64,000 nt of DNA from assembly GCA_028278545.1 (NCBI GenBank), contig JANQED010000151.1, forward strand, positions 35,146-99,145. The letters run 5' to 3'. The position numbers were made by a program, and so were the translations under genes. The stretch comes from Anaerolineales bacterium (GTDB lineage Bacteria; Chloroflexota; Anaerolineae; Anaerolineales; UBA11858). Shown here one piece after another: positions 1 to 64,000 of this stretch; the stretch's first letter is position 1, and every line of letters begins with the position of its first letter. Under the pieces are notes generated by a model. The model ran no database searches. It saw nothing but the letters and a program-made list of their open reading frames with translations, and was not told the DNA's origin.

Positions 1-161
1 ACGATGTTGGCGCTGGATGCACCGCCGCGGGCTTCCGGTCCATAAGCCTGGGTCATCACGGCTTCTCTGCCGTCGAAAATAGAGATAGCTTTGCCCACAA
101 TATTCCCGGCCAGTCCCACGCCCTGGCCGCCAAAACCGCCGATTCGGATTTCTGTTCTCAT
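1..161 (-). CDS. 2-oxoacid:ferredoxin oxidoreductase gamma subunit (partial, runs off window start)
   Basis: Reverse-strand translation MRTEIRIGGFGGQGVGLAGNIVGKAISIFDGREAVMTQAYGPEARGGASSANI, typical POR/KOR gamma N-terminus; followed downstream on the same strand by beta, alpha and ferredoxin genes. Confidence 0.9.
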   Translation of the reverse strand, partial: MRTEIRIGGFGGQGVGLAGNIVGKAISIFDGREAVMTQAYGPEARGGASSANI

Positions 162-197
162 GGTGCCCTCCGGGGAGTATCAGGTAAACATGGAGAC

Positions 198-210
198 AAG
201 TAAACAAGTA
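198..210 (+). repeat. Left arm of 13-bp inverted repeat (AAGTAAACAAGTA) flanking the four-helix-bundle gene; lies in degenerate octameric array ~196-231
   Basis: AAGTAAACAAGTA at 198-210 is the exact reverse complement of TACTTGTTTACTT at 774-786; neighbouring units ACAAGTAA/ACAAGTAG/ATGGGTAA/CTGAGTGA. Confidence 0.8.
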
Positions 211-244
211 GATGGGTAACTGAGTGACTGGACATATTTCTCGT

Positions 245-745
245 TTATTCCATTTGGCAATTGATTTCTTCCTCTGAATCATCGGTTGAATATTCTGCAA
301 GTTGTTCTTTTATCGTTCGAACACCATACTCCTTGTGCCCGCTGCGTTGTTTCCGTACGTAAGACATGAAGCCGTTTAAGGTTGCTTCTGCCTGACGAGC
401 AATTTTGTACACTTCTTCAAAGTAATCTTGTTCTATATAATCTAAAACGCGAGCGTTGATGAGATGAGCTATGGTTTCATTAATCTCCCCACGGGCTATT
501 GAATAGAACCTCAGACTGTCGAGGTAATGGTAACGGCCATATCCTTCTGCTATGTTTGCCGTAATGCTTTTCGATGAACGTCGAATCTGGGCTGCTAAAT
601 CGTACTTCTCCTCCGGTGGTAACATTTTGGCGACTTCGTGTGCCTTGACAACCAAATCCAGCGCCAGTTTGAAGCAATCCAAATCTTCAAATCCTCGCTT
701 CCCAGGTTGACTTGGTGATTTGTACTCAGCACTTTGTAGTTCCAT
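245..745 (-). CDS. Four helix bundle protein (23S rRNA intervening-sequence protein-like family)
   Basis: FEDLDCFKLALDLVVKAHEVAKMLP...AAQIRRSSKSITANIAEGYGRYHYLDSLRFYSIARGEINE is the hallmark pattern of the TIGR02436-type four-helix-bundle family. Confidence 0.88.
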   Translation of the reverse strand: MELQSAEYKSPSQPGKRGFEDLDCFKLALDLVVKAHEVAKMLPPEEKYDLAAQIRRSSKSITANIAEGYGRYHYLDSLRFYSIARGEINETIAHLINARVLDYIEQDYFEEVYKIARQAEATLNGFMSYVRKQRSGHKEYGVRTIKEQLAEYSTDDSEEEINCQME

Positions 746-773
746 CGTTTCCTTGCTACTTGTATACCCTATT

Positions 774-786
774 TACTTGTTTACTT
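774..786 (-). repeat. Right arm of 13-bp inverted repeat, in degenerate repeat array ~751-800
   Basis: TACTTGTTTACTT 774-786 matches reverse complement of 198-210; array runs into the last codons and stop of the beta-subunit gene. Confidence 0.8.
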
Positions 787-1616
787 CACTCGTTTACTTT
801 CACACACTCAAAAATGGGTCTATCCCTTTCAACAAATTCCCCAATGTAGATGGGCTTGTCTTCACGAAGATCAATGCTGAGCACGTCCAAATCGACTTCG
901 CCGTTGTCGATGAGCAGACAGCGTTCACGGTAGAGTTCCATCTCTTCGAGGCCATCGGGTATATCATTTGATTTACCAAAACCGATCGGGCAGGGAGAGA
1001 GCACCTCGATGAAGTTGAAACCGGGGCGCGTGAAGGAAGCCAGGATGTCTTGTTTTAGCTGGCGGACATGCAGCGTTGTCCAACGGGAGACGTAATTTGC
1101 CCCCGAGGCCCCAACTAGGCTGGGCAGATTGAAGGGCTGCTCCGGGTTGCCGTATGGGGCGGTCGTACCGCGAGCGGTATAAGGCGTGGTGGGGCCCACC
1201 TGACCGCCGGTCATGCCATAATTGAAGTTGTTGACACAGACGACTTTGATGTCCACGTTGCGCCGGGCGGCATGGATTAAGTGGTTGCCGCCAATCGCAG
1301 CCAGGTCGCCGTCGCCGCTAAAGACGGTCACCATCAGATCGGGGTTGGCTAATTTCAGGCCGGTGGCAAAAGGAATCGCACGTCCGTGGGTGCTGTGATA
1401 GGAGTCCAGGTCCATATACCCGGCCACACGCCCGGTACAGCCAATCCCAGAGACAACGACATGGTTATCAACGGGGATGCCAGATTCCAGGATCGCCGCG
1501 GCATAGCAGCGCATGGCAATACCGATCCCACATCCCGGGCACCAGATATGCGGCATTCGGTCTTCGCGGATGATTTCGTCTAATGGATGTTTATCAACAG
1601 TAGTTGCCTGAGGCAC
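786..1616 (-). CDS. 2-oxoacid:ferredoxin oxidoreductase beta subunit (TPP-binding)
   Basis: MPHIWCPGCGIGIAMRCYAAA...FSGDGDLAAIGGNHLIHAARRNVDIKVVCVNNFNYGMTGGQ; likely GTG start. Confidence 0.93.
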   Translation of the reverse strand: MPQATTVDKHPLDEIIREDRMPHIWCPGCGIGIAMRCYAAAILESGIPVDNHVVVSGIGCTGRVAGYMDLDSYHSTHGRAIPFATGLKLANPDLMVTVFSGDGDLAAIGGNHLIHAARRNVDIKVVCVNNFNYGMTGGQVGPTTPYTARGTTAPYGNPEQPFNLPSLVGASGANYVSRWTTLHVRQLKQDILASFTRPGFNFIEVLSPCPIGFGKSNDIPDGLEEMELYRERCLLIDNGEVDLDVLSIDLREDKPIYIGEFVERDRPIFECVKVNE

Positions 1617-1639
1617 GTGTACCTCCAGAATAATTGTTG

Positions 1640-1783
1640 ATGGTTAATTCTCAATTGCTAGTTGTTAAGTTTTCATTCTGGCTGTAGTGATGCTGGCATT
1701 GATGATGCGAGCCAGTTCGTTTCTCGTAATGATCCGTAACCATTCTCGCCACGGATTTCTCCTGCATTAACCATTCGCAATTG
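1640..1783 (-). pseudogene. Possible decayed four-helix-bundle element remnant between beta and alpha genes
   Basis: Reverse-strand frame reads ...RNPWREWLRIITRNELARIINASITTARMKT* (resembles C-terminal helix of four-helix-bundle proteins); bracketed by 9-bp perfect inverted repeat ATGGTTAAT (1640-1648)/ATTAACCAT (1766-1774), each followed by CAATTG. Confidence 0.45.
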
Positions 1784-2939
1784 ATCGTTGACAATTGGCA
1801 ATTTCTTCTAGAATTGGCTCGGGCGGGATCATCGCGCCTCCGGCGTGATGTACGCCAGTTACGGGTTGGCTGACGAAGCGTTCTACCTCACGGCTGATCT
1901 GTCCCAAATTCATCTCGGCCACGATGAAGGCCTTAGCCTGTTCCCCGAGCGATGTGATTTGCTTCTCCGGGAAGGGCCAGATAGAGATCAAGCGTAACAT
2001 GCCAACCTTGATGCCTTGCTCCCTGGCTTCACGGACGGCCCGACGAGCGGAGCGGGCCGTACAGCCGTAGGAGATCACCACGATCTCGGCGTCATCCAGA
2101 TAAATTTCCTCGGTGCGGATGATCTCATCGGCGTTGCGACGGATCTTCTCTACCAGGCGGGTGACCAGCTTGTGATGGGTGTCGGCATCCATGGCAGGAT
2201 AGCCTAGTTCGTCGTGGGTCAATCCGGTGAAGTGGACGCGGTAGCCTTCTCCGGCATGGGCCATAGCAGGCACGAGATCGTCTTCATCCGGCAGGAAGGC
2301 TTTGTAATCCCCATTATTCCCTGGAGATGATTTTGGGCGTTTGCGATCCCATAGCACGATCTCATCTGCGGCGGGGATTTCCACGCGCTCCATCATATGT
2401 CCAATGACCTCATCGCCGAGCAAGATCACCGGGGTGCGGAAGCGGTCGGCGACGTTGAAGGCCAACACAGTCAGATCGAAAGTCTCTTGAGGCGAAGAGG
2501 GCGCGTAAGCCACGATCTCGTAATCTCCATGGGAGCCCCATTGAGCTTGCATGACATCCGATTGACCGGCCATCGTTGGCAACCCTGTGGAAGGAGAACC
2601 GCGTTGTATATCGATGATCACGCAGGGGGTCTCCAGCATCACCGCCAGACCTAAGTTCTCCATCATCAAGCTCAGGCCCGGCCCAGAAGTAGCCGTCATT
2701 GACCGGGCACCCGCTGCCGAGGCACCTATGATGGCGGCCATGCTGGCAAGTTCGTCTTCCATCTGTATGAAGGTCCCCCCAACTTTTGGCAATCGGTAAG
2801 CGAGATGTTCGGCTACTTCGGTGGAAGGGGTGATGGGATAACCGGCGAAGAAGTTGCAGCCTGCCGCGAGGGCACCTTCCGCGCAGGCATGGTCGCCGTG
2901 CATGAAGTATTTACCAGTGCGCACTCTGGCATCGTTCAT
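1767..2939 (-). CDS. 2-oxoacid:ferredoxin oxidoreductase alpha subunit
   Basis: FAGYPITPSTEVAEHLAYRLP...QMEDELASMAAIIGASAAGARSMTATSGPGLSLMMENLGLA; adjacent to beta, gamma and ferredoxin. Confidence 0.94.
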   Translation of the reverse strand: MNDARVRTGKYFMHGDHACAEGALAAGCNFFAGYPITPSTEVAEHLAYRLPKVGGTFIQMEDELASMAAIIGASAAGARSMTATSGPGLSLMMENLGLAVMLETPCVIIDIQRGSPSTGLPTMAGQSDVMQAQWGSHGDYEIVAYAPSSPQETFDLTVLAFNVADRFRTPVILLGDEVIGHMMERVEIPAADEIVLWDRKRPKSSPGNNGDYKAFLPDEDDLVPAMAHAGEGYRVHFTGLTHDELGYPAMDADTHHKLVTRLVEKIRRNADEIIRTEEIYLDDAEIVVISYGCTARSARRAVREAREQGIKVGMLRLISIWPFPEKQITSLGEQAKAFIVAEMNLGQISREVERFVSQPVTGVHHAGGAMIPPEPILEEIANCQRSIANG

Positions 2940-3217
2940 TGTTCTACCTCGAGGGTGTAGATGGCAAACTCCGGGCAGACCATGGTGCAGAATTCGCAGT
3001 TGACGCAGGCGCTTTCCATATCAGCCACAATCTCAGGGTAGTGATATCCCTTGGCATTGGTGCCGGGGGATTCTTTCAGCACTTGTTTGGGGCAGAAGTG
3101 AATGCACAGATTGCACCCTTTGCAGCGCTCTGGGATCAAAAATACCTCTCCGAGAGGCAGTTTCACTTCATCAAGGTCAATCGGGGTTCGTGCAAAGACT
3201 CTCATAAGTCGCTCCAC
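2936..3217 (-). CDS. 2x[4Fe-4S] ferredoxin / oxidoreductase delta subunit
   Basis: CKGCNLCIHFCPKQ and CVNCEFCTMVCPEF motifs; overlaps start of alpha gene. Confidence 0.92.
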   Translation of the reverse strand: MERLMRVFARTPIDLDEVKLPLGEVFLIPERCKGCNLCIHFCPKQVLKESPGTNAKGYHYPEIVADMESACVNCEFCTMVCPEFAIYTLEVEQ

Positions 3218-3641
3218 GATGATCGGATAGATTAATTGGTAAAATTACATTAATCCTATTTATTATACTTGCATTGCCATGAGTTTCATTTGATATGTGA
3301 TGAATCTCACGCCTTTTGCATGTATTAAGTCATAGTCTCCGTAGTCAGGCTCGATTCATATCCCCAGCTTAAGTTGTGCAGGAATTGTCCGCTCTGTCTC
3401 AACCCCCAATCGTCAAATTCTTCACGTAAAACGGCCACCGGATTGGCAATAGGTCTCTGCTGATCGAGGGCCATGGAGCTGTTCCAGTTTGACAAAGAAA
3501 AGATTACAATAAGTTCAATCTTTCACTTACTCACTGCATTGTTATAGCAGGTAGTGCCAGGGCGATTTTGAATATTGTGCTAGAATAACCTTATCCATTC
3601 ATCACTTCTCAAGTTCCCATATGTGGGAGGGGAGGTTCCCG

Positions 3642-5375
3642 GTGAAATTAAGCAAATGCCTTTCTTTGTTCTTGATTGGATTGTTGGCTGTCGTCATCCC
3701 AACAAGCGCGGCTTTCGCCGCTGCTCCAGGACAGGATGAGCCAGAGACTCCTGAAGAGATTGTTCAGGTGGTGCTGGTTTTGGATGTTTCCAAAAGTATG
3801 AACGAGCCGATACTCTCTGATGATCTCCCTGAAGAGTTGTTGGCGCTGTCTGACCAGATCAATGCCATCCAGGACGATCCGGAGTTGCAACAGATCGATG
3901 ATCAGATCAATGAGATCTGGAATGACCCTGAGGTGGTTGCAGCTCGCGAGGCTTGGCAGGAGACCGTCGATGTACTAAACGCCTGGGTCATTGAAAAGGA
4001 GTACGGGGAGAGTCAGGAAGCGATTATGGCCGATATTGGTGGCGCGCTAGCAGCCCTGAACTGCAATCCCACGTTCGCCTTCCCGATAGCCACTGCTATG
4101 ACGCTCGATGAGGTCGATTATTGGATCGAGCAATCGTGCGCCGGGGCAGGCATAGGCTTTGACGATAAGCAAAACCTGCGCGATATGGTTCCCTATCTCG
4201 GCGATCCAGAGTTTGCGCCGCTTCAACAGACCAGTGATGATGCTTATCAAGTCTATTTTGATGCCCTCGATGCCCGTAATTATAACGAGATCGTTGGACA
4301 GCGCGAACAATGGATTGAAGATGCGAATCTGGCTTTGTTCACCGAGGAATTCGATACCATGATCCTCGACCTTGGGATTCCCCGCAAGCTAGACCTCGCC
4401 AAGCTGGCTGCCAAGACATTACTAGACCTCTCTCGGCTAGACAGCGTTGCCGGTAGGCGAATCTCGATCGTCGGTCTGGTGAGATTCTCTTCGGACTACG
4501 TATTGCTGCAGTCGTTGACCGATGACCTGGATGTGATTGAGAACAAAATCAATGTCTTGGAGCCGCTGGCTATGACGAATATCTATGGTGGCCTGGATGA
4601 AGCGCTGAAGGAATTGGAGCGGGACAGCGATCCCACCCAGCCAATCGTGATCATCCTGCTCAGCGATGGGCACATCACTGTTGGGCCAAGTTCTGAACAG
4701 GTTTTGACGGATATCCCGCCTCGCGCGGAGGAATTGGGCGCGACCATCTGCACGGTGGGCATTGGGCCTACGGAGGCCCATGTCGATTGGCCGCTGCTCA
4801 GGAGTTTGGCCGAGGAGACAGAGGGTGAATACCTCTTCGCCGAAAAGGGTGAGGAATTGGTGAACTTCTTCATCGCCTGCCGCCAGGAACAACTCGGAGA
4901 AGTCACACAGTTTACCGGTTATGTGGGCCCCGGCCAACCATCAGCAGTGGACCCAATCACGGTAGGCAGCAACGTTTGTGAACTTAGCCTGGCGCTGAAC
5001 TTCGTCACTGGTGGCCCCCAGCTCGATATCGTTGATCCCACTGGAACGCCTATCGAAGTTGGCTATCCGGGCTTCACCCTACAGTTGGGGAATAACCTCA
5101 CACTCTATACCCTGCTGACTCCCCTTGAGGGCGAGTGGGAGGTCACGGTGAACAGTGGCGATGCGCCCGATGAAGATGTATTCTACAATATCGTGATTAC
5201 ATCGAACGAATGTCAATATACGCCTACGCCGGAAGTGACTCCGACACCCAGCCCGACCCGCACCCCCCTGCCCGAACCCAGCGTTTTCGATCAGGCTACT
5301 CCCATCCTCCCGCTGGTTGTTCTGGTGATTGTGGTGATGGGCGTGTTCATTGTGATCACGCTCCGGAGAAGATAA
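3642..5375 (+). CDS. Secreted/membrane-anchored vWA domain protein with large insertion after the MIDAS motif
   Basis: Signal peptide, DVSKSMNEPI (DxSxS), T(N)IYGGLDEAL, IILLSDGHIT, C-terminal TM helix + RRR; GTG start with GGAGG just upstream. Confidence 0.85.
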   Translation: MKLSKCLSLFLIGLLAVVIPTSAAFAAAPGQDEPETPEEIVQVVLVLDVSKSMNEPILSDDLPEELLALSDQINAIQDDPELQQIDDQINEIWNDPEVVAAREAWQETVDVLNAWVIEKEYGESQEAIMADIGGALAALNCNPTFAFPIATAMTLDEVDYWIEQSCAGAGIGFDDKQNLRDMVPYLGDPEFAPLQQTSDDAYQVYFDALDARNYNEIVGQREQWIEDANLALFTEEFDTMILDLGIPRKLDLAKLAAKTLLDLSRLDSVAGRRISIVGLVRFSSDYVLLQSLTDDLDVIENKINVLEPLAMTNIYGGLDEALKELERDSDPTQPIVIILLSDGHITVGPSSEQVLTDIPPRAEELGATICTVGIGPTEAHVDWPLLRSLAEETEGEYLFAEKGEELVNFFIACRQEQLGEVTQFTGYVGPGQPSAVDPITVGSNVCELSLALNFVTGGPQLDIVDPTGTPIEVGYPGFTLQLGNNLTLYTLLTPLEGEWEVTVNSGDAPDEDVFYNIVITSNECQYTPTPEVTPTPSPTRTPLPEPSVFDQATPILPLVVLVIVVMGVFIVITLRRR

Positions 5376-5402
5376 GCTGTTCTATAGCGGAGGTATTCAT
5401 AA

Positions 5403-5440
5403 AAAACTGGGTGTGAGAAGCACTTCTCACACCCAGTTTT
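5403..5440 (+). terminator. Strong hairpin AAAACTGGGTGTGAGAAG/CTTCTCACACCCAGTTTT
   Basis: 18-bp perfect inverted repeat with terminal T-run, directly after vWA gene. Confidence 0.85.
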
Positions 5441-5488
5441 CATGTAAGGAGGTATACTTGGTCATCACCACTATCAAGGAGAAAATGA

Positions 5489-5686
5489 ATGTCAGATCAT
5501 AAAGCCAGTTGTGTACATTGCGGACGCACCAGTGAGCAGGTGCCGCTGCTCTCGATCACTTTCCAGAGCGATCAATATTGGATTTGCCCGCAGCACTTGC
5601 CCGTCTTGATCCATAAACCGCAAATGTTGGTTGGAAAGCTGCCCGGTGTAGAAAACTTGAAAGCCGAGGGGCATGACCATCACTAG
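5489..5686 (+). CDS. Small Cys/His protein, putative metal-binding
   Basis: VHCGRTSEQ...[11 protein letters not shown]...GHDHH; conserved-looking CxxC...CxxH spacing; SD-like sequence upstream. Confidence 0.6.
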
Positions 5687-5712
5687 GGGTCAAGAGCACG
5701 CCCAAGGGAGAT

Positions 5713-6150
5713 ATGGATAATCGAAAAGCGGCAATGGCCCCCCAGAAGCGTATTGCCCTGGTCGCCCACGACAATCAAAAAGATGACCTTTTAGAGTGGG
5801 CACACTACAACCGCGCTTTGTTATCCGGCCATCAACTTTATGCCACCGGCACGACTGGCGGCGTTCTCGAAGGTGAACTGGATTTAACGGTCAACAAGCT
5901 GCTCAGCGGCCCCCTGGGAGGGGATCAGCAAATGGGCGCTAAGATAGCCGAAGGGGAGATCGATATCTTGATCTTTTTCTGGGACCCATTGGAAGCACAG
6001 CCTCATGATCCAGATGTCAAGGCCCTGTTGCGCATGGCCCAGGTCTGGAATATCCCTGTGGCGACCAATCGCGCTTCAGCGGATTTCATCGTTTCGTCAC
6101 CACTGATGGGGGAGGCTTACGACAGACGCTTGCCAGGGTATAAACGCTAA
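5713..6150 (+). CDS. mgsA: Methylglyoxal synthase
   Basis: [20 protein letters not shown]...[11 protein letters not shown]...[43 protein letters not shown]. Confidence 0.95.
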
Positions 6151-6184
6151 TCTCAGCGAGACCTTTCTTTAGAGAAATGCTCTG

Positions 6185-6218
6185 ACACCGTGGGCGATAC
6201 CTGGGCCGACGGTGTTTT
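6185..6218 (+). terminator. Hairpin ACACCGT/ACGGTGT + TTTT
   Basis: Inverted repeat followed by T-run after mgsA. Confidence 0.6.
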
Positions 6219-6347
6219 CGTGGTGGCATCTTCTACAACTGCTGACAATTGAGGTTGGACTTGTTCAAAATAGCGCGCCCCTAGATTCAGGTGGAGCGTA
6301 GAATAGGAAGTTCCACTTCTTCCCAGTGTTTTGAAAAGATAAAGTGT

Positions 6348-6962
6348 CTATATTTCTGTATTCTGCAAGAAAAGTTCCTGAAATCTTACAGCCAATTCGC
6401 CTCTTATCTCAGATGGGGTTGCGAATGTGGCACTCAACCGACGGCGCAGGTTTTCGCGCCCGTAATAGAGGCGCGATTTGACAATGCCGAGGGAACACCC
6501 CATGATGCCCGCAATGTCGTCGATCACCAGTGAGTTGTAGTAATACAGCACAATCACAACCCGTTGGTAGAATTCCAAACCTTCAAGGGCGTTAATCAAT
6601 TCTTGCTGTGGTTCCTTTTTTCTTGTTTTCGAGCGGGGAGATGGGCCTTTTGGATTCCGGTGGCGCCAATCCAACGAAAGAGGCCAACGCCGTCGTCGTT
6701 TTACACAGGCATAGGACAGCCTGACCACCTCACGATAGAGCCAAGACTTCAAAGGATGCGATGGCTGCAAAGAGTGGATGCTTCGATTCAACCTGAGGAA
6801 GCATTCTTGGAGGACCTTTTCGGCCGAGTCGTGGTCACAGGTGATGGCCAGGGCAGTTCGATAGATATCGAGGTGGTGATGATCGTAGAGTTCTCCTAAA
6901 GCCTCCAGATCGCCCTCCCTAATCCGCAGGATTAGTTTTCCATCTTCTGTTATGGTTGTCAT
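6348..6962 (-). CDS. RNA polymerase sigma factor, ECF/sigma-70 family
   Basis: LGELYDHHHLDIYRTALAITCDHDSAEKVLQECFLRL...LEGLEFYQRVVIVLYYYNSLVIDDIAGIMGCSLGIVKSRLYYGRENLRRRL. Confidence 0.85.
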   Translation of the reverse strand: MTTITEDGKLILRIREGDLEALGELYDHHHLDIYRTALAITCDHDSAEKVLQECFLRLNRSIHSLQPSHPLKSWLYREVVRLSYACVKRRRRWPLSLDWRHRNPKGPSPRSKTRKKEPQQELINALEGLEFYQRVVIVLYYYNSLVIDDIAGIMGCSLGIVKSRLYYGRENLRRRLSATFATPSEIRGELAVRFQELFLQNTEI

Positions 6963-7128
6963 GACGCATCCCTGTTTATGTGTGTGGCGTTTAAGGTGAC
7001 AACTGTTGCCTCCATAAATGATATTCGTGAGCCATGCGTCTTGACACGACCCCCTGGTGTTGTTTGGTGCCCCTCTTGAGTAGGGTATGGAGCTGAAATT
7101 GCCCCAAATTTCCCCATAATTCTCCCCC

Positions 7129-7220
7129 AGACTTCGGAAGTCTTCAGAATTGTTATGAAAACAATACTATTTTGATCTCTCCACTATTTGATTAGGAGCG
7201 GCTCATAGACTTCCGAAGTC
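7129..7220. repeat. Pair of quasi-palindromes AGACTTCGGAAGTCT (7129-7143) and AGACTTCCGAAGTC (7207-7220), inverted relative to each other
   Basis: Direct reading; located 3' of the 7231-8805 hydrolase gene. Confidence 0.7.
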
Positions 7221-7230
7221 GGTCATTTGT

Positions 7231-8805
7231 CTATCTAAAATCTGGCGCGCTTTCCTGCTCCAGGCATGATGCGTCCGGCTCGTTCATTGGGTCATTGATG
7301 AACTGCAATCCGATGTCCAATCCGCACAGGTTGTCGCGCATTACACCATGTCCGTTAGCGGGGAACTCATAGAAATAGCTGCGGCCCAGGGTTTCGGCAG
7401 CCAACTGACTCCATGAAGGTGGCGTGATGGGATCATACCGCCCGGCGAATACCAGCGTCGGTACGTCACTGGCGACAGGAGTATGGTCGATTGGATCGGC
7501 GATCCCCGATTGCCAGTTCTCGCATACCATGACTTCGTGAGGGGGCCAGGAGTTCCATTCCAGGATTTGAGAGGGCAGACCCTCCCTGAGAGCCTGACTC
7601 TCGCTTTCGTCTTCGAAGGGGAGCTGTTCCCGGCATTGGAAAGAGTGGAATACACCGTAAGCGATAGAGTCGGCCTCTTGGTGGTACGAATAGAGCCATT
7701 CCATGCGGCTGACATCCCCCTGACTGGCCTCGTAAATATATTGGGGGATGTCGGGAATTTGGCTAACGATATAGAAGAGCAGATAGACGGTGTCCAAAAA
7801 AACATTCCCGTCTATATACATGGTCGCGTTGGCGTGTTCATAGCTTATGGGAATCGGGTTGGCATTGAGGCTATCGATCGCCTGATAGAAGACGTTCTCT
7901 AAGTTTGGGTATTTGGCATTGCACTCGGGGTTTGCGGCGCAGTCGTCGAAAATAGCTTCGAAAGCGCGCACGGCGTTGGCGGCGAACTGGCCGTGATAAT
8001 TGATCTGCGGCGGGTAAACCGCGTCGATGATTGCGCTGCGCACACCCTCCGGGAAATAGCGTAGGGTGTACAGGATCAGCCGCGTGCCGTAGGAGGTGCC
8101 GTACAGATTGACCTGCTCATACCCTAATGCGATGCGCAGGTCGTTGAGGTCGGCGGCGTTGGTGGCTGTGCTGTAGGTTTCCAGGTCGATCCCCTCGGCG
8201 ATGAGGTTGTCATGGCAGTTCATATAGAAGTCTACTAGGCTAGATTTACGCTCTTCAGCGCTGACCTGCTCTTCCGCCAGGCGCCAATTCAGCCTGGTTT
8301 GCCCAGGGCAAAAAAGATATGGAACGCTGTATTTTGCGCCGCGCTGGTTGTACATGATGTAATCGCGCTCTTTGATGATCTCCGTGCCGCCGTCACGCAT
8401 ATAGCGGAGGTAGTTGTCCAGGTGGTTGGCTCCACCGCCGCCAGAAATATAGATCACCGGGTCGGGTTTGGGGTCGGGGCTGGTGCTTTTGATAATCACC
8501 ACGTGCAGCTTGACGGTCGCTCCTTCAGGGTTGGCGCGGTCCTCAGGGACGATCAAATAGCCGCACTCCATCTCATATTGGTACGCGTCGTTGAAACGGC
8601 AGGTGACCGGCTCGAAGACTGGATATGCCGATTTATCTTCAGAATGCTCAACTGTGACCACTTCCGTTGGCGAGTTGGTGGGGGTTTGAGTTTCCGTAGG
8701 CTGGGCGGACTCCGTCGGGGTTGGCGCGTGGATCTCGGTGGGGACACAGCCTCCGAAGTAGATCAAGGCGGTAAGGACCAGGCTGATTGATTGCATTCTG
8801 CGCAT
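7231..8805 (-). CDS. Secreted alpha/beta hydrolase (TAP-like C-terminus) lipoprotein
   Basis: Lipobox LIYFGGC, Pro/Thr linker, VIYISGGGGANHLD, NLYGTSYGTRLILYTLRYFP nucleophile elbow, VPTLVFAGRYDPITPPSW. Confidence 0.87.
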   Translation of the reverse strand: MRRMQSISLVLTALIYFGGCVPTEIHAPTPTESAQPTETQTPTNSPTEVVTVEHSEDKSAYPVFEPVTCRFNDAYQYEMECGYLIVPEDRANPEGATVKLHVVIIKSTSPDPKPDPVIYISGGGGANHLDNYLRYMRDGGTEIIKERDYIMYNQRGAKYSVPYLFCPGQTRLNWRLAEEQVSAEERKSSLVDFYMNCHDNLIAEGIDLETYSTATNAADLNDLRIALGYEQVNLYGTSYGTRLILYTLRYFPEGVRSAIIDAVYPPQINYHGQFAANAVRAFEAIFDDCAANPECNAKYPNLENVFYQAIDSLNANPIPISYEHANATMYIDGNVFLDTVYLLFYIVSQIPDIPQYIYEASQGDVSRMEWLYSYHQEADSIAYGVFHSFQCREQLPFEDESESQALREGLPSQILEWNSWPPHEVMVCENWQSGIADPIDHTPVASDVPTLVFAGRYDPITPPSWSQLAAETLGRSYFYEFPANGHGVMRDNLCGLDIGLQFINDPMNEPDASCLEQESAPDFR

Positions 8806-8878
8806 GGATGGTCTCCTATGATTTGTGATGAAGGCGCATTGGGAAGATTATGCCCGGTGAGAGAGCATAGCCCAGGTG

Positions 8879-10690
8879 TCAAGGAGTTTCTGGCATGGGA
8901 TGTGCGGCGAAGAACTCCCAAATCAGGTCATTGACGGTGATGGTTGGTTCGAAACCTCCTCCTCCAAAGCTGGTCGCCGGCCAGTTATGGCCGTCCAGGG
9001 CCAGGGAGTACAGCATCACATCGGCGCCGGCATCGCAACTGGCCCAATGATCCAGGGTGATCACCCCGCCGGTGGAGTGTGTTTCTGGCTCTGGGGCACA
9101 ACCGTTTCTCTCCGCCCAGGATGCGGCCCAAAGGGGGATTTCAGGCACGTTAACGTACCCTTCGTAATCCGTGCCCTCATAGGGAATGATCTCGTCGCGC
9201 AGTCCGTGGAAAGCCAGTACGGGGACGGGTCGGCTGGGTTGGCATTCCTCCCAGAAGTAATAAGCTCCGGCTACCGGAGCGATGGCGGCGATCTTCCCCG
9301 CCAGGTTGCAGCCCAGACGATTAACCATGCCGCCGCCATTAGAGAAGCCCACAGCGTAGACGCGTTGAGAGTCGATGCTCAACTGGTCATTCAAGTTTGC
9401 TAACAACTCGTCAACAAACCGAACGTCATCGACCTCCGACTCGGACTCACCATCTGGGAGGTCTTCCCAGGTCGTCGGGGAGCCGCTTGCCTGGGGATAG
9501 GCGACGATGAAACCATTTTGGTCTGCCAGAGGGTTGAATTCAAGATATTTCTCTGCATCGAAGGCGTTAGAACCCCGCCCGTGGAAGACGAGCACCAGCG
9601 GCACCGCCGTGCCGGGTTCGTAACTGGGGGGAACGTGGAGCTTGAAAGTGCGGTCGATACCGCCCGATTCGATCACCGTGAAATAATCCCCCGGGGCAGC
9701 GAAGTCGGTTTCGGCAGCTGCCACTGTAGGGGTGGGCAGTTGAACCGCTGCCAGGCTGGTTTTGGGATGTGCTTCGAAGAACATCCAGATCGCCTCGGTG
9801 GCATCAATGGCCTGGGTGGTGCCATCAAGTTCGATGGCGAAATCCGATCCCGGCCAGGTGTGCCCGCCATCTGCGATGGAGTACAGCGCCACCAGAGTGT
9901 CGCCGTTACAGTCTCCCCAAAATTCAAGGGTAAGGGTATCCATGGGTTGATTGGTGGCGGGGGTGCTGGCGCAGCCATTACGTTCTGCCCAGGCCTCCAC
10001 CCAATCGTAAACTTTGGGGTTGTACTGGTTCCCCCAATAGGGGATGACCGAATCGTTGAGCCCATGGATGCCCAGCACTGAAACCGCATACTGCGCTTCA
10101 CAGTCAGAGTAACCCACGTGCCCGCCGGAAACGGGCGCCACGGCAGCAAAAACATCTGAGTAAGCGCAAGCCAGCCGATTGGCCATAGAAGCCCCATTGG
10201 AAAAACCGGTAGCATAGATGCGGGTGGGGTCGATGTTGATTTCAGCTTGCAAGTGTGCCAACAGCGCATCAAAGAAGGCCATGTCGGCGTCGCCGATCTC
10301 GGCGGGGACCGCGCCCCACCAGGTAGGGGGATCGTCGATAGCCTGGGGTGCCACGACCACAAAGCCGGCTTCATCGGCTTTGGCGTTCATTTGGGTCATC
10401 TCTTGTTGATGAGACGCGGTATCCGTGCGGCCATGGATGTTGAACACCAGGGGTATCGGGAGATCGGCCTGATAGCCAGGGGGGATGTGCAGCAAGAAGC
10501 TGCGCTCTGTGCCGTTGACGTCGATGGTCTCACTGTAGTCGCCGGGCTCCAGATATTTGCCTGGGGCGGGGGTTTGGGTAGGCTGAGCGGTGGAGGTAGG
10601 GGCAGCCGTAGGGGTGGGGTTGACTGGGGCTGGACTGCATGACGGGATTACTATAATGAAGACCAATATGAATAAAGGGAAGTGTTTCAT
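8879..10690 (-). CDS. Secreted polyhydroxybutyrate-depolymerase-like esterase with two tandem esterase domains
   Basis: Lipoprotein signal; two repeats each with R(S/T)F(L/K)LH(I/V)PP, (F/V)(N/F)HGR, GFSNG nucleophile elbow, GH(T/N)WP and C-terminal IW(M/E)FF(E/A)AHP. Confidence 0.88.
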   Translation of the reverse strand: MKHFPLFILVFIIVIPSCSPAPVNPTPTAAPTSTAQPTQTPAPGKYLEPGDYSETIDVNGTERSFLLHIPPGYQADLPIPLVFNIHGRTDTASHQQEMTQMNAKADEAGFVVVAPQAIDDPPTWWGAVPAEIGDADMAFFDALLAHLQAEINIDPTRIYATGFSNGASMANRLACAYSDVFAAVAPVSGGHVGYSDCEAQYAVSVLGIHGLNDSVIPYWGNQYNPKVYDWVEAWAERNGCASTPATNQPMDTLTLEFWGDCNGDTLVALYSIADGGHTWPGSDFAIELDGTTQAIDATEAIWMFFEAHPKTSLAAVQLPTPTVAAAETDFAAPGDYFTVIESGGIDRTFKLHVPPSYEPGTAVPLVLVFHGRGSNAFDAEKYLEFNPLADQNGFIVAYPQASGSPTTWEDLPDGESESEVDDVRFVDELLANLNDQLSIDSQRVYAVGFSNGGGMVNRLGCNLAGKIAAIAPVAGAYYFWEECQPSRPVPVLAFHGLRDEIIPYEGTDYEGYVNVPEIPLWAASWAERNGCAPEPETHSTGGVITLDHWASCDAGADVMLYSLALDGHNWPATSFGGGGFEPTITVNDLIWEFFAAHPMPETP

Positions 10691-10893
10691 GAGTTTTGCT
10701 CGCGTTGCTCTTGACGGATTTTTGGACGGGCTTCAAAGAATCCCCAGATGGCGTCGGTAGCGCTGATATCCGGCTCGATCAACGGGTTTCTGTGGGGAGA
10801 GGGGGTGCGTCGCCGACGGGCGATAAGCAACCTCACTCTCCCCAGGACGAGGAGGAGGAACAGCTTGAAGGGTTTGATGTTTGATGACTTCAT
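10687..10893 (-). pseudogene. Internally deleted PHB-depolymerase-like paralog (signal peptide + C-terminal tip only)
   Basis: MKSSNIKPFKLFLLLVL...ISATDAIWGFFEARPK*; C-terminus matches IDATEAIWMFFEAHPK / ITVNDLIWEFFAAHP of the adjacent gene; TGA overlaps ATG of that gene (ATGA). Confidence 0.7.
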
Positions 10894-11156
10894 CTTGTTG
10901 TCGTCGATGTTAGGCGCTTGGCACTTCCTGCGACACCCCAAGGTCACCTGCACAACGAATCATCCATTCTGTTATGCATACCAGGAAGTTGCCTTGGATG
11001 TTCAGAATCGGGCACTTTAATAATTCGCGACGTGCGGCAGTATGGGTGATTAGAAGGAAGTATACAATGCGAGGCTTGTGAATACTTTGAGACTTTTTGA
11101 CTGATCCTGCGTATACATCAGCGAGGATCACAATCAAGATACCAATGGAGACGAGA

Positions 11157-12677
11157 ATGCAGAAAAAACATGCTTTGGTGATCGGTGCCGGGATTGGCGG
11201 CATCGCCTCGGCGATCCGTTTGGCCCAAAATGGCTACCAGGTTACCGTCGTCGAAAAATGTCAGCGCGCCGGGGGGCGCTGCAACATCATCGAAAGGGGC
11301 GGTCACCGCTTCGATACCGGCCCGACCCTCTTCTTGATGCCCGAGTTATATAAACAGGCCTTTGCCGAAATCGGTGAACGCATTGAAGATCATGTCGATC
11401 TGATTTGCATCGACCCGACCTACCAAATCTACTTCGACGATGACACCACCCTCAGGTTGACCTCGGACCTCAAGACCATGCAGGACCAATTGGAGGATAT
11501 CGAAGCTGGCAGTTTCAGCCAGTACCTTCGCTATCTGTCTGAGGGGCAAAGTCATTATGAACAAGCTCTGCCTAATATTGTCCAGCGCCCCTTCGATCAT
11601 TGGTACCAGTTCTTCACCTTGAAGAACCTGATCCTGCTCCTGCGCTTGAAAGCCCTCAAAAAGCATTTCAACCATATCGGGAAATACTTCCGGGACGTAC
11701 GCTTGAAGGTCGCCTTTACCTTTCAGAACATGTATATGGGGGTCAACCCCTGCGAAGCGCCGGCCATGTTCTCGCTGATGCAGTACACCGAGTTGGCTGA
11801 CGGCGTCTGGTTCCCTAAGGGAGGCATGTACAGCGTCATCGAAGCGCTGGTGAAGATCGCCCACAAGTGGGGTGTGCAGTTCATCTTCGACACCACGGTC
11901 GAAAAGATCAATGTGGAAGGCCGCCGGGCCACCGGGATCGTGCTCGAAGATGGCCGTGAGCTGCGCGCCGACACCATCATTGCCAATGCCGACCTTCCCT
12001 ATGTTTACCGGGAACTCTTGCCAGACGACGGCACCGCGCGAAGACTGGACGCCAAGAAGTACGGTTGCTCGGCCCTGGTTCTCCTGTGGGGCGTTGACAA
12101 GCAGTATCCGCAGCTGGGCCCTCACAATCTTTTCATTGCCGAGGACTATCGCGAGAGCTTCGATGCCCTCTTCGACGGCCGCACCGTAGCGGCTGAACCC
12201 AGTTTCTATATTCACGCCCCTGCCCGCGTCGATCCCTCCATGGCGCCGACGGGACAGGATACCCTGATGATTGCTTTTCCCATCGGCCACTTGACAGAGG
12301 ACGACTCCCAAGACTGGCCGTTGATCAAAGAACAGTGTCAGGCATTCGTGCTGAAGCGGCTGGAGAGGCTCGGTATCACTGATCTGGAAGAGCATATCAA
12401 ATTCGAGATCAACCTCACACCTCTATACTGGCAGAACCGCTACAACCTGACCAAAGGATCGGCGCATGGATTGAGTCACGATCTGCTGCAGATGGGTTAT
12501 ATGAGGCCTCACAACCGTCATAAGCGCTACCGCAACCTGTACTTTGTGGGTGCCAGCACCCACCCAGGGACGGGTTTGCCCACGGTGCTGGTCTCTGCCA
12601 AATTAGTCTCTGAGAGGATCCTGATAGAGATGGAAGCCCCCGAAATTTCTGAGGCTACAATCCCTGTAGCAGCGTAA
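11157..12677 (+). CDS. Phytoene desaturase (CrtI-type FAD oxidoreductase)
   Basis: ALVIGAGIGGIASAIRLAQNGYQVTVVEKCQRAGGRCN...DTGPTLFLMPELY...C-terminal YFVGASTHPGTGLPTVLVSAKLVSERI; SD GGAG upstream of ATG 11157. Confidence 0.93.
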   Translation: MQKKHALVIGAGIGGIASAIRLAQNGYQVTVVEKCQRAGGRCNIIERGGHRFDTGPTLFLMPELYKQAFAEIGERIEDHVDLICIDPTYQIYFDDDTTLRLTSDLKTMQDQLEDIEAGSFSQYLRYLSEGQSHYEQALPNIVQRPFDHWYQFFTLKNLILLLRLKALKKHFNHIGKYFRDVRLKVAFTFQNMYMGVNPCEAPAMFSLMQYTELADGVWFPKGGMYSVIEALVKIAHKWGVQFIFDTTVEKINVEGRRATGIVLEDGRELRADTIIANADLPYVYRELLPDDGTARRLDAKKYGCSALVLLWGVDKQYPQLGPHNLFIAEDYRESFDALFDGRTVAAEPSFYIHAPARVDPSMAPTGQDTLMIAFPIGHLTEDDSQDWPLIKEQCQAFVLKRLERLGITDLEEHIKFEINLTPLYWQNRYNLTKGSAHGLSHDLLQMGYMRPHNRHKRYRNLYFVGASTHPGTGLPTVLVSAKLVSERILIEMEAPEISEATIPVAA

Positions 12678-12698
12678 TTCATCTATGTAGGAACACAC

Positions 12699-13655
12699 AT
12701 GACTGCCAAACTCGCCCGCAAGATCACCTGGAACAGCAGCAAGCAGACTTATTACACCATCCGTCTGATGGTCGATAAGGGCATGGACGACGATTGTTAT
12801 CGATCCTACAGCTATTTCCGCTGGGCGGACGATGTCATCGACGAAGAATGCCAGACCCAGGCCGAACGGCTGGCTTTCATCCAGCGCCAGACCCGATTGG
12901 TGGACGGGCTGTGCAGGAATGAGGGCTTAGTAGATGGCCTGATCTCCGAGGAAGAGCTGATTGCCGACCTGATCGACCACGAGCAGGATGAGAGTTGTAA
13001 GCTGCACTCTTATGTACGCAACTTCCTGGCCATCCTGGAATTCGATGCCCGGCGCAAGGGCCGCCAGGTCAGCCAGGATGAACTAGTTTGGTATTCAGAG
13101 CGTTTGGGCGTGGCGGTCACCGATGCCATCCAGCATTTCATCGGCCACGAGCATCCTTATGCCGAAGATGATCGCCGTTACCTTGCCGCCACCGCCGCCC
13201 ACATCGTGCACATGCTGCGTGATATGCTGGAGGATATTCGGGAAGGCTACATCAATATCCCCCAAGAATACCTGGCTGAGCAGGGTATCGCCCCCGAAGA
13301 CACCCAAAACCTGGCTGCGCTTTGCGATCCGGTTGTATTACGCCCCTTTGTGAAGGCGCAGATTGAACTGGCGCGCCGCTATTTCGCGGCCGGGAAGGAA
13401 TACTTAGATACCCTTCAAGTCCTGCGCTGCAAGCTGGCTGGCTACCTATATTGTCTGCGCTTTGAGGGCGTCTTGGATGCCATCGAGGGCGATGGCTATC
13501 TCCTGCGCGCCGAATATCGAGAGAGGCACAAGCTGAAGACGCTGGTGAAAGCCCTCGGGTTGGTGGTTTCGATTTCTGTGCGGCATCTGTGGCAGCGGTT
13601 CGGGGATGTTGTTGGGTGGCAAAATCGAGAATGTGAACTAAAACCCAGCGGCTAG
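12699..13655 (+). CDS. Squalene/phytoene synthase family protein
   Basis: SYSYFRWADDVIDE and LRDMLEDIREGYINIPQEYL Asp-rich motifs; directly follows desaturase. Confidence 0.88.
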   Translation: MTAKLARKITWNSSKQTYYTIRLMVDKGMDDDCYRSYSYFRWADDVIDEECQTQAERLAFIQRQTRLVDGLCRNEGLVDGLISEEELIADLIDHEQDESCKLHSYVRNFLAILEFDARRKGRQVSQDELVWYSERLGVAVTDAIQHFIGHEHPYAEDDRRYLAATAAHIVHMLRDMLEDIREGYINIPQEYLAEQGIAPEDTQNLAALCDPVVLRPFVKAQIELARRYFAAGKEYLDTLQVLRCKLAGYLYCLRFEGVLDAIEGDGYLLRAEYRERHKLKTLVKALGLVVSISVRHLWQRFGDVVGWQNRECELKPSG

Positions 13656-13699
13656 TAAGTTGCCCCAAATTTTTCCCAAACATCTTGTTTCCGAAATTG

Positions 13700-13757
13700 C
13701 TGGGGAAATCATACCCCAGCGAAAAGACCTCCGAGGTCAGTCAACGCTCGGAGGTCT
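13700..13757. terminator. Tandem hairpins (CTGGGG/CCCCAG and AGACCTCCGAG/CTCGGAGGTCT) between convergent genes
   Basis: Perfect inverted repeats 13700-13719 and 13725-13757 lying between convergent gene ends. Confidence 0.7.
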
Positions 13758-13776
13758 GGTTCCGCCGTGGAAAAAA

Positions 13777-14361
13777 TCACTTCAGGATGGGGATGCTCAA
13801 GCGGTATCGGATGGGCTTATCAGAAAGTGCCCGCGAGGCGTTGACTACTCCCTGATAGATCGAGAACATCCCGATTAAGATGAAGGGAAACGCGGCCAGA
13901 AGGCTCAAGCCGGTGTAGAACAGATCGCTGGCGCCACGACCGGTTTCTTCTAGAAAAACGACCCCGCTCAACAAGATTATCACGAAAAACAGGGTAGCAA
14001 ACAGCGTTAAGGTGATTGTGATCTGGAAATTGAGCACCTGGCGGCCATGTTGGTTGATCTTGTAACTGTGTTTCTTCTTCCGAGACCAAATCCACAGCGG
14101 GATAAAGACAACGCCCAGGGCGCAGCTGAGATGCAAGGCTGTCAGCCACATGGCCTCGTTATGGGTATTCTCCTCTGTGAAGTCAAATTCCAGGATATTG
14201 CTCAGGTTGTTGAGTGTGAAAGCTCGGGGTTCGACCTCGCCGCTTTCGATACGCTGGATGGTGCGCTTGCTGACTTCGCAGTATTCGGCCAGTTTCTCCT
14301 GAGTGAGGCCTTTCTGTATCCGAAGGTCAGCAATAGTCATACCTAGATCTGGTTGGTTCAT
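13777..14361 (-). CDS. XRE-family HTH fused to DUF4870-like membrane domain
   Basis: MTIADLRIQKGLTQEKLAEYCEVSKRTIQRIESGEVEPR then four hydrophobic segments with NQHGRQVLNFQITITL and PIRYRLSIPILK. Confidence 0.82.
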   Translation of the reverse strand: MNQPDLGMTIADLRIQKGLTQEKLAEYCEVSKRTIQRIESGEVEPRAFTLNNLSNILEFDFTEENTHNEAMWLTALHLSCALGVVFIPLWIWSRKKKHSYKINQHGRQVLNFQITITLTLFATLFFVIILLSGVVFLEETGRGASDLFYTGLSLLAAFPFILIGMFSIYQGVVNASRALSDKPIRYRLSIPILK

Positions 14362-14537
14362 GGTTCACTCCTTGATTGAATCTGTTGATGAACTCGCTCA
14401 TCATTATAAGGAGCGGATCCCGCATTTCAATGTCGCTATGGCGTCATTTTGGCGACATTGGGCCGTTTTTGTTCGGTGGAACGCTAAAAAATGGAATTTC
14501 TCTTGTGTCGAGCATGGCGACGGGTTTGATTCTGCTG

Positions 14538-14960
14538 TTATTCGGCCCTGAGTGGGCTGATCACGATGATCTCTGTCCCGAAAGGGTCGCTCACCGGGCA
14601 GTAGCGGATGGGTACATACATCAATTGATCCGTGGGAGCCTCTCCTGTTCCCCCGGCCTCGATAAAGGCGCGCTGCAGCGCCTCGGCTTCTTCAGGAGTC
14701 TCGACCTCGAGGGTGATTTCAACATTTCTGGGCGTGCTGGCTTTTGCCTGGAAGAGGGTCAACCAGCCAGACCCAATACGCCAGCCGCGCGTCCCGGCAC
14801 CTTCCTGGTAAGCCGGGGGGCCGAGCACTTGCGTGTAGTAATCAACCACCTCGGTGTAATTCTCATAGAACAGCGCCACCCCGAAAGCGCCGGTGAAGTT
14901 GTAGCGCAGTTCTGGGGGCGGTTCGGTATAGAATTTTTTCTTGTAGGTTTCGAAATCCAT
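14538..14960 (-). CDS. VOC family protein (glyoxalase/bleomycin-resistance-like)
   Basis: FYENYTEVVDYYTQVLGPP...GWRIGSGWLTLFQ...DPFGTEIIVISPL. Confidence 0.75.
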   Translation of the reverse strand: MDFETYKKKFYTEPPPELRYNFTGAFGVALFYENYTEVVDYYTQVLGPPAYQEGAGTRGWRIGSGWLTLFQAKASTPRNVEITLEVETPEEAEALQRAFIEAGGTGEAPTDQLMYVPIRYCPVSDPFGTEIIVISPLRAE

Positions 14961-14995
14961 GCTATTCCTTTCGATGAGGAGAATTCAAGCCTGCC

Positions 14996-15946
14996 TCAAA
15001 GAGCCTTCACATTTTCATAAGCCTCCCTGACCACTTCTGCGCTTGCGCGCAGTGCTGTTTCTTCGGTTTTGTTCAGTGATAGCGGCAGCAGGATCGTATC
15101 TAGAATACCCTTCCCTCCGACCAGATGGGGCAGTGACAGGGTCACATCTTTTACGCCCGCCACATCCCGAACGGGTGTACAGACCGTTAACAAAGCGCGC
15201 TGATCTTTTAAGATCACTTCCACAATGCGGGTCAATGCGCTGCCGATCCCGAACGAAGTGTTGCCCTTGCCCTCGATGATGTTGAAAGCCGCGCTGCGCA
15301 CGCGCCTTTCAATGTCTGCGCGGACTTCATCATCGGTGCAGATATCCCACTGGCGGCAAAATTCATCCAGGGGCACACCACCAACCGTGACCAACGACCA
15401 GGGGAATACTTCTGAGTCTCCGTGCTCGCCCAATACATAGCCATGCACATGGGGTGGATCGACTCCCAAGTGCCCGCCCAGCAAAGCGCGGAAACGGGCC
15501 GTATCTAGGGTCGTCCCTGAGCCGATCACACGGGAGCGATGGACGCCATACTTATCGGCGATATCCGCGGTGAGGTGCGTCATCACATCGACCGGGTTTG
15601 TCGCCACCAGGATGATTGCATCTCTGGCGTTTTCCAAAACCTGGGGCACGATCTGATTGAAGATGGCTGCATTACGGGAGAGCAGCTCGAGTCGCGTTTC
15701 CCCAGGCTCTTGTGCCACGCCAGCCGTGATGATCACCACCCGGCTTCCAGCCAGGTCCGAATAATCCCCCGTCGATACGCGCACCGGGTGAGCAAAGGGC
15801 ACTGCGTGTAGCACATCATCTGCTTCTGCCTGGGCGCGCTGCTGATTGAGGTCCGACAGAACAATTTCGCGAGCCACGCCGCGCATGACCATCGCGTACG
15901 CAGCGGTAGCACCCACTGCGCCGGCGCCGATAATTCCTACTTTCAT
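14996..15946 (-). CDS. ldh: L-lactate dehydrogenase
   Basis: [34 protein letters not shown]...[12 protein letters not shown]...[12 protein letters not shown]...[16 protein letters not shown]. Confidence 0.92.
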
Positions 15947-15989
15947 CTTGATTTTCTCCTTAGAGGTTGTGCTAGAGCAATGCTTGGCA

Positions 15990-16331
15990 TCACTCGCGCA
16001 GTAGATCAATGGTCTCTACCGCGTGGCGCAAATGCGGGATGACGATACTGCCGCCGACGATCAGGGCGACATTGAGGGCATCGTAGAGTTCTGCATCGCT
16101 CCAGCCGGCCTCGATACACTGATCGAGGTGATAGTCGATGCAGTCATTGCAGCGCAACACCGCCGAGGCCACCAATCCCAATAGCTCTTTGGTTTTACCG
16201 TCCAGCGCGCCGTCGCGGTAGGCGGCGCTATCGAGGTTGAAGAAACGTTTGATGCCCAGGTGATCGATCTCGAAGATGCGGTCGTTCATCTTCTGGCGAT
16301 AGGCACGGAATTCATCGAGTCGGTTTGACAT
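15990..16331 (-). CDS. Carboxymuconolactone decarboxylase family (AhpD-like)
   Basis: [61 protein letters not shown]. Confidence 0.87.
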
Positions 16332-16366
16332 AGAATACCTCTGATTCTGTATATTTTTTGCACATT

Positions 16367-16395
16367 GTAGAGACGCTCCGGCGGAGCGTCTCTAC
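16367..16395. repeat. 29-bp perfect palindrome, copy 1: GTAGAGACGCTCCGGCGGAGCGTCTCTAC
   Basis: 14-bp arms with single G centre; identical to copy at 53292-53320; adjoins TAG stop of 16395-17642 gene. Confidence 0.95.
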
Positions 16396-17642
16396 TAAAC
16401 AGATGGATTTGCCGCCGAGCGACCTGCCAGCCAACCGCTGGAGAAGGCCGCTTGCAGGTTGTAGCCTCCGGTATCGGCGTCCACATCCAAAACTTCACCG
16501 GCGAAATAAAGGCCTTCGACGAGACGTGATTGCATGGTCTTTGGATCGACTTCGCGTGTATCCACACCCCCGGCGGTGACGATGGCCTGCTCGAAAGAGC
16601 GGTGGGCCGTGACTTCCAGGCGGAAATCTTTCAGCCAGCCCCGCAGGCGCTTGCGCTCAGTGGCATTAATCTGGTGGCCGGGTTTATCGGCGGGGATGCC
16701 GGTCAATTTGATGCAAACCGGGATCAGCGTCTTGGGCAGCAGTTCTTTGAGAATGGTCTGATATTGTTTGTTGCTAAACTCCTTCAAATCACGCAGCAAG
16801 CGTTTCTCGAGTTTATCATCGTCCAGGGCAGGCTTGAGGTCAATGGAGATTTCGACGTTCTTTTTAGCTCGTAGGGAGTCCACGATTCCGCGGCTCAGGG
16901 TCAAAATGATCGGCCCAGAGACGCCAAAGTGCGTAAAGAGCATTTCACCAAAGGCCCTAGCGGTCTTTTTCCCGTTCGTCCATACGGTAACGGTCACATT
17001 ACGCAGGCTCAGCCCTTGCAGTTCTCTGGCAACATCCCCGGCTGTGACCAGGGGCACCAGTGCCGGTCGGATGGACACGATACTGTGACCGGCTTTTCTG
17101 GCGAATTCATACCCATCTCCGGTGGAGCCAGTGCCGGGATAGGAGGCCCCACCTGTGGCGATGACCACGGCATCAGCATCGAGTTGAGTGTGCTCAGTTT
17201 TGACGCCGACCACGCGCCCCTCCTCGATCAAGATTTTTTCGGCAGGGGATTGGGCCCAAAGTTTTGCGCCGTTGCGTGTAGCCCAATTGGCGAGGGCCTC
17301 TACCACATCTGAGGAGAGCCCGCTGGCCGGGAAAACGCGCCCGCCACGCTCGGTCACCGTGGGGACGCCTAGATCGTGAAAGAAGGTCAGTAGGTCTTCG
17401 GCGAAATAACGATGGAAGGCCTGCCGCAAGAAGCGGCCATTGGGGCCGAAATGCTCGATGAACTCGTTGATGGGAGCGACGTTGGTCAGGTTGCAGCGTC
17501 CCTTGCCGCTGATGAAGAGCTTGCGTCCGGGTGTCTCCATCTTTTCGAGCAGGGTCACCCTGGCTCCAAGTTGAGCAGCCTGGCCTGAGGCCATCAATCC
17601 AGCAGGCCCGCCGCCAATGACGATAATCTGGCGCGAAGACAT
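16395..17642 (-). CDS. HI0933/YhiN-family NAD(P)/FAD-dependent oxidoreductase
   Basis: IIVIGGGPAGLMASGQAAQLGARVTLLEKMETPGRKLFISGKGRCNLTN...ETGG(Y)NLQAAFSSGWLAGRSAA. Confidence 0.92.
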   Translation of the reverse strand: MSSRQIIVIGGGPAGLMASGQAAQLGARVTLLEKMETPGRKLFISGKGRCNLTNVAPINEFIEHFGPNGRFLRQAFHRYFAEDLLTFFHDLGVPTVTERGGRVFPASGLSSDVVEALANWATRNGAKLWAQSPAEKILIEEGRVVGVKTEHTQLDADAVVIATGGASYPGTGSTGDGYEFARKAGHSIVSIRPALVPLVTAGDVARELQGLSLRNVTVTVWTNGKKTARAFGEMLFTHFGVSGPIILTLSRGIVDSLRAKKNVEISIDLKPALDDDKLEKRLLRDLKEFSNKQYQTILKELLPKTLIPVCIKLTGIPADKPGHQINATERKRLRGWLKDFRLEVTAHRSFEQAIVTAGGVDTREVDPKTMQSRLVEGLYFAGEVLDVDADTGGYNLQAAFSSGWLAGRSAANPSV

Positions 17643-17747
17643 AGGGATATTTTATCTTGTTTGCCCAAACCTGAATTGCAGAATTGACGACAAACGTCCA
17701 ATCGGTTAGTCTCCCCTACCGCAAGTGGGGCGTGTTCCCACCTGAGC

Positions 17748-18101
17748 CTATTTCTTGTCTTCTTGAATGAGCTCAATCAACTGCCCATCCGGGGCACGCA
17801 AATAGGCCGATCTTCCCCAGTAATAATCTTGGGGCTCGACTTCGATGGTGATGCCCTTTTCAGTCAGTTTTTTGCATTCGGCATCGACATCTTCAATGGT
17901 GAAGGCAATGTGATCTTCCGGCGGTAACTCCCCTTCTGTAGGTGAGTAGTTCCTGTGGATAAATATCTTCGTTGAGCCGACCATGAAGATGGCCATGTCA
18001 TCCGATTGCGCCGCTGGATCAGCCCCGAGAAAAGTGCGATAAAAAGCCACCATCTCTTCGACATCCTCAGTGAAAAATGCCAGTTCAGTCAGTTGTTTCA
18101 T
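17748..18101 (-). CDS. VOC family protein
   Basis: ELAFFTEDVEEMVAFYRTFLGADP...DHIAFTIEDVDAECKKLTEKG...LRAPDGQLIELIQ. Confidence 0.85.
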   Translation of the reverse strand: MKQLTELAFFTEDVEEMVAFYRTFLGADPAAQSDDMAIFMVGSTKIFIHRNYSPTEGELPPEDHIAFTIEDVDAECKKLTEKGITIEVEPQDYYWGRSAYLRAPDGQLIELIQEDKK

Positions 18102-18258
18102 GGGTGCACTTTCTGTTTTGAAGCTTTACCGATGTGTATCACCAGCAAAATGAAGGAGATGGAAATTGTGATTACCGCCAAGATCACAAATGGATTTGCT
18201 AAAGATGCGAACAGGGTGTTCTAATCCGATACGTCGCTCCGGGTAACGGATTAGCTCT

Positions 18259-18774
18259 CTAAAAAGAGATATACCGCGAGATCGACATACCGATTAAAGC
18301 GATGGATATCAGGATCGTGGATATGATCCCGTCTTTGCTGAGCCTGTCCGCCAGAGCTTTCATTTCTTCGATCTGTTTGGGTTGAGGCGGGCCGCCGCTG
18401 GCGGCGATCTCGTCTGCGATGGCTTTCATGCGTTTGCCGGTGGGCTGCTGGTTGATGAAACCCAAAACCCAGGCGATCACCCCGGCCAAAGAGCCGATGG
18501 TGAGGGTCAAGCCGTAGCCAGAAGTGACGAATGCGGCCCGGAAACCCGAGATCATCCAGTAGAGTATAAGTCCTGAAAGAAATGTCAGCGTTGCCGAAGC
18601 CCCCATGTAGGGATGAAATCTGGAGCGGGTGTTCAGCTTCTGCATGAATTGTTGGACGGAGGCATCATCCTCAGCCATCGGGGCGATTACACTACCGACA
18701 AAAAAGGCTGCGCCAGCCCAAATGACGCCGCCGAAGATGTGAACCAGTCTCAAGAAAATGACTAGAGCTGTCAT
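18259..18774 (-). CDS. Hypothetical four-TM membrane protein
   Basis: MTALVIFLRLVHIFGGVIWAGAAFFVGSVIAPM...; start placed at internal Met, upstream ORF extension unlikely. Confidence 0.7.
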   Translation of the reverse strand: MTALVIFLRLVHIFGGVIWAGAAFFVGSVIAPMAEDDASVQQFMQKLNTRSRFHPYMGASATLTFLSGLILYWMISGFRAAFVTSGYGLTLTIGSLAGVIAWVLGFINQQPTGKRMKAIADEIAASGGPPQPKQIEEMKALADRLSKDGIISTILISIALIGMSISRYISF

Positions 18775-18928
18775 GGTTTGAACGCTCCTTTTTGACAAAT
18801 GAGACAATCCATATCCAATTACAGCCCAATTGTAACATCTGGGTTGCGCGTTGGGAAAACGTAATAGGCTATAATTTTGGCAAAGTGAACAACTGCGAGC
18901 CTTAGCAGGGCCGAAAAGGATCACAACA

Positions 18929-20986
18929 ATGAGCGATACAGAACTTCGTCAACGCTTAGAAGAACTCCGCCAAGAACTTCGTTTCCACAATTATCAGTAT
19001 CACGTGCTCGATGAGCCGATTATCAGCGATTATGAATACGACCAGTTGCTGCTGGAACTTCGCCAGATCGAAGAGCAGCACCCCGAATGGATTACTCCTG
19101 ATTCGCCGACCCAACGGACCGGTGCACCGCCGGCGGATAAGTTCGAAAAAGTGAGGCATCCATCCCCCATCCTCAGCCTGAGCAACGCTTTTGTTGCCGA
19201 AGACGTTTACGCTTGGCTAGAGCGCATCGCCAAGGTAGATGAGCGCGCCCTGGAAGCCGATTTCGTCGTCGAGCCCAAACTAGATGGTTTGAGTGTGGTG
19301 TTACATTATCGCGATGGCGTCTTCGTGCAGGGGGCTACACGCGGGGATGGCGAGATTGGGGAGGATATTACCGGTAACCTGCGTACGATTAGGGCCTTGC
19401 CCCTTCGCGTCCCTGTGACCGATGATACCTCATCCTCCGTACCCCATCCCCCCTCCTATCTCGTCGTCCGCGGCGAAGCCTTCATCCGCCTTCCCGACTT
19501 CGAAGAGCTCAACTGTAAGCAGGAGGCCGCCGGGGAAAAGACCTATGTCAATCCGCGCAACACTGCCGCCGGGGCGCTGCGCCAGCTCGATTCGAGTTTG
19601 ACCGCCCAACGCCCTTTAACCCTTCTCGTCTACCAAATCGTAGCTTGGCAAGATGATCTATCTACCCCAAGCCCTTCGGGGCCTCCGGCAACACAGTACG
19701 AAACTATCGCTTATCTGCGCGCCCTCGGTTTCCCCACGCCGGAGAGCACCTATTGCGCCAACTTGGATGAGGCAATCGCCGCGCATCACGCCTGGGAAGA
19801 GCGGCGCCAGGAACTGGATTTCGAAATCGACGGTATGGTTATCAAAATAAACGATCATCAGCTCTTTGCAGACTTGGGTGTGGTTGGCAAAGACCCGCGC
19901 GGGGCGGTGGCCTTCAAGTTCCCTGCTGAGGAAGTCACCACCCAACTGTTGGATATCGGCGTCAATGTGGGGCGTACGGGTGTGCTGACCCCCTACGCCG
20001 TCCTCGACCCGGTGGAGGTCGGCGGTGTGGTTGTGCGCCAGGCCACCCTGCACAATTTCGACTACATCTTCGAGAAGGATATCCGCGTGGGCGACCGCGT
20101 GCGGGTCAAGCGTGCCGGTGATGTGATCCCCTATGTGATCGGCGTGGTGGAGGCCGCCCGCACCGGCCAGGAGCAGCCCTACACACCCCCGGCAACCTGC
20201 CCCGATTGCGACCAGCCGGTGGAACGCATCGAGGGTGAAGTGGCCTGGTATTGTGTCAACGCCGCCTGCCCGGCGCAGCTGGTGCGCAACATCGAGCACT
20301 TCGTCTCGCGTGGGGCTATGGATATCGTCGGCTTGGGGGTGCGGATTGTCAAACAGCTTGTCGAGGAGGGATTGGTGAGTGATGTTGCTGATCTCTACAC
20401 CCTGGAGCGGAGCGCCTTGCTCAGTTTGGAGGGGTTTGCCGAAAAGAAAGCCGATAATCTGCTCGAGGCGATTGCTGTATCCAAAGGACAACCTTTGAGC
20501 CGCCTGCTGACCGCCCTGGGGGTACGCGGCGTCGGAGAAGTGGTCGCCACCGATCTGGCCGGGCGCTACCCCGATCTGGAGGCCCTGGCCGCGGCCTCGG
20601 TTGAGGGCTTGGAATCCATTGAGGGGATTGGCCCCAATATCGCCCACGCCATCGTAGACTGGTTCCAGCGACCTGCCAATCAGGGTGTTTTGCGTAAATT
20701 GCGGCAGGCAGGTGTTTGGCCCACAGCAGAGATTATAGAGACACAACATGCTGCGTCCTTGCCGCTGAATGGTCTCACCTTTGTGGTCACGGGCACACTC
20801 CCAGGGTTCACGCGGCAGCAGGCTAAGGAGTTCATTCAAACTCACGGAGGCAAGGTCACAGGGTCGGTCAGCAAGAAGACGGACTATCTGGTTGCTGGTG
20901 AGAAGGCGGGTTCTAAGTTGAGCAGGGCGGAGGAGTTGGGAGTCTCGGTGATTGGCGAAGATGAACTGCGCGAGATGGCTCGATAA
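18929..20986 (+). CDS. ligA: NAD-dependent DNA ligase
   Basis: YHVLDEPIISDYEYDQLL...VEPKLDGLSVVLHYRDG; Zn-finger CPDCDQPV...CVNAACPAQ; HhH and BRCT (LTFVVTGTLPGFTRQQAKEFIQTHGGKVTGSVSKKTDYLVAGEKAGSKL). Confidence 0.98.
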   Translation: MSDTELRQRLEELRQELRFHNYQYHVLDEPIISDYEYDQLLLELRQIEEQHPEWITPDSPTQRTGAPPADKFEKVRHPSPILSLSNAFVAEDVYAWLERIAKVDERALEADFVVEPKLDGLSVVLHYRDGVFVQGATRGDGEIGEDITGNLRTIRALPLRVPVTDDTSSSVPHPPSYLVVRGEAFIRLPDFEELNCKQEAAGEKTYVNPRNTAAGALRQLDSSLTAQRPLTLLVYQIVAWQDDLSTPSPSGPPATQYETIAYLRALGFPTPESTYCANLDEAIAAHHAWEERRQELDFEIDGMVIKINDHQLFADLGVVGKDPRGAVAFKFPAEEVTTQLLDIGVNVGRTGVLTPYAVLDPVEVGGVVVRQATLHNFDYIFEKDIRVGDRVRVKRAGDVIPYVIGVVEAARTGQEQPYTPPATCPDCDQPVERIEGEVAWYCVNAACPAQLVRNIEHFVSRGAMDIVGLGVRIVKQLVEEGLVSDVADLYTLERSALLSLEGFAEKKADNLLEAIAVSKGQPLSRLLTALGVRGVGEVVATDLAGRYPDLEALAAASVEGLESIEGIGPNIAHAIVDWFQRPANQGVLRKLRQAGVWPTAEIIETQHAASLPLNGLTFVVTGTLPGFTRQQAKEFIQTHGGKVTGSVSKKTDYLVAGEKAGSKLSRAEELGVSVIGEDELREMAR

Positions 20987-21064
20987 TCCAAATTGACAAC
21001 CATAAGACTCTGAACTACACTCTATCGAGCATTATTTTTCGTTAGCAATTATCAGGAGAGCAAC

Positions 21065-22273
21065 ATGGATTTGAGCAAAAGCAACGACGCGGTTGCGCGC
21101 CGGGTCTCCGCTATGGTGAGCCGGGTCGAGGGGATGAAAGCCAACGACGAGTATTACTACAATATGCCAGTTAATGAGTTGCGCGGCGGCTCCAAGGTTC
21201 TGGTAGATGGCCGTGAAATGGGCATGTACGCTTCTTACAGCTATTTGGGCCTAGTGGGGCATCCCCGCATCAATAAGGCTGCCCAGGATGCGGTCGCCAG
21301 GTACGGCACCGGCACACATGGTGTGCGTACCCTGGCGGGATCGCTGGATCTGCACCGCGAGCTGGAAGACACCATTGCTGAATTCAAACAGGCTGAGGCG
21401 GCGGTGACCTATACTTCGGGCTATGTCACCAATCTGACGGCGGTCTCTACCCTGGTGGGCCGCGGTGACTATGTGTTTTCGGATAAGCTCAATCACGCCA
21501 GCATCGTGGATGGCTGTATGATGTCTGGGGCAAAGTTTCGTCGCTTCAAGCATAACGATATGGAGAGCTTGGAGCGCATGATCGCTGGCGCGCCGGCGGA
21601 TTCGACCAAACTGGTCGTGGCCGACGCGGTTTTCAGCATGGATGGTGATATCATCGACTTGCCGCGCATGGTGGAGATCTGCCAGAAGTATGATGCCTGG
21701 CTGATGATGGATGAGGCTCATTCGGTGGGCGTTTTGGGCGAGACTGGGCGCGGCATCGAAGAGCACTTCGATATGTGGGGGACGGTCGATATCAAGATGG
21801 GCACCCTCAGCAAGACCATCCCCTCGGTGGGCGGATACATCGCCGGCAAGAAGGATCTGATTACCTACTTGCGCCATGCCAGTAGAGCCTATATTTTTTC
21901 GGCTGCGCTGCCCCCAGCGCAAGCTGCGGCGGCTAAAGAGGCCTTCAAGGTCATCCTGGATGAACCCTGGCGTGTGGAAAAGCTGAACGCCAATACTGAG
22001 CAGTTTATCGGCGGCTTGAAGGAGCGCGGCTTCGATACCATGTTGACTGAGACGGCCATCGTGCCTGTTCTATGCGGCGCGGATGAGACTGCTTATGCAG
22101 TCACTCGCCACGCCCAGAAAAACGGTCTCTTTGTGCTGCCAGTGGTCTCTCCGGCGGTGCCGGTGGGCATGGCGCGCCTGCGTGCCACGGTGTTGGCCTC
22201 TCACGAGCCCGACGATATCGAATACGCCATGGATGTGATCGCCGAGGCAGGGAAGCAGGTGGGCATTATTTAG
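21065..22273 (+). CDS. Alpha-oxoamine synthase family aminotransferase (KBL/AONS/SPT-like), paralog 1
   Basis: ASYSYLGLVGHPRINKAAQDAVARYGTGTHGVRTLAGSLDLHRELE...MMDEAHSVGVLGETGRG...GTLSKTIPSVGGYIAG. Confidence 0.88.
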   Translation: MDLSKSNDAVARRVSAMVSRVEGMKANDEYYYNMPVNELRGGSKVLVDGREMGMYASYSYLGLVGHPRINKAAQDAVARYGTGTHGVRTLAGSLDLHRELEDTIAEFKQAEAAVTYTSGYVTNLTAVSTLVGRGDYVFSDKLNHASIVDGCMMSGAKFRRFKHNDMESLERMIAGAPADSTKLVVADAVFSMDGDIIDLPRMVEICQKYDAWLMMDEAHSVGVLGETGRGIEEHFDMWGTVDIKMGTLSKTIPSVGGYIAGKKDLITYLRHASRAYIFSAALPPAQAAAAKEAFKVILDEPWRVEKLNANTEQFIGGLKERGFDTMLTETAIVPVLCGADETAYAVTRHAQKNGLFVLPVVSPAVPVGMARLRATVLASHEPDDIEYAMDVIAEAGKQVGII

Positions 22274-22365
22274 GCATGTGAAATAAGCATCTTACTTTGC
22301 TGTCTGGTTCCCCCCAAAGTTTAGGAGCAAGGTGAACTAAGGTGCGCGAGGAACAAAACGTGGAG

Positions 22366-22388
22366 CGCGAAATGCGTTTCGCGTTTTT
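22366..22388 (+). terminator. Hairpin CGCGAAA/TTTCGCG + TTTTT
   Basis: Perfect 7-bp stem followed by T-run. Confidence 0.65.
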
Positions 22389-22404
22389 CGTTTAGAATAG
22401 GTCT

Positions 22405-23595
22405 ATGTCAAATATCTTTCTGAAGCCTGGCCGTGAAAAGGCGCTGTTGCGCCGCCACCCCTGGGTGTTTTCGGGAGCGATTGCGAGAGTGAAGGGAAAC
22501 CCTGGTGTGGGGGAAACAGTGGACGTAATGGATTCAGACGGCGGATTCTTAGCCCGCGGGGCCTATTCGCCGCAGTCACAGATCAGGGTCAGGGTTTGGT
22601 CGTTTGACCCTGGCACCCACATTGACGAGGGATTTTTCCGCCAGCGATTGGGTACATCAATTGCCAATCGCTACCCACTGTTTATTGACGCCCCTCCACA
22701 GACCGCTGCCCGTCTCGTTCACGCCGAATCCGACGGCCTGCCCGGCCTGGTAGTGGACCGCTACGCCGACACCCTGGTGATGCAGGTCTTGAGCGCGGGG
22801 GTCGAGCGCTGGCGGGAAACCATCGCGGATTTGCTCCTGGTACTGACCAATGCCCGGCGCGTTTACGAGCGTTCGGATGCAGAAGTGCGCAAGTTGGAGG
22901 GCCTACCATTGCGTGTAGGCCATATTCGCGGCGAGGCGGGGCCTGAGCGAGTTCAGATCGAAGAGAATGGGCTGGAGTTTTGGGTGGATATAAGCAAGGG
23001 GCACAAGACTGGTTTCTATCTCGATCAGCGCCTCAACCGCGCTCGTGTACGGGAACTGGCTGCGGGCCAGGAGGTGCTGGACTGCTTCAGCTATTCCGGG
23101 GGTTTCGCCCTGAATGCTCTGGCTGGCGGTGCCGCCTCGATCACGGCAGTGGACTCGTCGTCGGATGCGCTGGCTCTGGCCGATGAGAATCGAGCGCTGA
23201 ATGGTCTGCCAGCCGATCATGTCCACTGGCTGACCGGGGATGTCTTCCAGGTGCTGCGTTCCTTTCGTGACCAGGCCCGTGACTTCGACTTGATCATCTT
23301 GGACCCGCCCAAGTTTGCCCCCACTTCGTCTCAGGCGCAGAAGGCAGCGCGTGGCTATAAGGACATCAACCTGCTGGCCCTCAAGTTGCTGCGCCCGGGT
23401 GGCTTGTTGGTGACATTCTCCTGTTCAGGTGGCATCTTGGCAGAGTTCTTCCAAAAGATCGTTGCCGACGCGGCCCTGGATGCAGGTGTCGATGCTCAAA
23501 TCTTGGAACACCTGGAACAGAGTCCCGATCATCCCGTCGCGCTGAACTTCCCCGAGGGGGCCTATCTGAAGGGGTTGGTGGTAAAAGTTGTGTGA
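22405..23595 (+). CDS. Class I SAM-dependent rRNA methyltransferase (RlmI-like, PUA domain)
   Basis: LKPGREKALLRRHPWVFSGAIARVKG...GHKTGFYLDQRLNRARVRELAAGQEVLDCFSYSGGFALNAL...LDPPKFAPT. Confidence 0.93.
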   Translation: MSNIFLKPGREKALLRRHPWVFSGAIARVKGNPGVGETVDVMDSDGGFLARGAYSPQSQIRVRVWSFDPGTHIDEGFFRQRLGTSIANRYPLFIDAPPQTAARLVHAESDGLPGLVVDRYADTLVMQVLSAGVERWRETIADLLLVLTNARRVYERSDAEVRKLEGLPLRVGHIRGEAGPERVQIEENGLEFWVDISKGHKTGFYLDQRLNRARVRELAAGQEVLDCFSYSGGFALNALAGGAASITAVDSSSDALALADENRALNGLPADHVHWLTGDVFQVLRSFRDQARDFDLIILDPPKFAPTSSQAQKAARGYKDINLLALKLLRPGGLLVTFSCSGGILAEFFQKIVADAALDAGVDAQILEHLEQSPDHPVALNFPEGAYLKGLVVKVV

Positions 23596-23626
23596 TGTTG
23601 GGGCTTATATTGTTCAGCTACTTGGT

Positions 23627-23929
23627 CTAACTGCTGACAAAATCCTTGGCTGCATTTGCCAGCTTTTGCCATTCCGATGCCTGCGAGGCGGGAACCTGCA
23701 CCCATTCTTTGAAGGGTTTTCCTTTGCCGCGCGGATCAAAGAGTTTTGCTTCCTCTATGTTCAGGGCGTGGCTGTGATCCTCCCCGGATAACTTGAAAGC
23801 CAAATCGCGCCCAAATTTAACCACGAAGGCCTTGCCATTGACATTGATACAGGGCTTTCCAAACCATTTGGCTTGTACCACCTGGGGGTCTGCGGATAGG
23901 TTTTCAACTAAAGTCTCAAATTCGCTCAT
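23627..23929 (-). CDS. TfoX-N-terminal-domain-like protein
   Basis: FETLVENLSADPQVVQAKWFGKPCINVNGKAFVVKFGRDLAFKLSG...FDPRGKGKPFKEWVQVP. Confidence 0.65.
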   Translation of the reverse strand: MSEFETLVENLSADPQVVQAKWFGKPCINVNGKAFVVKFGRDLAFKLSGEDHSHALNIEEAKLFDPRGKGKPFKEWVQVPASQASEWQKLANAAKDFVSS

Positions 23930-24094
23930 TCGGTTGCTCCTGTTCGGTATGCGTACAAGTGTTGAGTGAATTATAGATAAGATTGATGCCCCAGGCAAGG
24001 AGCTGCGAATTGGCTGCAACCAAGAAGGTGATAGAATGGAGCCATATCTTCTTCGGGAAGATTGATGAACTGTGACCATCCTAGTTGACGCGAC

Positions 24095-25333
24095 ATGAAA
24101 TCACGATTTCGGTTTACGGGCTCTCTCAGGAATGAGGTTTTTGATCGGATTTCCTTGATGCTATCAGAGCGCTTTCAAATACTTTTCATCGTTCTGATCA
24201 TCGGTGGAATCGTGATCAATACCACCTATTTGCTGGTCAAATTTGCCCCGGGAGATGATTATGCTATTTACACCTACTTTGCTGAAGCATTGCTGAATGG
24301 TGAAAACCCCTACAACCTTTCTGATGCCCATCGATCAGAAATCGTTCCTCAACTCATCTCTGTGGGGAGTTCTACCCAACCCATTGAGGGGGTGGTGCCC
24401 CAGCATTATGCCGATTACCCGCCCTTGCTGATGTTGCTTAATGCTTTCATGGTTCAGCTTCATCCCCAAAAAGGCTTGTATTATTTCTATATCGCCTTAT
24501 TCGGGCTGAGTTTCTTCCTTTTCGCAGTTTATGTATATCGGCAAAGATTAGCACAGCCTGCTCAAAAAGTGATCCCAATTTTGTTCGTTTTGTTCATGGG
24601 CTTTAATCCGGTCATGAATGCGACCTGGTTCTTTCCAATAACAGATAAAGTGATTTTCGCTGTATTGATTTTATCCTTGCTCCTTGTACTCGATCGTCCG
24701 TACATATTTACGATTGTGTGTGCCTTGTTTGCTGCTATCAAGGGGCTGGGGATTCCGATTTTCTTCTTTTATATCCTGTACAACATTGTGAACAGAAAAA
24801 TCACCCTCAAGCAATTGGCTGTGATGGCTAGTGTATTTGCGATCATTCTGCTTTTGTCACACCTGCCCTTTTTCCCGGAGGGGATGAATGGGTATCAGTG
24901 GAGGGCCGAGCGTCAAAGCTCGGTTGGACATAGCTCCTTATTTCTGTATCTCAGAGGTTTAGACTTGAATTTTGCCGGTTTAGGGACTTTGTTGACATTA
25001 GCGAGCTATGTATTTTTGGGGATTGGGGTCATCAGAAAACGGGTCGATAATCGGGCGGTGATTGTCCTGCCTGTAGTGATTTCGATCATCTTCAACACTG
25101 AACCCAGCTATGACCGCATCCTGGTTGCCCTATTCGCCATGTTAGTAGTGGTCAGAAATCCTTGGGTGCATTTGGTCAGTTATCTCATGGGGATCCTGGT
25201 GACATTGGCGGACAATTATGTGTATTCCAGTGTGTTTCCCCTGCAATTTTCATCTTGGGTGATTATTTGGGGGTGGTTGCTTTATGTTCTGTACGCCTAT
25301 TTGAACGAGAACCTGGGCAAATATCACTATTGA
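24095..25333 (+). CDS. Hypothetical polytopic membrane protein (glycosyltransferase-like)
   Basis: About ten hydrophobic segments; GDDYAIYTYFAEALLNGENPYN near N-terminus resembles GT-C-type membrane proteins. Confidence 0.55.
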   Translation: MKSRFRFTGSLRNEVFDRISLMLSERFQILFIVLIIGGIVINTTYLLVKFAPGDDYAIYTYFAEALLNGENPYNLSDAHRSEIVPQLISVGSSTQPIEGVVPQHYADYPPLLMLLNAFMVQLHPQKGLYYFYIALFGLSFFLFAVYVYRQRLAQPAQKVIPILFVLFMGFNPVMNATWFFPITDKVIFAVLILSLLLVLDRPYIFTIVCALFAAIKGLGIPIFFFYILYNIVNRKITLKQLAVMASVFAIILLLSHLPFFPEGMNGYQWRAERQSSVGHSSLFLYLRGLDLNFAGLGTLLTLASYVFLGIGVIRKRVDNRAVIVLPVVISIIFNTEPSYDRILVALFAMLVVVRNPWVHLVSYLMGILVTLADNYVYSSVFPLQFSSWVIIWGWLLYVLYAYLNENLGKYHY

Positions 25334-25387
25334 CCGGGTGTTCAAATTGGTGGGACAGGTGGTGCTTAGCGGAGTAGGAGAGAGAAG

Positions 25388-25687
25388 ATGTCTATTCACA
25401 TGACTGCTCGATTCCAGGTTCGACCAGAATCTCTAGAAAAGTGTAGACAAGCGATTGCGGAATTTGTAGAATATGTTAAGCAAAATGAGCCTGGCACAAT
25501 ACTCTATACCTCCCTGCATGAAGAAGAGAACCAGACGATTTTTCTGCACTATTTCATTTTCGAAAATGAAAGTGCCCGTGATTTGCACCGGGAGTCAGTT
25601 GGTGTCAAGCATTTTACGGATGTGTTGTACCCCGAGCTCGTAAATGGTGTTGAGTTCACAGCTTATCAGATGTACGCGACTGCGTGA
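25388..25687 (+). CDS. Antibiotic biosynthesis monooxygenase (ABM) domain protein
   Basis: ARFQVRPESLEKCRQAIAEFVEYVKQNEPGTILYTSLHEEEN...HFTDVLYPELV. Confidence 0.75.
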   Translation: MSIHMTARFQVRPESLEKCRQAIAEFVEYVKQNEPGTILYTSLHEEENQTIFLHYFIFENESARDLHRESVGVKHFTDVLYPELVNGVEFTAYQMYATA

Positions 25688-26472
25688 ATAGGAGTTGGTC
25701 TATGGCCAATCAGGTCCGAATGGTCACCGTGGATGGATCAAATGTTGAGAGTGAGGGTTTCTTCTGCTATAAGAGCAAGCCGAAGTCTGAGGGATATCAG
25801 CGTAAGCTCAGTTGGCTGGAAGAACGCATGGAAGAGGGGCTCAAGATCAAGATCATCTATGAGGGCAAGCGTTCAATGGCCTTTATCGAATACATTCCCG
25901 GGGAATACACCTGGAGAGTGGTCGATGCGCCGGGATACCTGGTGATTCACTGCCTCTGGGTGGTTGGAAAAGGGAAGGGAAAGGGTTATGGGAAGCAGTT
26001 GCTCGATGCCTGTCTTCAAGATGCGCGCGAGATGGGTAAGCTTGGGGTGGTGATGGTCAGCAGTAGTGGGAATTGGTTGGCCAATGAAAAGGTATTCCTA
26101 AAGAATGGCTTCGAGGTCGTCGGGGAAGCCCCTCCCTCATTCAAGCTTTTGCTGAAAAAGATCGCCGATGGGCCCTTGCCAGCTTTCCCACAAGATTGGG
26201 GGGAGAGGGCTGCGCGATTTGGCAAAGGCATGACGGTTGTCTATGCTGACCAGTGTCCTTATATCCCCGATGCCGTGAACCAGGCGCGCGAGGTCTTTGA
26301 GGCCCGGGGCATCCCCACAGAAGCCATCAAACTCGAGAACAGCGCGGAAGTACGCGATAAGTCGCCTTCTCCCTACGGGATTTTTGGCATCGTATATAAT
26401 GGTGAACTATTCACCTACCATTACATCGGCAAGAGGGAGTTGAGGATCCTGGACGAGGAAATCCTGGGTTGA
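25684..26472 (+). CDS. GNAT family acetyltransferase with YoaP-like C-terminal domain
   Basis: VVGKGKGKGYGKQLLDACLQDAREMGKLGVVMVSSSG; C-terminal MTVVYADQCPYIPDAVNQAREVFEARGI. Confidence 0.78.
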   Translation: MNRSWSMANQVRMVTVDGSNVESEGFFCYKSKPKSEGYQRKLSWLEERMEEGLKIKIIYEGKRSMAFIEYIPGEYTWRVVDAPGYLVIHCLWVVGKGKGKGYGKQLLDACLQDAREMGKLGVVMVSSSGNWLANEKVFLKNGFEVVGEAPPSFKLLLKKIADGPLPAFPQDWGERAARFGKGMTVVYADQCPYIPDAVNQAREVFEARGIPTEAIKLENSAEVRDKSPSPYGIFGIVYNGELFTYHYIGKRELRILDEEILG

Positions 26473-26493
26473 CTTCAGAAGGTCTTTCGAGCT

Positions 26494-27366
26494 TTGGAAA
26501 CGGAGGCAGAGATGGATGACCAAAAGATCGCCATTGTGACGGATAGTTCGGCGTATATTCCTGAGAGCGCTTTAAAGGGCTTGGATGTCACGGTGATCCC
26601 ACTGTGGCTTTTGTGGGAAGGAGAGAGCTACCGCGACGGCGTAGACATCGATCCGGCCACCTTCTATAAAAGGCTGAGAGAGGCTAAATCACTGCCTACT
26701 TCCTCCCAACCGACCGTTGAAGAGTTCGAGAATTTGTTCAAAGAAGTGCTCTCTAGGGCAGATGTGATCGTCAACGTGCTGGTCTCGTCGAAGATCAGCG
26801 GTACGATTGACAATGCGCAGAAAGCGATTGCCAACATGCCGGGAAGCGACATCCGTTTAGTGGATGCGCTGTCGAGTTCAATGGGCTTAGGTTTTTCGGT
26901 GCTGGCGGCGGCCCGGGCAGCCGCGGCGGGGGAGAGTGTGGATGGCGTTGTGGCGGCTGCGGAAGCTATGAGTAAGCGAGTAAACTTCCTCTTCGTGGTC
27001 GACACCCTGGAATATCTGCACAAAGGTGGACGCATCGGGGGCGCAAAACGTTTGTTGGGCACGGCCCTGAACGTCAAGCCGATTCTGCAGTTCATCGATG
27101 GGCAAATTGATTCTCTTACCCAGGCGCGCACCAAACGGAAAGCCCTTGCACAAGTCCTTGAGATTGCCGAAGAGCGCTTAGGCGGTAAAGAGATGGTAGA
27201 AGCGGCCATTGTGGATATCGACAGCCCAGATGAGGGGGATATCGTCGCCAATATGGTCGATCAGCGCTTCATGCCATCGATCATCCATCGCTCGACGGTC
27301 AGCCCGGTAGTGGGGACGCACGTCGGCCCTGGAGCAATTGGGTTCGCCTTCTATGCCAAGGAATAG
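26494..27366 (+). CDS. DegV family protein (fatty-acid binding)
   Basis: IAIVTDSSAYIPE...VTVIPLWLLWEGESYRDGVDI...TSQPTVEEFENLF...VVDTLEYLHKGGRIGGAKRLLGTALNVKPIL. Confidence 0.95.
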   Translation: METEAEMDDQKIAIVTDSSAYIPESALKGLDVTVIPLWLLWEGESYRDGVDIDPATFYKRLREAKSLPTSSQPTVEEFENLFKEVLSRADVIVNVLVSSKISGTIDNAQKAIANMPGSDIRLVDALSSSMGLGFSVLAAARAAAAGESVDGVVAAAEAMSKRVNFLFVVDTLEYLHKGGRIGGAKRLLGTALNVKPILQFIDGQIDSLTQARTKRKALAQVLEIAEERLGGKEMVEAAIVDIDSPDEGDIVANMVDQRFMPSIIHRSTVSPVVGTHVGPGAIGFAFYAKE

Positions 27367-27521
27367 TATCCGGTCAGGACGTGAGGACCACCTTTGAGGT
27401 AGGTCTGCGCTGCCAGCGTCTCACCCAATTACGACATTTTCGAGTACAATTGCCCCATTGGATAAGATGGTGGTCAGGATTCCATCATTAAAACTCAACA
27501 AGTCTACGAAAGGAGTTTGTT

Positions 27522-27722
27522 ATGGCGTTCAGTTTTAAGAATTCAAAGGGCACGACCTATTATTTGCACGCTACCACCCGCACCTTGAAGAGTGGTAAAG
27601 AGCAAACGCTTTATTTCTTTGCCAAGGCAGTCAAGGACGAGGGAGCGCTTGATGCGGTCCCGGCCGGATATCAGGTTGTTGAAAGCAAGAACGGGTTGCC
27701 GGTGCTCAAGAAAGCTGCCTAG
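27522..27722 (+). CDS. Small conserved hypothetical protein
   Basis: MAFSFKNSKGTTYYLHATTRTLKSGKEQTLYFFAKAVKDEGALDAVPAGYQVVESKNGLPVLKK; SD GAAAGGAG upstream. Confidence 0.7.
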   Translation: MAFSFKNSKGTTYYLHATTRTLKSGKEQTLYFFAKAVKDEGALDAVPAGYQVVESKNGLPVLKKAA

Positions 27723-27828
27723 CAGGAGAACTAAAACCAGGTTTGTCCTTAAAGATCAAACCAACACCCAGGAGTGGTTAAGGGATAGATACTATGCCCC
27801 GCTCCTGGTTTTGTTTTTGGGAGTGCAA

Positions 27829-28314
27829 ATGAATACACCTGATCGCAATCAAAAAATTGAGGCGTATGGCAGTGCGTATGACTTGTTGGTGACAGCCTTG
27901 AAACGCTTCCCCCAAGAGATGTGGCACTTCAAGCCGGCCACAGATCAGTGGAGCATCCACGAGATCATCATCCACATCACAGATAGTGAGGCCAACAGTT
28001 ATGTCCGCTGTCGGCGTTTTATCGCCGAGCCTGGGGAAGCGCTGATGGCTTACGATGAGAATAAGTGGGCGCGCGATCTGGATTACGACGGGCAAGACAC
28101 CGCTGAAGCGTTGGAATTGTTCCGCTGGCTGCGGCAGAACAGTTATCGTTTAATCAAAACCTTATTCGAAAGCGTCTGGGGGCACCAGGCTTACCACCCA
28201 GAAAGTGGTATCATGTCTATGGAGGATTGGTTGGATACTTATACGCGGCATGTGCCAGACCACATCGAACAGATGGAGCGGGTTCACGCCGCTTGGCTGC
28301 GAGAGCAGGCTTGA
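27829..28314 (+). CDS. DinB family protein
   Basis: FKPATDQWSIHEIIIHITDSEANSYVRCRRFIAEPGE...LDTYTRHVPDHIEQMERVHAAW; internal Met chosen because upstream ORF overlaps 27522-27722. Confidence 0.85.
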   Translation: MNTPDRNQKIEAYGSAYDLLVTALKRFPQEMWHFKPATDQWSIHEIIIHITDSEANSYVRCRRFIAEPGEALMAYDENKWARDLDYDGQDTAEALELFRWLRQNSYRLIKTLFESVWGHQAYHPESGIMSMEDWLDTYTRHVPDHIEQMERVHAAWLREQA

Positions 28315-28340
28315 TTTCCGATAAGTTAGAGATTTGATCC

Positions 28341-28570
28341 ATGCGACGACTCGAACAAGCATCCCGGTAGAAGGCTGTTGAGTTCATCAAGAGCCACGCC
28401 CGCCGTCTGGAACGAGTTCTCTATCAGTATCGTTTTGAAAACGCATCTGTGGAGGATGTGGTTGCCGCGTTGTTCAGGTATCAGAATGCTGGCGGCGGGT
28501 TTGGTCATGCCCTGGAGCCGGATGTTGAAAAGTCTCTATCGAGGGCGGGGGCAACAGGCAACTGCCACTT
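28341..28570 (+). pseudogene. Truncated gene with in-frame TAG at codon 10
   Basis: MRRLEQASR*KAVEFIKSHARRLERVLYQYRFENASVEDVVAALFRYQNAGGGFGHALEPDV...; continuous protein-like frame through TAG at 28368, ends abruptly next to plsC stop. Confidence 0.7.
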
Positions 28571-28573
28571 AAA

Positions 28574-29302
28574 TTACGTTAGCAATTCTTTGAGGCGGGG
28601 GTGGTCAGCATAGACGCCATGATAGCGTGAGGGCAGTAGCGCTGCAATCTGGCACATGATCTCGGCGGTGTGTTTTTTCAGCGATGCTTCCCTATTTTTT
28701 CTGTCTAAAGTCGGTAAACTGAATGGCTCGCCCACTCGGATAGTTACCGGGGACCTGCGCAACTTCTTAAGGCTGTCGAGCACAACTCGATCCTCGGTCC
28801 CCGTCAGGGCCACGGGGATGATCGGTGCCCCGGTCTTGGTCGCCACATAAGCCGCGCCCGGTTGACCCTCCATCAGGGCCTCCGATTTGCTGCGGGTCCC
28901 TTCGGGAGCGATGACGTAAATCTCTCCTTGCTGGACGCGCTTGAGCACCGCGCGCAGTGCGCTGATGTCGGCGTTGAAGCGATCTAGCCAGATAGCGTTG
29001 AAGGCCCTGGCTGCCCACCGGAAGAAGGCCACCTTTTGGTATTTTTCAGCGATCGTGAGGATGATATCCGCGCGTGGGATCAGTAAATAGGTGAATAGCG
29101 CATCCAGCCGCCCCAGATGATTGGAGACGACAATACCGCTGCCTCGCGCGGGAATTTTTTCTAAACCGCTGACCTCGATTTTGCAAGTTGACCGCAAGAT
29201 CAATGCTATCAGGCCGCGGAAAAAACTTCGTGCGATCAAAATTCTCGTTCCTCCTTGGTTCCGACGAGTGAGCAATGTCGTTATAGTATATCTTATCACC
29301 AT
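28574..29302 (-). CDS. plsC: 1-acyl-sn-glycerol-3-phosphate acyltransferase (PlsC family)
   Basis: GSGIVVSNHLGRLDALF (NHxxxxD), IAPEGTRSKSEALMEGQPGAAYVATKTGAPIIPVALTGTE. Confidence 0.88.
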   Translation of the reverse strand: MVIRYTITTLLTRRNQGGTRILIARSFFRGLIALILRSTCKIEVSGLEKIPARGSGIVVSNHLGRLDALFTYLLIPRADIILTIAEKYQKVAFFRWAARAFNAIWLDRFNADISALRAVLKRVQQGEIYVIAPEGTRSKSEALMEGQPGAAYVATKTGAPIIPVALTGTEDRVVLDSLKKLRRSPVTIRVGEPFSLPTLDRKNREASLKKHTAEIMCQIAALLPSRYHGVYADHPRLKELLT

Positions 29303-29390
29303 TGTTTCTGAGCGATATCTTTGTTTGTGGCGCGCAATGGTATGCAAATTGCATCCCATTATAGTTGTGTCTTCTCAGAGAAGTGATCTC

Positions 29391-31208
29391 ATGTTCGGGG
29401 GTTTTGAAGGACAGGTAGCCGGTGATGTGGCTTTGGTCTCCGGTGATGCTTTTGATTCGAGTGCCAGTCCGATCATTGTCGATCTCGACAGCGAAGATAT
29501 CCGAGCGATTGTCCAAAACCTACGGAAGGCAGGAAAGGGTATTTGGGGATGTCAAACTGTTCTTGGAAATGATCCAATCCATGAAGCTCGTGTATGCAGC
29601 AGAAGTCTAAATGAATATGGCCTGGATGGTTTGGTCATCAGGGCGTTGGCGGAATTTGAGCTGCCAGGCAAAGGTCATCAGGCGGCGAAATTCATGGAGG
29701 AATTGCGCCGGGTGTTGCCCGATACCCCTATCGCACTGAGTTCATTCAAATTACCTTCCTACCATCAACGGTTTCCGTGGGGGCAATTCTTGGCATATTG
29801 CGATTTCAACATGCCTCTGCTAGATAGTAGTGATGTTGACAACTTCCGTGCCCAATTGATCCGCTGTCAACGCGAATTTCAGGAGCTAACCCCCAGCAGA
29901 CCGGTGATCCCGATTTGCCCTCTCTCCGGGGAATCGAATGAGATTTTGGCAGCGATACCACTTCCCCAGGAATTCGACCACAAAGAAATCGACTGGTTGG
30001 GTATTGGGGAGGGAATCACCGACCGATTGGGGGAGTTTTGGGCGTTAATTCAGGATCATCCTTGGCAGACCCTCTTTGCTGAAGAGGATATTGTCTACCA
30101 ATACTTCAAAGCATTGAACACCAAAGACCCTGACCAGGTGATCGAGCTATACCACCCCCAAAGCGCGCTGGTTACCTCGGCCCGAACCATTATGGATGTG
30201 GAGCCAAAGCGCGCCTGGTATGCAAATCTGTTCACTCAGGTGCTCCCTGATGTAAACTTCCTTCTGACGGGCCATTCGGGTACGGGTAATTCGCGAAACA
30301 CTCATTGGATTGCTCGTACTAAGAGGAGCATCTTTGATTCTGGTAACCCCACGAACTTAACGGGGTTGTTTTCAGGGGCCATCGAGATATTTAAGAGCGT
30401 CTATTATACGAAGATCGTTCGTTCGGCGCCGCGAGTGCATACCGCGCATATCGTCAGCATCGACTTGAACGACTCCAGTATCGATTTAATGGTCACGCCC
30501 CCTGAGGGCTTGGGGGCTACCACATCGGACTTCATGGCTAAGTATGGGTTGCAGCTGGCGGTAAACGGGGATGAGTGGTTGAGTTGGACCAATCCCAAGG
30601 GGCTGGCTGTCTCTGAAGGAGTGATGTACTCAGCTCCCTCCTCAGAACCCACGGCCTATATTTCGGCGAGCAATCGAGTTCAGGTGGGGGGTAGGCCTCC
30701 TTCCGTTCTTTGGGACGCCATCTCAGGTTCGCATACCCTGGTCAGAAATGGGGCCATGAGCACAAAACTGCGTACTTGTTCCAAGCCGGAGGTTTATTGT
30801 ATGAATCTGGCGCCGCGCACCTCGCTGGGGTTGACGCGGGACAACAGGTTGATCCTCATCGTTGCGCAAGGTCCTGAGGATTCCCTGCGGAAGGCATTGA
30901 CCTTGAAAGAGCTGGCTGCCTTGAACCTCGAACTGGGCGTCCAGAATGCCATTTGCCTGGACGGTGGTGGGTCGAGCACGCTGGCGGTGGACGATTATGG
31001 CATCCCCAAGGTGGTCAATTCGCCCAGCGATGGGAGTGAAAGGGCGGTATCCAACCATTTGGGGATTCGCGCTCAGCATCTAAATCGAGATAGCGCCCTG
31101 AGAGTCGATGATGGCAGCGACACTTTTGGTCTGCTGGATGGGAAAATCATCTATCATTTCACATCTTTTACGGTCAAAAGTGTACCGTCGGCACTTGATA
31201 GAACTTAA
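29391..31208 (+). CDS. Multidomain protein: GH-like N-terminus, NTF2/SnoaL-like middle, phosphodiester glycosidase (NAGPA) C-terminus
   Basis: C-terminal RTSLGLTRDNRLILIVAQG...LELGVQNAICLDGGGSSTLAV; middle YFKALNTKDPDQVIELYHPQSALVTSARTIMD; N-terminal barrel-like segment. Confidence 0.75.
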   Translation: MFGGFEGQVAGDVALVSGDAFDSSASPIIVDLDSEDIRAIVQNLRKAGKGIWGCQTVLGNDPIHEARVCSRSLNEYGLDGLVIRALAEFELPGKGHQAAKFMEELRRVLPDTPIALSSFKLPSYHQRFPWGQFLAYCDFNMPLLDSSDVDNFRAQLIRCQREFQELTPSRPVIPICPLSGESNEILAAIPLPQEFDHKEIDWLGIGEGITDRLGEFWALIQDHPWQTLFAEEDIVYQYFKALNTKDPDQVIELYHPQSALVTSARTIMDVEPKRAWYANLFTQVLPDVNFLLTGHSGTGNSRNTHWIARTKRSIFDSGNPTNLTGLFSGAIEIFKSVYYTKIVRSAPRVHTAHIVSIDLNDSSIDLMVTPPEGLGATTSDFMAKYGLQLAVNGDEWLSWTNPKGLAVSEGVMYSAPSSEPTAYISASNRVQVGGRPPSVLWDAISGSHTLVRNGAMSTKLRTCSKPEVYCMNLAPRTSLGLTRDNRLILIVAQGPEDSLRKALTLKELAALNLELGVQNAICLDGGGSSTLAVDDYGIPKVVNSPSDGSERAVSNHLGIRAQHLNRDSALRVDDGSDTFGLLDGKIIYHFTSFTVKSVPSALDRT

Positions 31209-31326
31209 GTAACATAGAATTCCCGCTCGACTATCACTATACTTATATTGCCTGTTCACTATATTGTTTGGTGATGGGCCTTGACTTACTGGCCAAACGA
31301 AAATACTCTCTGGATGGATTTTTCTT

Positions 31327-32676
31327 ATGGGCGATCTGCTTCAGCAGGTATACTCAGTTCTGACTGCATTTCCTGGGAACATCGTTTATCACCTCATCGT
31401 CAGTTTTTCGATTCTCAACGCGCTGATCTCAACCGTATCAACCCAAAAGCTGCCAGGCAGTTCCATTCGGGAAAGGACCATCGTTGGATTAGGTGCCTTA
31501 ATGGGGATAAGAATCCTGATTTTTTTCTACTCGGTTGTATTTGGTCCTCTGTTCGACAATTCAAGCGCTTTTCTCCCCATTCTTGATTGGATTTTGACGA
31601 CGTTTAGCGTGATCGTCATAATTTGGCTGTGGCTGTTCTCGGACGGGTTCACGATTGCCGATGCCATCGTTCCCGGAGTGGTGGTGCTGACGATTGTTTT
31701 GGGGATTTTTAGCGGATGGTGGTGGCGAAGTATTGATGCAGGCCTGCGTTTCAATCAGAGTCCTTTGGATGATCTGTGGAATTTGTATGATTTCACGCTG
31801 TTAGCTGTTGGCATTGTACTCATGGTGATGCGAACGCCGGTCAACTATGGCAGTGGGTTGGGGATGCTGCTGACCTTATTGATCGGACACCTGCTCCATT
31901 TGATCGCGCCTAATGTGAATGGGAGTTTTCCGGGCGGCGTGCGCCTCTTTCAGATGGCAGCTTACCCTCTCTTGTTCACATTATCTCGCCGCCTGGATGT
32001 GCGCGATGAAGTAACAATTGAACATGACAAAGAGCCCTTCATGATTGAAGTTTCAGAGCCTTACAGCATCGAACCGGAAGATTTTCGCCATATCATCTCC
32101 CTTTTTGATGCTTTTCATTCTCTGGATGATGGGATTCAGCAACTGACCCGCATTGTGGCCGAGATTATGAAGGCGGATATCTGCTATTCGGTTAAGCGCT
32201 CTGCTGACAGCCAGTTTATCTTTTGGGATGGTTATGATCTTCATCACCAGCGGGATCTTGAGGAAATCAGATTGCATGAGGAACAGTTGCCTTTGCTGGC
32301 CACTTCATCTCGTAAATCGGTATCGATACGCCTGCAAGCGAGCAGCACTTCGCCAGACCTTGACGCCCTTGGCAGTGCCTTGGGCCTGTCTTCTACCGGT
32401 CACTTGCTGGGGGGATTCTTTTCAGCCATGGATAACGCGGGCATCATTCTGCTGACTCCTCACTCGCAGAAGCGTTGGGATCAAGAAAATCAGCAATACT
32501 TCATCGAAGTCACCAACTCGCTCTACAGGGTCTTCCGGAGAATCGAAGATAATTATCTGCACGCGGAAGACCGGGATATGGAAATCCTCCCCGACCCGGA
32601 TGTTGGACTTGAGGGCGGGATTCGAAAGGAAGCACTGCTTAAATTGATCAGTTTCTTGAGGAGGCAGGCTGCTTGA
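31327..32676 (+). CDS. Multi-TM membrane protein with cytoplasmic GAF-like domain
   Basis: Seven or so hydrophobic segments then DGIQQLTRIVAEIMKADICYSVKRSADSQFIFWDGYD. Confidence 0.55.
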   Translation: MGDLLQQVYSVLTAFPGNIVYHLIVSFSILNALISTVSTQKLPGSSIRERTIVGLGALMGIRILIFFYSVVFGPLFDNSSAFLPILDWILTTFSVIVIIWLWLFSDGFTIADAIVPGVVVLTIVLGIFSGWWWRSIDAGLRFNQSPLDDLWNLYDFTLLAVGIVLMVMRTPVNYGSGLGMLLTLLIGHLLHLIAPNVNGSFPGGVRLFQMAAYPLLFTLSRRLDVRDEVTIEHDKEPFMIEVSEPYSIEPEDFRHIISLFDAFHSLDDGIQQLTRIVAEIMKADICYSVKRSADSQFIFWDGYDLHHQRDLEEIRLHEEQLPLLATSSRKSVSIRLQASSTSPDLDALGSALGLSSTGHLLGGFFSAMDNAGIILLTPHSQKRWDQENQQYFIEVTNSLYRVFRRIEDNYLHAEDRDMEILPDPDVGLEGGIRKEALLKLISFLRRQAA

Positions 32677-32737
32677 GCATTTGTTGGCAGTTTTCGTTTT
32701 GCCATGGTGAGGCAGATTTCTCGGCATTCACAAAAAA

Positions 32738-32766
32738 AGCGCGCTCCGTTATCGAGCGCGCTGCGT
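32738..32766. terminator. Hairpin AGCGCGCTC/GAGCGCGCT between convergent genes
   Basis: Perfect 9-bp stem; T-runs available on both strands. Confidence 0.75.
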
Positions 32767-32789
32767 TTTGACCTGTTTAGATAGCCTGT

Positions 32790-33851
32790 TTATCCAAAGG
32801 GAGAGACGGATTTGCCCCTGGGTTTATCCGTATCAATGTCGTTCAGCCACTCTGGCAGCTCTTCTTCGGTTTCTTCCTCTTCTTGTTTGAGGGGTGTTTC
32901 TTCTTCTTGCGGCTTCCCCACTGTCGGGGATGGCCCCGGTGACCATTCGCGAAGTGTAGCCTCTTGTTCTGGACGTGGCGCGATCTCCTCGGCGTCTTGC
33001 TTCAGTCTGTCCTGCTGTGGGGGTACATCCCCTGGCCAGGTTTCATTTGCCAAATTGTCTACCCAATCGGGGAGGTCAGCGCTGTCCTCTGCGAGTTGCG
33101 GAGGAGGGGCCTCGGTGTTCATCTCCTCGTAGGCTTCTGTGGTGAGTTTTTTGGTCCATTGAATCAAGGATTCCCTGGCTTCGGGGGAGATGAACCTCGT
33201 TCCCTCTTCGCTAAACTGGTCACTATGATCAAGTTCTATCTTTTCTGGCTTGGTGTCTTCATCGAACTGATCCTGAGCTATTTGCTCTGGAACTGTTTGC
33301 CCGGAGGTTTCTTGTTCAGTCCCGCCCCCGTCTTGAACAGGTGACGGCGGCTGCTCGGTTACACCGGCATCCGTTTCTGTCTGTTCTGCCAATTCGTCTG
33401 TAGAAGCAGGTTTGATCAGATCGAGCCTGGATTGGGGAAGAGTTACCTCCCTTGCGGGTTTGCCTCGCAGTCTTCTCTTTTTCCTTTTTGGAGGTGGGGC
33501 TGGTTTTCGTTCCGGTTTTGTTGATGGGGCACTTTGTTTAGGCTTCTGCCCTCGCTGGGAAGGTGTTGGCGAGGGACGGCTCTTGGGGATTTTGTTGTTT
33601 TTGGGACGATATTTCCTGATCAGACCTTGCGCGAACCCCCTCCTTTGTTTGGTACTTCCTTTGAAAGGGCTGATGCCAATCGTATCAAATTGCACCCCTT
33701 TTTTGACGAGTTTGGCAAGCTGGCGCTTGATGTCCTTGCTTTCACCGATAAAAATAACTTCCTCCTCCTGGATTAAAAAGTAGATCCCCGCTAATCTGGG
33801 CTTGATCAGCGCATAGTTCTTTGCATCGAATTTGACTTTAATCTCATTCAT
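32790..33851 (-). CDS. Degenerate GIY-YIG-like domain protein with long low-complexity Pro/Glu-rich tail
   Basis: AGIYFLIQEEEVIFIGESKDIKRQLAKLVKKGVQFDTIGISPF...RRGFAQGLIRKYRPKNN then ~260 aa basic-Pro then acidic tail. Confidence 0.6.
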   Translation of the reverse strand: MNEIKVKFDAKNYALIKPRLAGIYFLIQEEEVIFIGESKDIKRQLAKLVKKGVQFDTIGISPFKGSTKQRRGFAQGLIRKYRPKNNKIPKSRPSPTPSQRGQKPKQSAPSTKPERKPAPPPKRKKRRLRGKPAREVTLPQSRLDLIKPASTDELAEQTETDAGVTEQPPSPVQDGGGTEQETSGQTVPEQIAQDQFDEDTKPEKIELDHSDQFSEEGTRFISPEARESLIQWTKKLTTEAYEEMNTEAPPPQLAEDSADLPDWVDNLANETWPGDVPPQQDRLKQDAEEIAPRPEQEATLREWSPGPSPTVGKPQEEETPLKQEEEETEEELPEWLNDIDTDKPRGKSVSPFG

Positions 33852-34118
33852 CCGCAGTTCTCTCCAGGAATTGTCAGCACCATTATTGTTGTGTATTTTC
33901 TGGATTGTGTCAATACGCAATTAGCGAAGCCGCGAAAGAAGTGAGGCCATTTTAATCAAAAACCGCACTATCGAGTAATTGATGATCCCGGTATTTAGGT
34001 ATGCAAAAACTGTGCCCAGATTACGCTTTCTTTGGGCGTATTTTTGATATACAATGAAAGGGAACATGATCTCGTCACGCCTTCATTAAATCAGCAATGT
34101 ATTGTAAGGAGGCCTGAT

Positions 34119-34685
34119 ATGTCTGCTCAGATTGGATTGGTTCTAACTCTCTCTTATCTCTTAGGCGCGCTGCCCTCTGCATACTTGGTGTCTCAATTCG
34201 TGGGTAAGAAAGAAATCTGGCGTTTGGGGGACGGCAATATGGGCGCTAAGAATACCTTCCTGATGGTCGGTAAATTGCAGGGGCTCTTAGTCGGAGTCGT
34301 GGACATCTTCAAGGGTGCACTGGCCGTTGAATTGGTGCGCTATTTCAGTTTGGCGCCCTGGGTGGCTTACCTGGCTGGTGCCCTGGCTGTGTTGGGCCAT
34401 GATTTTTCTTTATTCGTGGGCTTTCGCGGCGGTCAGGGAATGGCTACGCTGGTAGGGGTGTTTTGGATGATTGTGCCTTTGCAGACAACCATAGGCTTTA
34501 TCTTGTTTGTCATCTCCTTGGTCGTCACGCGCCACTGGAATATGAGCTGCGCGATTGGTTTTGGCGTTTTCACCGGGTTGGTTTGGATCACTGGCGGACC
34601 GGTATGGTATCCTGTGGTGCTTTTGCCGACCATCGGCTTGAAGAAATGGCTTCAAGATCGGCGCGCACGACATGCGTTGGCTTGA
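34119..34685 (+). CDS. PlsY-family glycerol-3-phosphate acyltransferase
   Basis: LSYLLGALPSAYLVSQFVGKKEIWRLGDGNMGAKNTFLMVGKLQGLLVGVVDIFKGALAVEL; SD TAAGGAGG upstream. Confidence 0.82.
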   Translation: MSAQIGLVLTLSYLLGALPSAYLVSQFVGKKEIWRLGDGNMGAKNTFLMVGKLQGLLVGVVDIFKGALAVELVRYFSLAPWVAYLAGALAVLGHDFSLFVGFRGGQGMATLVGVFWMIVPLQTTIGFILFVISLVVTRHWNMSCAIGFGVFTGLVWITGGPVWYPVVLLPTIGLKKWLQDRRARHALA

Positions 34686-34740
34686 AAAGTTTGACCGAAC
34701 AACAATCTAGCGCAAGACCGACTCATTGCAGGTGATTAGC

Positions 34741-36606
34741 GTGAACTCCACCCAAAAACCCCTTCCATTCTTGCTGCCCAGCCCTCAACGACTCGAAATC
34801 CAAGATGGTGAGTTCAAAATCCCTGAAGCAGGGATCATCCTGATCAACAACCCTGAGGACCAGGACATCTTCTTCTCGGCACGCCTGCTTCAAGAAGGTC
34901 TCGGTGACGGTTGGCGTCTTGGCGCGGGGAGTTCCGCATTGGAAGGGAGAGCCGTCATCGCTCTGAACTTGATCCCCGGTGCTGTTCGGCATGAGCAAGG
35001 GTATCAACTAACCATCGCAGCAGGACGAATTGATCTCACTGCCAGCCAACCGGCGGGGATTTTCTATGGCGTGGGTACACTGCGGCAACTTCTCGCCCAG
35101 TGCGAGATGGGTTTGCCGATCATGCAGTGTAACGACTGGCCTGATTTCCCCAACCGGGGCGTGATGCTGGATATCAGCCGCGACAAAGTCCCCACCATGA
35201 CCACTCTTTATGAGTTAGTGGACCTGCTGGCTTCCTGGAAGATCAATCAACTACAACTGTATACCGAGCACACTTTCGCCTATCGTCAGCATAGCACGGT
35301 TTGGGCTGAAGCCTCACCAATGACCGGGGAAGAGATCCTGGCTTTGGATGCCTATTGCCGGGAGCGTTTTATCGAGTTGGTGCCTAACCAGAATTCCTTT
35401 GGGCACATGCAGCGCTGGCTGAAACACCCTGAATACAATCATTTGGCGGAATGCCCGGATGGATTTGTTACCCCGTGGGGAGAGGATTATGGGCCATTCA
35501 CCTTAGACCCCACCAACCCGGGCAGCTTGGCATTAGTGCGAGAACTCTACGATGAACTGCTGCCTCACTTCACCAGCAAGCAATTCAACGTTGGCTGCGA
35601 TGAGACCTTTGATCTCGGTCAGGGCAAGAGCAAGGTGCTTGTTGAACAAGTGGGCGAAGGACGCGTGTACCTTGATTTCCTGCTGGATATTTACCGCGAT
35701 CTGGAATCCCGGGGGTACACGATGCAGTTTTGGGCGGATGTTCTGATGAGTCACCCGGGGTTGGTTCCCGAACTCCCCAGGGATGTGATCGCTCTCGAAT
35801 GGGGGTACGAGGCCGGCCATCCCTTTGCCGCGCGCAGTGCCATTCTCGCCGCCTCCGCTGTGCCCTTCTATGTTTGCCCAGGGACATCTTCCTGGAATTC
35901 GGTCGCTGGACGCACCGATAATGCTTTGGAAAACCTGCGCAGTGCAGTGAGGGATGGCTTGGAATATGGCGCGATGGGAGTTCTCAATACCGACTGGGGA
36001 GATAACGGCCACTGGCATCCGCTACCGGTAAGCTATCTCGGTTTTGCTTATGGGGCGGCGCTCTCCTGGGCTTATGAAGTCAACCGCGAGATCGATCTCG
36101 CTGGTGCGGTCAGCAGATTCGCTTTTCAAGATCACGACGAATTTGTGGGGAAGATAGCCTACGATCTTGGCAATGTTTATCAATTGAGCGAGCTTCAACC
36201 TCCCAATGCCTCGATCTTGTTTCGGATTCTGCAATCCACGCCCGAAGACCTGGCTATCCATGTTGATGAATCTGATCGGCGCATCGCTGAGTTTCGCGCC
36301 ATCTTGACGCGCATCGATGAGATCATGGCACCCCTTCCTCAAGCTGTCATGGGGCGAGCGGATGCTGGCCTGATCAAGAACGAATTTACCTGGTCGGCCG
36401 ATATGCTGCGTCACGCTTGTTGGCGATTGATCTGGGCCTTGGGTTTGGCCAGGGGAGAGCAGGATAGAGCATTGCGCAAACGTCTTGCCCAGGACGCCGA
36501 AAACCTCACCGAAGCCTTTCGCCAAATCTGGCACGCTCGCAATCGCCCTGGTGGTTTCAAGGATAGCCTGGCGCGCATGGATGAGATGCGTAGCCATTAT
36601 TTGTGA
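34741..36606 (+). CDS. Glycoside hydrolase family 20 beta-N-acetylhexosaminidase-like protein
   Basis: LPSPQRLEIQDGEF...DWPDFPNRGVMLDISRDKVPTMTTLYELVDLLASWKINQLQLYTEHTFAY...NVGCDETFDLGQGKS. Confidence 0.87.
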   Translation: MNSTQKPLPFLLPSPQRLEIQDGEFKIPEAGIILINNPEDQDIFFSARLLQEGLGDGWRLGAGSSALEGRAVIALNLIPGAVRHEQGYQLTIAAGRIDLTASQPAGIFYGVGTLRQLLAQCEMGLPIMQCNDWPDFPNRGVMLDISRDKVPTMTTLYELVDLLASWKINQLQLYTEHTFAYRQHSTVWAEASPMTGEEILALDAYCRERFIELVPNQNSFGHMQRWLKHPEYNHLAECPDGFVTPWGEDYGPFTLDPTNPGSLALVRELYDELLPHFTSKQFNVGCDETFDLGQGKSKVLVEQVGEGRVYLDFLLDIYRDLESRGYTMQFWADVLMSHPGLVPELPRDVIALEWGYEAGHPFAARSAILAASAVPFYVCPGTSSWNSVAGRTDNALENLRSAVRDGLEYGAMGVLNTDWGDNGHWHPLPVSYLGFAYGAALSWAYEVNREIDLAGAVSRFAFQDHDEFVGKIAYDLGNVYQLSELQPPNASILFRILQSTPEDLAIHVDESDRRIAEFRAILTRIDEIMAPLPQAVMGRADAGLIKNEFTWSADMLRHACWRLIWALGLARGEQDRALRKRLAQDAENLTEAFRQIWHARNRPGGFKDSLARMDEMRSHYL

Positions 36607-37016
36607 TGGAGCAGCCACGATATATGTATATGGAGGCACTTGTGACCAATCAAATCTTGCTGTATTTTGGGGCATTCTTCACTGTCGCCTGGGGAGTGGC
36701 TCATCTCTTCCCCACCAAGAATGTCGTCAAAGGGTTTGGCGACATTTCCGAGGACAACCGCCAGATCATCACCATGGAATGGATCGTTGAGGGTGTGGCT
36801 TTGAGCTTCATTGGAGTGCTGGTTGCAGTGGTGACAATGATTGATCCTGTGGGAGTCGTTTCCACCACGGTCTATCGTCTTTCGGCCCTGGCTCTGATTG
36901 TCTTGGCAGTGGTTTCGCTTTTTACCAGCTTCAAGGTGGACTTCTTGCCTTACAAACTCTGCCCGGCGATTTTCAGCCTCTCGGCGGTGCTGTTCTTGCT
37001 GGGTGTCTACCTTTAG
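36603..37016 (+). CDS. Hypothetical membrane protein
   Basis: ILLYFGAFFTVAWGVAHLFPTKNVVKGFGDISEDNRQIITMEWIVEGVALSFIGVLVAVV. Confidence 0.65.
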   Translation: MMEQPRYMYMEALVTNQILLYFGAFFTVAWGVAHLFPTKNVVKGFGDISEDNRQIITMEWIVEGVALSFIGVLVAVVTMIDPVGVVSTTVYRLSALALIVLAVVSLFTSFKVDFLPYKLCPAIFSLSAVLFLLGVYL

Positions 37017-37111
37017 ATCAAACACGAAAATTCATCATCTAAATTGCGGGTCGCTGCACCCGTGCTTCACAAAAGTCGATGCCATCATTGATTCCCTGAT
37101 AGAGGTGATTT

Positions 37112-37435
37112 ATGCCCGGTGAAATGCAATTTCTCTACAAGATCCAACCCACACGCCCGGAAATGTTATCCGAAGGGTCTACACCTGAAGAAGACCGGAT
37201 TGTCTCTGCGCATTTCAATTATCTGAAAGACTTGAAAGAGCAAGGCAGGCTGATCTTGGCTGGCCGTACGCTGAGTGTTGACCCAAGCAGTTTTGGCATT
37301 GTGATCTTCAAAGCCCAATCTGAACACGCGGCCCAAGAGGTGGTGGATAACGATCCGGCTGTCAACCAGGGCGTTATGCGCGCGGAGCTATATCCCTATC
37401 AGGTGGCGCTGATCACCAATGAGCGAGCGTTGTAA
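37112..37435 (+). CDS. YciI family protein
   Basis: FLYKIQPTRPEM...HFNYLKDLKEQGRLILAGRTL...IVIFKAQSEHAAQEVVDNDPAVNQGVMRAELYPYQVAL. Confidence 0.85.
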   Translation: MPGEMQFLYKIQPTRPEMLSEGSTPEEDRIVSAHFNYLKDLKEQGRLILAGRTLSVDPSSFGIVIFKAQSEHAAQEVVDNDPAVNQGVMRAELYPYQVALITNERAL

Positions 37436-37532
37436 GCTAAAGGAGGATGTGACACCCAGCCGACATTGATCTTACAGGTTGGTATAAACTTAGGGATTAA
37501 ACCTCTTCCACCGAAGTTTTAATGTACAATGA

Positions 37533-38165
37533 GTGATACTAATGATGCCCTTTCTGCTGTTTCTCTCTGAAGCTATTCTGATCTCCCTCTCCGGCGTGAT
37601 GGCGCCGGGGCCGATCACCGCGGTTGTGGTCGGTAAAGGCAGCGAATCTCCGTGGGCCGGGGCGCTGGTCGCCATCGGGCATGGCATTGTGGAATTCCCT
37701 TTGATGGTGGCGGTCTTTTTTGGGGTGGGGAGCCTGGTAGAGGCCCCTCACGTAAGAGCTGGCATCGGTATTATAGGTGGGTTGTTCATCCTGTGGATGG
37801 GAATTGGGATGCTGCGCAGCATGCGCCAGGAAGCCATCGAACGGCGCAAGGATTCTCGTTCACCTGTTGTGGCCGGGATCCTGTTCAGCATTGGGAACCC
37901 CTATTTCCTGGTCTGGTGGGTGACGGTTGGCGCGGCCTTGATCCTGCGTTCGGCGGAGTTTGGCGTGCTTGGTTTCATCGCTTTCGCTGTGGGGCACTGG
38001 TTATGTGATCTTCTGTGGGATTGGTTTTTGTCGGTGCTCTCCTTCAAAGGTGGGCAGTTCTTCGGGAATCGATTTCAGCAGGTTGTCTTTGCTTTGAGCA
38101 GTGTTTTGTTGTTATTCTTTGGCGGCCGTTTGGTGATTGATGCGGTTAATGAGCTTTTCGCATAG
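37533..38165 (+). CDS. LysE family transporter
   Basis: FLSEAILISLSGVMAPGPITAVVVGKGSESPWAGALVAIGHGIVEFPLM. Confidence 0.85.
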   Translation: MILMMPFLLFLSEAILISLSGVMAPGPITAVVVGKGSESPWAGALVAIGHGIVEFPLMVAVFFGVGSLVEAPHVRAGIGIIGGLFILWMGIGMLRSMRQEAIERRKDSRSPVVAGILFSIGNPYFLVWWVTVGAALILRSAEFGVLGFIAFAVGHWLCDLLWDWFLSVLSFKGGQFFGNRFQQVVFALSSVLLLFFGGRLVIDAVNELFA

Positions 38166-38333
38166 CCGCAACAGCAGAAAAAAGAAATGAAACTCGCACA
38201 CCTTTTTTCCCAACCTATCAATGCACCGTTGAATGTGATCCCTATTTTGCGTGGGGTAGCCCCAGGTAGAATGGCGCAATCGGGCTTGGAGAGATTTATG
38301 ATATCTCTGCTATAATGGGCATGGAGGCTCGAC

Positions 38334-38693
38334 ATGGAAGAACGCAGAAAACTGAGACGTCAGCATATCATGTTTTATTCGCGCGTCTTTGACCGTCAAA
38401 CCGGCACATTTATGGGATATCTTGGCAATCTGACGGAAACCGGCGCTATGATCATCAGTGAAGAAGCGCTGGAAACAGAGAAAGTCTATGATCTGCGAAT
38501 TGACTTGCCAGAAGATATCTATGGTCAGCCGATATTGAACTTAACGGTGCGCAGTGTCTGGTGTCAGCGCGATATCGATCCAAATTTCTACAATATTGGG
38601 TTTGCCATGCAGGACATTTCTGAAGAAGATGGTGAACTGATTACGCAGATCATAGAAGATTATGGGTTGCAGGGGTATGAGGATAATGAGTAG
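38334..38693 (+). CDS. PilZ domain protein
   Basis: ERRKLRRQHIMFYSRVFDRQTGTFMGYLGNLTETGAMIISEEALE...LRIDLPEDIYGQ (RxxxR...NxSxxG-like). Confidence 0.85.
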   Translation: MEERRKLRRQHIMFYSRVFDRQTGTFMGYLGNLTETGAMIISEEALETEKVYDLRIDLPEDIYGQPILNLTVRSVWCQRDIDPNFYNIGFAMQDISEEDGELITQIIEDYGLQGYEDNE

Positions 38694-38754
38694 TTAAGGA
38701 TTTCGCCCTTGAGCGTTTTCTTGGATGGCGAGATGCTCTAAACGATAACGCATG

Positions 38755-38785
38755 ACGCTCCGACCTTCGTGATCGGAGCGTTTTG
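38755..38785 (+). terminator. Hairpin ACGCTCCGA/TCGGAGCGT + TTT
   Basis: Perfect 9-bp stem with T-run. Confidence 0.8.
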
Positions 38786-38805
38786 ATTCGGGAGAGTTCT
38801 CAATT

Positions 38806-40221
38806 TTAGTAATCTTCTCGCAGAGAGGGGGAGGCAACGCGGTGCAGGCCCCTGGAAACCAGGTAGAAACCTAAAGCGAAAAGTGAGAAGCACGCTGCAG
38901 CCGGGATCAGCATGTGCCAGGGAGGGCCGTACGAGCCGGATATATTCCCGTAAATGAAAGCATCGTAGATGATCGTGCCCCAATTGCTGACCGTGCGCGT
39001 GATCCCGAAAAATGAGATGAATCCATCGGCTACAACCGCCCCGGTAACGGCGATCATCATTTGCAGTGCCGCTAATGGCATCACAGAAGGGATCAAATGC
39101 TTGGTGATGATATGCCAGGGGCCTCCGCCAGCGATATGGGCGGCCTCCATAAAAGGCTTGGCTGCAATTTGAATAGCCTGCGCGCGCATAACGATGGTCG
39201 TAGCGCCAGCCCCTGTGACCAACCCGTAGAATAAGCCTAGCTGTAAGGGGCCTAAATCGCGGAAACGAGCCCCGATGATTACCATGATGATTGGCGCGGG
39301 GAACAACAAGAAGACATCCGCCATATTTGTGATGATGGTATCCACCTTGCCCTGGAAGTAAGCCGCCGTGACGCTCAGGATCGTGCCAATGATGGCCGTG
39401 GTCAGCGCGGCCGTTATGCCAACAATGAATGTGGGTGTGGTGGCTGCCAGTATCATGCTCAGCACATCTCTCCCCAGTGAATCTGTCCCCAGGATATGCC
39501 CAGGCACAGGCGGTGAGGGGTGAGGGAAAACCATCATATCGAAGCCCGTTGCCGGGTCGTAAATACCTCTTGGCCATACAGTATTCATTAAGATGGGGTG
39601 AGCAACGGCCAATAGTGCAAAGAAGGCGATCAAGATCAGCCCGATGATTGCCAACGGACTTTGGACGAAAATCCCCCAGTTCATCTTGGTGCGCTGCCAC
39701 GATATCGTGGCGCGAGTTTTAATTTGCTGCCAAGGGCCATAGACCTTAGCAGGTTTAGGTATTTCGTAGGTTGTGATTCTTGGTGCGGGTTTAGGAACAA
39801 TGCTTGGTGGTGAGACTGCTCCGGCTCCTACACTCGATTGGCTACCAAGGTCGGGGGTCGCCGCTTTCAGTAAGTTCCCCTGCATAGATGGTCGCAGCTC
39901 CGCTTTGGGCGCAACCGGCTGAGGGATCGGCCCTGGATGAGTTTCGGCTTCTCGCTTTAGCGTAGGTTTATAGGCTGGAGAAGATATTTTTTCTAAGCGT
40001 GCTTTGACATGTCGATTCGTGGGGTTGATTTGCAGTGCGCGCTTCAGAACATAAATCTGTCGGTCTTTGTCCCCTATGGCGTAGCTCAAAATATGCCAGG
40101 CATGTTCATTGAGTGGGTAGGCCTTGATGAATCTAGCCAGTAGGACGCTGGCTTGATGGCGCTCACCGGCTTGAATCAGCTCGGTAGCCTGTTTCAGTGT
40201 GGGGTTTAATGTGGGGTCCAT
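38806..40221 (-). CDS. DppC-like ABC transporter permease with N-terminal TPR-like domain
   Basis: N-terminus MDPTLNPTLKQATELIQAGERHQASVLLARFIKAYPLNEHAWHILSYAIGDKDRQIYVLKRALQINPTNRHVKARLEKI; C-terminus HILGTDSLGRDVLSMIL...AAHIAGGGPWHIITKHLIPSVMP. Confidence 0.88.
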   Translation of the reverse strand: MDPTLNPTLKQATELIQAGERHQASVLLARFIKAYPLNEHAWHILSYAIGDKDRQIYVLKRALQINPTNRHVKARLEKISSPAYKPTLKREAETHPGPIPQPVAPKAELRPSMQGNLLKAATPDLGSQSSVGAGAVSPPSIVPKPAPRITTYEIPKPAKVYGPWQQIKTRATISWQRTKMNWGIFVQSPLAIIGLILIAFFALLAVAHPILMNTVWPRGIYDPATGFDMMVFPHPSPPVPGHILGTDSLGRDVLSMILAATTPTFIVGITAALTTAIIGTILSVTAAYFQGKVDTIITNMADVFLLFPAPIIMVIIGARFRDLGPLQLGLFYGLVTGAGATTIVMRAQAIQIAAKPFMEAAHIAGGGPWHIITKHLIPSVMPLAALQMMIAVTGAVVADGFISFFGITRTVSNWGTIIYDAFIYGNISGSYGPPWHMLIPAAACFSLFALGFYLVSRGLHRVASPSLREDY

Positions 40222-40237
40222 AAGGGCGTGACTCGAT

Positions 40238-41425
40238 TCAGTTAGAGGGAGTTTGCCTTTCGCCGTAGCGGATGCGCGGGTCCAGGTAAGCTGTAACCAC
40301 ATCCAGGAGCAGGCGGGCCACCAGGGAAAGAACGCCTACGATCAACAATGTATTCATGACCAATGGCATATCCTGCCAGTAGAGTGCATTCCACATTTTG
40401 GTGCCCATTCCCGGCCAATCTGTTGAGCTTTCGATGATGACCACCCCAGTGATCAAATAGGGCAATGAAATCACCAATCGGCTGATCACAGGAAGCAATG
40501 CGTTACGAGCAGCATGCCTCTCGAGCACCACAGAATCAGGTAATCCCTTGGCCTTAGCAGTAGTGATATATTCGGACTTCATCACTTCATCCATGCTGGA
40601 TTGCATGATCATCATCGTTTCCCCGAAAGTGAGCAAGATATACGTCGCCAGGGGGATCCAGGCCAGCTTCATAATGTCGAAAGCCAGCATTTGCATATCC
40701 AAGAGATACCAGCTGCCTACTGTGCCTGCGAGGATCAAACCTAAGAAGATGATCCCAGGCGAGGAGCGCCTGGTGAACTCATCGACGACATTCTTGACCA
40801 GATAAAAGAACAGCGCGCAAACGGCTAAGGTCAGCACCATACGAAATGCGATGACGCTGGGGTCGATTTCGACATCTGCCCAAATATGGCGATCTAAACC
40901 GACAAAGGCCAGTTGGACCAGACCCCCAACTTCGCCCATGACCACGAAGCCAGCCCCCTTGGTGAAAAGGTACGTGAGCAACCAGGTCAACCAGGGTGGA
41001 AAAGTGGTGTATAGGGTCAGGCCGCCGAGGGTGGCGGTCCTGGATAGGAGAGCAGACCCCTGCCAGGCGGTGCGTTTCCCAAGCCATAAGCCGATCAGGA
41101 AAGCGATGATGGTCCCGGTCACAAAGACTAACAGCGTTGCGGGGATGACCAGTTTTAGCGTCTGGATGATGGGTTCACCATGCAGTGATATGCCTAGATC
41201 AAGCGTGATGATTTGGCGCAGCCATTGCAAATATCGCTGCCAGATAGGCAGATCGAGGCCAAGCTGCGCGCGCAGGTTTTCCCGGCATTCTGCATTACAA
41301 AATAGGGAATACTGATCGATGAAGTCGCCCGGCATCATGATCTGAATGAAGAAGAACATGAAACTGATGAAGACAAATAACTTGATGATGCTGAGCAGGG
41401 TTTGGCGAATGAGGTAGCGTGTCAT
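40238..41425 (-). CDS. DppB-like ABC transporter permease
   Basis: MTRYLIRQTLLSIIKLFVFISFMFFFIQIMMPGDF...EYITTAKAKGLPDSVVLERHAARNALLPVISRL. Confidence 0.92.
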   Translation of the reverse strand: MTRYLIRQTLLSIIKLFVFISFMFFFIQIMMPGDFIDQYSLFCNAECRENLRAQLGLDLPIWQRYLQWLRQIITLDLGISLHGEPIIQTLKLVIPATLLVFVTGTIIAFLIGLWLGKRTAWQGSALLSRTATLGGLTLYTTFPPWLTWLLTYLFTKGAGFVVMGEVGGLVQLAFVGLDRHIWADVEIDPSVIAFRMVLTLAVCALFFYLVKNVVDEFTRRSSPGIIFLGLILAGTVGSWYLLDMQMLAFDIMKLAWIPLATYILLTFGETMMIMQSSMDEVMKSEYITTAKAKGLPDSVVLERHAARNALLPVISRLVISLPYLITGVVIIESSTDWPGMGTKMWNALYWQDMPLVMNTLLIVGVLSLVARLLLDVVTAYLDPRIRYGERQTPSN

Positions 41426-41540
41426 GATGACTTCACTCTTGTGATGAAATTTAAAGAATGCGCAAAAGATTTTATCACTTTCCGCTTAATCAATAATTTT
41501 GTTGTCACCTACTATGATTACCCCATTTGTTCAGTGTGGT

Positions 41541-42128
41541 TCATTCCTTCAGGAGCTTGGTTTCGTTATTCTCTTTATGATTGTTGTTGATGATTTCTTC
41601 AATATTCAACGGGGGTAGCTGCTCAAGGGAGATCAGGCCGAAATGGCTGAGGAATTCAGGAGTGGTGCTGTACAAAATGGGGCGGCCTGGCCCCGGGGCG
41701 CGCCCGATTTCCTGAATTATTCCCTTACTGAGCAGATTTTTCATAACGCTGTCGCTGTTGACTCCGCGGATGGCGTCCACATGAGGACGGGTGACCGGTT
41801 GTTGATAAGCGATAATTGCTAAAGTCTCCAATGCGGCGTGGCTCAAATGGGTAATAGCCTCTAGGCCCAAAAAGTGTTCGATGAGCGGTGCAGCTGCGGG
41901 CGAGGTCGTGAGTCGCACACCTCCTTCGTGGCGTTGAATACAGATGCCCCGGTCTTGATAGGAAAGCTCGATCTCGTTTAGGCTTTTCTCGATTTCTCGA
42001 GTGGTGACTGCTAGCACTCTGGCTATTTGCCCCGGGGTGATCGGCTCCGATGCCACGAAGAGCAACGCTTCGATGCATGCCGTTAGGCTTGGTTGAGAAT
42101 CCGGCAGCGGCCGTATTGAGTCGCTCAT
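41541..42128 (-). CDS. scpB: Segregation and condensation protein B
   Basis: LTACIEALLFVASEPITPGQIARVLAV...HAALETLAIIAYQQPVTRPHVDAIRGVNSDSVMKNLLSKGIIQEIGRAPGPGRPILYSTTPEFLSHFGL. Confidence 0.96.
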   Translation of the reverse strand: MSDSIRPLPDSQPSLTACIEALLFVASEPITPGQIARVLAVTTREIEKSLNEIELSYQDRGICIQRHEGGVRLTTSPAAAPLIEHFLGLEAITHLSHAALETLAIIAYQQPVTRPHVDAIRGVNSDSVMKNLLSKGIIQEIGRAPGPGRPILYSTTPEFLSHFGLISLEQLPPLNIEEIINNNHKENNETKLLKE

Positions 42129-42181
42129 GCTATAATCTGGCTCTAGATTTGCTGTTCTGAGTTTCCTTTGGATAGAACGAG

Positions 42182-43786
42182 ATGAGATTATACCATTCTA
42201 TTCTTTTGCTCTTTTTTGCGATTACTTTGTTGATTGCTGGCTGCGATTTGGCTCCCACCGAGCAGCCCGCGCTTCAGGTGCAGATCGTCGGAGACGGGCA
42301 GACCTTCACGGTGCAGGTGCCCCCCGGGAGTACCGTCCAGGATGCCCTTGAAATCGCTGACTTGACCTTGGGAGCCTTAGATCGCGTCGATCCGGAACTG
42401 CATGTCACGCTGGTCGAAGGGGATGAAATCGAGATTACACGGGTCTATGAAGAGTTCGAAGTCGAGCAGGTTGTGATTCCCTTTGAACAGCAGCTCCAGC
42501 CCAGCGAATTCCTGGCTGAGGGAGAACAACAGCCTTTGCAACTCGGCGAAAATGGGCTTAAGGAAATCACCTACCGCGTTGTTTATGAGGATGGCGTTGA
42601 GATCTCGAAAACCGAGATCAAAGTGGCGACGATCAAAGACCCCCTGCCTCAGATCATGCTGGTCGGCGTGCAGACCTCCTTCGCACCGCGCGCCATCCCA
42701 GGTCGGCTGGTTTACCTCTCCGATGGCAATGCCTGGATGATGGAAGGGACGACCGCTAATCGAAGCCCCCTGGTCTCAACAGGTGATTTAGATGGCCGGG
42801 TCTTTGTGCTCTCCGATGATGCCGAGTGGCTGCTGTTTACCCGTCGCCATGACGACGATGACATCATCAATACCTTGTGGATTGTGCAGCTTGATAATCC
42901 CGAAGTTGAGATCGATCTGCAAGCGGCCAATGTGATCCATTTTGCGGATTGGCAGCCGGGATCGACTGCGTATGCGGCCTATTCGACTGTTGAGCCTCGC
43001 CAGGCAGCCCCAGGATGGCAGGCGAATAACGATGTCCAGATGGCTAACTTCAGCGTCAATGGCTGGGTGGATCCAAGCCCCTCGGTGGTTGTCGAAACCA
43101 ATTCCGGTGGCGTTTATGGCTGGTGGGGGACGGATTATGTTTATGGAACGAATGCTCAGTCTATGGCCTATGCCAGCCCCAATGAAGTTGGCTTGGTAAA
43201 TATCGAAGAGGGCACCCTTGATTCTGTGCTGGAGATTACGCCCTTAGAGACCCGTAGTGATTGGGCCTGGGTGCCAGGGATCAAGTGGGGGCCTGATGGG
43301 GTGATGTTGTTCACCGTGCGCCATGCACCCCCCTCCGGCGCGGTTTCCCCCGAAGAGTCCACCATCTTTAACTTGACTGCCATCCCGCTCACCGGCGGCG
43401 AACCCGTGGATTTGGTTTCTCACGTGGGGATGTTTGCTTACCCATTGCCTTCGCCAATGCTGCCTCAGCCCACCACCGGAGAAGTAGCCTATCAGGTAGC
43501 TTTTTTGCGGGCGATTTTTCCCGATCAAAGCGATTCCAGCCGCTACCGGGTGGTGATTATGGATCGGGATGGGTCGAACCAGCGCCAACTTTTCCCGCCC
43601 CCTGAAGCGCAGGGCATCGAGCCGCAGCGCGATTGGGGAGTCTGGTCCCCTCAACTGGTGGAGGGGGATACTGCCTATACATTGGCAGTGCTCTATCAAG
43701 GGAATATCTGGCTGATTGACAGCGAAACCGGCGAAGCCTGGCAAATCACCGGCGATGGGCGTATCAACCGCCTCGATTGGCGCTGA
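42182..43786 (+). CDS. Lipoprotein with DUF348/G5-like N-terminal domains and TolB-like propeller region
   Basis: Lipobox LLIAGC; FTVQVPPGSTVQDALEIADLTLGALDRVDP; EITYRVVYEDGVEISKTEIKVATIKDPLPQIMLVGVQ (G5-like); C-terminal IWLIDSETGEAWQITGDGRINRLDW. Confidence 0.72.
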   Translation: MRLYHSILLLFFAITLLIAGCDLAPTEQPALQVQIVGDGQTFTVQVPPGSTVQDALEIADLTLGALDRVDPELHVTLVEGDEIEITRVYEEFEVEQVVIPFEQQLQPSEFLAEGEQQPLQLGENGLKEITYRVVYEDGVEISKTEIKVATIKDPLPQIMLVGVQTSFAPRAIPGRLVYLSDGNAWMMEGTTANRSPLVSTGDLDGRVFVLSDDAEWLLFTRRHDDDDIINTLWIVQLDNPEVEIDLQAANVIHFADWQPGSTAYAAYSTVEPRQAAPGWQANNDVQMANFSVNGWVDPSPSVVVETNSGGVYGWWGTDYVYGTNAQSMAYASPNEVGLVNIEEGTLDSVLEITPLETRSDWAWVPGIKWGPDGVMLFTVRHAPPSGAVSPEESTIFNLTAIPLTGGEPVDLVSHVGMFAYPLPSPMLPQPTTGEVAYQVAFLRAIFPDQSDSSRYRVVIMDRDGSNQRQLFPPPEAQGIEPQRDWGVWSPQLVEGDTAYTLAVLYQGNIWLIDSETGEAWQITGDGRINRLDWR

Positions 43787-43880
43787 ATGGGGCCTTTCGG
43801 ATATTGATTATTTGGCCTGATCTAGATACACTTGTACCGTTTTCTAACCAGTTTCATGATACTTGATTGAGAGTCAAACT

Positions 43881-44837
43881 ATGCGAATTCTCATCACTGG
43901 CGCGGCGGGGTTTTTGGGATCACATCTCTGTGACTGGCTTCTTAAGAAAGGCCATGAAGTTGTGGGGATGGATAATTTCATCACAGGCAGCCCGGAAAAC
44001 CTGGCCCATTTGGCGAATGAAGAGCGTTTTTCTTTTATTCGACACGATGTCTCAAACTTCATCTTTGTGCCCGGTAAACTGGATGCCGTCATGCACTTCG
44101 CCTCACCGGCCAGCCCGAACCCTCATTCTCCTTATGGATATGTCAATCTGCCGATTCAGACGATGAAAGCGGGTGCACTGGGGACTCACAATACCCTGGG
44201 AGTTGCCAAGGCCCATAATGCCCGCTTTTTGCTGGCCTCGACCAGTGAGATTTATGGAGACCCTCTTGAGCATCCTCAAACAGAATCTTACAGGGGGCAT
44301 GTTGACCCCATTGGGGAGCGATCGGTTTACGATGAAGCCAAACGTTTTGCTGAAGCCCTGACGATGGCCTATCACCGCTTCCATGAGATTGATACTCGCG
44401 TTGTGCGTATCTTCAACACCTATGGCCCTCGTATGCACACCGATGATGGGCGCGTAGTGCCGAATTTCTTGAAGCAGGCGCTGAGGGGGGAGCCTTTGAC
44501 GATCTATGGGGATGGACAGCAGACGCGCAGTTTTTGCTACGTAGATGATTTAATCGATGGCATTTATCGCCTGTTGCTTTCGGATGAGCACCGCCCGGTC
44601 AATCTCGGCAACCCGGACGAGACCAACATCCTCGAATTCGCCGAGACCATCAATGAGATTACCGGCAATCAGGGGACGATCTTTCATCCTGATCAGCGGG
44701 GAAATGGCGATCCACAACGTCGTCAGCCGGATATCAGCCGCGCCCGAGAAGTGCTTGGCTGGGAGCCAAAGGTTAGCTTGGAGGAGGGTATCCGAAAAAC
44801 GCTCCCTTATTTTGAGGAGAAGTTATCCCAGGAATGA
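43881..44837 (+). CDS. NAD-dependent epimerase, UDP-glucuronate decarboxylase-like
   Basis: [35 protein letters not shown]...[41 protein letters not shown]...FNTYGPRM. Confidence 0.92.
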
Positions 44838-45307
44838 TCATGACAGATTTCCTCACCGACCCCCAAGAGCGGACTCGCTTTCTCAAGTTCGCTGTGGTGG
44901 GCTCCATTGGCGCGCTGGTTGATTTTGCGGTATTCAATATTCTGACCAAGTTTCTACATCTTGACCCCGTCCTGGCGAGCGTGATCTCATTCATGGTTGC
45001 CGTTTTGAATAATTTCACCTGGAATCGCTATTGGACGTACCCCGATTCGCGCTCCAAACCTCTTGCCAATCAGTTGACCTCATTTGGCGTCATCAATCTG
45101 GTCGGTGTGGTGATCCGTACGCCGGTGTTTGCTCTTCTAGATGGGCCTCTGCAAGTGCTTTATGGGCGTTTGCCGTTCTTGAAAGTCTTCGCCTTCATGA
45201 CGCCGGAGTTTTTGGGACATAATACTGCCCTGGCGATCGCGATCATCCTGGTGATGTTCTGGAATTATTTTGTCAACCGCTACTGGACCTACAACGATAT
45301 TGAGTGA
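44834..45307 (+). CDS. GtrA family membrane protein
   Basis: [26 protein letters not shown]...[14 protein letters not shown]...[14 protein letters not shown]. Confidence 0.9.
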
Positions 45308-45369
45308 AATAGAGGTGAGTGCGATGTTCCGCGTCGGAGAATAGCTTGGGATTTCGGTATAATAAACCT

Positions 45370-45747
45370 ATGCAAAAGAAGCGCCGCTTGATACCAATCT
45401 ATACAACCTCCGGTGATGTCGGGGCTTATCTTCATTATCCATATTTATACAATCAAATGGGCGAGTGGGTGGGATGGATTACCCCTGGGCGTGAAGTTTA
45501 TTCTGTGTTGGGCCACTATGTTGGCTGGCTGACCGACGACCCCCGCATCTTTCGTAAGCGATCATATGATTTTTCTCGTCCTCGGCTTACCCCGCCGCCG
45601 CCACAGCCCCGCATCCGGGTGCCCGCCTCCGTGCCATTAGCTCCGTTGATGTCTGAATTGACCTACACGACAATCGATGTGTTGGAGGAAGAGCCCCACC
45701 TCTTGAGCACGGTGGATTTCGACGAACTGCGCGAGGATATGGATTAG
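45370..45747 (+). CDS. Small 4-fold beta-flower-like protein
   Basis: IPIYTTSGDVGAYLHYPYLYNQMGEWVGWITPGREVYSVLGHYVGWLTDDPRIFRKR; SD-like sequence lacking but ATG fits. Confidence 0.65.
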   Translation: MQKKRRLIPIYTTSGDVGAYLHYPYLYNQMGEWVGWITPGREVYSVLGHYVGWLTDDPRIFRKRSYDFSRPRLTPPPPQPRIRVPASVPLAPLMSELTYTTIDVLEEEPHLLSTVDFDELREDMD

Positions 45748-45774
45748 AGGCAGCATCTACTATTTCTGATTTGT

Positions 45775-46257
45775 ATGGACGATCTTCAGAACGGAAAAAC
45801 TGTTGGAGAATCGCGCGTCAATCTGGCCCAATTGATGCAGCCCGAACACGCCAACAACCACGGCAATGTGCACGGCGGCTGGATTATGAAGTTGATCGAT
45901 GAGGCGGGAGCATTGGCGTGCATGCGCCACGCCCAGCGCCGCGTCGTCACCGTGGCGGTGGATCAGATGATGTTCCGCCAGCCCATCCGGATTGGCGATT
46001 TGGTGACGCTCACCGCCGAAGTGAGTTATGCCGGGCGCACTTCTTTGGAGGCACGCGTAGAAGTGATCGCTGAGAATCCCGTTACCGGGGAGTATGTTCA
46101 CACCAACACGGCTTACTGCGTTTATGTAGCGCTGGATAATGATGGTAAACCAACCCAGGTGCCGCCCCTGATCCCCGAAACCGATATTCACCGGCAGCGC
46201 ATGGAGCGAGCCAAGCAGCGGCAGGCCTATCGTTTATCCCGACGAGAAGACGACTGA
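45775..46257 (+). CDS. Acyl-CoA thioesterase (hotdog fold, YciA-like)
   Basis: LAQLMQPEHANNHGNVHGGWIMKLIDEAGALACMRHAQRRVVTVAVDQMMFRQPIRIGDLVTL. Confidence 0.92.
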   Translation: MDDLQNGKTVGESRVNLAQLMQPEHANNHGNVHGGWIMKLIDEAGALACMRHAQRRVVTVAVDQMMFRQPIRIGDLVTLTAEVSYAGRTSLEARVEVIAENPVTGEYVHTNTAYCVYVALDNDGKPTQVPPLIPETDIHRQRMERAKQRQAYRLSRREDD

Positions 46258-46332
46258 TTACCCGGAGAGAACCTTTTCTGAGTGAAACAGTGTGCATGAC
46301 CAACTGAATTTGTTCCTTACGCTACACAGAAA

Positions 46333-47535
46333 ATGAGCGATCAAGACCAAATACCCCCAGGCGAAGATTTCAACCAATCCGAGGGAATCCCTCCGGTGCG
46401 CTCTCTACGGGAATTGATCGATCGCGTTACTGGCCGCAGCCTGGAAGCAGCTGCGCCTCAAGAAGATGCTGGAATCGCTGATATTGTGCCCTTTCCATTT
46501 CTGGCGCTGGTCGGCCAGCAAGAGATGAAGCTGGCGTTGCTTCTGGCGATGATCAACCCACACATGGGAGGCGTACTGCTGATTGGCCCGCGCGGCACAG
46601 GCAAAACCACCGCAGTGCGCAGTTTGCCGGAACTTCTCCCCCAGACCCCTCGCAGCCTGTGCTATTATGGCTGCCTGCCTGAAGACATCGAAGCCGCCGG
46701 GATCGACGCGGTTTGCCCTGATTGCGCCAAAAAATACGCTGAGGGAGAGCCTTTGGCGGTATTGGATCAGGTGCGCTTGGTTGAACTGCCCCTCAACGCC
46801 CGCCTGGATGATGTGGTTGGGGGCCTGGATGAACGCGCTGCCATGCAGGGGCAGGTACGGCTGCGTCGTGGCATCCTGGCCCAGGCTGATCGCAACTTGC
46901 TATATGTCGATGAGGTCAACTTGCTCGATGACGAGGTTGTCGATGCTATCTTGGACGCTGCCGCCCAGGGCTACTACCTAGTCAGGCGCGGCCCGATGTC
47001 GGCGACTTACCGGGCGCGCTTCGTGTTGGTCGGCTCGATGAACCCCGAGGAAGGCCGTTTGCGCCCCCAGATCATGGATCGTTTCGGTTTGCGGGTGGTT
47101 GTGCGCGGGCTGGGTGATCGGGGAGAAAGGCTGGAAGCTTATCGCCGTGCCCGGGCACATCTTGCCAATCCTCGCCAGGTCTCCGCCGAGTTTTCCGACA
47201 GCACAATGCTGGCTCAAGAGGATATCCAGGCGGCCCGCGACTTGTTGCCCCAGGTGGAGATCCCTGATGACGTATCTCAGCAGGGTCTGGCCCTGGTGGA
47301 ACGTTTGAAGATCGACTCCCTGCGTGCTGAGATCACCCTCTTTGAGGCAGCCCGTGCCCACGCGGTGGCCGATGCTCGTTTGACAGTCACATCCGAAGAT
47401 TTGCACGCTGTAGCACCGATGGCTTTGCGTTTGCGGCGCTCAGACTTCATCGATAGTTATTTCAACCAGCAGGAGAGTGAGGATCAACAGCTTTTTACCA
47501 TTCTGGATGAGATCATTTCCCCCCAGAAACCCTAG
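46333..47535 (+). CDS. AAA ATPase, magnesium chelatase subunit I (ChlI/BchI)-like
   Basis: VPFPFLALVGQQEMKLALLLAMINPHMGGVLLIGPRGTGKTTAVRSLPELLP...LLYVDEVNLLDDEVVDAILDAAAQG...GSMNPEEGRLRPQIMDRFGLRV. Confidence 0.93.
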   Translation: MSDQDQIPPGEDFNQSEGIPPVRSLRELIDRVTGRSLEAAAPQEDAGIADIVPFPFLALVGQQEMKLALLLAMINPHMGGVLLIGPRGTGKTTAVRSLPELLPQTPRSLCYYGCLPEDIEAAGIDAVCPDCAKKYAEGEPLAVLDQVRLVELPLNARLDDVVGGLDERAAMQGQVRLRRGILAQADRNLLYVDEVNLLDDEVVDAILDAAAQGYYLVRRGPMSATYRARFVLVGSMNPEEGRLRPQIMDRFGLRVVVRGLGDRGERLEAYRRARAHLANPRQVSAEFSDSTMLAQEDIQAARDLLPQVEIPDDVSQQGLALVERLKIDSLRAEITLFEAARAHAVADARLTVTSEDLHAVAPMALRLRRSDFIDSYFNQQESEDQQLFTILDEIISPQKP

Positions 47536-47555
47536 AAGAAATAAGGAGTATCACC

Positions 47556-48557
47556 TTGAGCACCATTACCCACCGTCAACGCCTCGAGATTTGTCTGTCC
47601 GGTGAGAAGCCGGATCGCCCGCCGGTAGCGTTGTGGCGGCATTTTCCCGTCGATGACCAGACTCCCGAGGGGTTGGCTGCTGCGACCCTTAACTTTCAGC
47701 ATCTTTACGATTTTGACTTTGTCAAAGTGACCCCGGCATCATCTTTTTGTCTGCTTGATTGGGGTAGCCGGGATGAGTGGCGCGGCGCAGCTGAGGGGAC
47801 GCGCGCTTACACCTATCGCGTGATCCGGCAGCCCGAGGATTGGACTCGCCTCCAGGCCGTGGACCCCGCGCGCGGGAGTCTGGGTGCCCAGTTGAAGTGT
47901 CTCTCTATCATAGAAGCAGAGCTGGGCCCCAACACGCCCATCATCCAAACGATTTTCAGCCCCCTGGCCCAGGCCAAGAACCTGGTTGGTGGGGAGCAGT
48001 TGCTGGTGCACATGCGCCGTTATCCCCAGGCGTTACATGAGGGCCTCAAGAGCATCACCGCGACGACCCAGCGTTTTGTGGAAGCCGCGCTCGAGACCGG
48101 AATCGCTGGAGTGTTCTACGCCATCCAACATGCCCAATACAGCCTGCTGTCGGAGGGTGAGTTTGCCGCCTTCTGTCTGCCTTATGAGTTGCAGGTGCTG
48201 GATGCCGTGAGGGCAGCACCGGGGGCCTGGTTCAATTTGCTGCACCTGCATGGTCAGGAGGTCATGTTCGAGCAGGTTTTGGATTTCCCCGTGCAGGCCA
48301 TCAACTGGCACGACCGAGAGACCGCGCCGTCCCTGGCGGAGGGGATGACCCGCTTCCCCGGTGTGGTGTGTGGCGGTTTGCGCCGTCATGAAAGTATGGT
48401 GCTGGGTACGCCTGAATCCGTGGCCGAGGAGGCCGAAGACGCTATCCAGGCTACAAATGGCGAGCGCTTCATCCTGGGCACGGGCTGCGTCACCCCCACC
48501 ATTGCTCCCCACGCCAACATCCTGGCCGCGCGGCAGAGCGTGGAGACCACCCATTGA
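47556..48557 (+). CDS. Uroporphyrinogen decarboxylase family protein
   Basis: HRQRLEICLSGEKPDRPPVALWRHFP...HLHGQEVMFEQVLDFPVQAINWHDRE...FILGTGCVTPTIAPHANILAARQSVE. Confidence 0.85.
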   Translation: MSTITHRQRLEICLSGEKPDRPPVALWRHFPVDDQTPEGLAAATLNFQHLYDFDFVKVTPASSFCLLDWGSRDEWRGAAEGTRAYTYRVIRQPEDWTRLQAVDPARGSLGAQLKCLSIIEAELGPNTPIIQTIFSPLAQAKNLVGGEQLLVHMRRYPQALHEGLKSITATTQRFVEAALETGIAGVFYAIQHAQYSLLSEGEFAAFCLPYELQVLDAVRAAPGAWFNLLHLHGQEVMFEQVLDFPVQAINWHDRETAPSLAEGMTRFPGVVCGGLRRHESMVLGTPESVAEEAEDAIQATNGERFILGTGCVTPTIAPHANILAARQSVETTH

Positions 48558-48572
48558 TCGTTGGGGTCAACG

Positions 48573-49133
48573 GTGAGCACATTACGCGTCATCGCCGGAT
48601 CGGCTCGGGGGCAGAAGCTTAACGCCGTTCCCGGTGACATCACCAGGCCCATCACTGATCGCGTCAAAGAGGCGTTGTTCAACATCATCGGTGCCGACAT
48701 TCAGGACGCGGTGCTGCTCGATCTTTTCGCCGGGACTGGCGCCGTGGGAATCGAGGCGCTCAGCCGGGGGGCTAAATGGGTGCGTTTCGTCGACCGCCAC
48801 CATCAAGCCGTCGAGACGGTGCATTCTAATCTGGGCAGTACCCGACTCGCAGACCGGGCCGAAGTTCTCCACATGGATGCTTTCCTGGCCCTAGAGCAGC
48901 AGATCGACTGTACCTTTGATTACCTTTACATCGCCCCGCCGCAGTACAAAGGGTTGTGGAAGAAGGCCTTGCAGGAAGTGGATGCGCGCCCCGAATGGCT
49001 GACCGAGTACGCCTGGGTGATCATGCAGATCGACCCTTTAGAGCTAGAGCCGGTCGAATTACGCAATCTGCAAGAGTTTGATCAGAGGCGTTATGGCAGC
49101 ACCTTGTTGGTCTTCTATGTTTTGCCCTGCTAA
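48573..49133 (+). CDS. rsmD: RsmD-like 16S rRNA (guanine966-N2)-methyltransferase (GTG start)
   Basis: STLRVIAGSARGQKLNAVPGDITRPITDRVKEALFNIIGADIQDAVLLDLFAGTGAVGIEALSRGAKWVRFVD. Confidence 0.9.
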   Translation: MSTLRVIAGSARGQKLNAVPGDITRPITDRVKEALFNIIGADIQDAVLLDLFAGTGAVGIEALSRGAKWVRFVDRHHQAVETVHSNLGSTRLADRAEVLHMDAFLALEQQIDCTFDYLYIAPPQYKGLWKKALQEVDARPEWLTEYAWVIMQIDPLELEPVELRNLQEFDQRRYGSTLLVFYVLPC

Positions 49134-49168
49134 TTCGACGATATTTTTACTTCTTGCTAACTCATTGC

Positions 49169-49672
49169 TTACTCACCAAAGCTAATATTGAGTTGATTCT
49201 CTTGGTCGTAAGCGTACGAGATCGAGAGCGGAGGGTCGGTTCTTTTGAAGGCAAGTACCTTGGGGAGCAAAATGTACAGATCCTCCACCAGGGGATATTT
49301 TTGGATATCTTTGATCGGGATCCATTCAACCAAACCCTCGGAAGAAGGTTGCGGATCGCCACTGGGACTCTCCCCTCGATATAAAAAGATCCCAATCCCA
49401 GGACTGGCCCCTGTGTCGATGGTGATCGTCCCGCACAACCACAGATTTTCAACTTCCAGGCCCGTTTCCTCCCTCAGTTCTCGTCGGGCAGCCGAGAGCG
49501 GGTCTTCCCCTTGTTCTACGTGCCCTCCGATGCCGTTGTAGCGATTAGCCCATAAAGGCTTGTCCGCTGCCCCTTTGATCAACAAAACAGAATCCCCGCG
49601 CGTCAGGAAAATCAACGTGCGGGGAATGAGTGTGTAGCGGTCTTGAGTTGCGCCTTGATCAGAGGAAGGCAT
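49169..49672 (-). CDS. NUDIX hydrolase
   Basis: YNGIGGHVEQGEDPLSAARRELREETGLEV (Nudix box GX5EX7REUXEEXGU). Confidence 0.93.
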   Translation of the reverse strand: MPSSDQGATQDRYTLIPRTLIFLTRGDSVLLIKGAADKPLWANRYNGIGGHVEQGEDPLSAARRELREETGLEVENLWLCGTITIDTGASPGIGIFLYRGESPSGDPQPSSEGLVEWIPIKDIQKYPLVEDLYILLPKVLAFKRTDPPLSISYAYDQENQLNISFGE

Positions 49673-49691
49673 GGCTGTCCGTTTGTTTAGA

Positions 49692-50642
49692 TTATGCTGC
49701 GAGCAAGGCTCTAACTTCCTCCAATTGTCCGGCGCTGCCCAGATATACGTTCTTCTCGGCGATGAACTTGGCGTATTCAGTCATAAAGACCTTTCCCGGC
49801 GGGCGCAGGTCGAAGTTCTCGGGCTTCTCGGTGAAGAACTCGCGGTGTACGCGCGTCCACACCAGGCGGCCATCGGTGTCGATGTTGATTTTGGTCACGC
49901 CGAGTTGGGAGGCGCGCTTGAATTGACCGGCGTCCACGCCCTTAGCGCCTTGCAGGTTTCCGCCGGCCTGGTTGATGCGGGCGACTTCCTCTTGCGGAAC
50001 AGAACTGCTGCCGTGCATCACGAGCGGAAAGCCAGGCAGGCGCTTCTGGATTTCCTCCAGCACGTTGAAATGCAGCCCTTGCGTGCCTGAGAACTTGAAG
50101 GCTCCGTGGCTGGTGCCGATGGCGCAGGCCAGGGAGTCGCAGCCGGTGCGCTCGACGAATTCGAGGGCCTGGTCGGGATCGGTCAGTTTAGCATCTGCCT
50201 CATCAACCTGGATATGCTCTTCGACGCCGCCCAGTTGTCCTAACTCCGCTTCGACAACGACCCCTTTGGCGTGGGCATAATCGACCACTCGCTTGGTGAT
50301 GGCGATGTTCTCCTCGAACTCCTCGTGGCTGGCGTCGATCATCACCGAACTGTAGAAGCCGCTGTCGATGCAGTCGTAGCAGGTTTCTTCGTCGCCGTGG
50401 TCCAGGTGTACGGCGAAGATGGCTTCCGGGAAGATTTCGTCTGCGCTGCGGATCAATCCCTCCAGCATGGTTTTGTGGGTATAGGATCGTGCCCCTTTGC
50501 TGATCTGGAGGATAAACGGGGCCTGGCTTTCTATATTGCCCCGGAACAACCCCATTGTCTGTTCCAGGTTGTTGATATTGTATGCGCCGATGGCGTATTT
50601 TCCATAAGCGGCTTCAAATAATTTCTTGGTTGTGACGATCAT
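49692..50642 (-). CDS. fba: Class II fructose-bisphosphate aldolase
   Basis: YAIGAYNINNLEQTMGLFRG...FAVHLDHGDEETCYDCIDSGFYSSVMIDASH...VVEAELGQLGG...PLVMHGSSSVP. Confidence 0.94.
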   Translation of the reverse strand: MIVTTKKLFEAAYGKYAIGAYNINNLEQTMGLFRGNIESQAPFILQISKGARSYTHKTMLEGLIRSADEIFPEAIFAVHLDHGDEETCYDCIDSGFYSSVMIDASHEEFEENIAITKRVVDYAHAKGVVVEAELGQLGGVEEHIQVDEADAKLTDPDQALEFVERTGCDSLACAIGTSHGAFKFSGTQGLHFNVLEEIQKRLPGFPLVMHGSSSVPQEEVARINQAGGNLQGAKGVDAGQFKRASQLGVTKINIDTDGRLVWTRVHREFFTEKPENFDLRPPGKVFMTEYAKFIAEKNVYLGSAGQLEEVRALLAA

Positions 50643-50909
50643 TTCAGAACTCCTTGAGTGCGGTCATCTCTCAGCGATGCTTGGCAATTAATCCACGGTA
50701 TTATAATTCAAAAAGCGCTGGTGTCCTGCTGGGATTGCCAAACTTGGAGCATATCATTCTTATATATCTCTATCCCTTTTCCTGCAACACCCGCTGACCT
50801 GAATCGTATATGGAAGTGAGAGTCGTTCGTTGCCTTTTGGATGCTCCGCGACTATAATCAAGTTCCGTGAACGCCTTTTGTGAGTTGTGTGAAACTCGAG
50901 GAGGAAAAA

Positions 50910-51425
50910 ATGTCCGATTTGTTTGAGAAAGTCACTGGTGACCAGGATGTTTTTAAGAGGATAGCCAGTAAAATCCCGGGTTTTAGTGGCTATGTCGAAC
51001 GGCAGAACCGACGCGCAGCGGACAAGTTGCTGCGCGAGACCCTGGCGGATCGATTCGAGGAGCTGTACCAACGCATTTCCGCAGTCCAGGCGGATTTCGT
51101 CAGTCAGGGCGATATTGCCTATGTCGATGACCTGGAGAAAGCTGCCCTTAAGGTGCGTACATTCATCGACAAAGTGCGCAGGGCATCTTATGGTTACTCT
51201 GGCTTCTTCGATGCTGTCAAGATTAATGAAGAAGAACTGGCCCGTGTCTATCAATACGATAGTGCCATGCTCGATTTTGCCGAAAGCGTGAACCGCGCTA
51301 TCGACAATGTCGAGGCTTCTGTAGATAGTGATGGACTCCCGGCCGCGATCCGCAATCTGGTGAGCACTGCGCAAGAATGTTTGGATGTTTTCAACCGCCG
51401 CGACGAGGTGATGACTCAAGGATGA
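50910..51425 (+). CDS. Hypothetical helical protein upstream of SPFH-HTH gene
   Basis: MSDLFEKVTGDQDVFKRIASKIPGFSGYVERQNRRAADKLLRETLADRFEELYQRISAVQADFV; SD GAGGAGG upstream. Confidence 0.7.
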   Translation: MSDLFEKVTGDQDVFKRIASKIPGFSGYVERQNRRAADKLLRETLADRFEELYQRISAVQADFVSQGDIAYVDDLEKAALKVRTFIDKVRRASYGYSGFFDAVKINEEELARVYQYDSAMLDFAESVNRAIDNVEASVDSDGLPAAIRNLVSTAQECLDVFNRRDEVMTQG

Positions 51426-51462
51426 AGACGCTAGATGGATATGAAAATTTGGAGGATGAGTA

Positions 51463-52509
51463 ATGGCTAGAATTTTCGATGTTATTGAATATGCAGATGA
51501 GATGCGTGATCGCCTCGTGCAACGTTTCCCTGAAAAAGGCTCTGGTGATTTCCGCATTGGTTCGCAGGTGATCGTGCGTGAGTCTCAATCGGCGGTTTTC
51601 TTCCGGGATGGGCAGGCCCTGGATGTCTTTGGCCCTGGCCGGCACACCATCGCGACGGCCAACATCCCCCGGCTGATCGACTTCATCGGCAAGGCCTTCG
51701 GCAACCGTACTCCCTTCACCGCTGAGGTCTATTACGTCTCCATGCGCGAGTTCGTCGATAAGAAATGGGGCACTCCCCAGCCGATCATTGTCCGCAACCC
51801 GGGGATGGGGCTGGGCGTCGCACTTTTACAGGGTTTTGGCACATACAGTTTCCAGGTCTCCGACCCGCAGCAATTCGTCACCCAAATTGTCGGCTCTCTC
51901 GGCGCTTATCGCACCAGCGAGATCGAGGATCGTCTGCGCGGCGTGTTGCTCTCCGATTTGACCGACCTGTTGGGAGAGACCGCCGCGGAACACAGCGTGG
52001 TTGACCTGATTGGCCTGGTCAACGAGATGAGCGCTGGCGTGCGCGCCAAAGCCCAGGATCATTTCAACTCCTTAGGGCTGACGCTGAAATCTTTTGTCAT
52101 TTCCAACCTCAAGCCCTCCGAGAAGTCCGCCGAGGAGCTGCGCAATATGGGAATGCTGGATATGAACACCTACACCCAGTTGCAGGCGGCTGATGCGATG
52201 CTGGCGGCTGCCGAAAATCCCAGCGGTGGCGCGGGCCTGACGGCTGGCATCGGTGCCGGTTTAGGGGTGGGCAACGTGCTTCAGCAGTCGCTGCAAGGCA
52301 TGACCGGTGCACAGGGCCAGCAGGCGGCAGCCGGAGCTCCCGCAGGTGGCATGCCTGAAGTGATGACCCCGGCGGAAGCAGCCGGCTTCCTCAAGGTCGC
52401 CGAGGAGGATGTCGTCGCGGCGATAGAGGCAGGCGATCTCAAAGCCAAGAAACTTGGCAGTGCCTACCGCATCAGCAAGAAGTCCCTGGAAGATTTCTTG
52501 AGCGGATAG
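51463..52509 (+). CDS. SPFH/band-7 domain protein (YdjI/virion-core-like) with C-terminal excisionase-type HTH
   Basis: SQSAVFFRDGQALDVFGPGRHTIATANIP...KKWGTPQPIIVRNPG...; C-terminal MTPAEAAGFLKVAEEDVVAAIEAGDLKAKKLGSAYRISKKSLEDFLSG. Confidence 0.85.
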   Translation: MARIFDVIEYADEMRDRLVQRFPEKGSGDFRIGSQVIVRESQSAVFFRDGQALDVFGPGRHTIATANIPRLIDFIGKAFGNRTPFTAEVYYVSMREFVDKKWGTPQPIIVRNPGMGLGVALLQGFGTYSFQVSDPQQFVTQIVGSLGAYRTSEIEDRLRGVLLSDLTDLLGETAAEHSVVDLIGLVNEMSAGVRAKAQDHFNSLGLTLKSFVISNLKPSEKSAEELRNMGMLDMNTYTQLQAADAMLAAAENPSGGAGLTAGIGAGLGVGNVLQQSLQGMTGAQGQQAAAGAPAGGMPEVMTPAEAAGFLKVAEEDVVAAIEAGDLKAKKLGSAYRISKKSLEDFLSG

Positions 52510-52537
52510 AATTTATTCAAAAGGGAAAGAAAAAGAT

Positions 52538-52575
52538 GGGTGCAACCAGCACGGCGCGTTGGTTGCACCCTTTTT
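52538..52575. terminator. Hairpin GGGTGCAACCA/TGGTTGCACCC + TTTTT between convergent genes
   Basis: Perfect 11-bp stem with T-run. Confidence 0.85.
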
Positions 52576-53273
52576 CATTGTTCCCCCAGCGCGTCTTTGA
52601 TAACTTGCACATCCGTTGCCGAGACGGGTTTTTCCTTGGCAACTTTGCGCAGATGATCCTTCAGCTTTTTGGCAGACAGGGTTGGCGTAGGGGCCTCATC
52701 GGCCTGTATGTCCACCTCGGGGTGGGTGAACACCAGGGCTGCCTCAATCGGGGGGACCGCGTAATCCTCAGGCAAAAGCTTCTTCAATTGGCGTCTCAGG
52801 GCATCTGTCTCTGAAGCGATCTCGAACTCTGGGCGTCCCAAGCCCTCTTGGGCGAAGAGGGCCAAATAAGCCCCCAGGATACCCCCGCCGCGTTTGCGCC
52901 AGCGCTTCCTGGTGTATTTGATCGTGCCGCGCTGGTGCTTGGGGATCAGCACCCACAGGCCCGCAGGCCCCACCAGCACATGGGAAGCGCGCGTAGTGTA
53001 GTGATACAGGCTGTATTGCTTGCCGAACCCTTTCAGGGCCGCGTCGATTTGTTGATCGGGGCGCGGGCTGCGTCCCCAGCGGTTGGTGTAGTAAATGCCC
53101 ATCTGCGAAAGGATGAAGCCCACCAACAATGCCGAGAGCGACAGGCCGATCTGTTCAGGCTGCCGGAAGGTGATGAACATGCCGGCCCCTAAAATGGCCA
53201 GGCTGACGATGCTGACTACCCTGCCAATCATCGCGTTGCGTTTGATCAGTTTCTCATTGCGGATGATATTCAT
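52575..53273 (-). CDS. Membrane protein with NERD-like (nuclease-related) domain
   Basis: Two TM segments, then DAALKGFGKQYSLYHYTTRASHVLVGPAGLWVLIPKHQRGTIKYTRKRWRKRGG. Confidence 0.65.
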   Translation of the reverse strand: MNIIRNEKLIKRNAMIGRVVSIVSLAILGAGMFITFRQPEQIGLSLSALLVGFILSQMGIYYTNRWGRSPRPDQQIDAALKGFGKQYSLYHYTTRASHVLVGPAGLWVLIPKHQRGTIKYTRKRWRKRGGGILGAYLALFAQEGLGRPEFEIASETDALRRQLKKLLPEDYAVPPIEAALVFTHPEVDIQADEAPTPTLSAKKLKDHLRKVAKEKPVSATDVQVIKDALGEQ

Positions 53274-53291
53274 TGATGTCTCCCAATCTGT

Positions 53292-53320
53292 GTAGAGACG
53301 CTCCGGCGGAGCGTCTCTAC
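53292..53320. repeat. 29-bp perfect palindrome, copy 2: GTAGAGACGCTCCGGCGGAGCGTCTCTAC
   Basis: Identical to 16367-16395; contains the TAG stop of fabF (53317-53319). Confidence 0.95.
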
Positions 53321-54564
53321 CCGTTATAACGTTTCAAAACCAGGCAGGCGTTCTGCCCGCCCAGGCCAAATGAGTTCGATAAGGCGATATCCACCTGGTG
53401 TGGACGCATTTGGTTGGGCACATAATCCAGGTCGCACTCGGGGTCGGGGTTTTCATAGTTGATCGTCGGGTGCAGGACGTTCTCCTGGATCGACATCACG
53501 CAGGCGATGGCCTCCAGCGTTCCTGAGGCACCCATGGCGTGCCCGATCATCGACTTGGTCGAGTTGACGGGGATCTGGTAAGCCCGCTCGCCGAACACCG
53601 TCTTGATGGCCTTGGTTTCGATAGCCCCGTTTAGTGGGGTGGACGATCCGTGAGCGTTGATGTAATCCACCTCTTCGGGCTGGACGCCGGCATTTGTGAG
53701 TGCCCAGCGCATGGTGCGGATGGCGCCTTCGCCCTCGGGGTGGGGTGCCGCGATATGAAATCCATCTGCCGAGGAGGCATGACCCAACACTTCCGCGTAG
53801 ATCTTCGCACCGCGGCTCAAGGCGTGATCAAGGCTTTCCAAGACCACTGCTCCAGCGCCCTCGGAGAAGACAAAGCCCTCCCGCTTGGCATCGAAAGGAC
53901 GCGAGGCCATTTCGGGTTGATCGTTGTAATTCACTGGCAGCGCTCGCATGGCTGAGAATCCGGCAATCGAGAAATCGCGCACCAGCGCCTCTGTCCCCCC
54001 CGAAATGACCACATCTGCCAGCCCCCGTCGGATGATCTCGGCGCCTTCGCCGATGGATTGGGTTCCTGTCGCGCAGGCGGTGGTGATGGTGGCGTTGGGG
54101 CCTAGGCATTGGAAGCGCAGGGCGATCAGGTGGGCCGATAAGTTGGGGATTCCGCCGGGCAGCACAAAGGGGCTGACTTTCTCCAGGCCCTTTGTTTTCA
54201 ATACTTCAATGCCATCTACAAAGCTGTCCAGGGCGCCGATGGCTGTGCCGAAGAATACACCTGTGCGTTCGGATTCGGGAATTGGCTCTGGCAGCCCGGC
54301 ATCTTCGACAGCTTGCGCGGCGGAGGCCAGGGCGATCTGGGCGGCGCGCGGTATGCGTCGGGCCAGCTTGCGGTCCATGAAATCCTTGGCGTCGAAATCG
54401 GGGATCTCTCCGGCGATCTGGCAGGGCATTTCGCTGGGATCGAACAAAGTGATGCGCCGGACGCCGGATTTTCCGGCCTGGAGGCCCTCCCAAAATTTCT
54501 TGATCGAACTGCCCAGGGGAGTGACTGCTCCCAGGCCGGTGATGACTACTCTGAGGCGGCTCAT
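53317..54564 (-). CDS. fabF: Beta-ketoacyl-ACP synthase II
   Basis: RVVITGLGAVTPLGSSIKKFWEGLQAGKSGVRRIT...ITTACATGTQSIGEGAEIIRRG...HGSSTPLNGAIETKAIKTVFG...NSFGLGGQNACLVLKRY. Confidence 0.96.
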   Translation of the reverse strand: MSRLRVVITGLGAVTPLGSSIKKFWEGLQAGKSGVRRITLFDPSEMPCQIAGEIPDFDAKDFMDRKLARRIPRAAQIALASAAQAVEDAGLPEPIPESERTGVFFGTAIGALDSFVDGIEVLKTKGLEKVSPFVLPGGIPNLSAHLIALRFQCLGPNATITTACATGTQSIGEGAEIIRRGLADVVISGGTEALVRDFSIAGFSAMRALPVNYNDQPEMASRPFDAKREGFVFSEGAGAVVLESLDHALSRGAKIYAEVLGHASSADGFHIAAPHPEGEGAIRTMRWALTNAGVQPEEVDYINAHGSSTPLNGAIETKAIKTVFGERAYQIPVNSTKSMIGHAMGASGTLEAIACVMSIQENVLHPTINYENPDPECDLDYVPNQMRPHQVDIALSNSFGLGGQNACLVLKRYNG

Positions 54565-55577
54565 GCCTGTTCGGTCTCCTTCGATTTCTTGAGCTGTTCC
54601 TGAATGGAATCGCGCAAGGCGTTTAGCAGGTCGGCTTCGACGGCTCTGCGGGCGCCTCGGATGGCGCTGACCAGGGCGCGGGCGTCCGAGCGGCCATGTC
54701 CGACGAAGATCAGCCCATTGATGCCCAACAGCGGCGCAGCGCCTACTTCGCCGGGGTCCATCAATTTCTTCACGCGGCCGAAAGCTGGCTTGGCCAGCAG
54801 TGCGCCGAGGCTGGTTACCGCGCCGCGGGTGAGTTCTGTGCGCAAAGTTTCGATGAGCAGTTTGGCAACGGCCTCGCTGGCCTTGACCAGCACATTGCCG
54901 GTGAAGCCGTCCGTGACCACCACATCGACTTCTCCACCGAAGACTTCTTTGCCCTCCACGTTGCCGATGAAATTGAAGTCCGCGGCTTCCATGATCGGGT
55001 AGGTCGCCTTGACTAGGTCGTTGCCCTTGCCAGCCTCCTCACCGTTGGACAGCAGCCCCACCCGTGGACTCTCCACCCCCAGCACTTTCTCGGCGTAGAT
55101 CGATCCCATGACAGCGAATTGTCGCAGATATTCGGGCTTGCACTCCGTATTCGCCCCGATGTCCAGTATCGCGCAAAACCCGCCTGAGACGGGCAGCATC
55201 ACGGTCAATGCCGGGCGTTTGACGCCCCGGATGCGCCCCAACCGGAAGAGGCCGTTGGCCATTGCGCCGCCGGTGTTCCCCGCGGTGACGAAGGCGTCCC
55301 CCTGACCAGTTTTGAGCAGGTCCATGCCGACGGCCATCGAGTTCAGGGCTTTGCCGCGCGCCGAACGGGCGGGCTTGTCTCCCATCTCCAAGACCTCGGG
55401 AGCGTGGATCAGCTTCACTTTATCCGACCCTCCCAGGGCTTCCAGGCGTGGTTTGATCTGCTCCTCGTGGCCCACCAGCAAGATCTGATCGCCAAATCGC
55501 CCTCCCGCTTCGACGGCAGCCTGGACTTCGGGGTCCGGGTAGTTGTCGCTGCCCATGGCGTCCAAAACGATGCGCAT
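54561..55577 (-). CDS. plsX: Phosphate acyltransferase PlsX
   Basis: MRIVLDAMGSDNYPDPEVQAAVEAG...GNTGGAMANGLFRLGRIRGVKRPAL...NGEEAGKGN; start set at 55577 because longer ORF overlaps the tRNA. Confidence 0.95.
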   Translation of the reverse strand: MRIVLDAMGSDNYPDPEVQAAVEAGGRFGDQILLVGHEEQIKPRLEALGGSDKVKLIHAPEVLEMGDKPARSARGKALNSMAVGMDLLKTGQGDAFVTAGNTGGAMANGLFRLGRIRGVKRPALTVMLPVSGGFCAILDIGANTECKPEYLRQFAVMGSIYAEKVLGVESPRVGLLSNGEEAGKGNDLVKATYPIMEAADFNFIGNVEGKEVFGGEVDVVVTDGFTGNVLVKASEAVAKLLIETLRTELTRGAVTSLGALLAKPAFGRVKKLMDPGEVGAAPLLGINGLIFVGHGRSDARALVSAIRGARRAVEADLLNALRDSIQEQLKKSKETEQA

Positions 55578-55636
55578 TATTCTCTCCTTATTTTTCTTGA
55601 CAATTACAACCCCCTGATTATAATACGGATACTCAG

Positions 55637-55719
55637 GCGCTGGTGCTGGAACTGGCAGACAGGCGTGGTTGAGGGCCACGTGCCCCTAGGGCGTGCGGGT
55701 TCGACCCCCGCCCAGCGCA
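55637..55719 (+). tRNA. tRNA-Leu (anticodon GAG)
   Basis: Acceptor GCGCTGG/CCAGCGC, anticodon arm CGTGG TTGAGGG CCACG, long variable arm, T-loop GGGTTCGACCCCC. Confidence 0.95.
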
Positions 55720-55850
55720 TCTCTCTTTCTCAAAAGCGTACCATTTTTATTTGGCTTTGGATGGGTAGAGCCAAAAGGAGGTGTTGCACGCGATAGACAA
55801 GCTTGCGACAATTCATATAGGGATATCATTTTTAATTAGGAGGAGAGGTC

Positions 55851-56219
55851 ATGGCCGAAGTTAATCAAGCAATGGCGTGGACGTTTGTGCGCGAGGTGCC
55901 GGTTCCCGACGACATCAAGAGCATCCTGATCGAGGGAGAACAGGCGATGTTGGCCTACGCAACCGTACGAGACACTGCAGTGGTCACTAACAAGCGCATC
56001 ATCATCGCCGACAAGCAGGGTCTCACCGGCAAAAAGGTCGAAATTTTTTCCATACCCTTCAAATCTATTGTGATGTATTCTTCAGAAAACGCCGGCAACA
56101 TTCTTGATTTTAATACTGAAATTGAGATCTGGACCTACATAGGCAGTATGAAACTCAAGCTAAAGAAGGGAGTCGATATCCGCAAGCTCGACAAACTGAT
56201 TGCTCAAGGAGTATTGTAA
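55851..56219 (+). CDS. Bacterial PH domain protein
   Basis: ILIEGEQAMLAYATVRDTAVVTNKRIIIADKQGLTGKKVEIFSIPFKSIVMYSSENAGNILDFNTEIEIWT. Confidence 0.88.
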   Translation: MAEVNQAMAWTFVREVPVPDDIKSILIEGEQAMLAYATVRDTAVVTNKRIIIADKQGLTGKKVEIFSIPFKSIVMYSSENAGNILDFNTEIEIWTYIGSMKLKLKKGVDIRKLDKLIAQGVL

Positions 56220-56374
56220 CAATTTTTGCGAGCACTTCTCTGGGTGCTCTGCTAGCCACCTTGGTGCTGCTCCAACCGACTTCCGATAGAGAGTGTCAAT
56301 GGCCTTTAGGCGAATAATCTTTCGCAGGAATAGGTCTCAACGTCACTACCGTTCCCACCTCTGGAGGATACGGA

Positions 56375-56638
56375 ATGTTAGAAAAAGAGATTTTCCTTGA
56401 TAATTATGACAATTCCCCATTTATCGAGATGCGGGAGCGCAATGCGGTAAACAAGGATGCCAAAAATTGTTGGGAATTCAGGGATTGCCCGGACGTCATT
56501 CGGGAGAAGTGCCCGGCTTATGTCTTCGAGTCTGGTCGAGAGTGTTGGATGCTTGCAGAAGATTTCTGTTCCAAGATGCTAAACGGTCATTTTAAGAAGT
56601 GCTTTGATTGTCATTGGTTTAAGAAGTTAAATCCCTGA
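56375..56638 (+). CDS. Cys-rich protein, two-CW-like domain
   Basis: CWEFRDCPDVIREKCPAYVFESGRECWMLAEDFCSKMLNGHFKKCFDCHWFKK. Confidence 0.7.
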   Translation: MLEKEIFLDNYDNSPFIEMRERNAVNKDAKNCWEFRDCPDVIREKCPAYVFESGRECWMLAEDFCSKMLNGHFKKCFDCHWFKKLNP

Positions 56639-56714
56639 CGGTGGGAGTGGATATTTATTCCTCAAAAGACCTTGAACGCCAAACGCCCTGACTTCCTAGT
56701 TGCCTCGCCATAGC

Positions 56715-56757
56715 AAAAGACCTCCTGTGTCATTTTTTCACATAGGAGGTCTTTCTT
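56715..56757. terminator. Hairpin AAAAGACCTCC.../...GGAGGTCTTT with T-run
   Basis: Long inverted repeat AAAGACCTCCTgTGTcA vs AAAGACCTCCTaTGTgA. Confidence 0.8.
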
Positions 56758-56818
56758 TTTCCTGTCTTGTTTTATGGAGTCAGTTCAGACCCAAGATGCT
56801 CATGTTCAATAAGGCGTG

Positions 56819-57697
56819 TTAGAACCATGGGTCGTCGGGAGTCGGCGTGTGCTGCTGGCCGGCAATGCGCTTGTTCATAAATATGGCTATTGAGCGGCCG
56901 TCGCTATACCACGCTATCCATCCCCACCAGTTCTCAATAGCATCTGGCCCAGGAAGCCTGGTTTCATCTAAAAGATAAGCCTGAAACTGTTCTCCTGCGT
57001 CGGAAATTGACTGTCCATCGAGGGTGATCATCTCCTCACCTCGGGTGAAGAATTGGTCGAAAATCATCCTGCTGAATTCCTCCGCCTCATCGACATTCCC
57101 CTCGAACGCAGGGCTTATGACCACGACTATACCCCACCGAGTCTGAGAGACCTGTATGGTATGCCCCTGGGTTTGGTAGCGCCCGATGACCATCGACCAT
57201 TGGGCAGCCTCCGCACGTATTGGAATCAGCCTTTCCCTCAGGTCATGGGGGATCCATTCCTCTTTGAGGATTTCTCTGAACCACCATTCGGCTTCTTCTA
57301 CGGCTGCTTCGGGCGAGACACCTCCCGGCACGATTGGTTTGGCATCTTCCATGGCGCGCTCGGGGTACACGGGTGGAAGTTGATCTGAGATGTCATCTGT
57401 CGCATAGTGTTCGTCGATGTACTCGCTTGAGGGCCATACGACCATCTCTTCTATTCCGTATGGCAATTCTATCTCCAGCCTGGGTATAAGCTGAACATCG
57501 TCGGGTAGACTCTCAAACTCGTATTGCGATTGCAGGCTCTCAGCTTCTGAAACAGCGTTGGGCGTGTTCTCGGGGGCACTGACTGATTCCGCACTTCTAC
57601 ATCCACTCAGCATTAGCACAGTGCATACACCACTCAAGGCAAACCCCAGAACCAGAAATACTTTCCTAGAAGGATTCTTTGATATTTCAGCGTTCAT
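56819..57697 (-). CDS. Hypothetical lipoprotein
   Basis: Signal/lipobox VLMLSGC; start overlaps stop of upstream gene (TAATG). Confidence 0.65.
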   Translation of the reverse strand: MNAEISKNPSRKVFLVLGFALSGVCTVLMLSGCRSAESVSAPENTPNAVSEAESLQSQYEFESLPDDVQLIPRLEIELPYGIEEMVVWPSSEYIDEHYATDDISDQLPPVYPERAMEDAKPIVPGGVSPEAAVEEAEWWFREILKEEWIPHDLRERLIPIRAEAAQWSMVIGRYQTQGHTIQVSQTRWGIVVVISPAFEGNVDEAEEFSRMIFDQFFTRGEEMITLDGQSISDAGEQFQAYLLDETRLPGPDAIENWWGWIAWYSDGRSIAIFMNKRIAGQQHTPTPDDPWF

Positions 57698-58920
57698 TAG
57701 TTTGGACCTCCAATAATTTTAGGCTTATTGGCCAGATTGCCCGCAGGGACTGGCACCGTCCCGCTCGTTCCACATGTCCCCGTCCAAAACTGTACGTGGC
57801 TGCTAGCGTACCATTGCAGCAGTTCTTTGGCATTGTTATGCTGTTTCAAGGGCCATATCGTCCACCAGGCATTACCGTCATCGGTGCTGCCATCTTCCAC
57901 CCTGATATTCCCTTCGAAATTGTTTCCCTGGAATATCTCATCTTGTATGCACCCACTTGAGAACCTGTATTTCTTCCGACTGTCAGTGTAAGTGCTCACA
58001 TAGTCATTGACCGTTGAGTTGGGCGACCATCCTGAAGGGGCTGAAGGAACCGGGTGGACGGTTGGATACACCAAATGTACATGACCCTTGATCCCGACGA
58101 TTCCGAAAGCACTGGCGGCCAGGGCTGCTCTGTGATGGCAGTCTACGTTGTCGTTTGTACGAGCATAGAACAGCCAGCGCGGGTTCTCGAACATAAACCC
58201 ATAGGAGCTGCCCGTTTCCTGTCGCACCTTTTTCGCAATTTCATTGGCTGCATCGACCAGATTGCTCTTGCCCGCCGCAGCGCCGACAGCGAAATCCAAT
58301 CTCTTGGGCGTCAGCTTATTGGTCTGACCTTCGACGTTCGCAGTAATGGGTGTGTCGTAGATGACGTAGATTTTGTGCGTGGATGTGTCCAAGGTATAGG
58401 TGCCGCCTGCCTGCCCCCCCGTCAAGATCACTTTCCAGGTGAAAGTCTTCGTCAAGATGGAGACGCTTGTCGGGAGGTTCGCAGAACCGACCATGGATAC
58501 CTTCTGGTTGGCTCCTGTTGCCTTGATGTTGTCCTTGCGAAAATATTCAGTGGTGCCATCCATTCCCACAAGGCTAAACTGAGCCCCGGCCGGATTGATT
58601 TCAACCACTACGTCCACCCTCAGTTTTGAAGGCGTACCAGGTTTCGATCGAACGTAAACGACGGGTTCATTCTTGTCTGGGTCGGTGTCGTTGTCAGCGC
58701 CGTCAGCAATCCAGACGGGATCGACGATGGCTGCGCCGTCTCCCCACCCACTATTATTCACACTATTTTGAAAAATTGGATGTTCATTGTCGCCACCGTT
58801 ACCTTGCCCGGCATCGACAAAACTTATTTGCACCAACTTCCGGCCGGGAGCACAGCCGGTGAGCATTGTTATTGCCAAAATCAAGATCATTATTTTGAAC
58901 AATTTTCGATTGGAAACCAT
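57697..58920 (-). CDS. Secreted lipoprotein with transglutaminase-like region
   Basis: Lipobox ITMLTGC; NDNVDCHHRAALAASAFGIVGIKGHVHLVYP resembles Cys-His transglutaminase-like core. Confidence 0.55.
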   Translation of the reverse strand: MVSNRKLFKIMILILAITMLTGCAPGRKLVQISFVDAGQGNGGDNEHPIFQNSVNNSGWGDGAAIVDPVWIADGADNDTDPDKNEPVVYVRSKPGTPSKLRVDVVVEINPAGAQFSLVGMDGTTEYFRKDNIKATGANQKVSMVGSANLPTSVSILTKTFTWKVILTGGQAGGTYTLDTSTHKIYVIYDTPITANVEGQTNKLTPKRLDFAVGAAAGKSNLVDAANEIAKKVRQETGSSYGFMFENPRWLFYARTNDNVDCHHRAALAASAFGIVGIKGHVHLVYPTVHPVPSAPSGWSPNSTVNDYVSTYTDSRKKYRFSSGCIQDEIFQGNNFEGNIRVEDGSTDDGNAWWTIWPLKQHNNAKELLQWYASSHVQFWTGTCGTSGTVPVPAGNLANKPKIIGGPN

Positions 58921-59030
58921 AGTTTTTCTCCTTTTTTCTTTGGAGCCTATCTGTGCCGTCAACAGGTGTGCTTCGCTCAATATGCGCTGTTCAGATGTCC
59001 TCCTTTCTTCCACCGCAAATCGAAAAATAA

Positions 59031-59058
59031 AAGCCGCCCACCGTGTCGCGAGCGGCTT
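59031..59058 (-). terminator. Intrinsic terminator-like hairpin in 5' leader of 57697-58920 gene
   Basis: On minus strand AAGCCGC...GCGGCTT followed by TTATTTTT. Confidence 0.5.
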
Positions 59059-59365
59059 ACCCTTTGTTTTTATCAATGTTGCCCCGCGCAAATGTGTGGT
59101 TGAAATCTAGATTTTCCCACTGCACTTGCAGTCCACCCGGTAAGGATATGTAGAATAACACAATTGGGGTTTAATTGCAATAGGATTTTTGATTAATATA
59201 TTTGGAAGCGAGAAGGGGAACATTCGCCTGACTGGGAATGTGGCTCATTGTAGGCCCAGGCAGCTTCCTACAAATCGGCAAAACATGGAGGGCCTGTTTG
59301 TTAAATCCCTGTTAAATCTCGTTACCGCGCCACATTGATGGGGTTAATGGTATAGTGGAGTGAAT

Positions 59366-60193
59366 ATGAAAGATTTCAAGAATAAAATTGCTCTCGTTAC
59401 CGGCGGTTCGAGTGGCATTGGGCTGGCCGTGGCCCAGGGGCTGGCAAAGAGTGGTGCTCATGTCTGGTTGCTGGCCAGGGATGCAGAGAAACTGGGGGCA
59501 GCTCTCGAAGGGGTTGAATCTGCCAAGACAAATCCCAGTCAACGCTTTGGGATGGTTCCCGCGGACGTTGCTAATGTTGGAGAGGTTCGAAAGGCCATCG
59601 CGCACATCTGCGAAACGGTGGGCCTGCCGGATATCGTGGTCAATTCCGCCGGAGTGGCGCACCCGGGGTATGTGCAAGAACTTGATTTGGAGATCTTCCG
59701 TTGGATGATGGAGGTTAACTATTTCGGCGCGGTGCACGTCACTAAAGCCTTGCTGCCGGGGATGATCGAGCGGGGTTCTGGTTATCTGGTCAACATTTCA
59801 TCGATTGCCGGCTTCCTGGGTGTTTTCGGGTATACTGCCTATGGGGCCTCCAAGTTTGCCCTGCGCGGTTTTTCTGAGGTATTGCGGGCCGAGATGAAGC
59901 CTCATGGTATCGATGTTTCGATTGTTTATCCACCCGATACGGATACACCCCAGCTTACATATGAGAATCAGTACAAACCGGCAGAGACCAAAGCCCTAGG
60001 GGGCGGTGCCGGGTTAATGAGCGCATATGCAGTAGCCGAGTCGGTCCTAAAAGGGATGTCCCGGAAGCGATTCGTGATCCTGCCAGGCTTCGAGAGCAAA
60101 ATCCTCTACCGTTTGAGTGGGATTTTAGGAAATATGGTTTACCCGCTCATGGATAGGATGATCACGGCAGCCCAGAGAGAATCACACAAATAA
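59366..60193 (+). CDS. SDR-family reductase, 3-ketodihydrosphingosine reductase-like
   Basis: KNKIALVTGGSSGIGLAVAQGLAKSGAHVWLLARD...NSAGVAHPG...YTAYGASKFALRGFSEVLRAEMKPHGIDVSIVYPPDTDTPQLTYENQYKPAETKAL. Confidence 0.83.
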   Translation: MKDFKNKIALVTGGSSGIGLAVAQGLAKSGAHVWLLARDAEKLGAALEGVESAKTNPSQRFGMVPADVANVGEVRKAIAHICETVGLPDIVVNSAGVAHPGYVQELDLEIFRWMMEVNYFGAVHVTKALLPGMIERGSGYLVNISSIAGFLGVFGYTAYGASKFALRGFSEVLRAEMKPHGIDVSIVYPPDTDTPQLTYENQYKPAETKALGGGAGLMSAYAVAESVLKGMSRKRFVILPGFESKILYRLSGILGNMVYPLMDRMITAAQRESHK

Positions 60194-60248
60194 GCGATAC
60201 AGCATCCAGTTCATGGCTAAATGAAGGGATGAAGTGTAGGAGAATACG

Positions 60249-61427
60249 ATGGATATATTCGAGAAATGCCTTAATTATACAGACGCCAAGGACGCCATCA
60301 CGGCTGGAATTTATCCTTATTTTTTACCTTTGAGCGAGAACGAAGGCACCGAGGCTTCTTATCAAGGCCATCGGCTGATCATGTGCGGCTCGAACAACTA
60401 CCTGGGGTTGACCACGCATCCCACAGTAAGACAGGCAGCCAGAGAAGCTATCGATCGCTTCGGTACCAGTTGTACGGGTTCGCGTTTCTTGAACGGTACG
60501 CTTGAACTTCACGAACGCCTGGAAGCGGAACTGGCTGAATGGGTGGACAAGGAAGCGGCACTGGTATTCCCTACGGGGATGCAGACGAACTTGGGCACGA
60601 TCAGTGCCCTGGTTGGTCGCGGCGATGTGGTCATTCTCGATAGGGATGATCATGCCAGCATCGTCGATGGGGCGATGCTGTCTTTTGGGGAGATCAAACG
60701 ATTCCGGCACAACGATGCGGAAAGCCTGGAGCGCGTGCTGGAGGCCCTGCCGGAAGATCAGGGTAAGCTGGTGGTTGTGGATGGTCTCTTCAGCATGGAG
60801 GGCGATATCGCTCCTCTGCCGGAGATCGTGCCTATCTGCAAGCGTTTTGGCGCCCGCCTGATGGTCGATGATGCCCATGCCATGGGGGTTTTGGGTGGCG
60901 GACACGGCACGGCAGCCCATTTCGATATGCCCGACGAAGTCGATTTGATCATGTCGACGTTCAGCAAGTCTTTTGCGTCGTTAGGAGGCTTCATCGCCGG
61001 GGACGAGGATGTGGTTCATTATATAAAACACCACGCCCGAGCCCTGATTTTCAGTGCCAGTATACCGGCTGCCAACGCTGCCACTGTCCTGGCGGCTTTA
61101 GAGGTAATGCGTCAGGAGCCAGAGCGTATACAGCGATTGAATCAAAATGCTGAGCGTATGAGGATCGGTTTCCAAGAGCTAGGGTTTGATATTGGCAATT
61201 CCCAGACCCCGGTGATCCCCATCATCGTTGGCGATGATACACAGACACTCCAATTTTGGTGGATGCTGTTCCATGCGGGGGTGTTCGTCAACCCGGTGCT
61301 CAGCCCGGCCGTTCCTCCTGGGCGCCAGTTGTTGCGCACCAGTTATATGGCTACCCATACCAACGATCAGTTAGACCGTGTTCTGGAAATTTTTGCTGAT
61401 GTTGGTAAGGAGATTGGGTTGACCTAA
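60249..61427 (+). CDS. Serine palmitoyltransferase-like alpha-oxoamine synthase
   Basis: MCGSNNYLGLTTHPTVRQAAREAIDRFGTSCTGSRFLNGTLELHERLEAELAEW...VDDAHAMGVLGGGHGTAAHF...MSTFSKSFASLGGFIAGDEDVVHYIKHHARALIFSASIPAANAAT. Confidence 0.88.
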   Translation: MDIFEKCLNYTDAKDAITAGIYPYFLPLSENEGTEASYQGHRLIMCGSNNYLGLTTHPTVRQAAREAIDRFGTSCTGSRFLNGTLELHERLEAELAEWVDKEAALVFPTGMQTNLGTISALVGRGDVVILDRDDHASIVDGAMLSFGEIKRFRHNDAESLERVLEALPEDQGKLVVVDGLFSMEGDIAPLPEIVPICKRFGARLMVDDAHAMGVLGGGHGTAAHFDMPDEVDLIMSTFSKSFASLGGFIAGDEDVVHYIKHHARALIFSASIPAANAATVLAALEVMRQEPERIQRLNQNAERMRIGFQELGFDIGNSQTPVIPIIVGDDTQTLQFWWMLFHAGVFVNPVLSPAVPPGRQLLRTSYMATHTNDQLDRVLEIFADVGKEIGLT

Positions 61428-61526
61428 GGGGAAATCAATGCGTTGTTTTGATGGGGTACAATTGGGGAGCAAATTTCCCCCGATTGGTTCTTAGAATTTG
61501 GATCAAGTCGTTGGTAAGGTGAAGCG

Positions 61527-61892
61527 ATGAAGAAGATCCTGATTGTTGAAGACGAGCCCGATATTCTCGATATCATCACATTGACCCTGGATATGGGTGA
61601 TTATGAACTGATCACAGCTTCAGATGGTGATCATGCCTTAGAACTGGCCAGGAGGGAGATGCCAGATCTGATGCTGCTCGACATCATGCTCCTGGGGGAA
61701 GTCGATGGCTTGGAGGTTTGCAGGCAGCTTAAGGGCGACGAAGCTACCGAGGGGATCTATATCATGATCGTGACCGCCAAAGGGATGCAAAGGGACCTGG
61801 AAGCGGGTTTCCAGGCGGGTTGCGATCGGTATATCGTCAAGCCTTTTATGGTCACGCGTTTGCTGGGAGAGATTGAGAAAGTATTGGGGTGA
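61527..61892 (+). CDS. Response regulator receiver domain protein (stand-alone CheY-like)
   Basis: KKILIVEDEPDILDIITLTLDM...PDLMLLDIMLLGEVDGLEVCRQLKG...IVTAKGMQRDLEAGFQAGCDRYIVKPF. Confidence 0.93.
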   Translation: MKKILIVEDEPDILDIITLTLDMGDYELITASDGDHALELARREMPDLMLLDIMLLGEVDGLEVCRQLKGDEATEGIYIMIVTAKGMQRDLEAGFQAGCDRYIVKPFMVTRLLGEIEKVLG

Positions 61893-61930
61893 AGGGGAAG
61901 TTTCCCTCCGCATGGTGGGGTTTCTTTGTA

Positions 61931-61978
61931 AAAAACAGGCTGCGAGCGGCGCTTTGCGTCAACTCGTAGCCTGTTTTT
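61931..61978. terminator. Long hairpin AAAAACAGGCTGCGAG/CTCGTAGCCTGTTTTT between convergent genes
   Basis: 16-bp stem with one mismatch and T-run. Confidence 0.85.
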
Positions 61979-61998
61979 AGCGATTTCGCCTCCCAAAA

Positions 61999-62748
61999 TT
62001 AGTGTTGTAAGATTTGCGATAGGAAGAGTTTGGTGCGGTCGTGCTGGGGGTTGTTAAAGAGCCCATCGGGGGTGGTGTGCTCGACGATCAGGCCCTCATC
62101 CATAAAGATAATTTCATCCGCGGCTGAACGGGTAAAACCCATCTCATGCGACACGCAGACCATGGTCATGCCAGCGCTGGCCAGGTCGAGCATCACATCC
62201 AGTACTTCCTTGATCATCTCAGGGTCCAGAGCGCTGGTAGGCTCGTCAAAGAGCATGATCTTAGGGTTCATGGCCAGGGCGCGGGCGATAGCCACACGCT
62301 GTTGCTGACCACCCGAGAGCTTCCTTGGGTAGGAGTCGGCTTTCTCGGGGATGCCCACTCGCTGGAGTTGCTGCATGGCGATTTCCTGGGCCTCCTCCTT
62401 GGAACGCCCGCGCACGACTTTTTGTGCCAGAGTGACATTCTCCATCGCCGTCAGGTGGGGGAACAAGTTGAAAAGTTGGAAAACCATGCCGATCTCAGCG
62501 CGGGTTTCGTTGAGCTGCTTGGGGTTACCAGTCATTAGCTTGCCATCGATCCAAATCTCGCCGCTGGTGGGCTTTTCCAGCCAGTTGATGCAGCGCAGCA
62601 TGGTTGATTTGCCCGATCCGCTGGGGCCGATGACGACCACAACGCTGCCGCGGCTCACCTCTAAGCTGATCCCGTTGAGGGCTTTGACGTCACCAAAATA
62701 TTTAAATAGGTCTTTGACGACGATGATATTGTCCCGTGTATCAGTCAT
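61999..62748 (-). CDS. Polar amino-acid-type ABC transporter ATP-binding protein
   Basis: [27 protein letters not shown]...[36 protein letters not shown]. Confidence 0.95.
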
Positions 62749-63613
62749 TGCTGCGCAACCGCCTTTCGATGGCTTGGACAAGCAGGGAAAGCAGAACCGT
62801 CATGGTCAGGTACAAAACTGAGAGGGTGACGTAGGCTTCTCGAAATCGGAAAGTGCTGCCGGCGTACAGACGAGAGACCTGAGTAATGTCCCGGACGGCC
62901 AGCACAGAGACCAGGGATGAGTCCTTTACCATGGCGACAAAGTCATTCCCCAAGGCGGGCAGGACGTTGCGAATGGCTTGCGGCAGGATGATATAACGCA
63001 TTGCCTGAGGGTAGCTCATCCCCAGGGAACGCGCCGCCTCCATCTGCCCATGTTCGATGGATTGGATCCCGGCCCGAAAGATTTCGGCCAAGTACGCGCC
63101 ATAGGTCACCGCTAGCGCCACGATGGCACGGGCATTCATGCTGATGTTTTGATTGTTGAAAGCGGTGAACATGTTGGCCAGGGGCGTGACTCCCTGTGTG
63201 CCTAACCACTCTCCAAAGGCATTCAAAGCGTTTACTACGGCGGGAACACCTACGAGGGCGATAAAGAAAATCAAAACCAAAATCGGGATGCCGCGGATCA
63301 GCTCGACGTAGAGTCGTGCCAGATTGTTGAAAAACACATTATTAGAGAGACGCCCTAAACCTGCAATAAGACCAAGAATAAGTGCTATTCCGTAAGCGGT
63401 AAGCGCAGTCTGTATTGTGATGGTGAGGCCAGCTTTGATGAAATTGAAGGCCTCGTTGTATTCTGCGTTGGTGAGGATAATCGTAAAGACCCAAATGGCA
63501 ATCAGGATCATCGCCACAAACCACCAGGGAAATTCGTTCAGGCGTTTGCCGAACGATATCTTGCCATCTTCTATTTCGAGGGGGCCAGTCGGGACTAAAG
63601 GTTGATCTGCCAC
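62741..63613 (-). CDS. Polar amino-acid-type ABC transporter permease (HisM/GlnP-like)
   Basis: [33 protein letters not shown]...[23 protein letters not shown]...[54 protein letters not shown]. Confidence 0.95.
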
Positions 63614-63635
63614 AGTGAACTCCTGGTGAACGTAG

Positions 63636-63676
63636 AACCGGTGTGCAGGGTAAGAAAATCACCTTGCACACCGGTT
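63636..63676 (-). terminator. Hairpin AACCGGTGTGCA/TGCACACCGGTT between SBP and permease genes
   Basis: Perfect 12-bp inverted repeat. Confidence 0.7.
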
Positions 63677-63756
63677 GATTGCTACCGACGGATGACTGGT
63701 CTTCTAGTCATCGTAGGTGTGCGGAATGTGCTTAGGTTTCCACCGTTGATGTTCGA

Positions 63757-64000
63757 CTAGAAATCCGCAGCGGAGACACCAGCCGCATCCAGCACCTGGC
63801 GGAAGGCATCATAGAAGGTGTCGTCGTGAACTTCCAGAGCATTCCATTGGTAGGCAGTATCGAGTGCTTCTGCGCCTTCTTCAGTCTCAGCGATAGCCAG
63901 GAGGGCATCTACGATCTGAGCTTTCAGATTGGCATCGAAGCCGGTGACGAACTGCACACCGTCGTTGGGGATGTCAGCAGAGATCTCGATGACCTTGACC
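63757..64000 (-). CDS. PhnD-like periplasmic substrate-binding protein (partial, runs off window end)
   Basis: VKVIEISADIPNDGVQFVTGFDANLKAQIVDALLAIAETEEGAEALDTAYQWNALEVHDDTFYDAFRQVLDAAG; IPNDGV motif and helical tail resemble the phosphonate-type SBP family. Confidence 0.7.
   Translation of the reverse strand, partial: VKVIEISADIPNDGVQFVTGFDANLKAQIVDALLAIAETEEGAEALDTAYQWNALEVHDDTFYDAFRQVLDAAGVSAADF

Follow-up and report, generated by a model that had tools for sequence, protein, structure and literature searches.

An SPFH protein of Anaerolineales ends in a winged helix-turn-helix with an altered recognition helix and is encoded with a conserved helical companion

The window analysed here is a 64,000-nucleotide stretch of DNA from a metagenome-assembled genome of Anaerolineales (Chloroflexota) that is 85% complete. 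Three open reading frames were confirmed at the coordinates given by an initial annotation made from the letters alone: one for a helical protein, one for an SPFH protein and a third that faces them. The first two lie on the same strand, 37 bases apart, and a good ribosome-binding site precedes each start, GGAGGAAAAAATG for the helical gene and GGAGGATGAGTAATG for the SPFH gene (Table 1). The third (52575-53273), a TM/NERD-like gene, shares the minus strand with plsX and fabF across 52575-55679.

Table 1 Features of the helical and SPFH genes, in window coordinates.
Feature	Coordinates	Strand	Basis
All-helical partner protein, 171 aa, LIMLP_15305-like (NF047596)	50910..51425	+	Profile match, model, adjacency, co-occurrence with SPFH gene
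SPFH protein with C-terminal winged HTH, 348 aa	51463..52509	+	Pfam domains, orthologues, AlphaFold2
SPFH/Band_7_1 domain, residues 20-226	51520..52140	+	PF13421 E 6.7e-49; Foldseek to stomatin/prohibitin
Gly/Ala-rich segment, then variable flexible linker, residues 253-297	52219..52353	+	pLDDT <50; conservation 94% (253-270) and 45% (271-297)
HTH_17/excisionase-type winged HTH, residues 300-347	52360..52503	+	PF12728 E 1.5e-8; TIGR01764 over cut-off; pLDDT ~90; Xis 4j2n
Degenerate recognition helix, residues 314-322, EEDVVAAIE	52402..52428	+	BldC side-chain contact positions replaced; charge -3.2

The proposed fusion of an SPFH domain to a helix-turn-helix (HTH) is real, as Pfam, NCBIfam, AlphaFold2 and Foldseek all support it. 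PF13421 matches the SPFH protein with 166.8 bits against a gathering score of 24, and a domain search of the C-terminus recognised HTH_17 by profile above the Pfam curated cut-off, as well as the excise model TIGR01764 above that of NCBIfam. Read directly from the sequence, the N-terminus (MARIFDVIEYADEMRD) is polar and an N-terminal transmembrane anchor is absent. The AlphaFold2 model (38 orthologues) displays a stomatin/prohibitin-like body, a disordered stretch at residues 254-295 and a confident terminal winged HTH, in which mean pLDDT is about 90 and the elements follow the order helix-helix-strand-strand-helix. Foldseek matched the body to stomatin/prohibitin with E down to 1.4e-9, and superposed the HTH on the Xis of phage Pukovnik (4j2n; TM-score 0.80 by target, 1.3 Å, 34% identity). 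Searches of PDB sequences with the SPFH protein or with its HTH alone gave no match, whilst a profile search of the PDB revealed Xis, at E 0.029, as the sole plausible match.

In an alignment of 36 orthologues, columns are conserved on average to 84% in the SPFH domain, 78% in the HTH and 45% in the adjoining linker, and the contrast between HTH and linker argues that the HTH is under selection. To judge from this alignment and the model, a folded, conserved domain lying past a divergent linker is no chance match. SPFH orthologues were found in 88 of 101 related genomes and in 60 of the 63 good ones, mostly as single copies and mostly at 60-95% identity; the SPFH-HTH gene is almost universal in Anaerolineales.

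The helical gene had been put forward as a conserved companion of the SPFH gene, and both adjacency and co-occurrence bear this out. It is present in 87 of the same 101 relatives, with 86 genomes holding both genes, 12 neither and 3 discordant (Fisher 1e-12); in the discordant genomes (G009, G038 and G016) the gene sits at a contig end and the missing gene would be expected off the contig. As adjacent genes drop out together in fragmented assemblies, the informative cases are families f11 and f15; in f11 the two genes are unlinked and both are retained in 8/8 sampled genomes. Among 80 loci examined, the helical gene lies upstream on the same strand in all 53 that hold both genes, across a gap of 34-237 bases (median 59). 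Outside the order, 14 genomes in a 201-genome sample of the phylum have a clear SPFH orthologue and 10 of these carry the helical gene, as do 2 of about 170 others. All seven genomes of family f15 (G034, G047, G059, G071, G081, G089 and G096) are without both genes, which is one loss event. Genome G005 (isolate NIOZ-UU35) carries two complete helical plus SPFH-HTH pairs (L003 and L005), each adjoining a NERD-like gene, with SPFH proteins 84-90% identical to that of the window.

All 34 members of the helical family match NF047596, a profile named after LIMLP_15305 of Leptospira (best E 6.6e-18). The match extends over most of the window's protein and scores 54.9 bits, far under the equivalog cut-off of 210, and on this score the protein belongs to a related family and is not an equivalog. 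In the literature, LIMLP_15305 of Leptospira was found only as a table entry beside a non-coding RNA. The window's protein is modelled with confidence (pLDDT 89) as a bundle of helices, for which no PDB fold matched below E 1e-3. Similarity to TelA, sought because TelA adjoins an SPFH-GYF gene in Paracoccus, was not found, and a plasmid match for the window's helical protein (P0001) to a Listeria record, at E 8e-3, is probably due to chance. Two divergent family members (L196 1821-2342 and L197 1954-2457) have no detectable SPFH gene nearby; a DUF1015-like gene lies downstream of each.

In the BldC-DNA structure, K26 and R30 touch bases and T27, T29, K33 and W31 touch phosphates, and an R30A change essentially abolishes binding (PMC5859096). 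The alignment of the SPFH HTHs with helix 2 of BldC is free of gaps; at the contact positions, assigned by this alignment rather than from a complex, K26 is replaced by E in 35/38 SPFH proteins, T27 by D or E in 38/38, T29 by I/L/V/M in 37/38, R30 by A/S/T/G in 38/38 and W31 by A or S in 38/38, with K33 variable. In the window's own protein, K26, T27, R30 and W31 have become E, D, A and A. Among the SPFH HTHs, L230 departs in part from the pattern, having Q at position 30 and L at position 31. Helix 2 of the SPFH HTHs carries a net charge of -3.15 (range -5 to -2), compared with a mean of +0.64 (0 to 3, no overlap) in 25 other HTH_17 domains of the same order, a control chosen mostly by best Pfam scores and biased to canonical domains. 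A second control, 22 stand-alone HTHs chosen from those nearest to the SPFH HTH in similarity, gave the same answer, with a mean of +1.32 (lowest -3), T or S at position 27 in 20/22 and a polar or basic residue at position 30 in 19/22. The wing has a mean charge of +3.4, similar to DNA binders, and the equivalents of R41 and R48 are K and R in 38/38 SPFH proteins, with A and Y in place of H46 and R47. Along the former DNA face, residues 314-316 now make a conserved acidic rim and residues 318-320 a hydrophobic/alanine strip, and by its residues this altered helix face looks more like a protein interface.

In SPFH relatives from other Chloroflexota families, the Gly/Ala linker is the same but leads into another module: zinc ribbons, one to three in number (L132, L136, L137, L141 and L182-L194), a bihelical tail weakly similar to GvpG (L131 and L133-L135) or a longer helical tail (L139 and L140). 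A SHOCT label considered for the L131-type tail was unconfirmed by Pfam, the weak GvpG match being the sole one. In SPFH proteins encoded on plasmids of Vibrio, Paracoccus and Bacteroides, the same position is taken by GYF_2 (E 1e-17 to 1e-19). The helical gene accompanies the HTH, zinc-ribbon, bihelical and helical-tail versions alike, so its product probably contacts the common SPFH/coil part and not the HTH. In a tree of SPFH domains, HTH-bearing proteins fall on three separate branches: one is the Anaerolineales clade, another is L130, which groups with a zinc-ribbon protein (support 94), and the third is L142, which groups with a different zinc-ribbon protein (support 77). The deeper nodes of this tree are weak and the L130 genome is 8% contaminated, so any number of transfers read from the tree is provisional. 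A fourth HTH-bearing group comprises L229 and L230. By searching 301 Chloroflexota genomes with a profile of the variant HTH, we obtained 29 strong matches (>80 bits; the next scored 49), every one of them on a full-length SPFH protein. Within this sample the variant HTH is specific to SPFH proteins.

Taken together, we consider it reasonably probable, judging from sequence features, that the window encodes a YdjI-type cytosolic SPFH scaffold whose degenerate winged HTH acts as a protein-binding adaptor, with the helical protein as partner. Such a scaffold would assemble near the membrane and, by means of its flexible Gly/Ala linker, would display a winged HTH that may no longer read DNA and would instead dock a protein, as relatives would use zinc ribbons or GYF_2. 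The helical protein would work with the SPFH protein, most likely at the SPFH/coil part, and the pair may serve in membrane maintenance. Oligomerisation and membrane proximity are expected from knowledge of the SPFH family and from YdjI, whilst protein binding by the HTH and the membrane-maintenance role are predicted from the sequences. The last of the options first offered for the HTH, that of a protein-binding module, is thus the one that the sequences favour; neither tethering of DNA nor relaying of membrane stress to transcription is supported, since acidic and small side chains have taken the place of the recognition-helix contacts.

The chief alternative, which we regard as unlikely, is that the wing binds DNA with the help of avidity. 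Membrane-bound SPFH oligomers would here present many weak copies of the winged HTH, linking nucleoid and membrane mainly through the basic wing; the fold matches Xis, the wing K and R are strictly conserved and SPFH oligomers, from what is known of the family, would supply the avidity. Against such a tether, helix 2 is acidic and devoid of side-chain contacts to bases and phosphates, the charge of the whole HTH domain averages -1.2 compared with +3.0 in the controls, and in related proteins the place of the HTH is filled by zinc ribbons or GYF_2. Next, and likewise improbable in our view, the HTH could be a structural cap that aids SPFH assembly or self-association and has no foreign partner. 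HTH_17/BldC domains are capable of head-to-tail packing (PMC5859096), and this, together with the restriction of the variant to SPFH proteins in the genomes sampled, would fit a cap; the disordered, variable linker of 27-45 residues between HTH and body, and the replacement of the HTH by unrelated folds in close relatives, speak against it.

The surroundings of the gene bear on two further readings. Apart from the helical gene, the neighbours named from their sequences are housekeeping genes that depend on the lineage (sucCD, XdhC-like, fabF/plsX), which argues against a local regulatory target. A relay in which the protein, once released from the membrane, would act on promoters as a transcription factor is very improbable: the HTH_17 and excise models do match above cut-off, and PSP systems elsewhere link sensors at the membrane with HTH regulators (PMC11237479), but the recognition helix is lost and no conserved target operon was seen among these varying neighbours. 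The label NERD-like for the gene at 52575-53273 is weak, as PF08378 scores 17.0 bits against a gathering score of 22.1 (E 0.0085); within its family, E-values of 0.1 or lower against NERD were reached by 8 of the 15 members, the best being 2.5e-4. This gene is convergent to the SPFH gene in 17 of the 80 loci, is confined to some families and, across most of the order, is not present around the SPFH gene; it is found mostly with plsX and/or fabF, also away from the SPFH gene (L018, L036, L052 and L054). It is a neighbour, not a partner, and its staying with plsX/fabF suggests a role near fatty-acid or membrane-lipid synthesis. Of the three genes surveyed for co-occurrence, the helical and SPFH genes are kept together and the NERD-like gene falls outside the unit, and a conserved three-gene unit is thereby refuted. 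Nucleic-acid defence by SPFH, helical and NERD-like proteins together, for which the convergent adjacency and the weak NERD score could be cited, is scarcely credible given that most of the order has no NERD-like gene near the SPFH gene and that, where present, it usually keeps to plsX or fabF.

If the degenerate HTH is indeed a protein-binding adaptor on an SPFH scaffold, a broader scenario can be offered, tentatively: HTH_17 may have been converted once from a DNA reader to a dedicated protein-docking module, in which acidic residues would rim an exposed hydrophobic strip of the former recognition helix, and then moved between SPFH lineages, and with its helical partner it may form a PspA-independent membrane-maintenance system core to Anaerolineales, the helical protein being the obvious candidate for one component. 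The locus is a new and well-conserved combination of known parts; in the portion of the open-licence PMC literature searched, a fusion of SPFH to an excisionase or helix-turn-helix domain is undescribed. SPFH proteins are general membrane organisers, and the partners of their C-terminal modules are largely uncharted. Here the slot holds a fold whose DNA-binding surface is very well understood and has been rebuilt, which makes residues 314-322 a handle on the function of the module and lets a proposed switch of function be tested in a familiar fold. The helical and SPFH genes, moreover, form an uncharacterised core pair in a large order that has received little study and is mostly without PspA.

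Among known systems, YdjI of Bacillus subtilis, encoded in the pspA-ydjGHI operon, assembles at the membrane, carries a C-terminal zinc finger and is needed, with YdjG/H, to localise PspA (PMC8581546). The window's protein resembles it in having no transmembrane anchor, a low-complexity segment, a small C-terminal module and partners encoded alongside (PMC8581546), but ends in a degenerate winged HTH rather than a zinc finger, and the protein encoded next to it is helical and was not recognised as PspA, with no operon shared with pspA and ydjGH. PspA was not found in the window's own genome (85% complete), and PspA/IM30 (PF04012) went undetected in 56 of 61 related Anaerolineales genomes, though a YdjI-type SPFH protein is nearly universal there; the client is therefore likely to be usually other than PspA. 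SPFH-GYF_2 proteins of Pseudomonadota and Bacteroidota (Vibrio, Paracoccus and Bacteroides plasmids) share the Band_7_1 domain, the Gly/Ala linker and a C-terminal domain of about 50 residues in the same slot; they differ in that this domain is GYF_2 and not a winged HTH, and in that their neighbours include a zinc-ribbon protein and, in Paracoccus, TelA, but not the helical protein. GYF_2 is a protein-interaction domain. With BldC, excisionase (Xis) and HTH_17 the window's HTH shares the fold, most scaffold residues and the basic residues of the wing, but it has acidic, hydrophobic or alanine residues at the DNA contacts of the recognition helix. RodZ is a transmembrane protein with an N-terminal HTH of an unrelated subfamily. 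By analogy only, the HTH of this membrane-associated bacterial scaffold binds a protein, MreB (PMC3599482).
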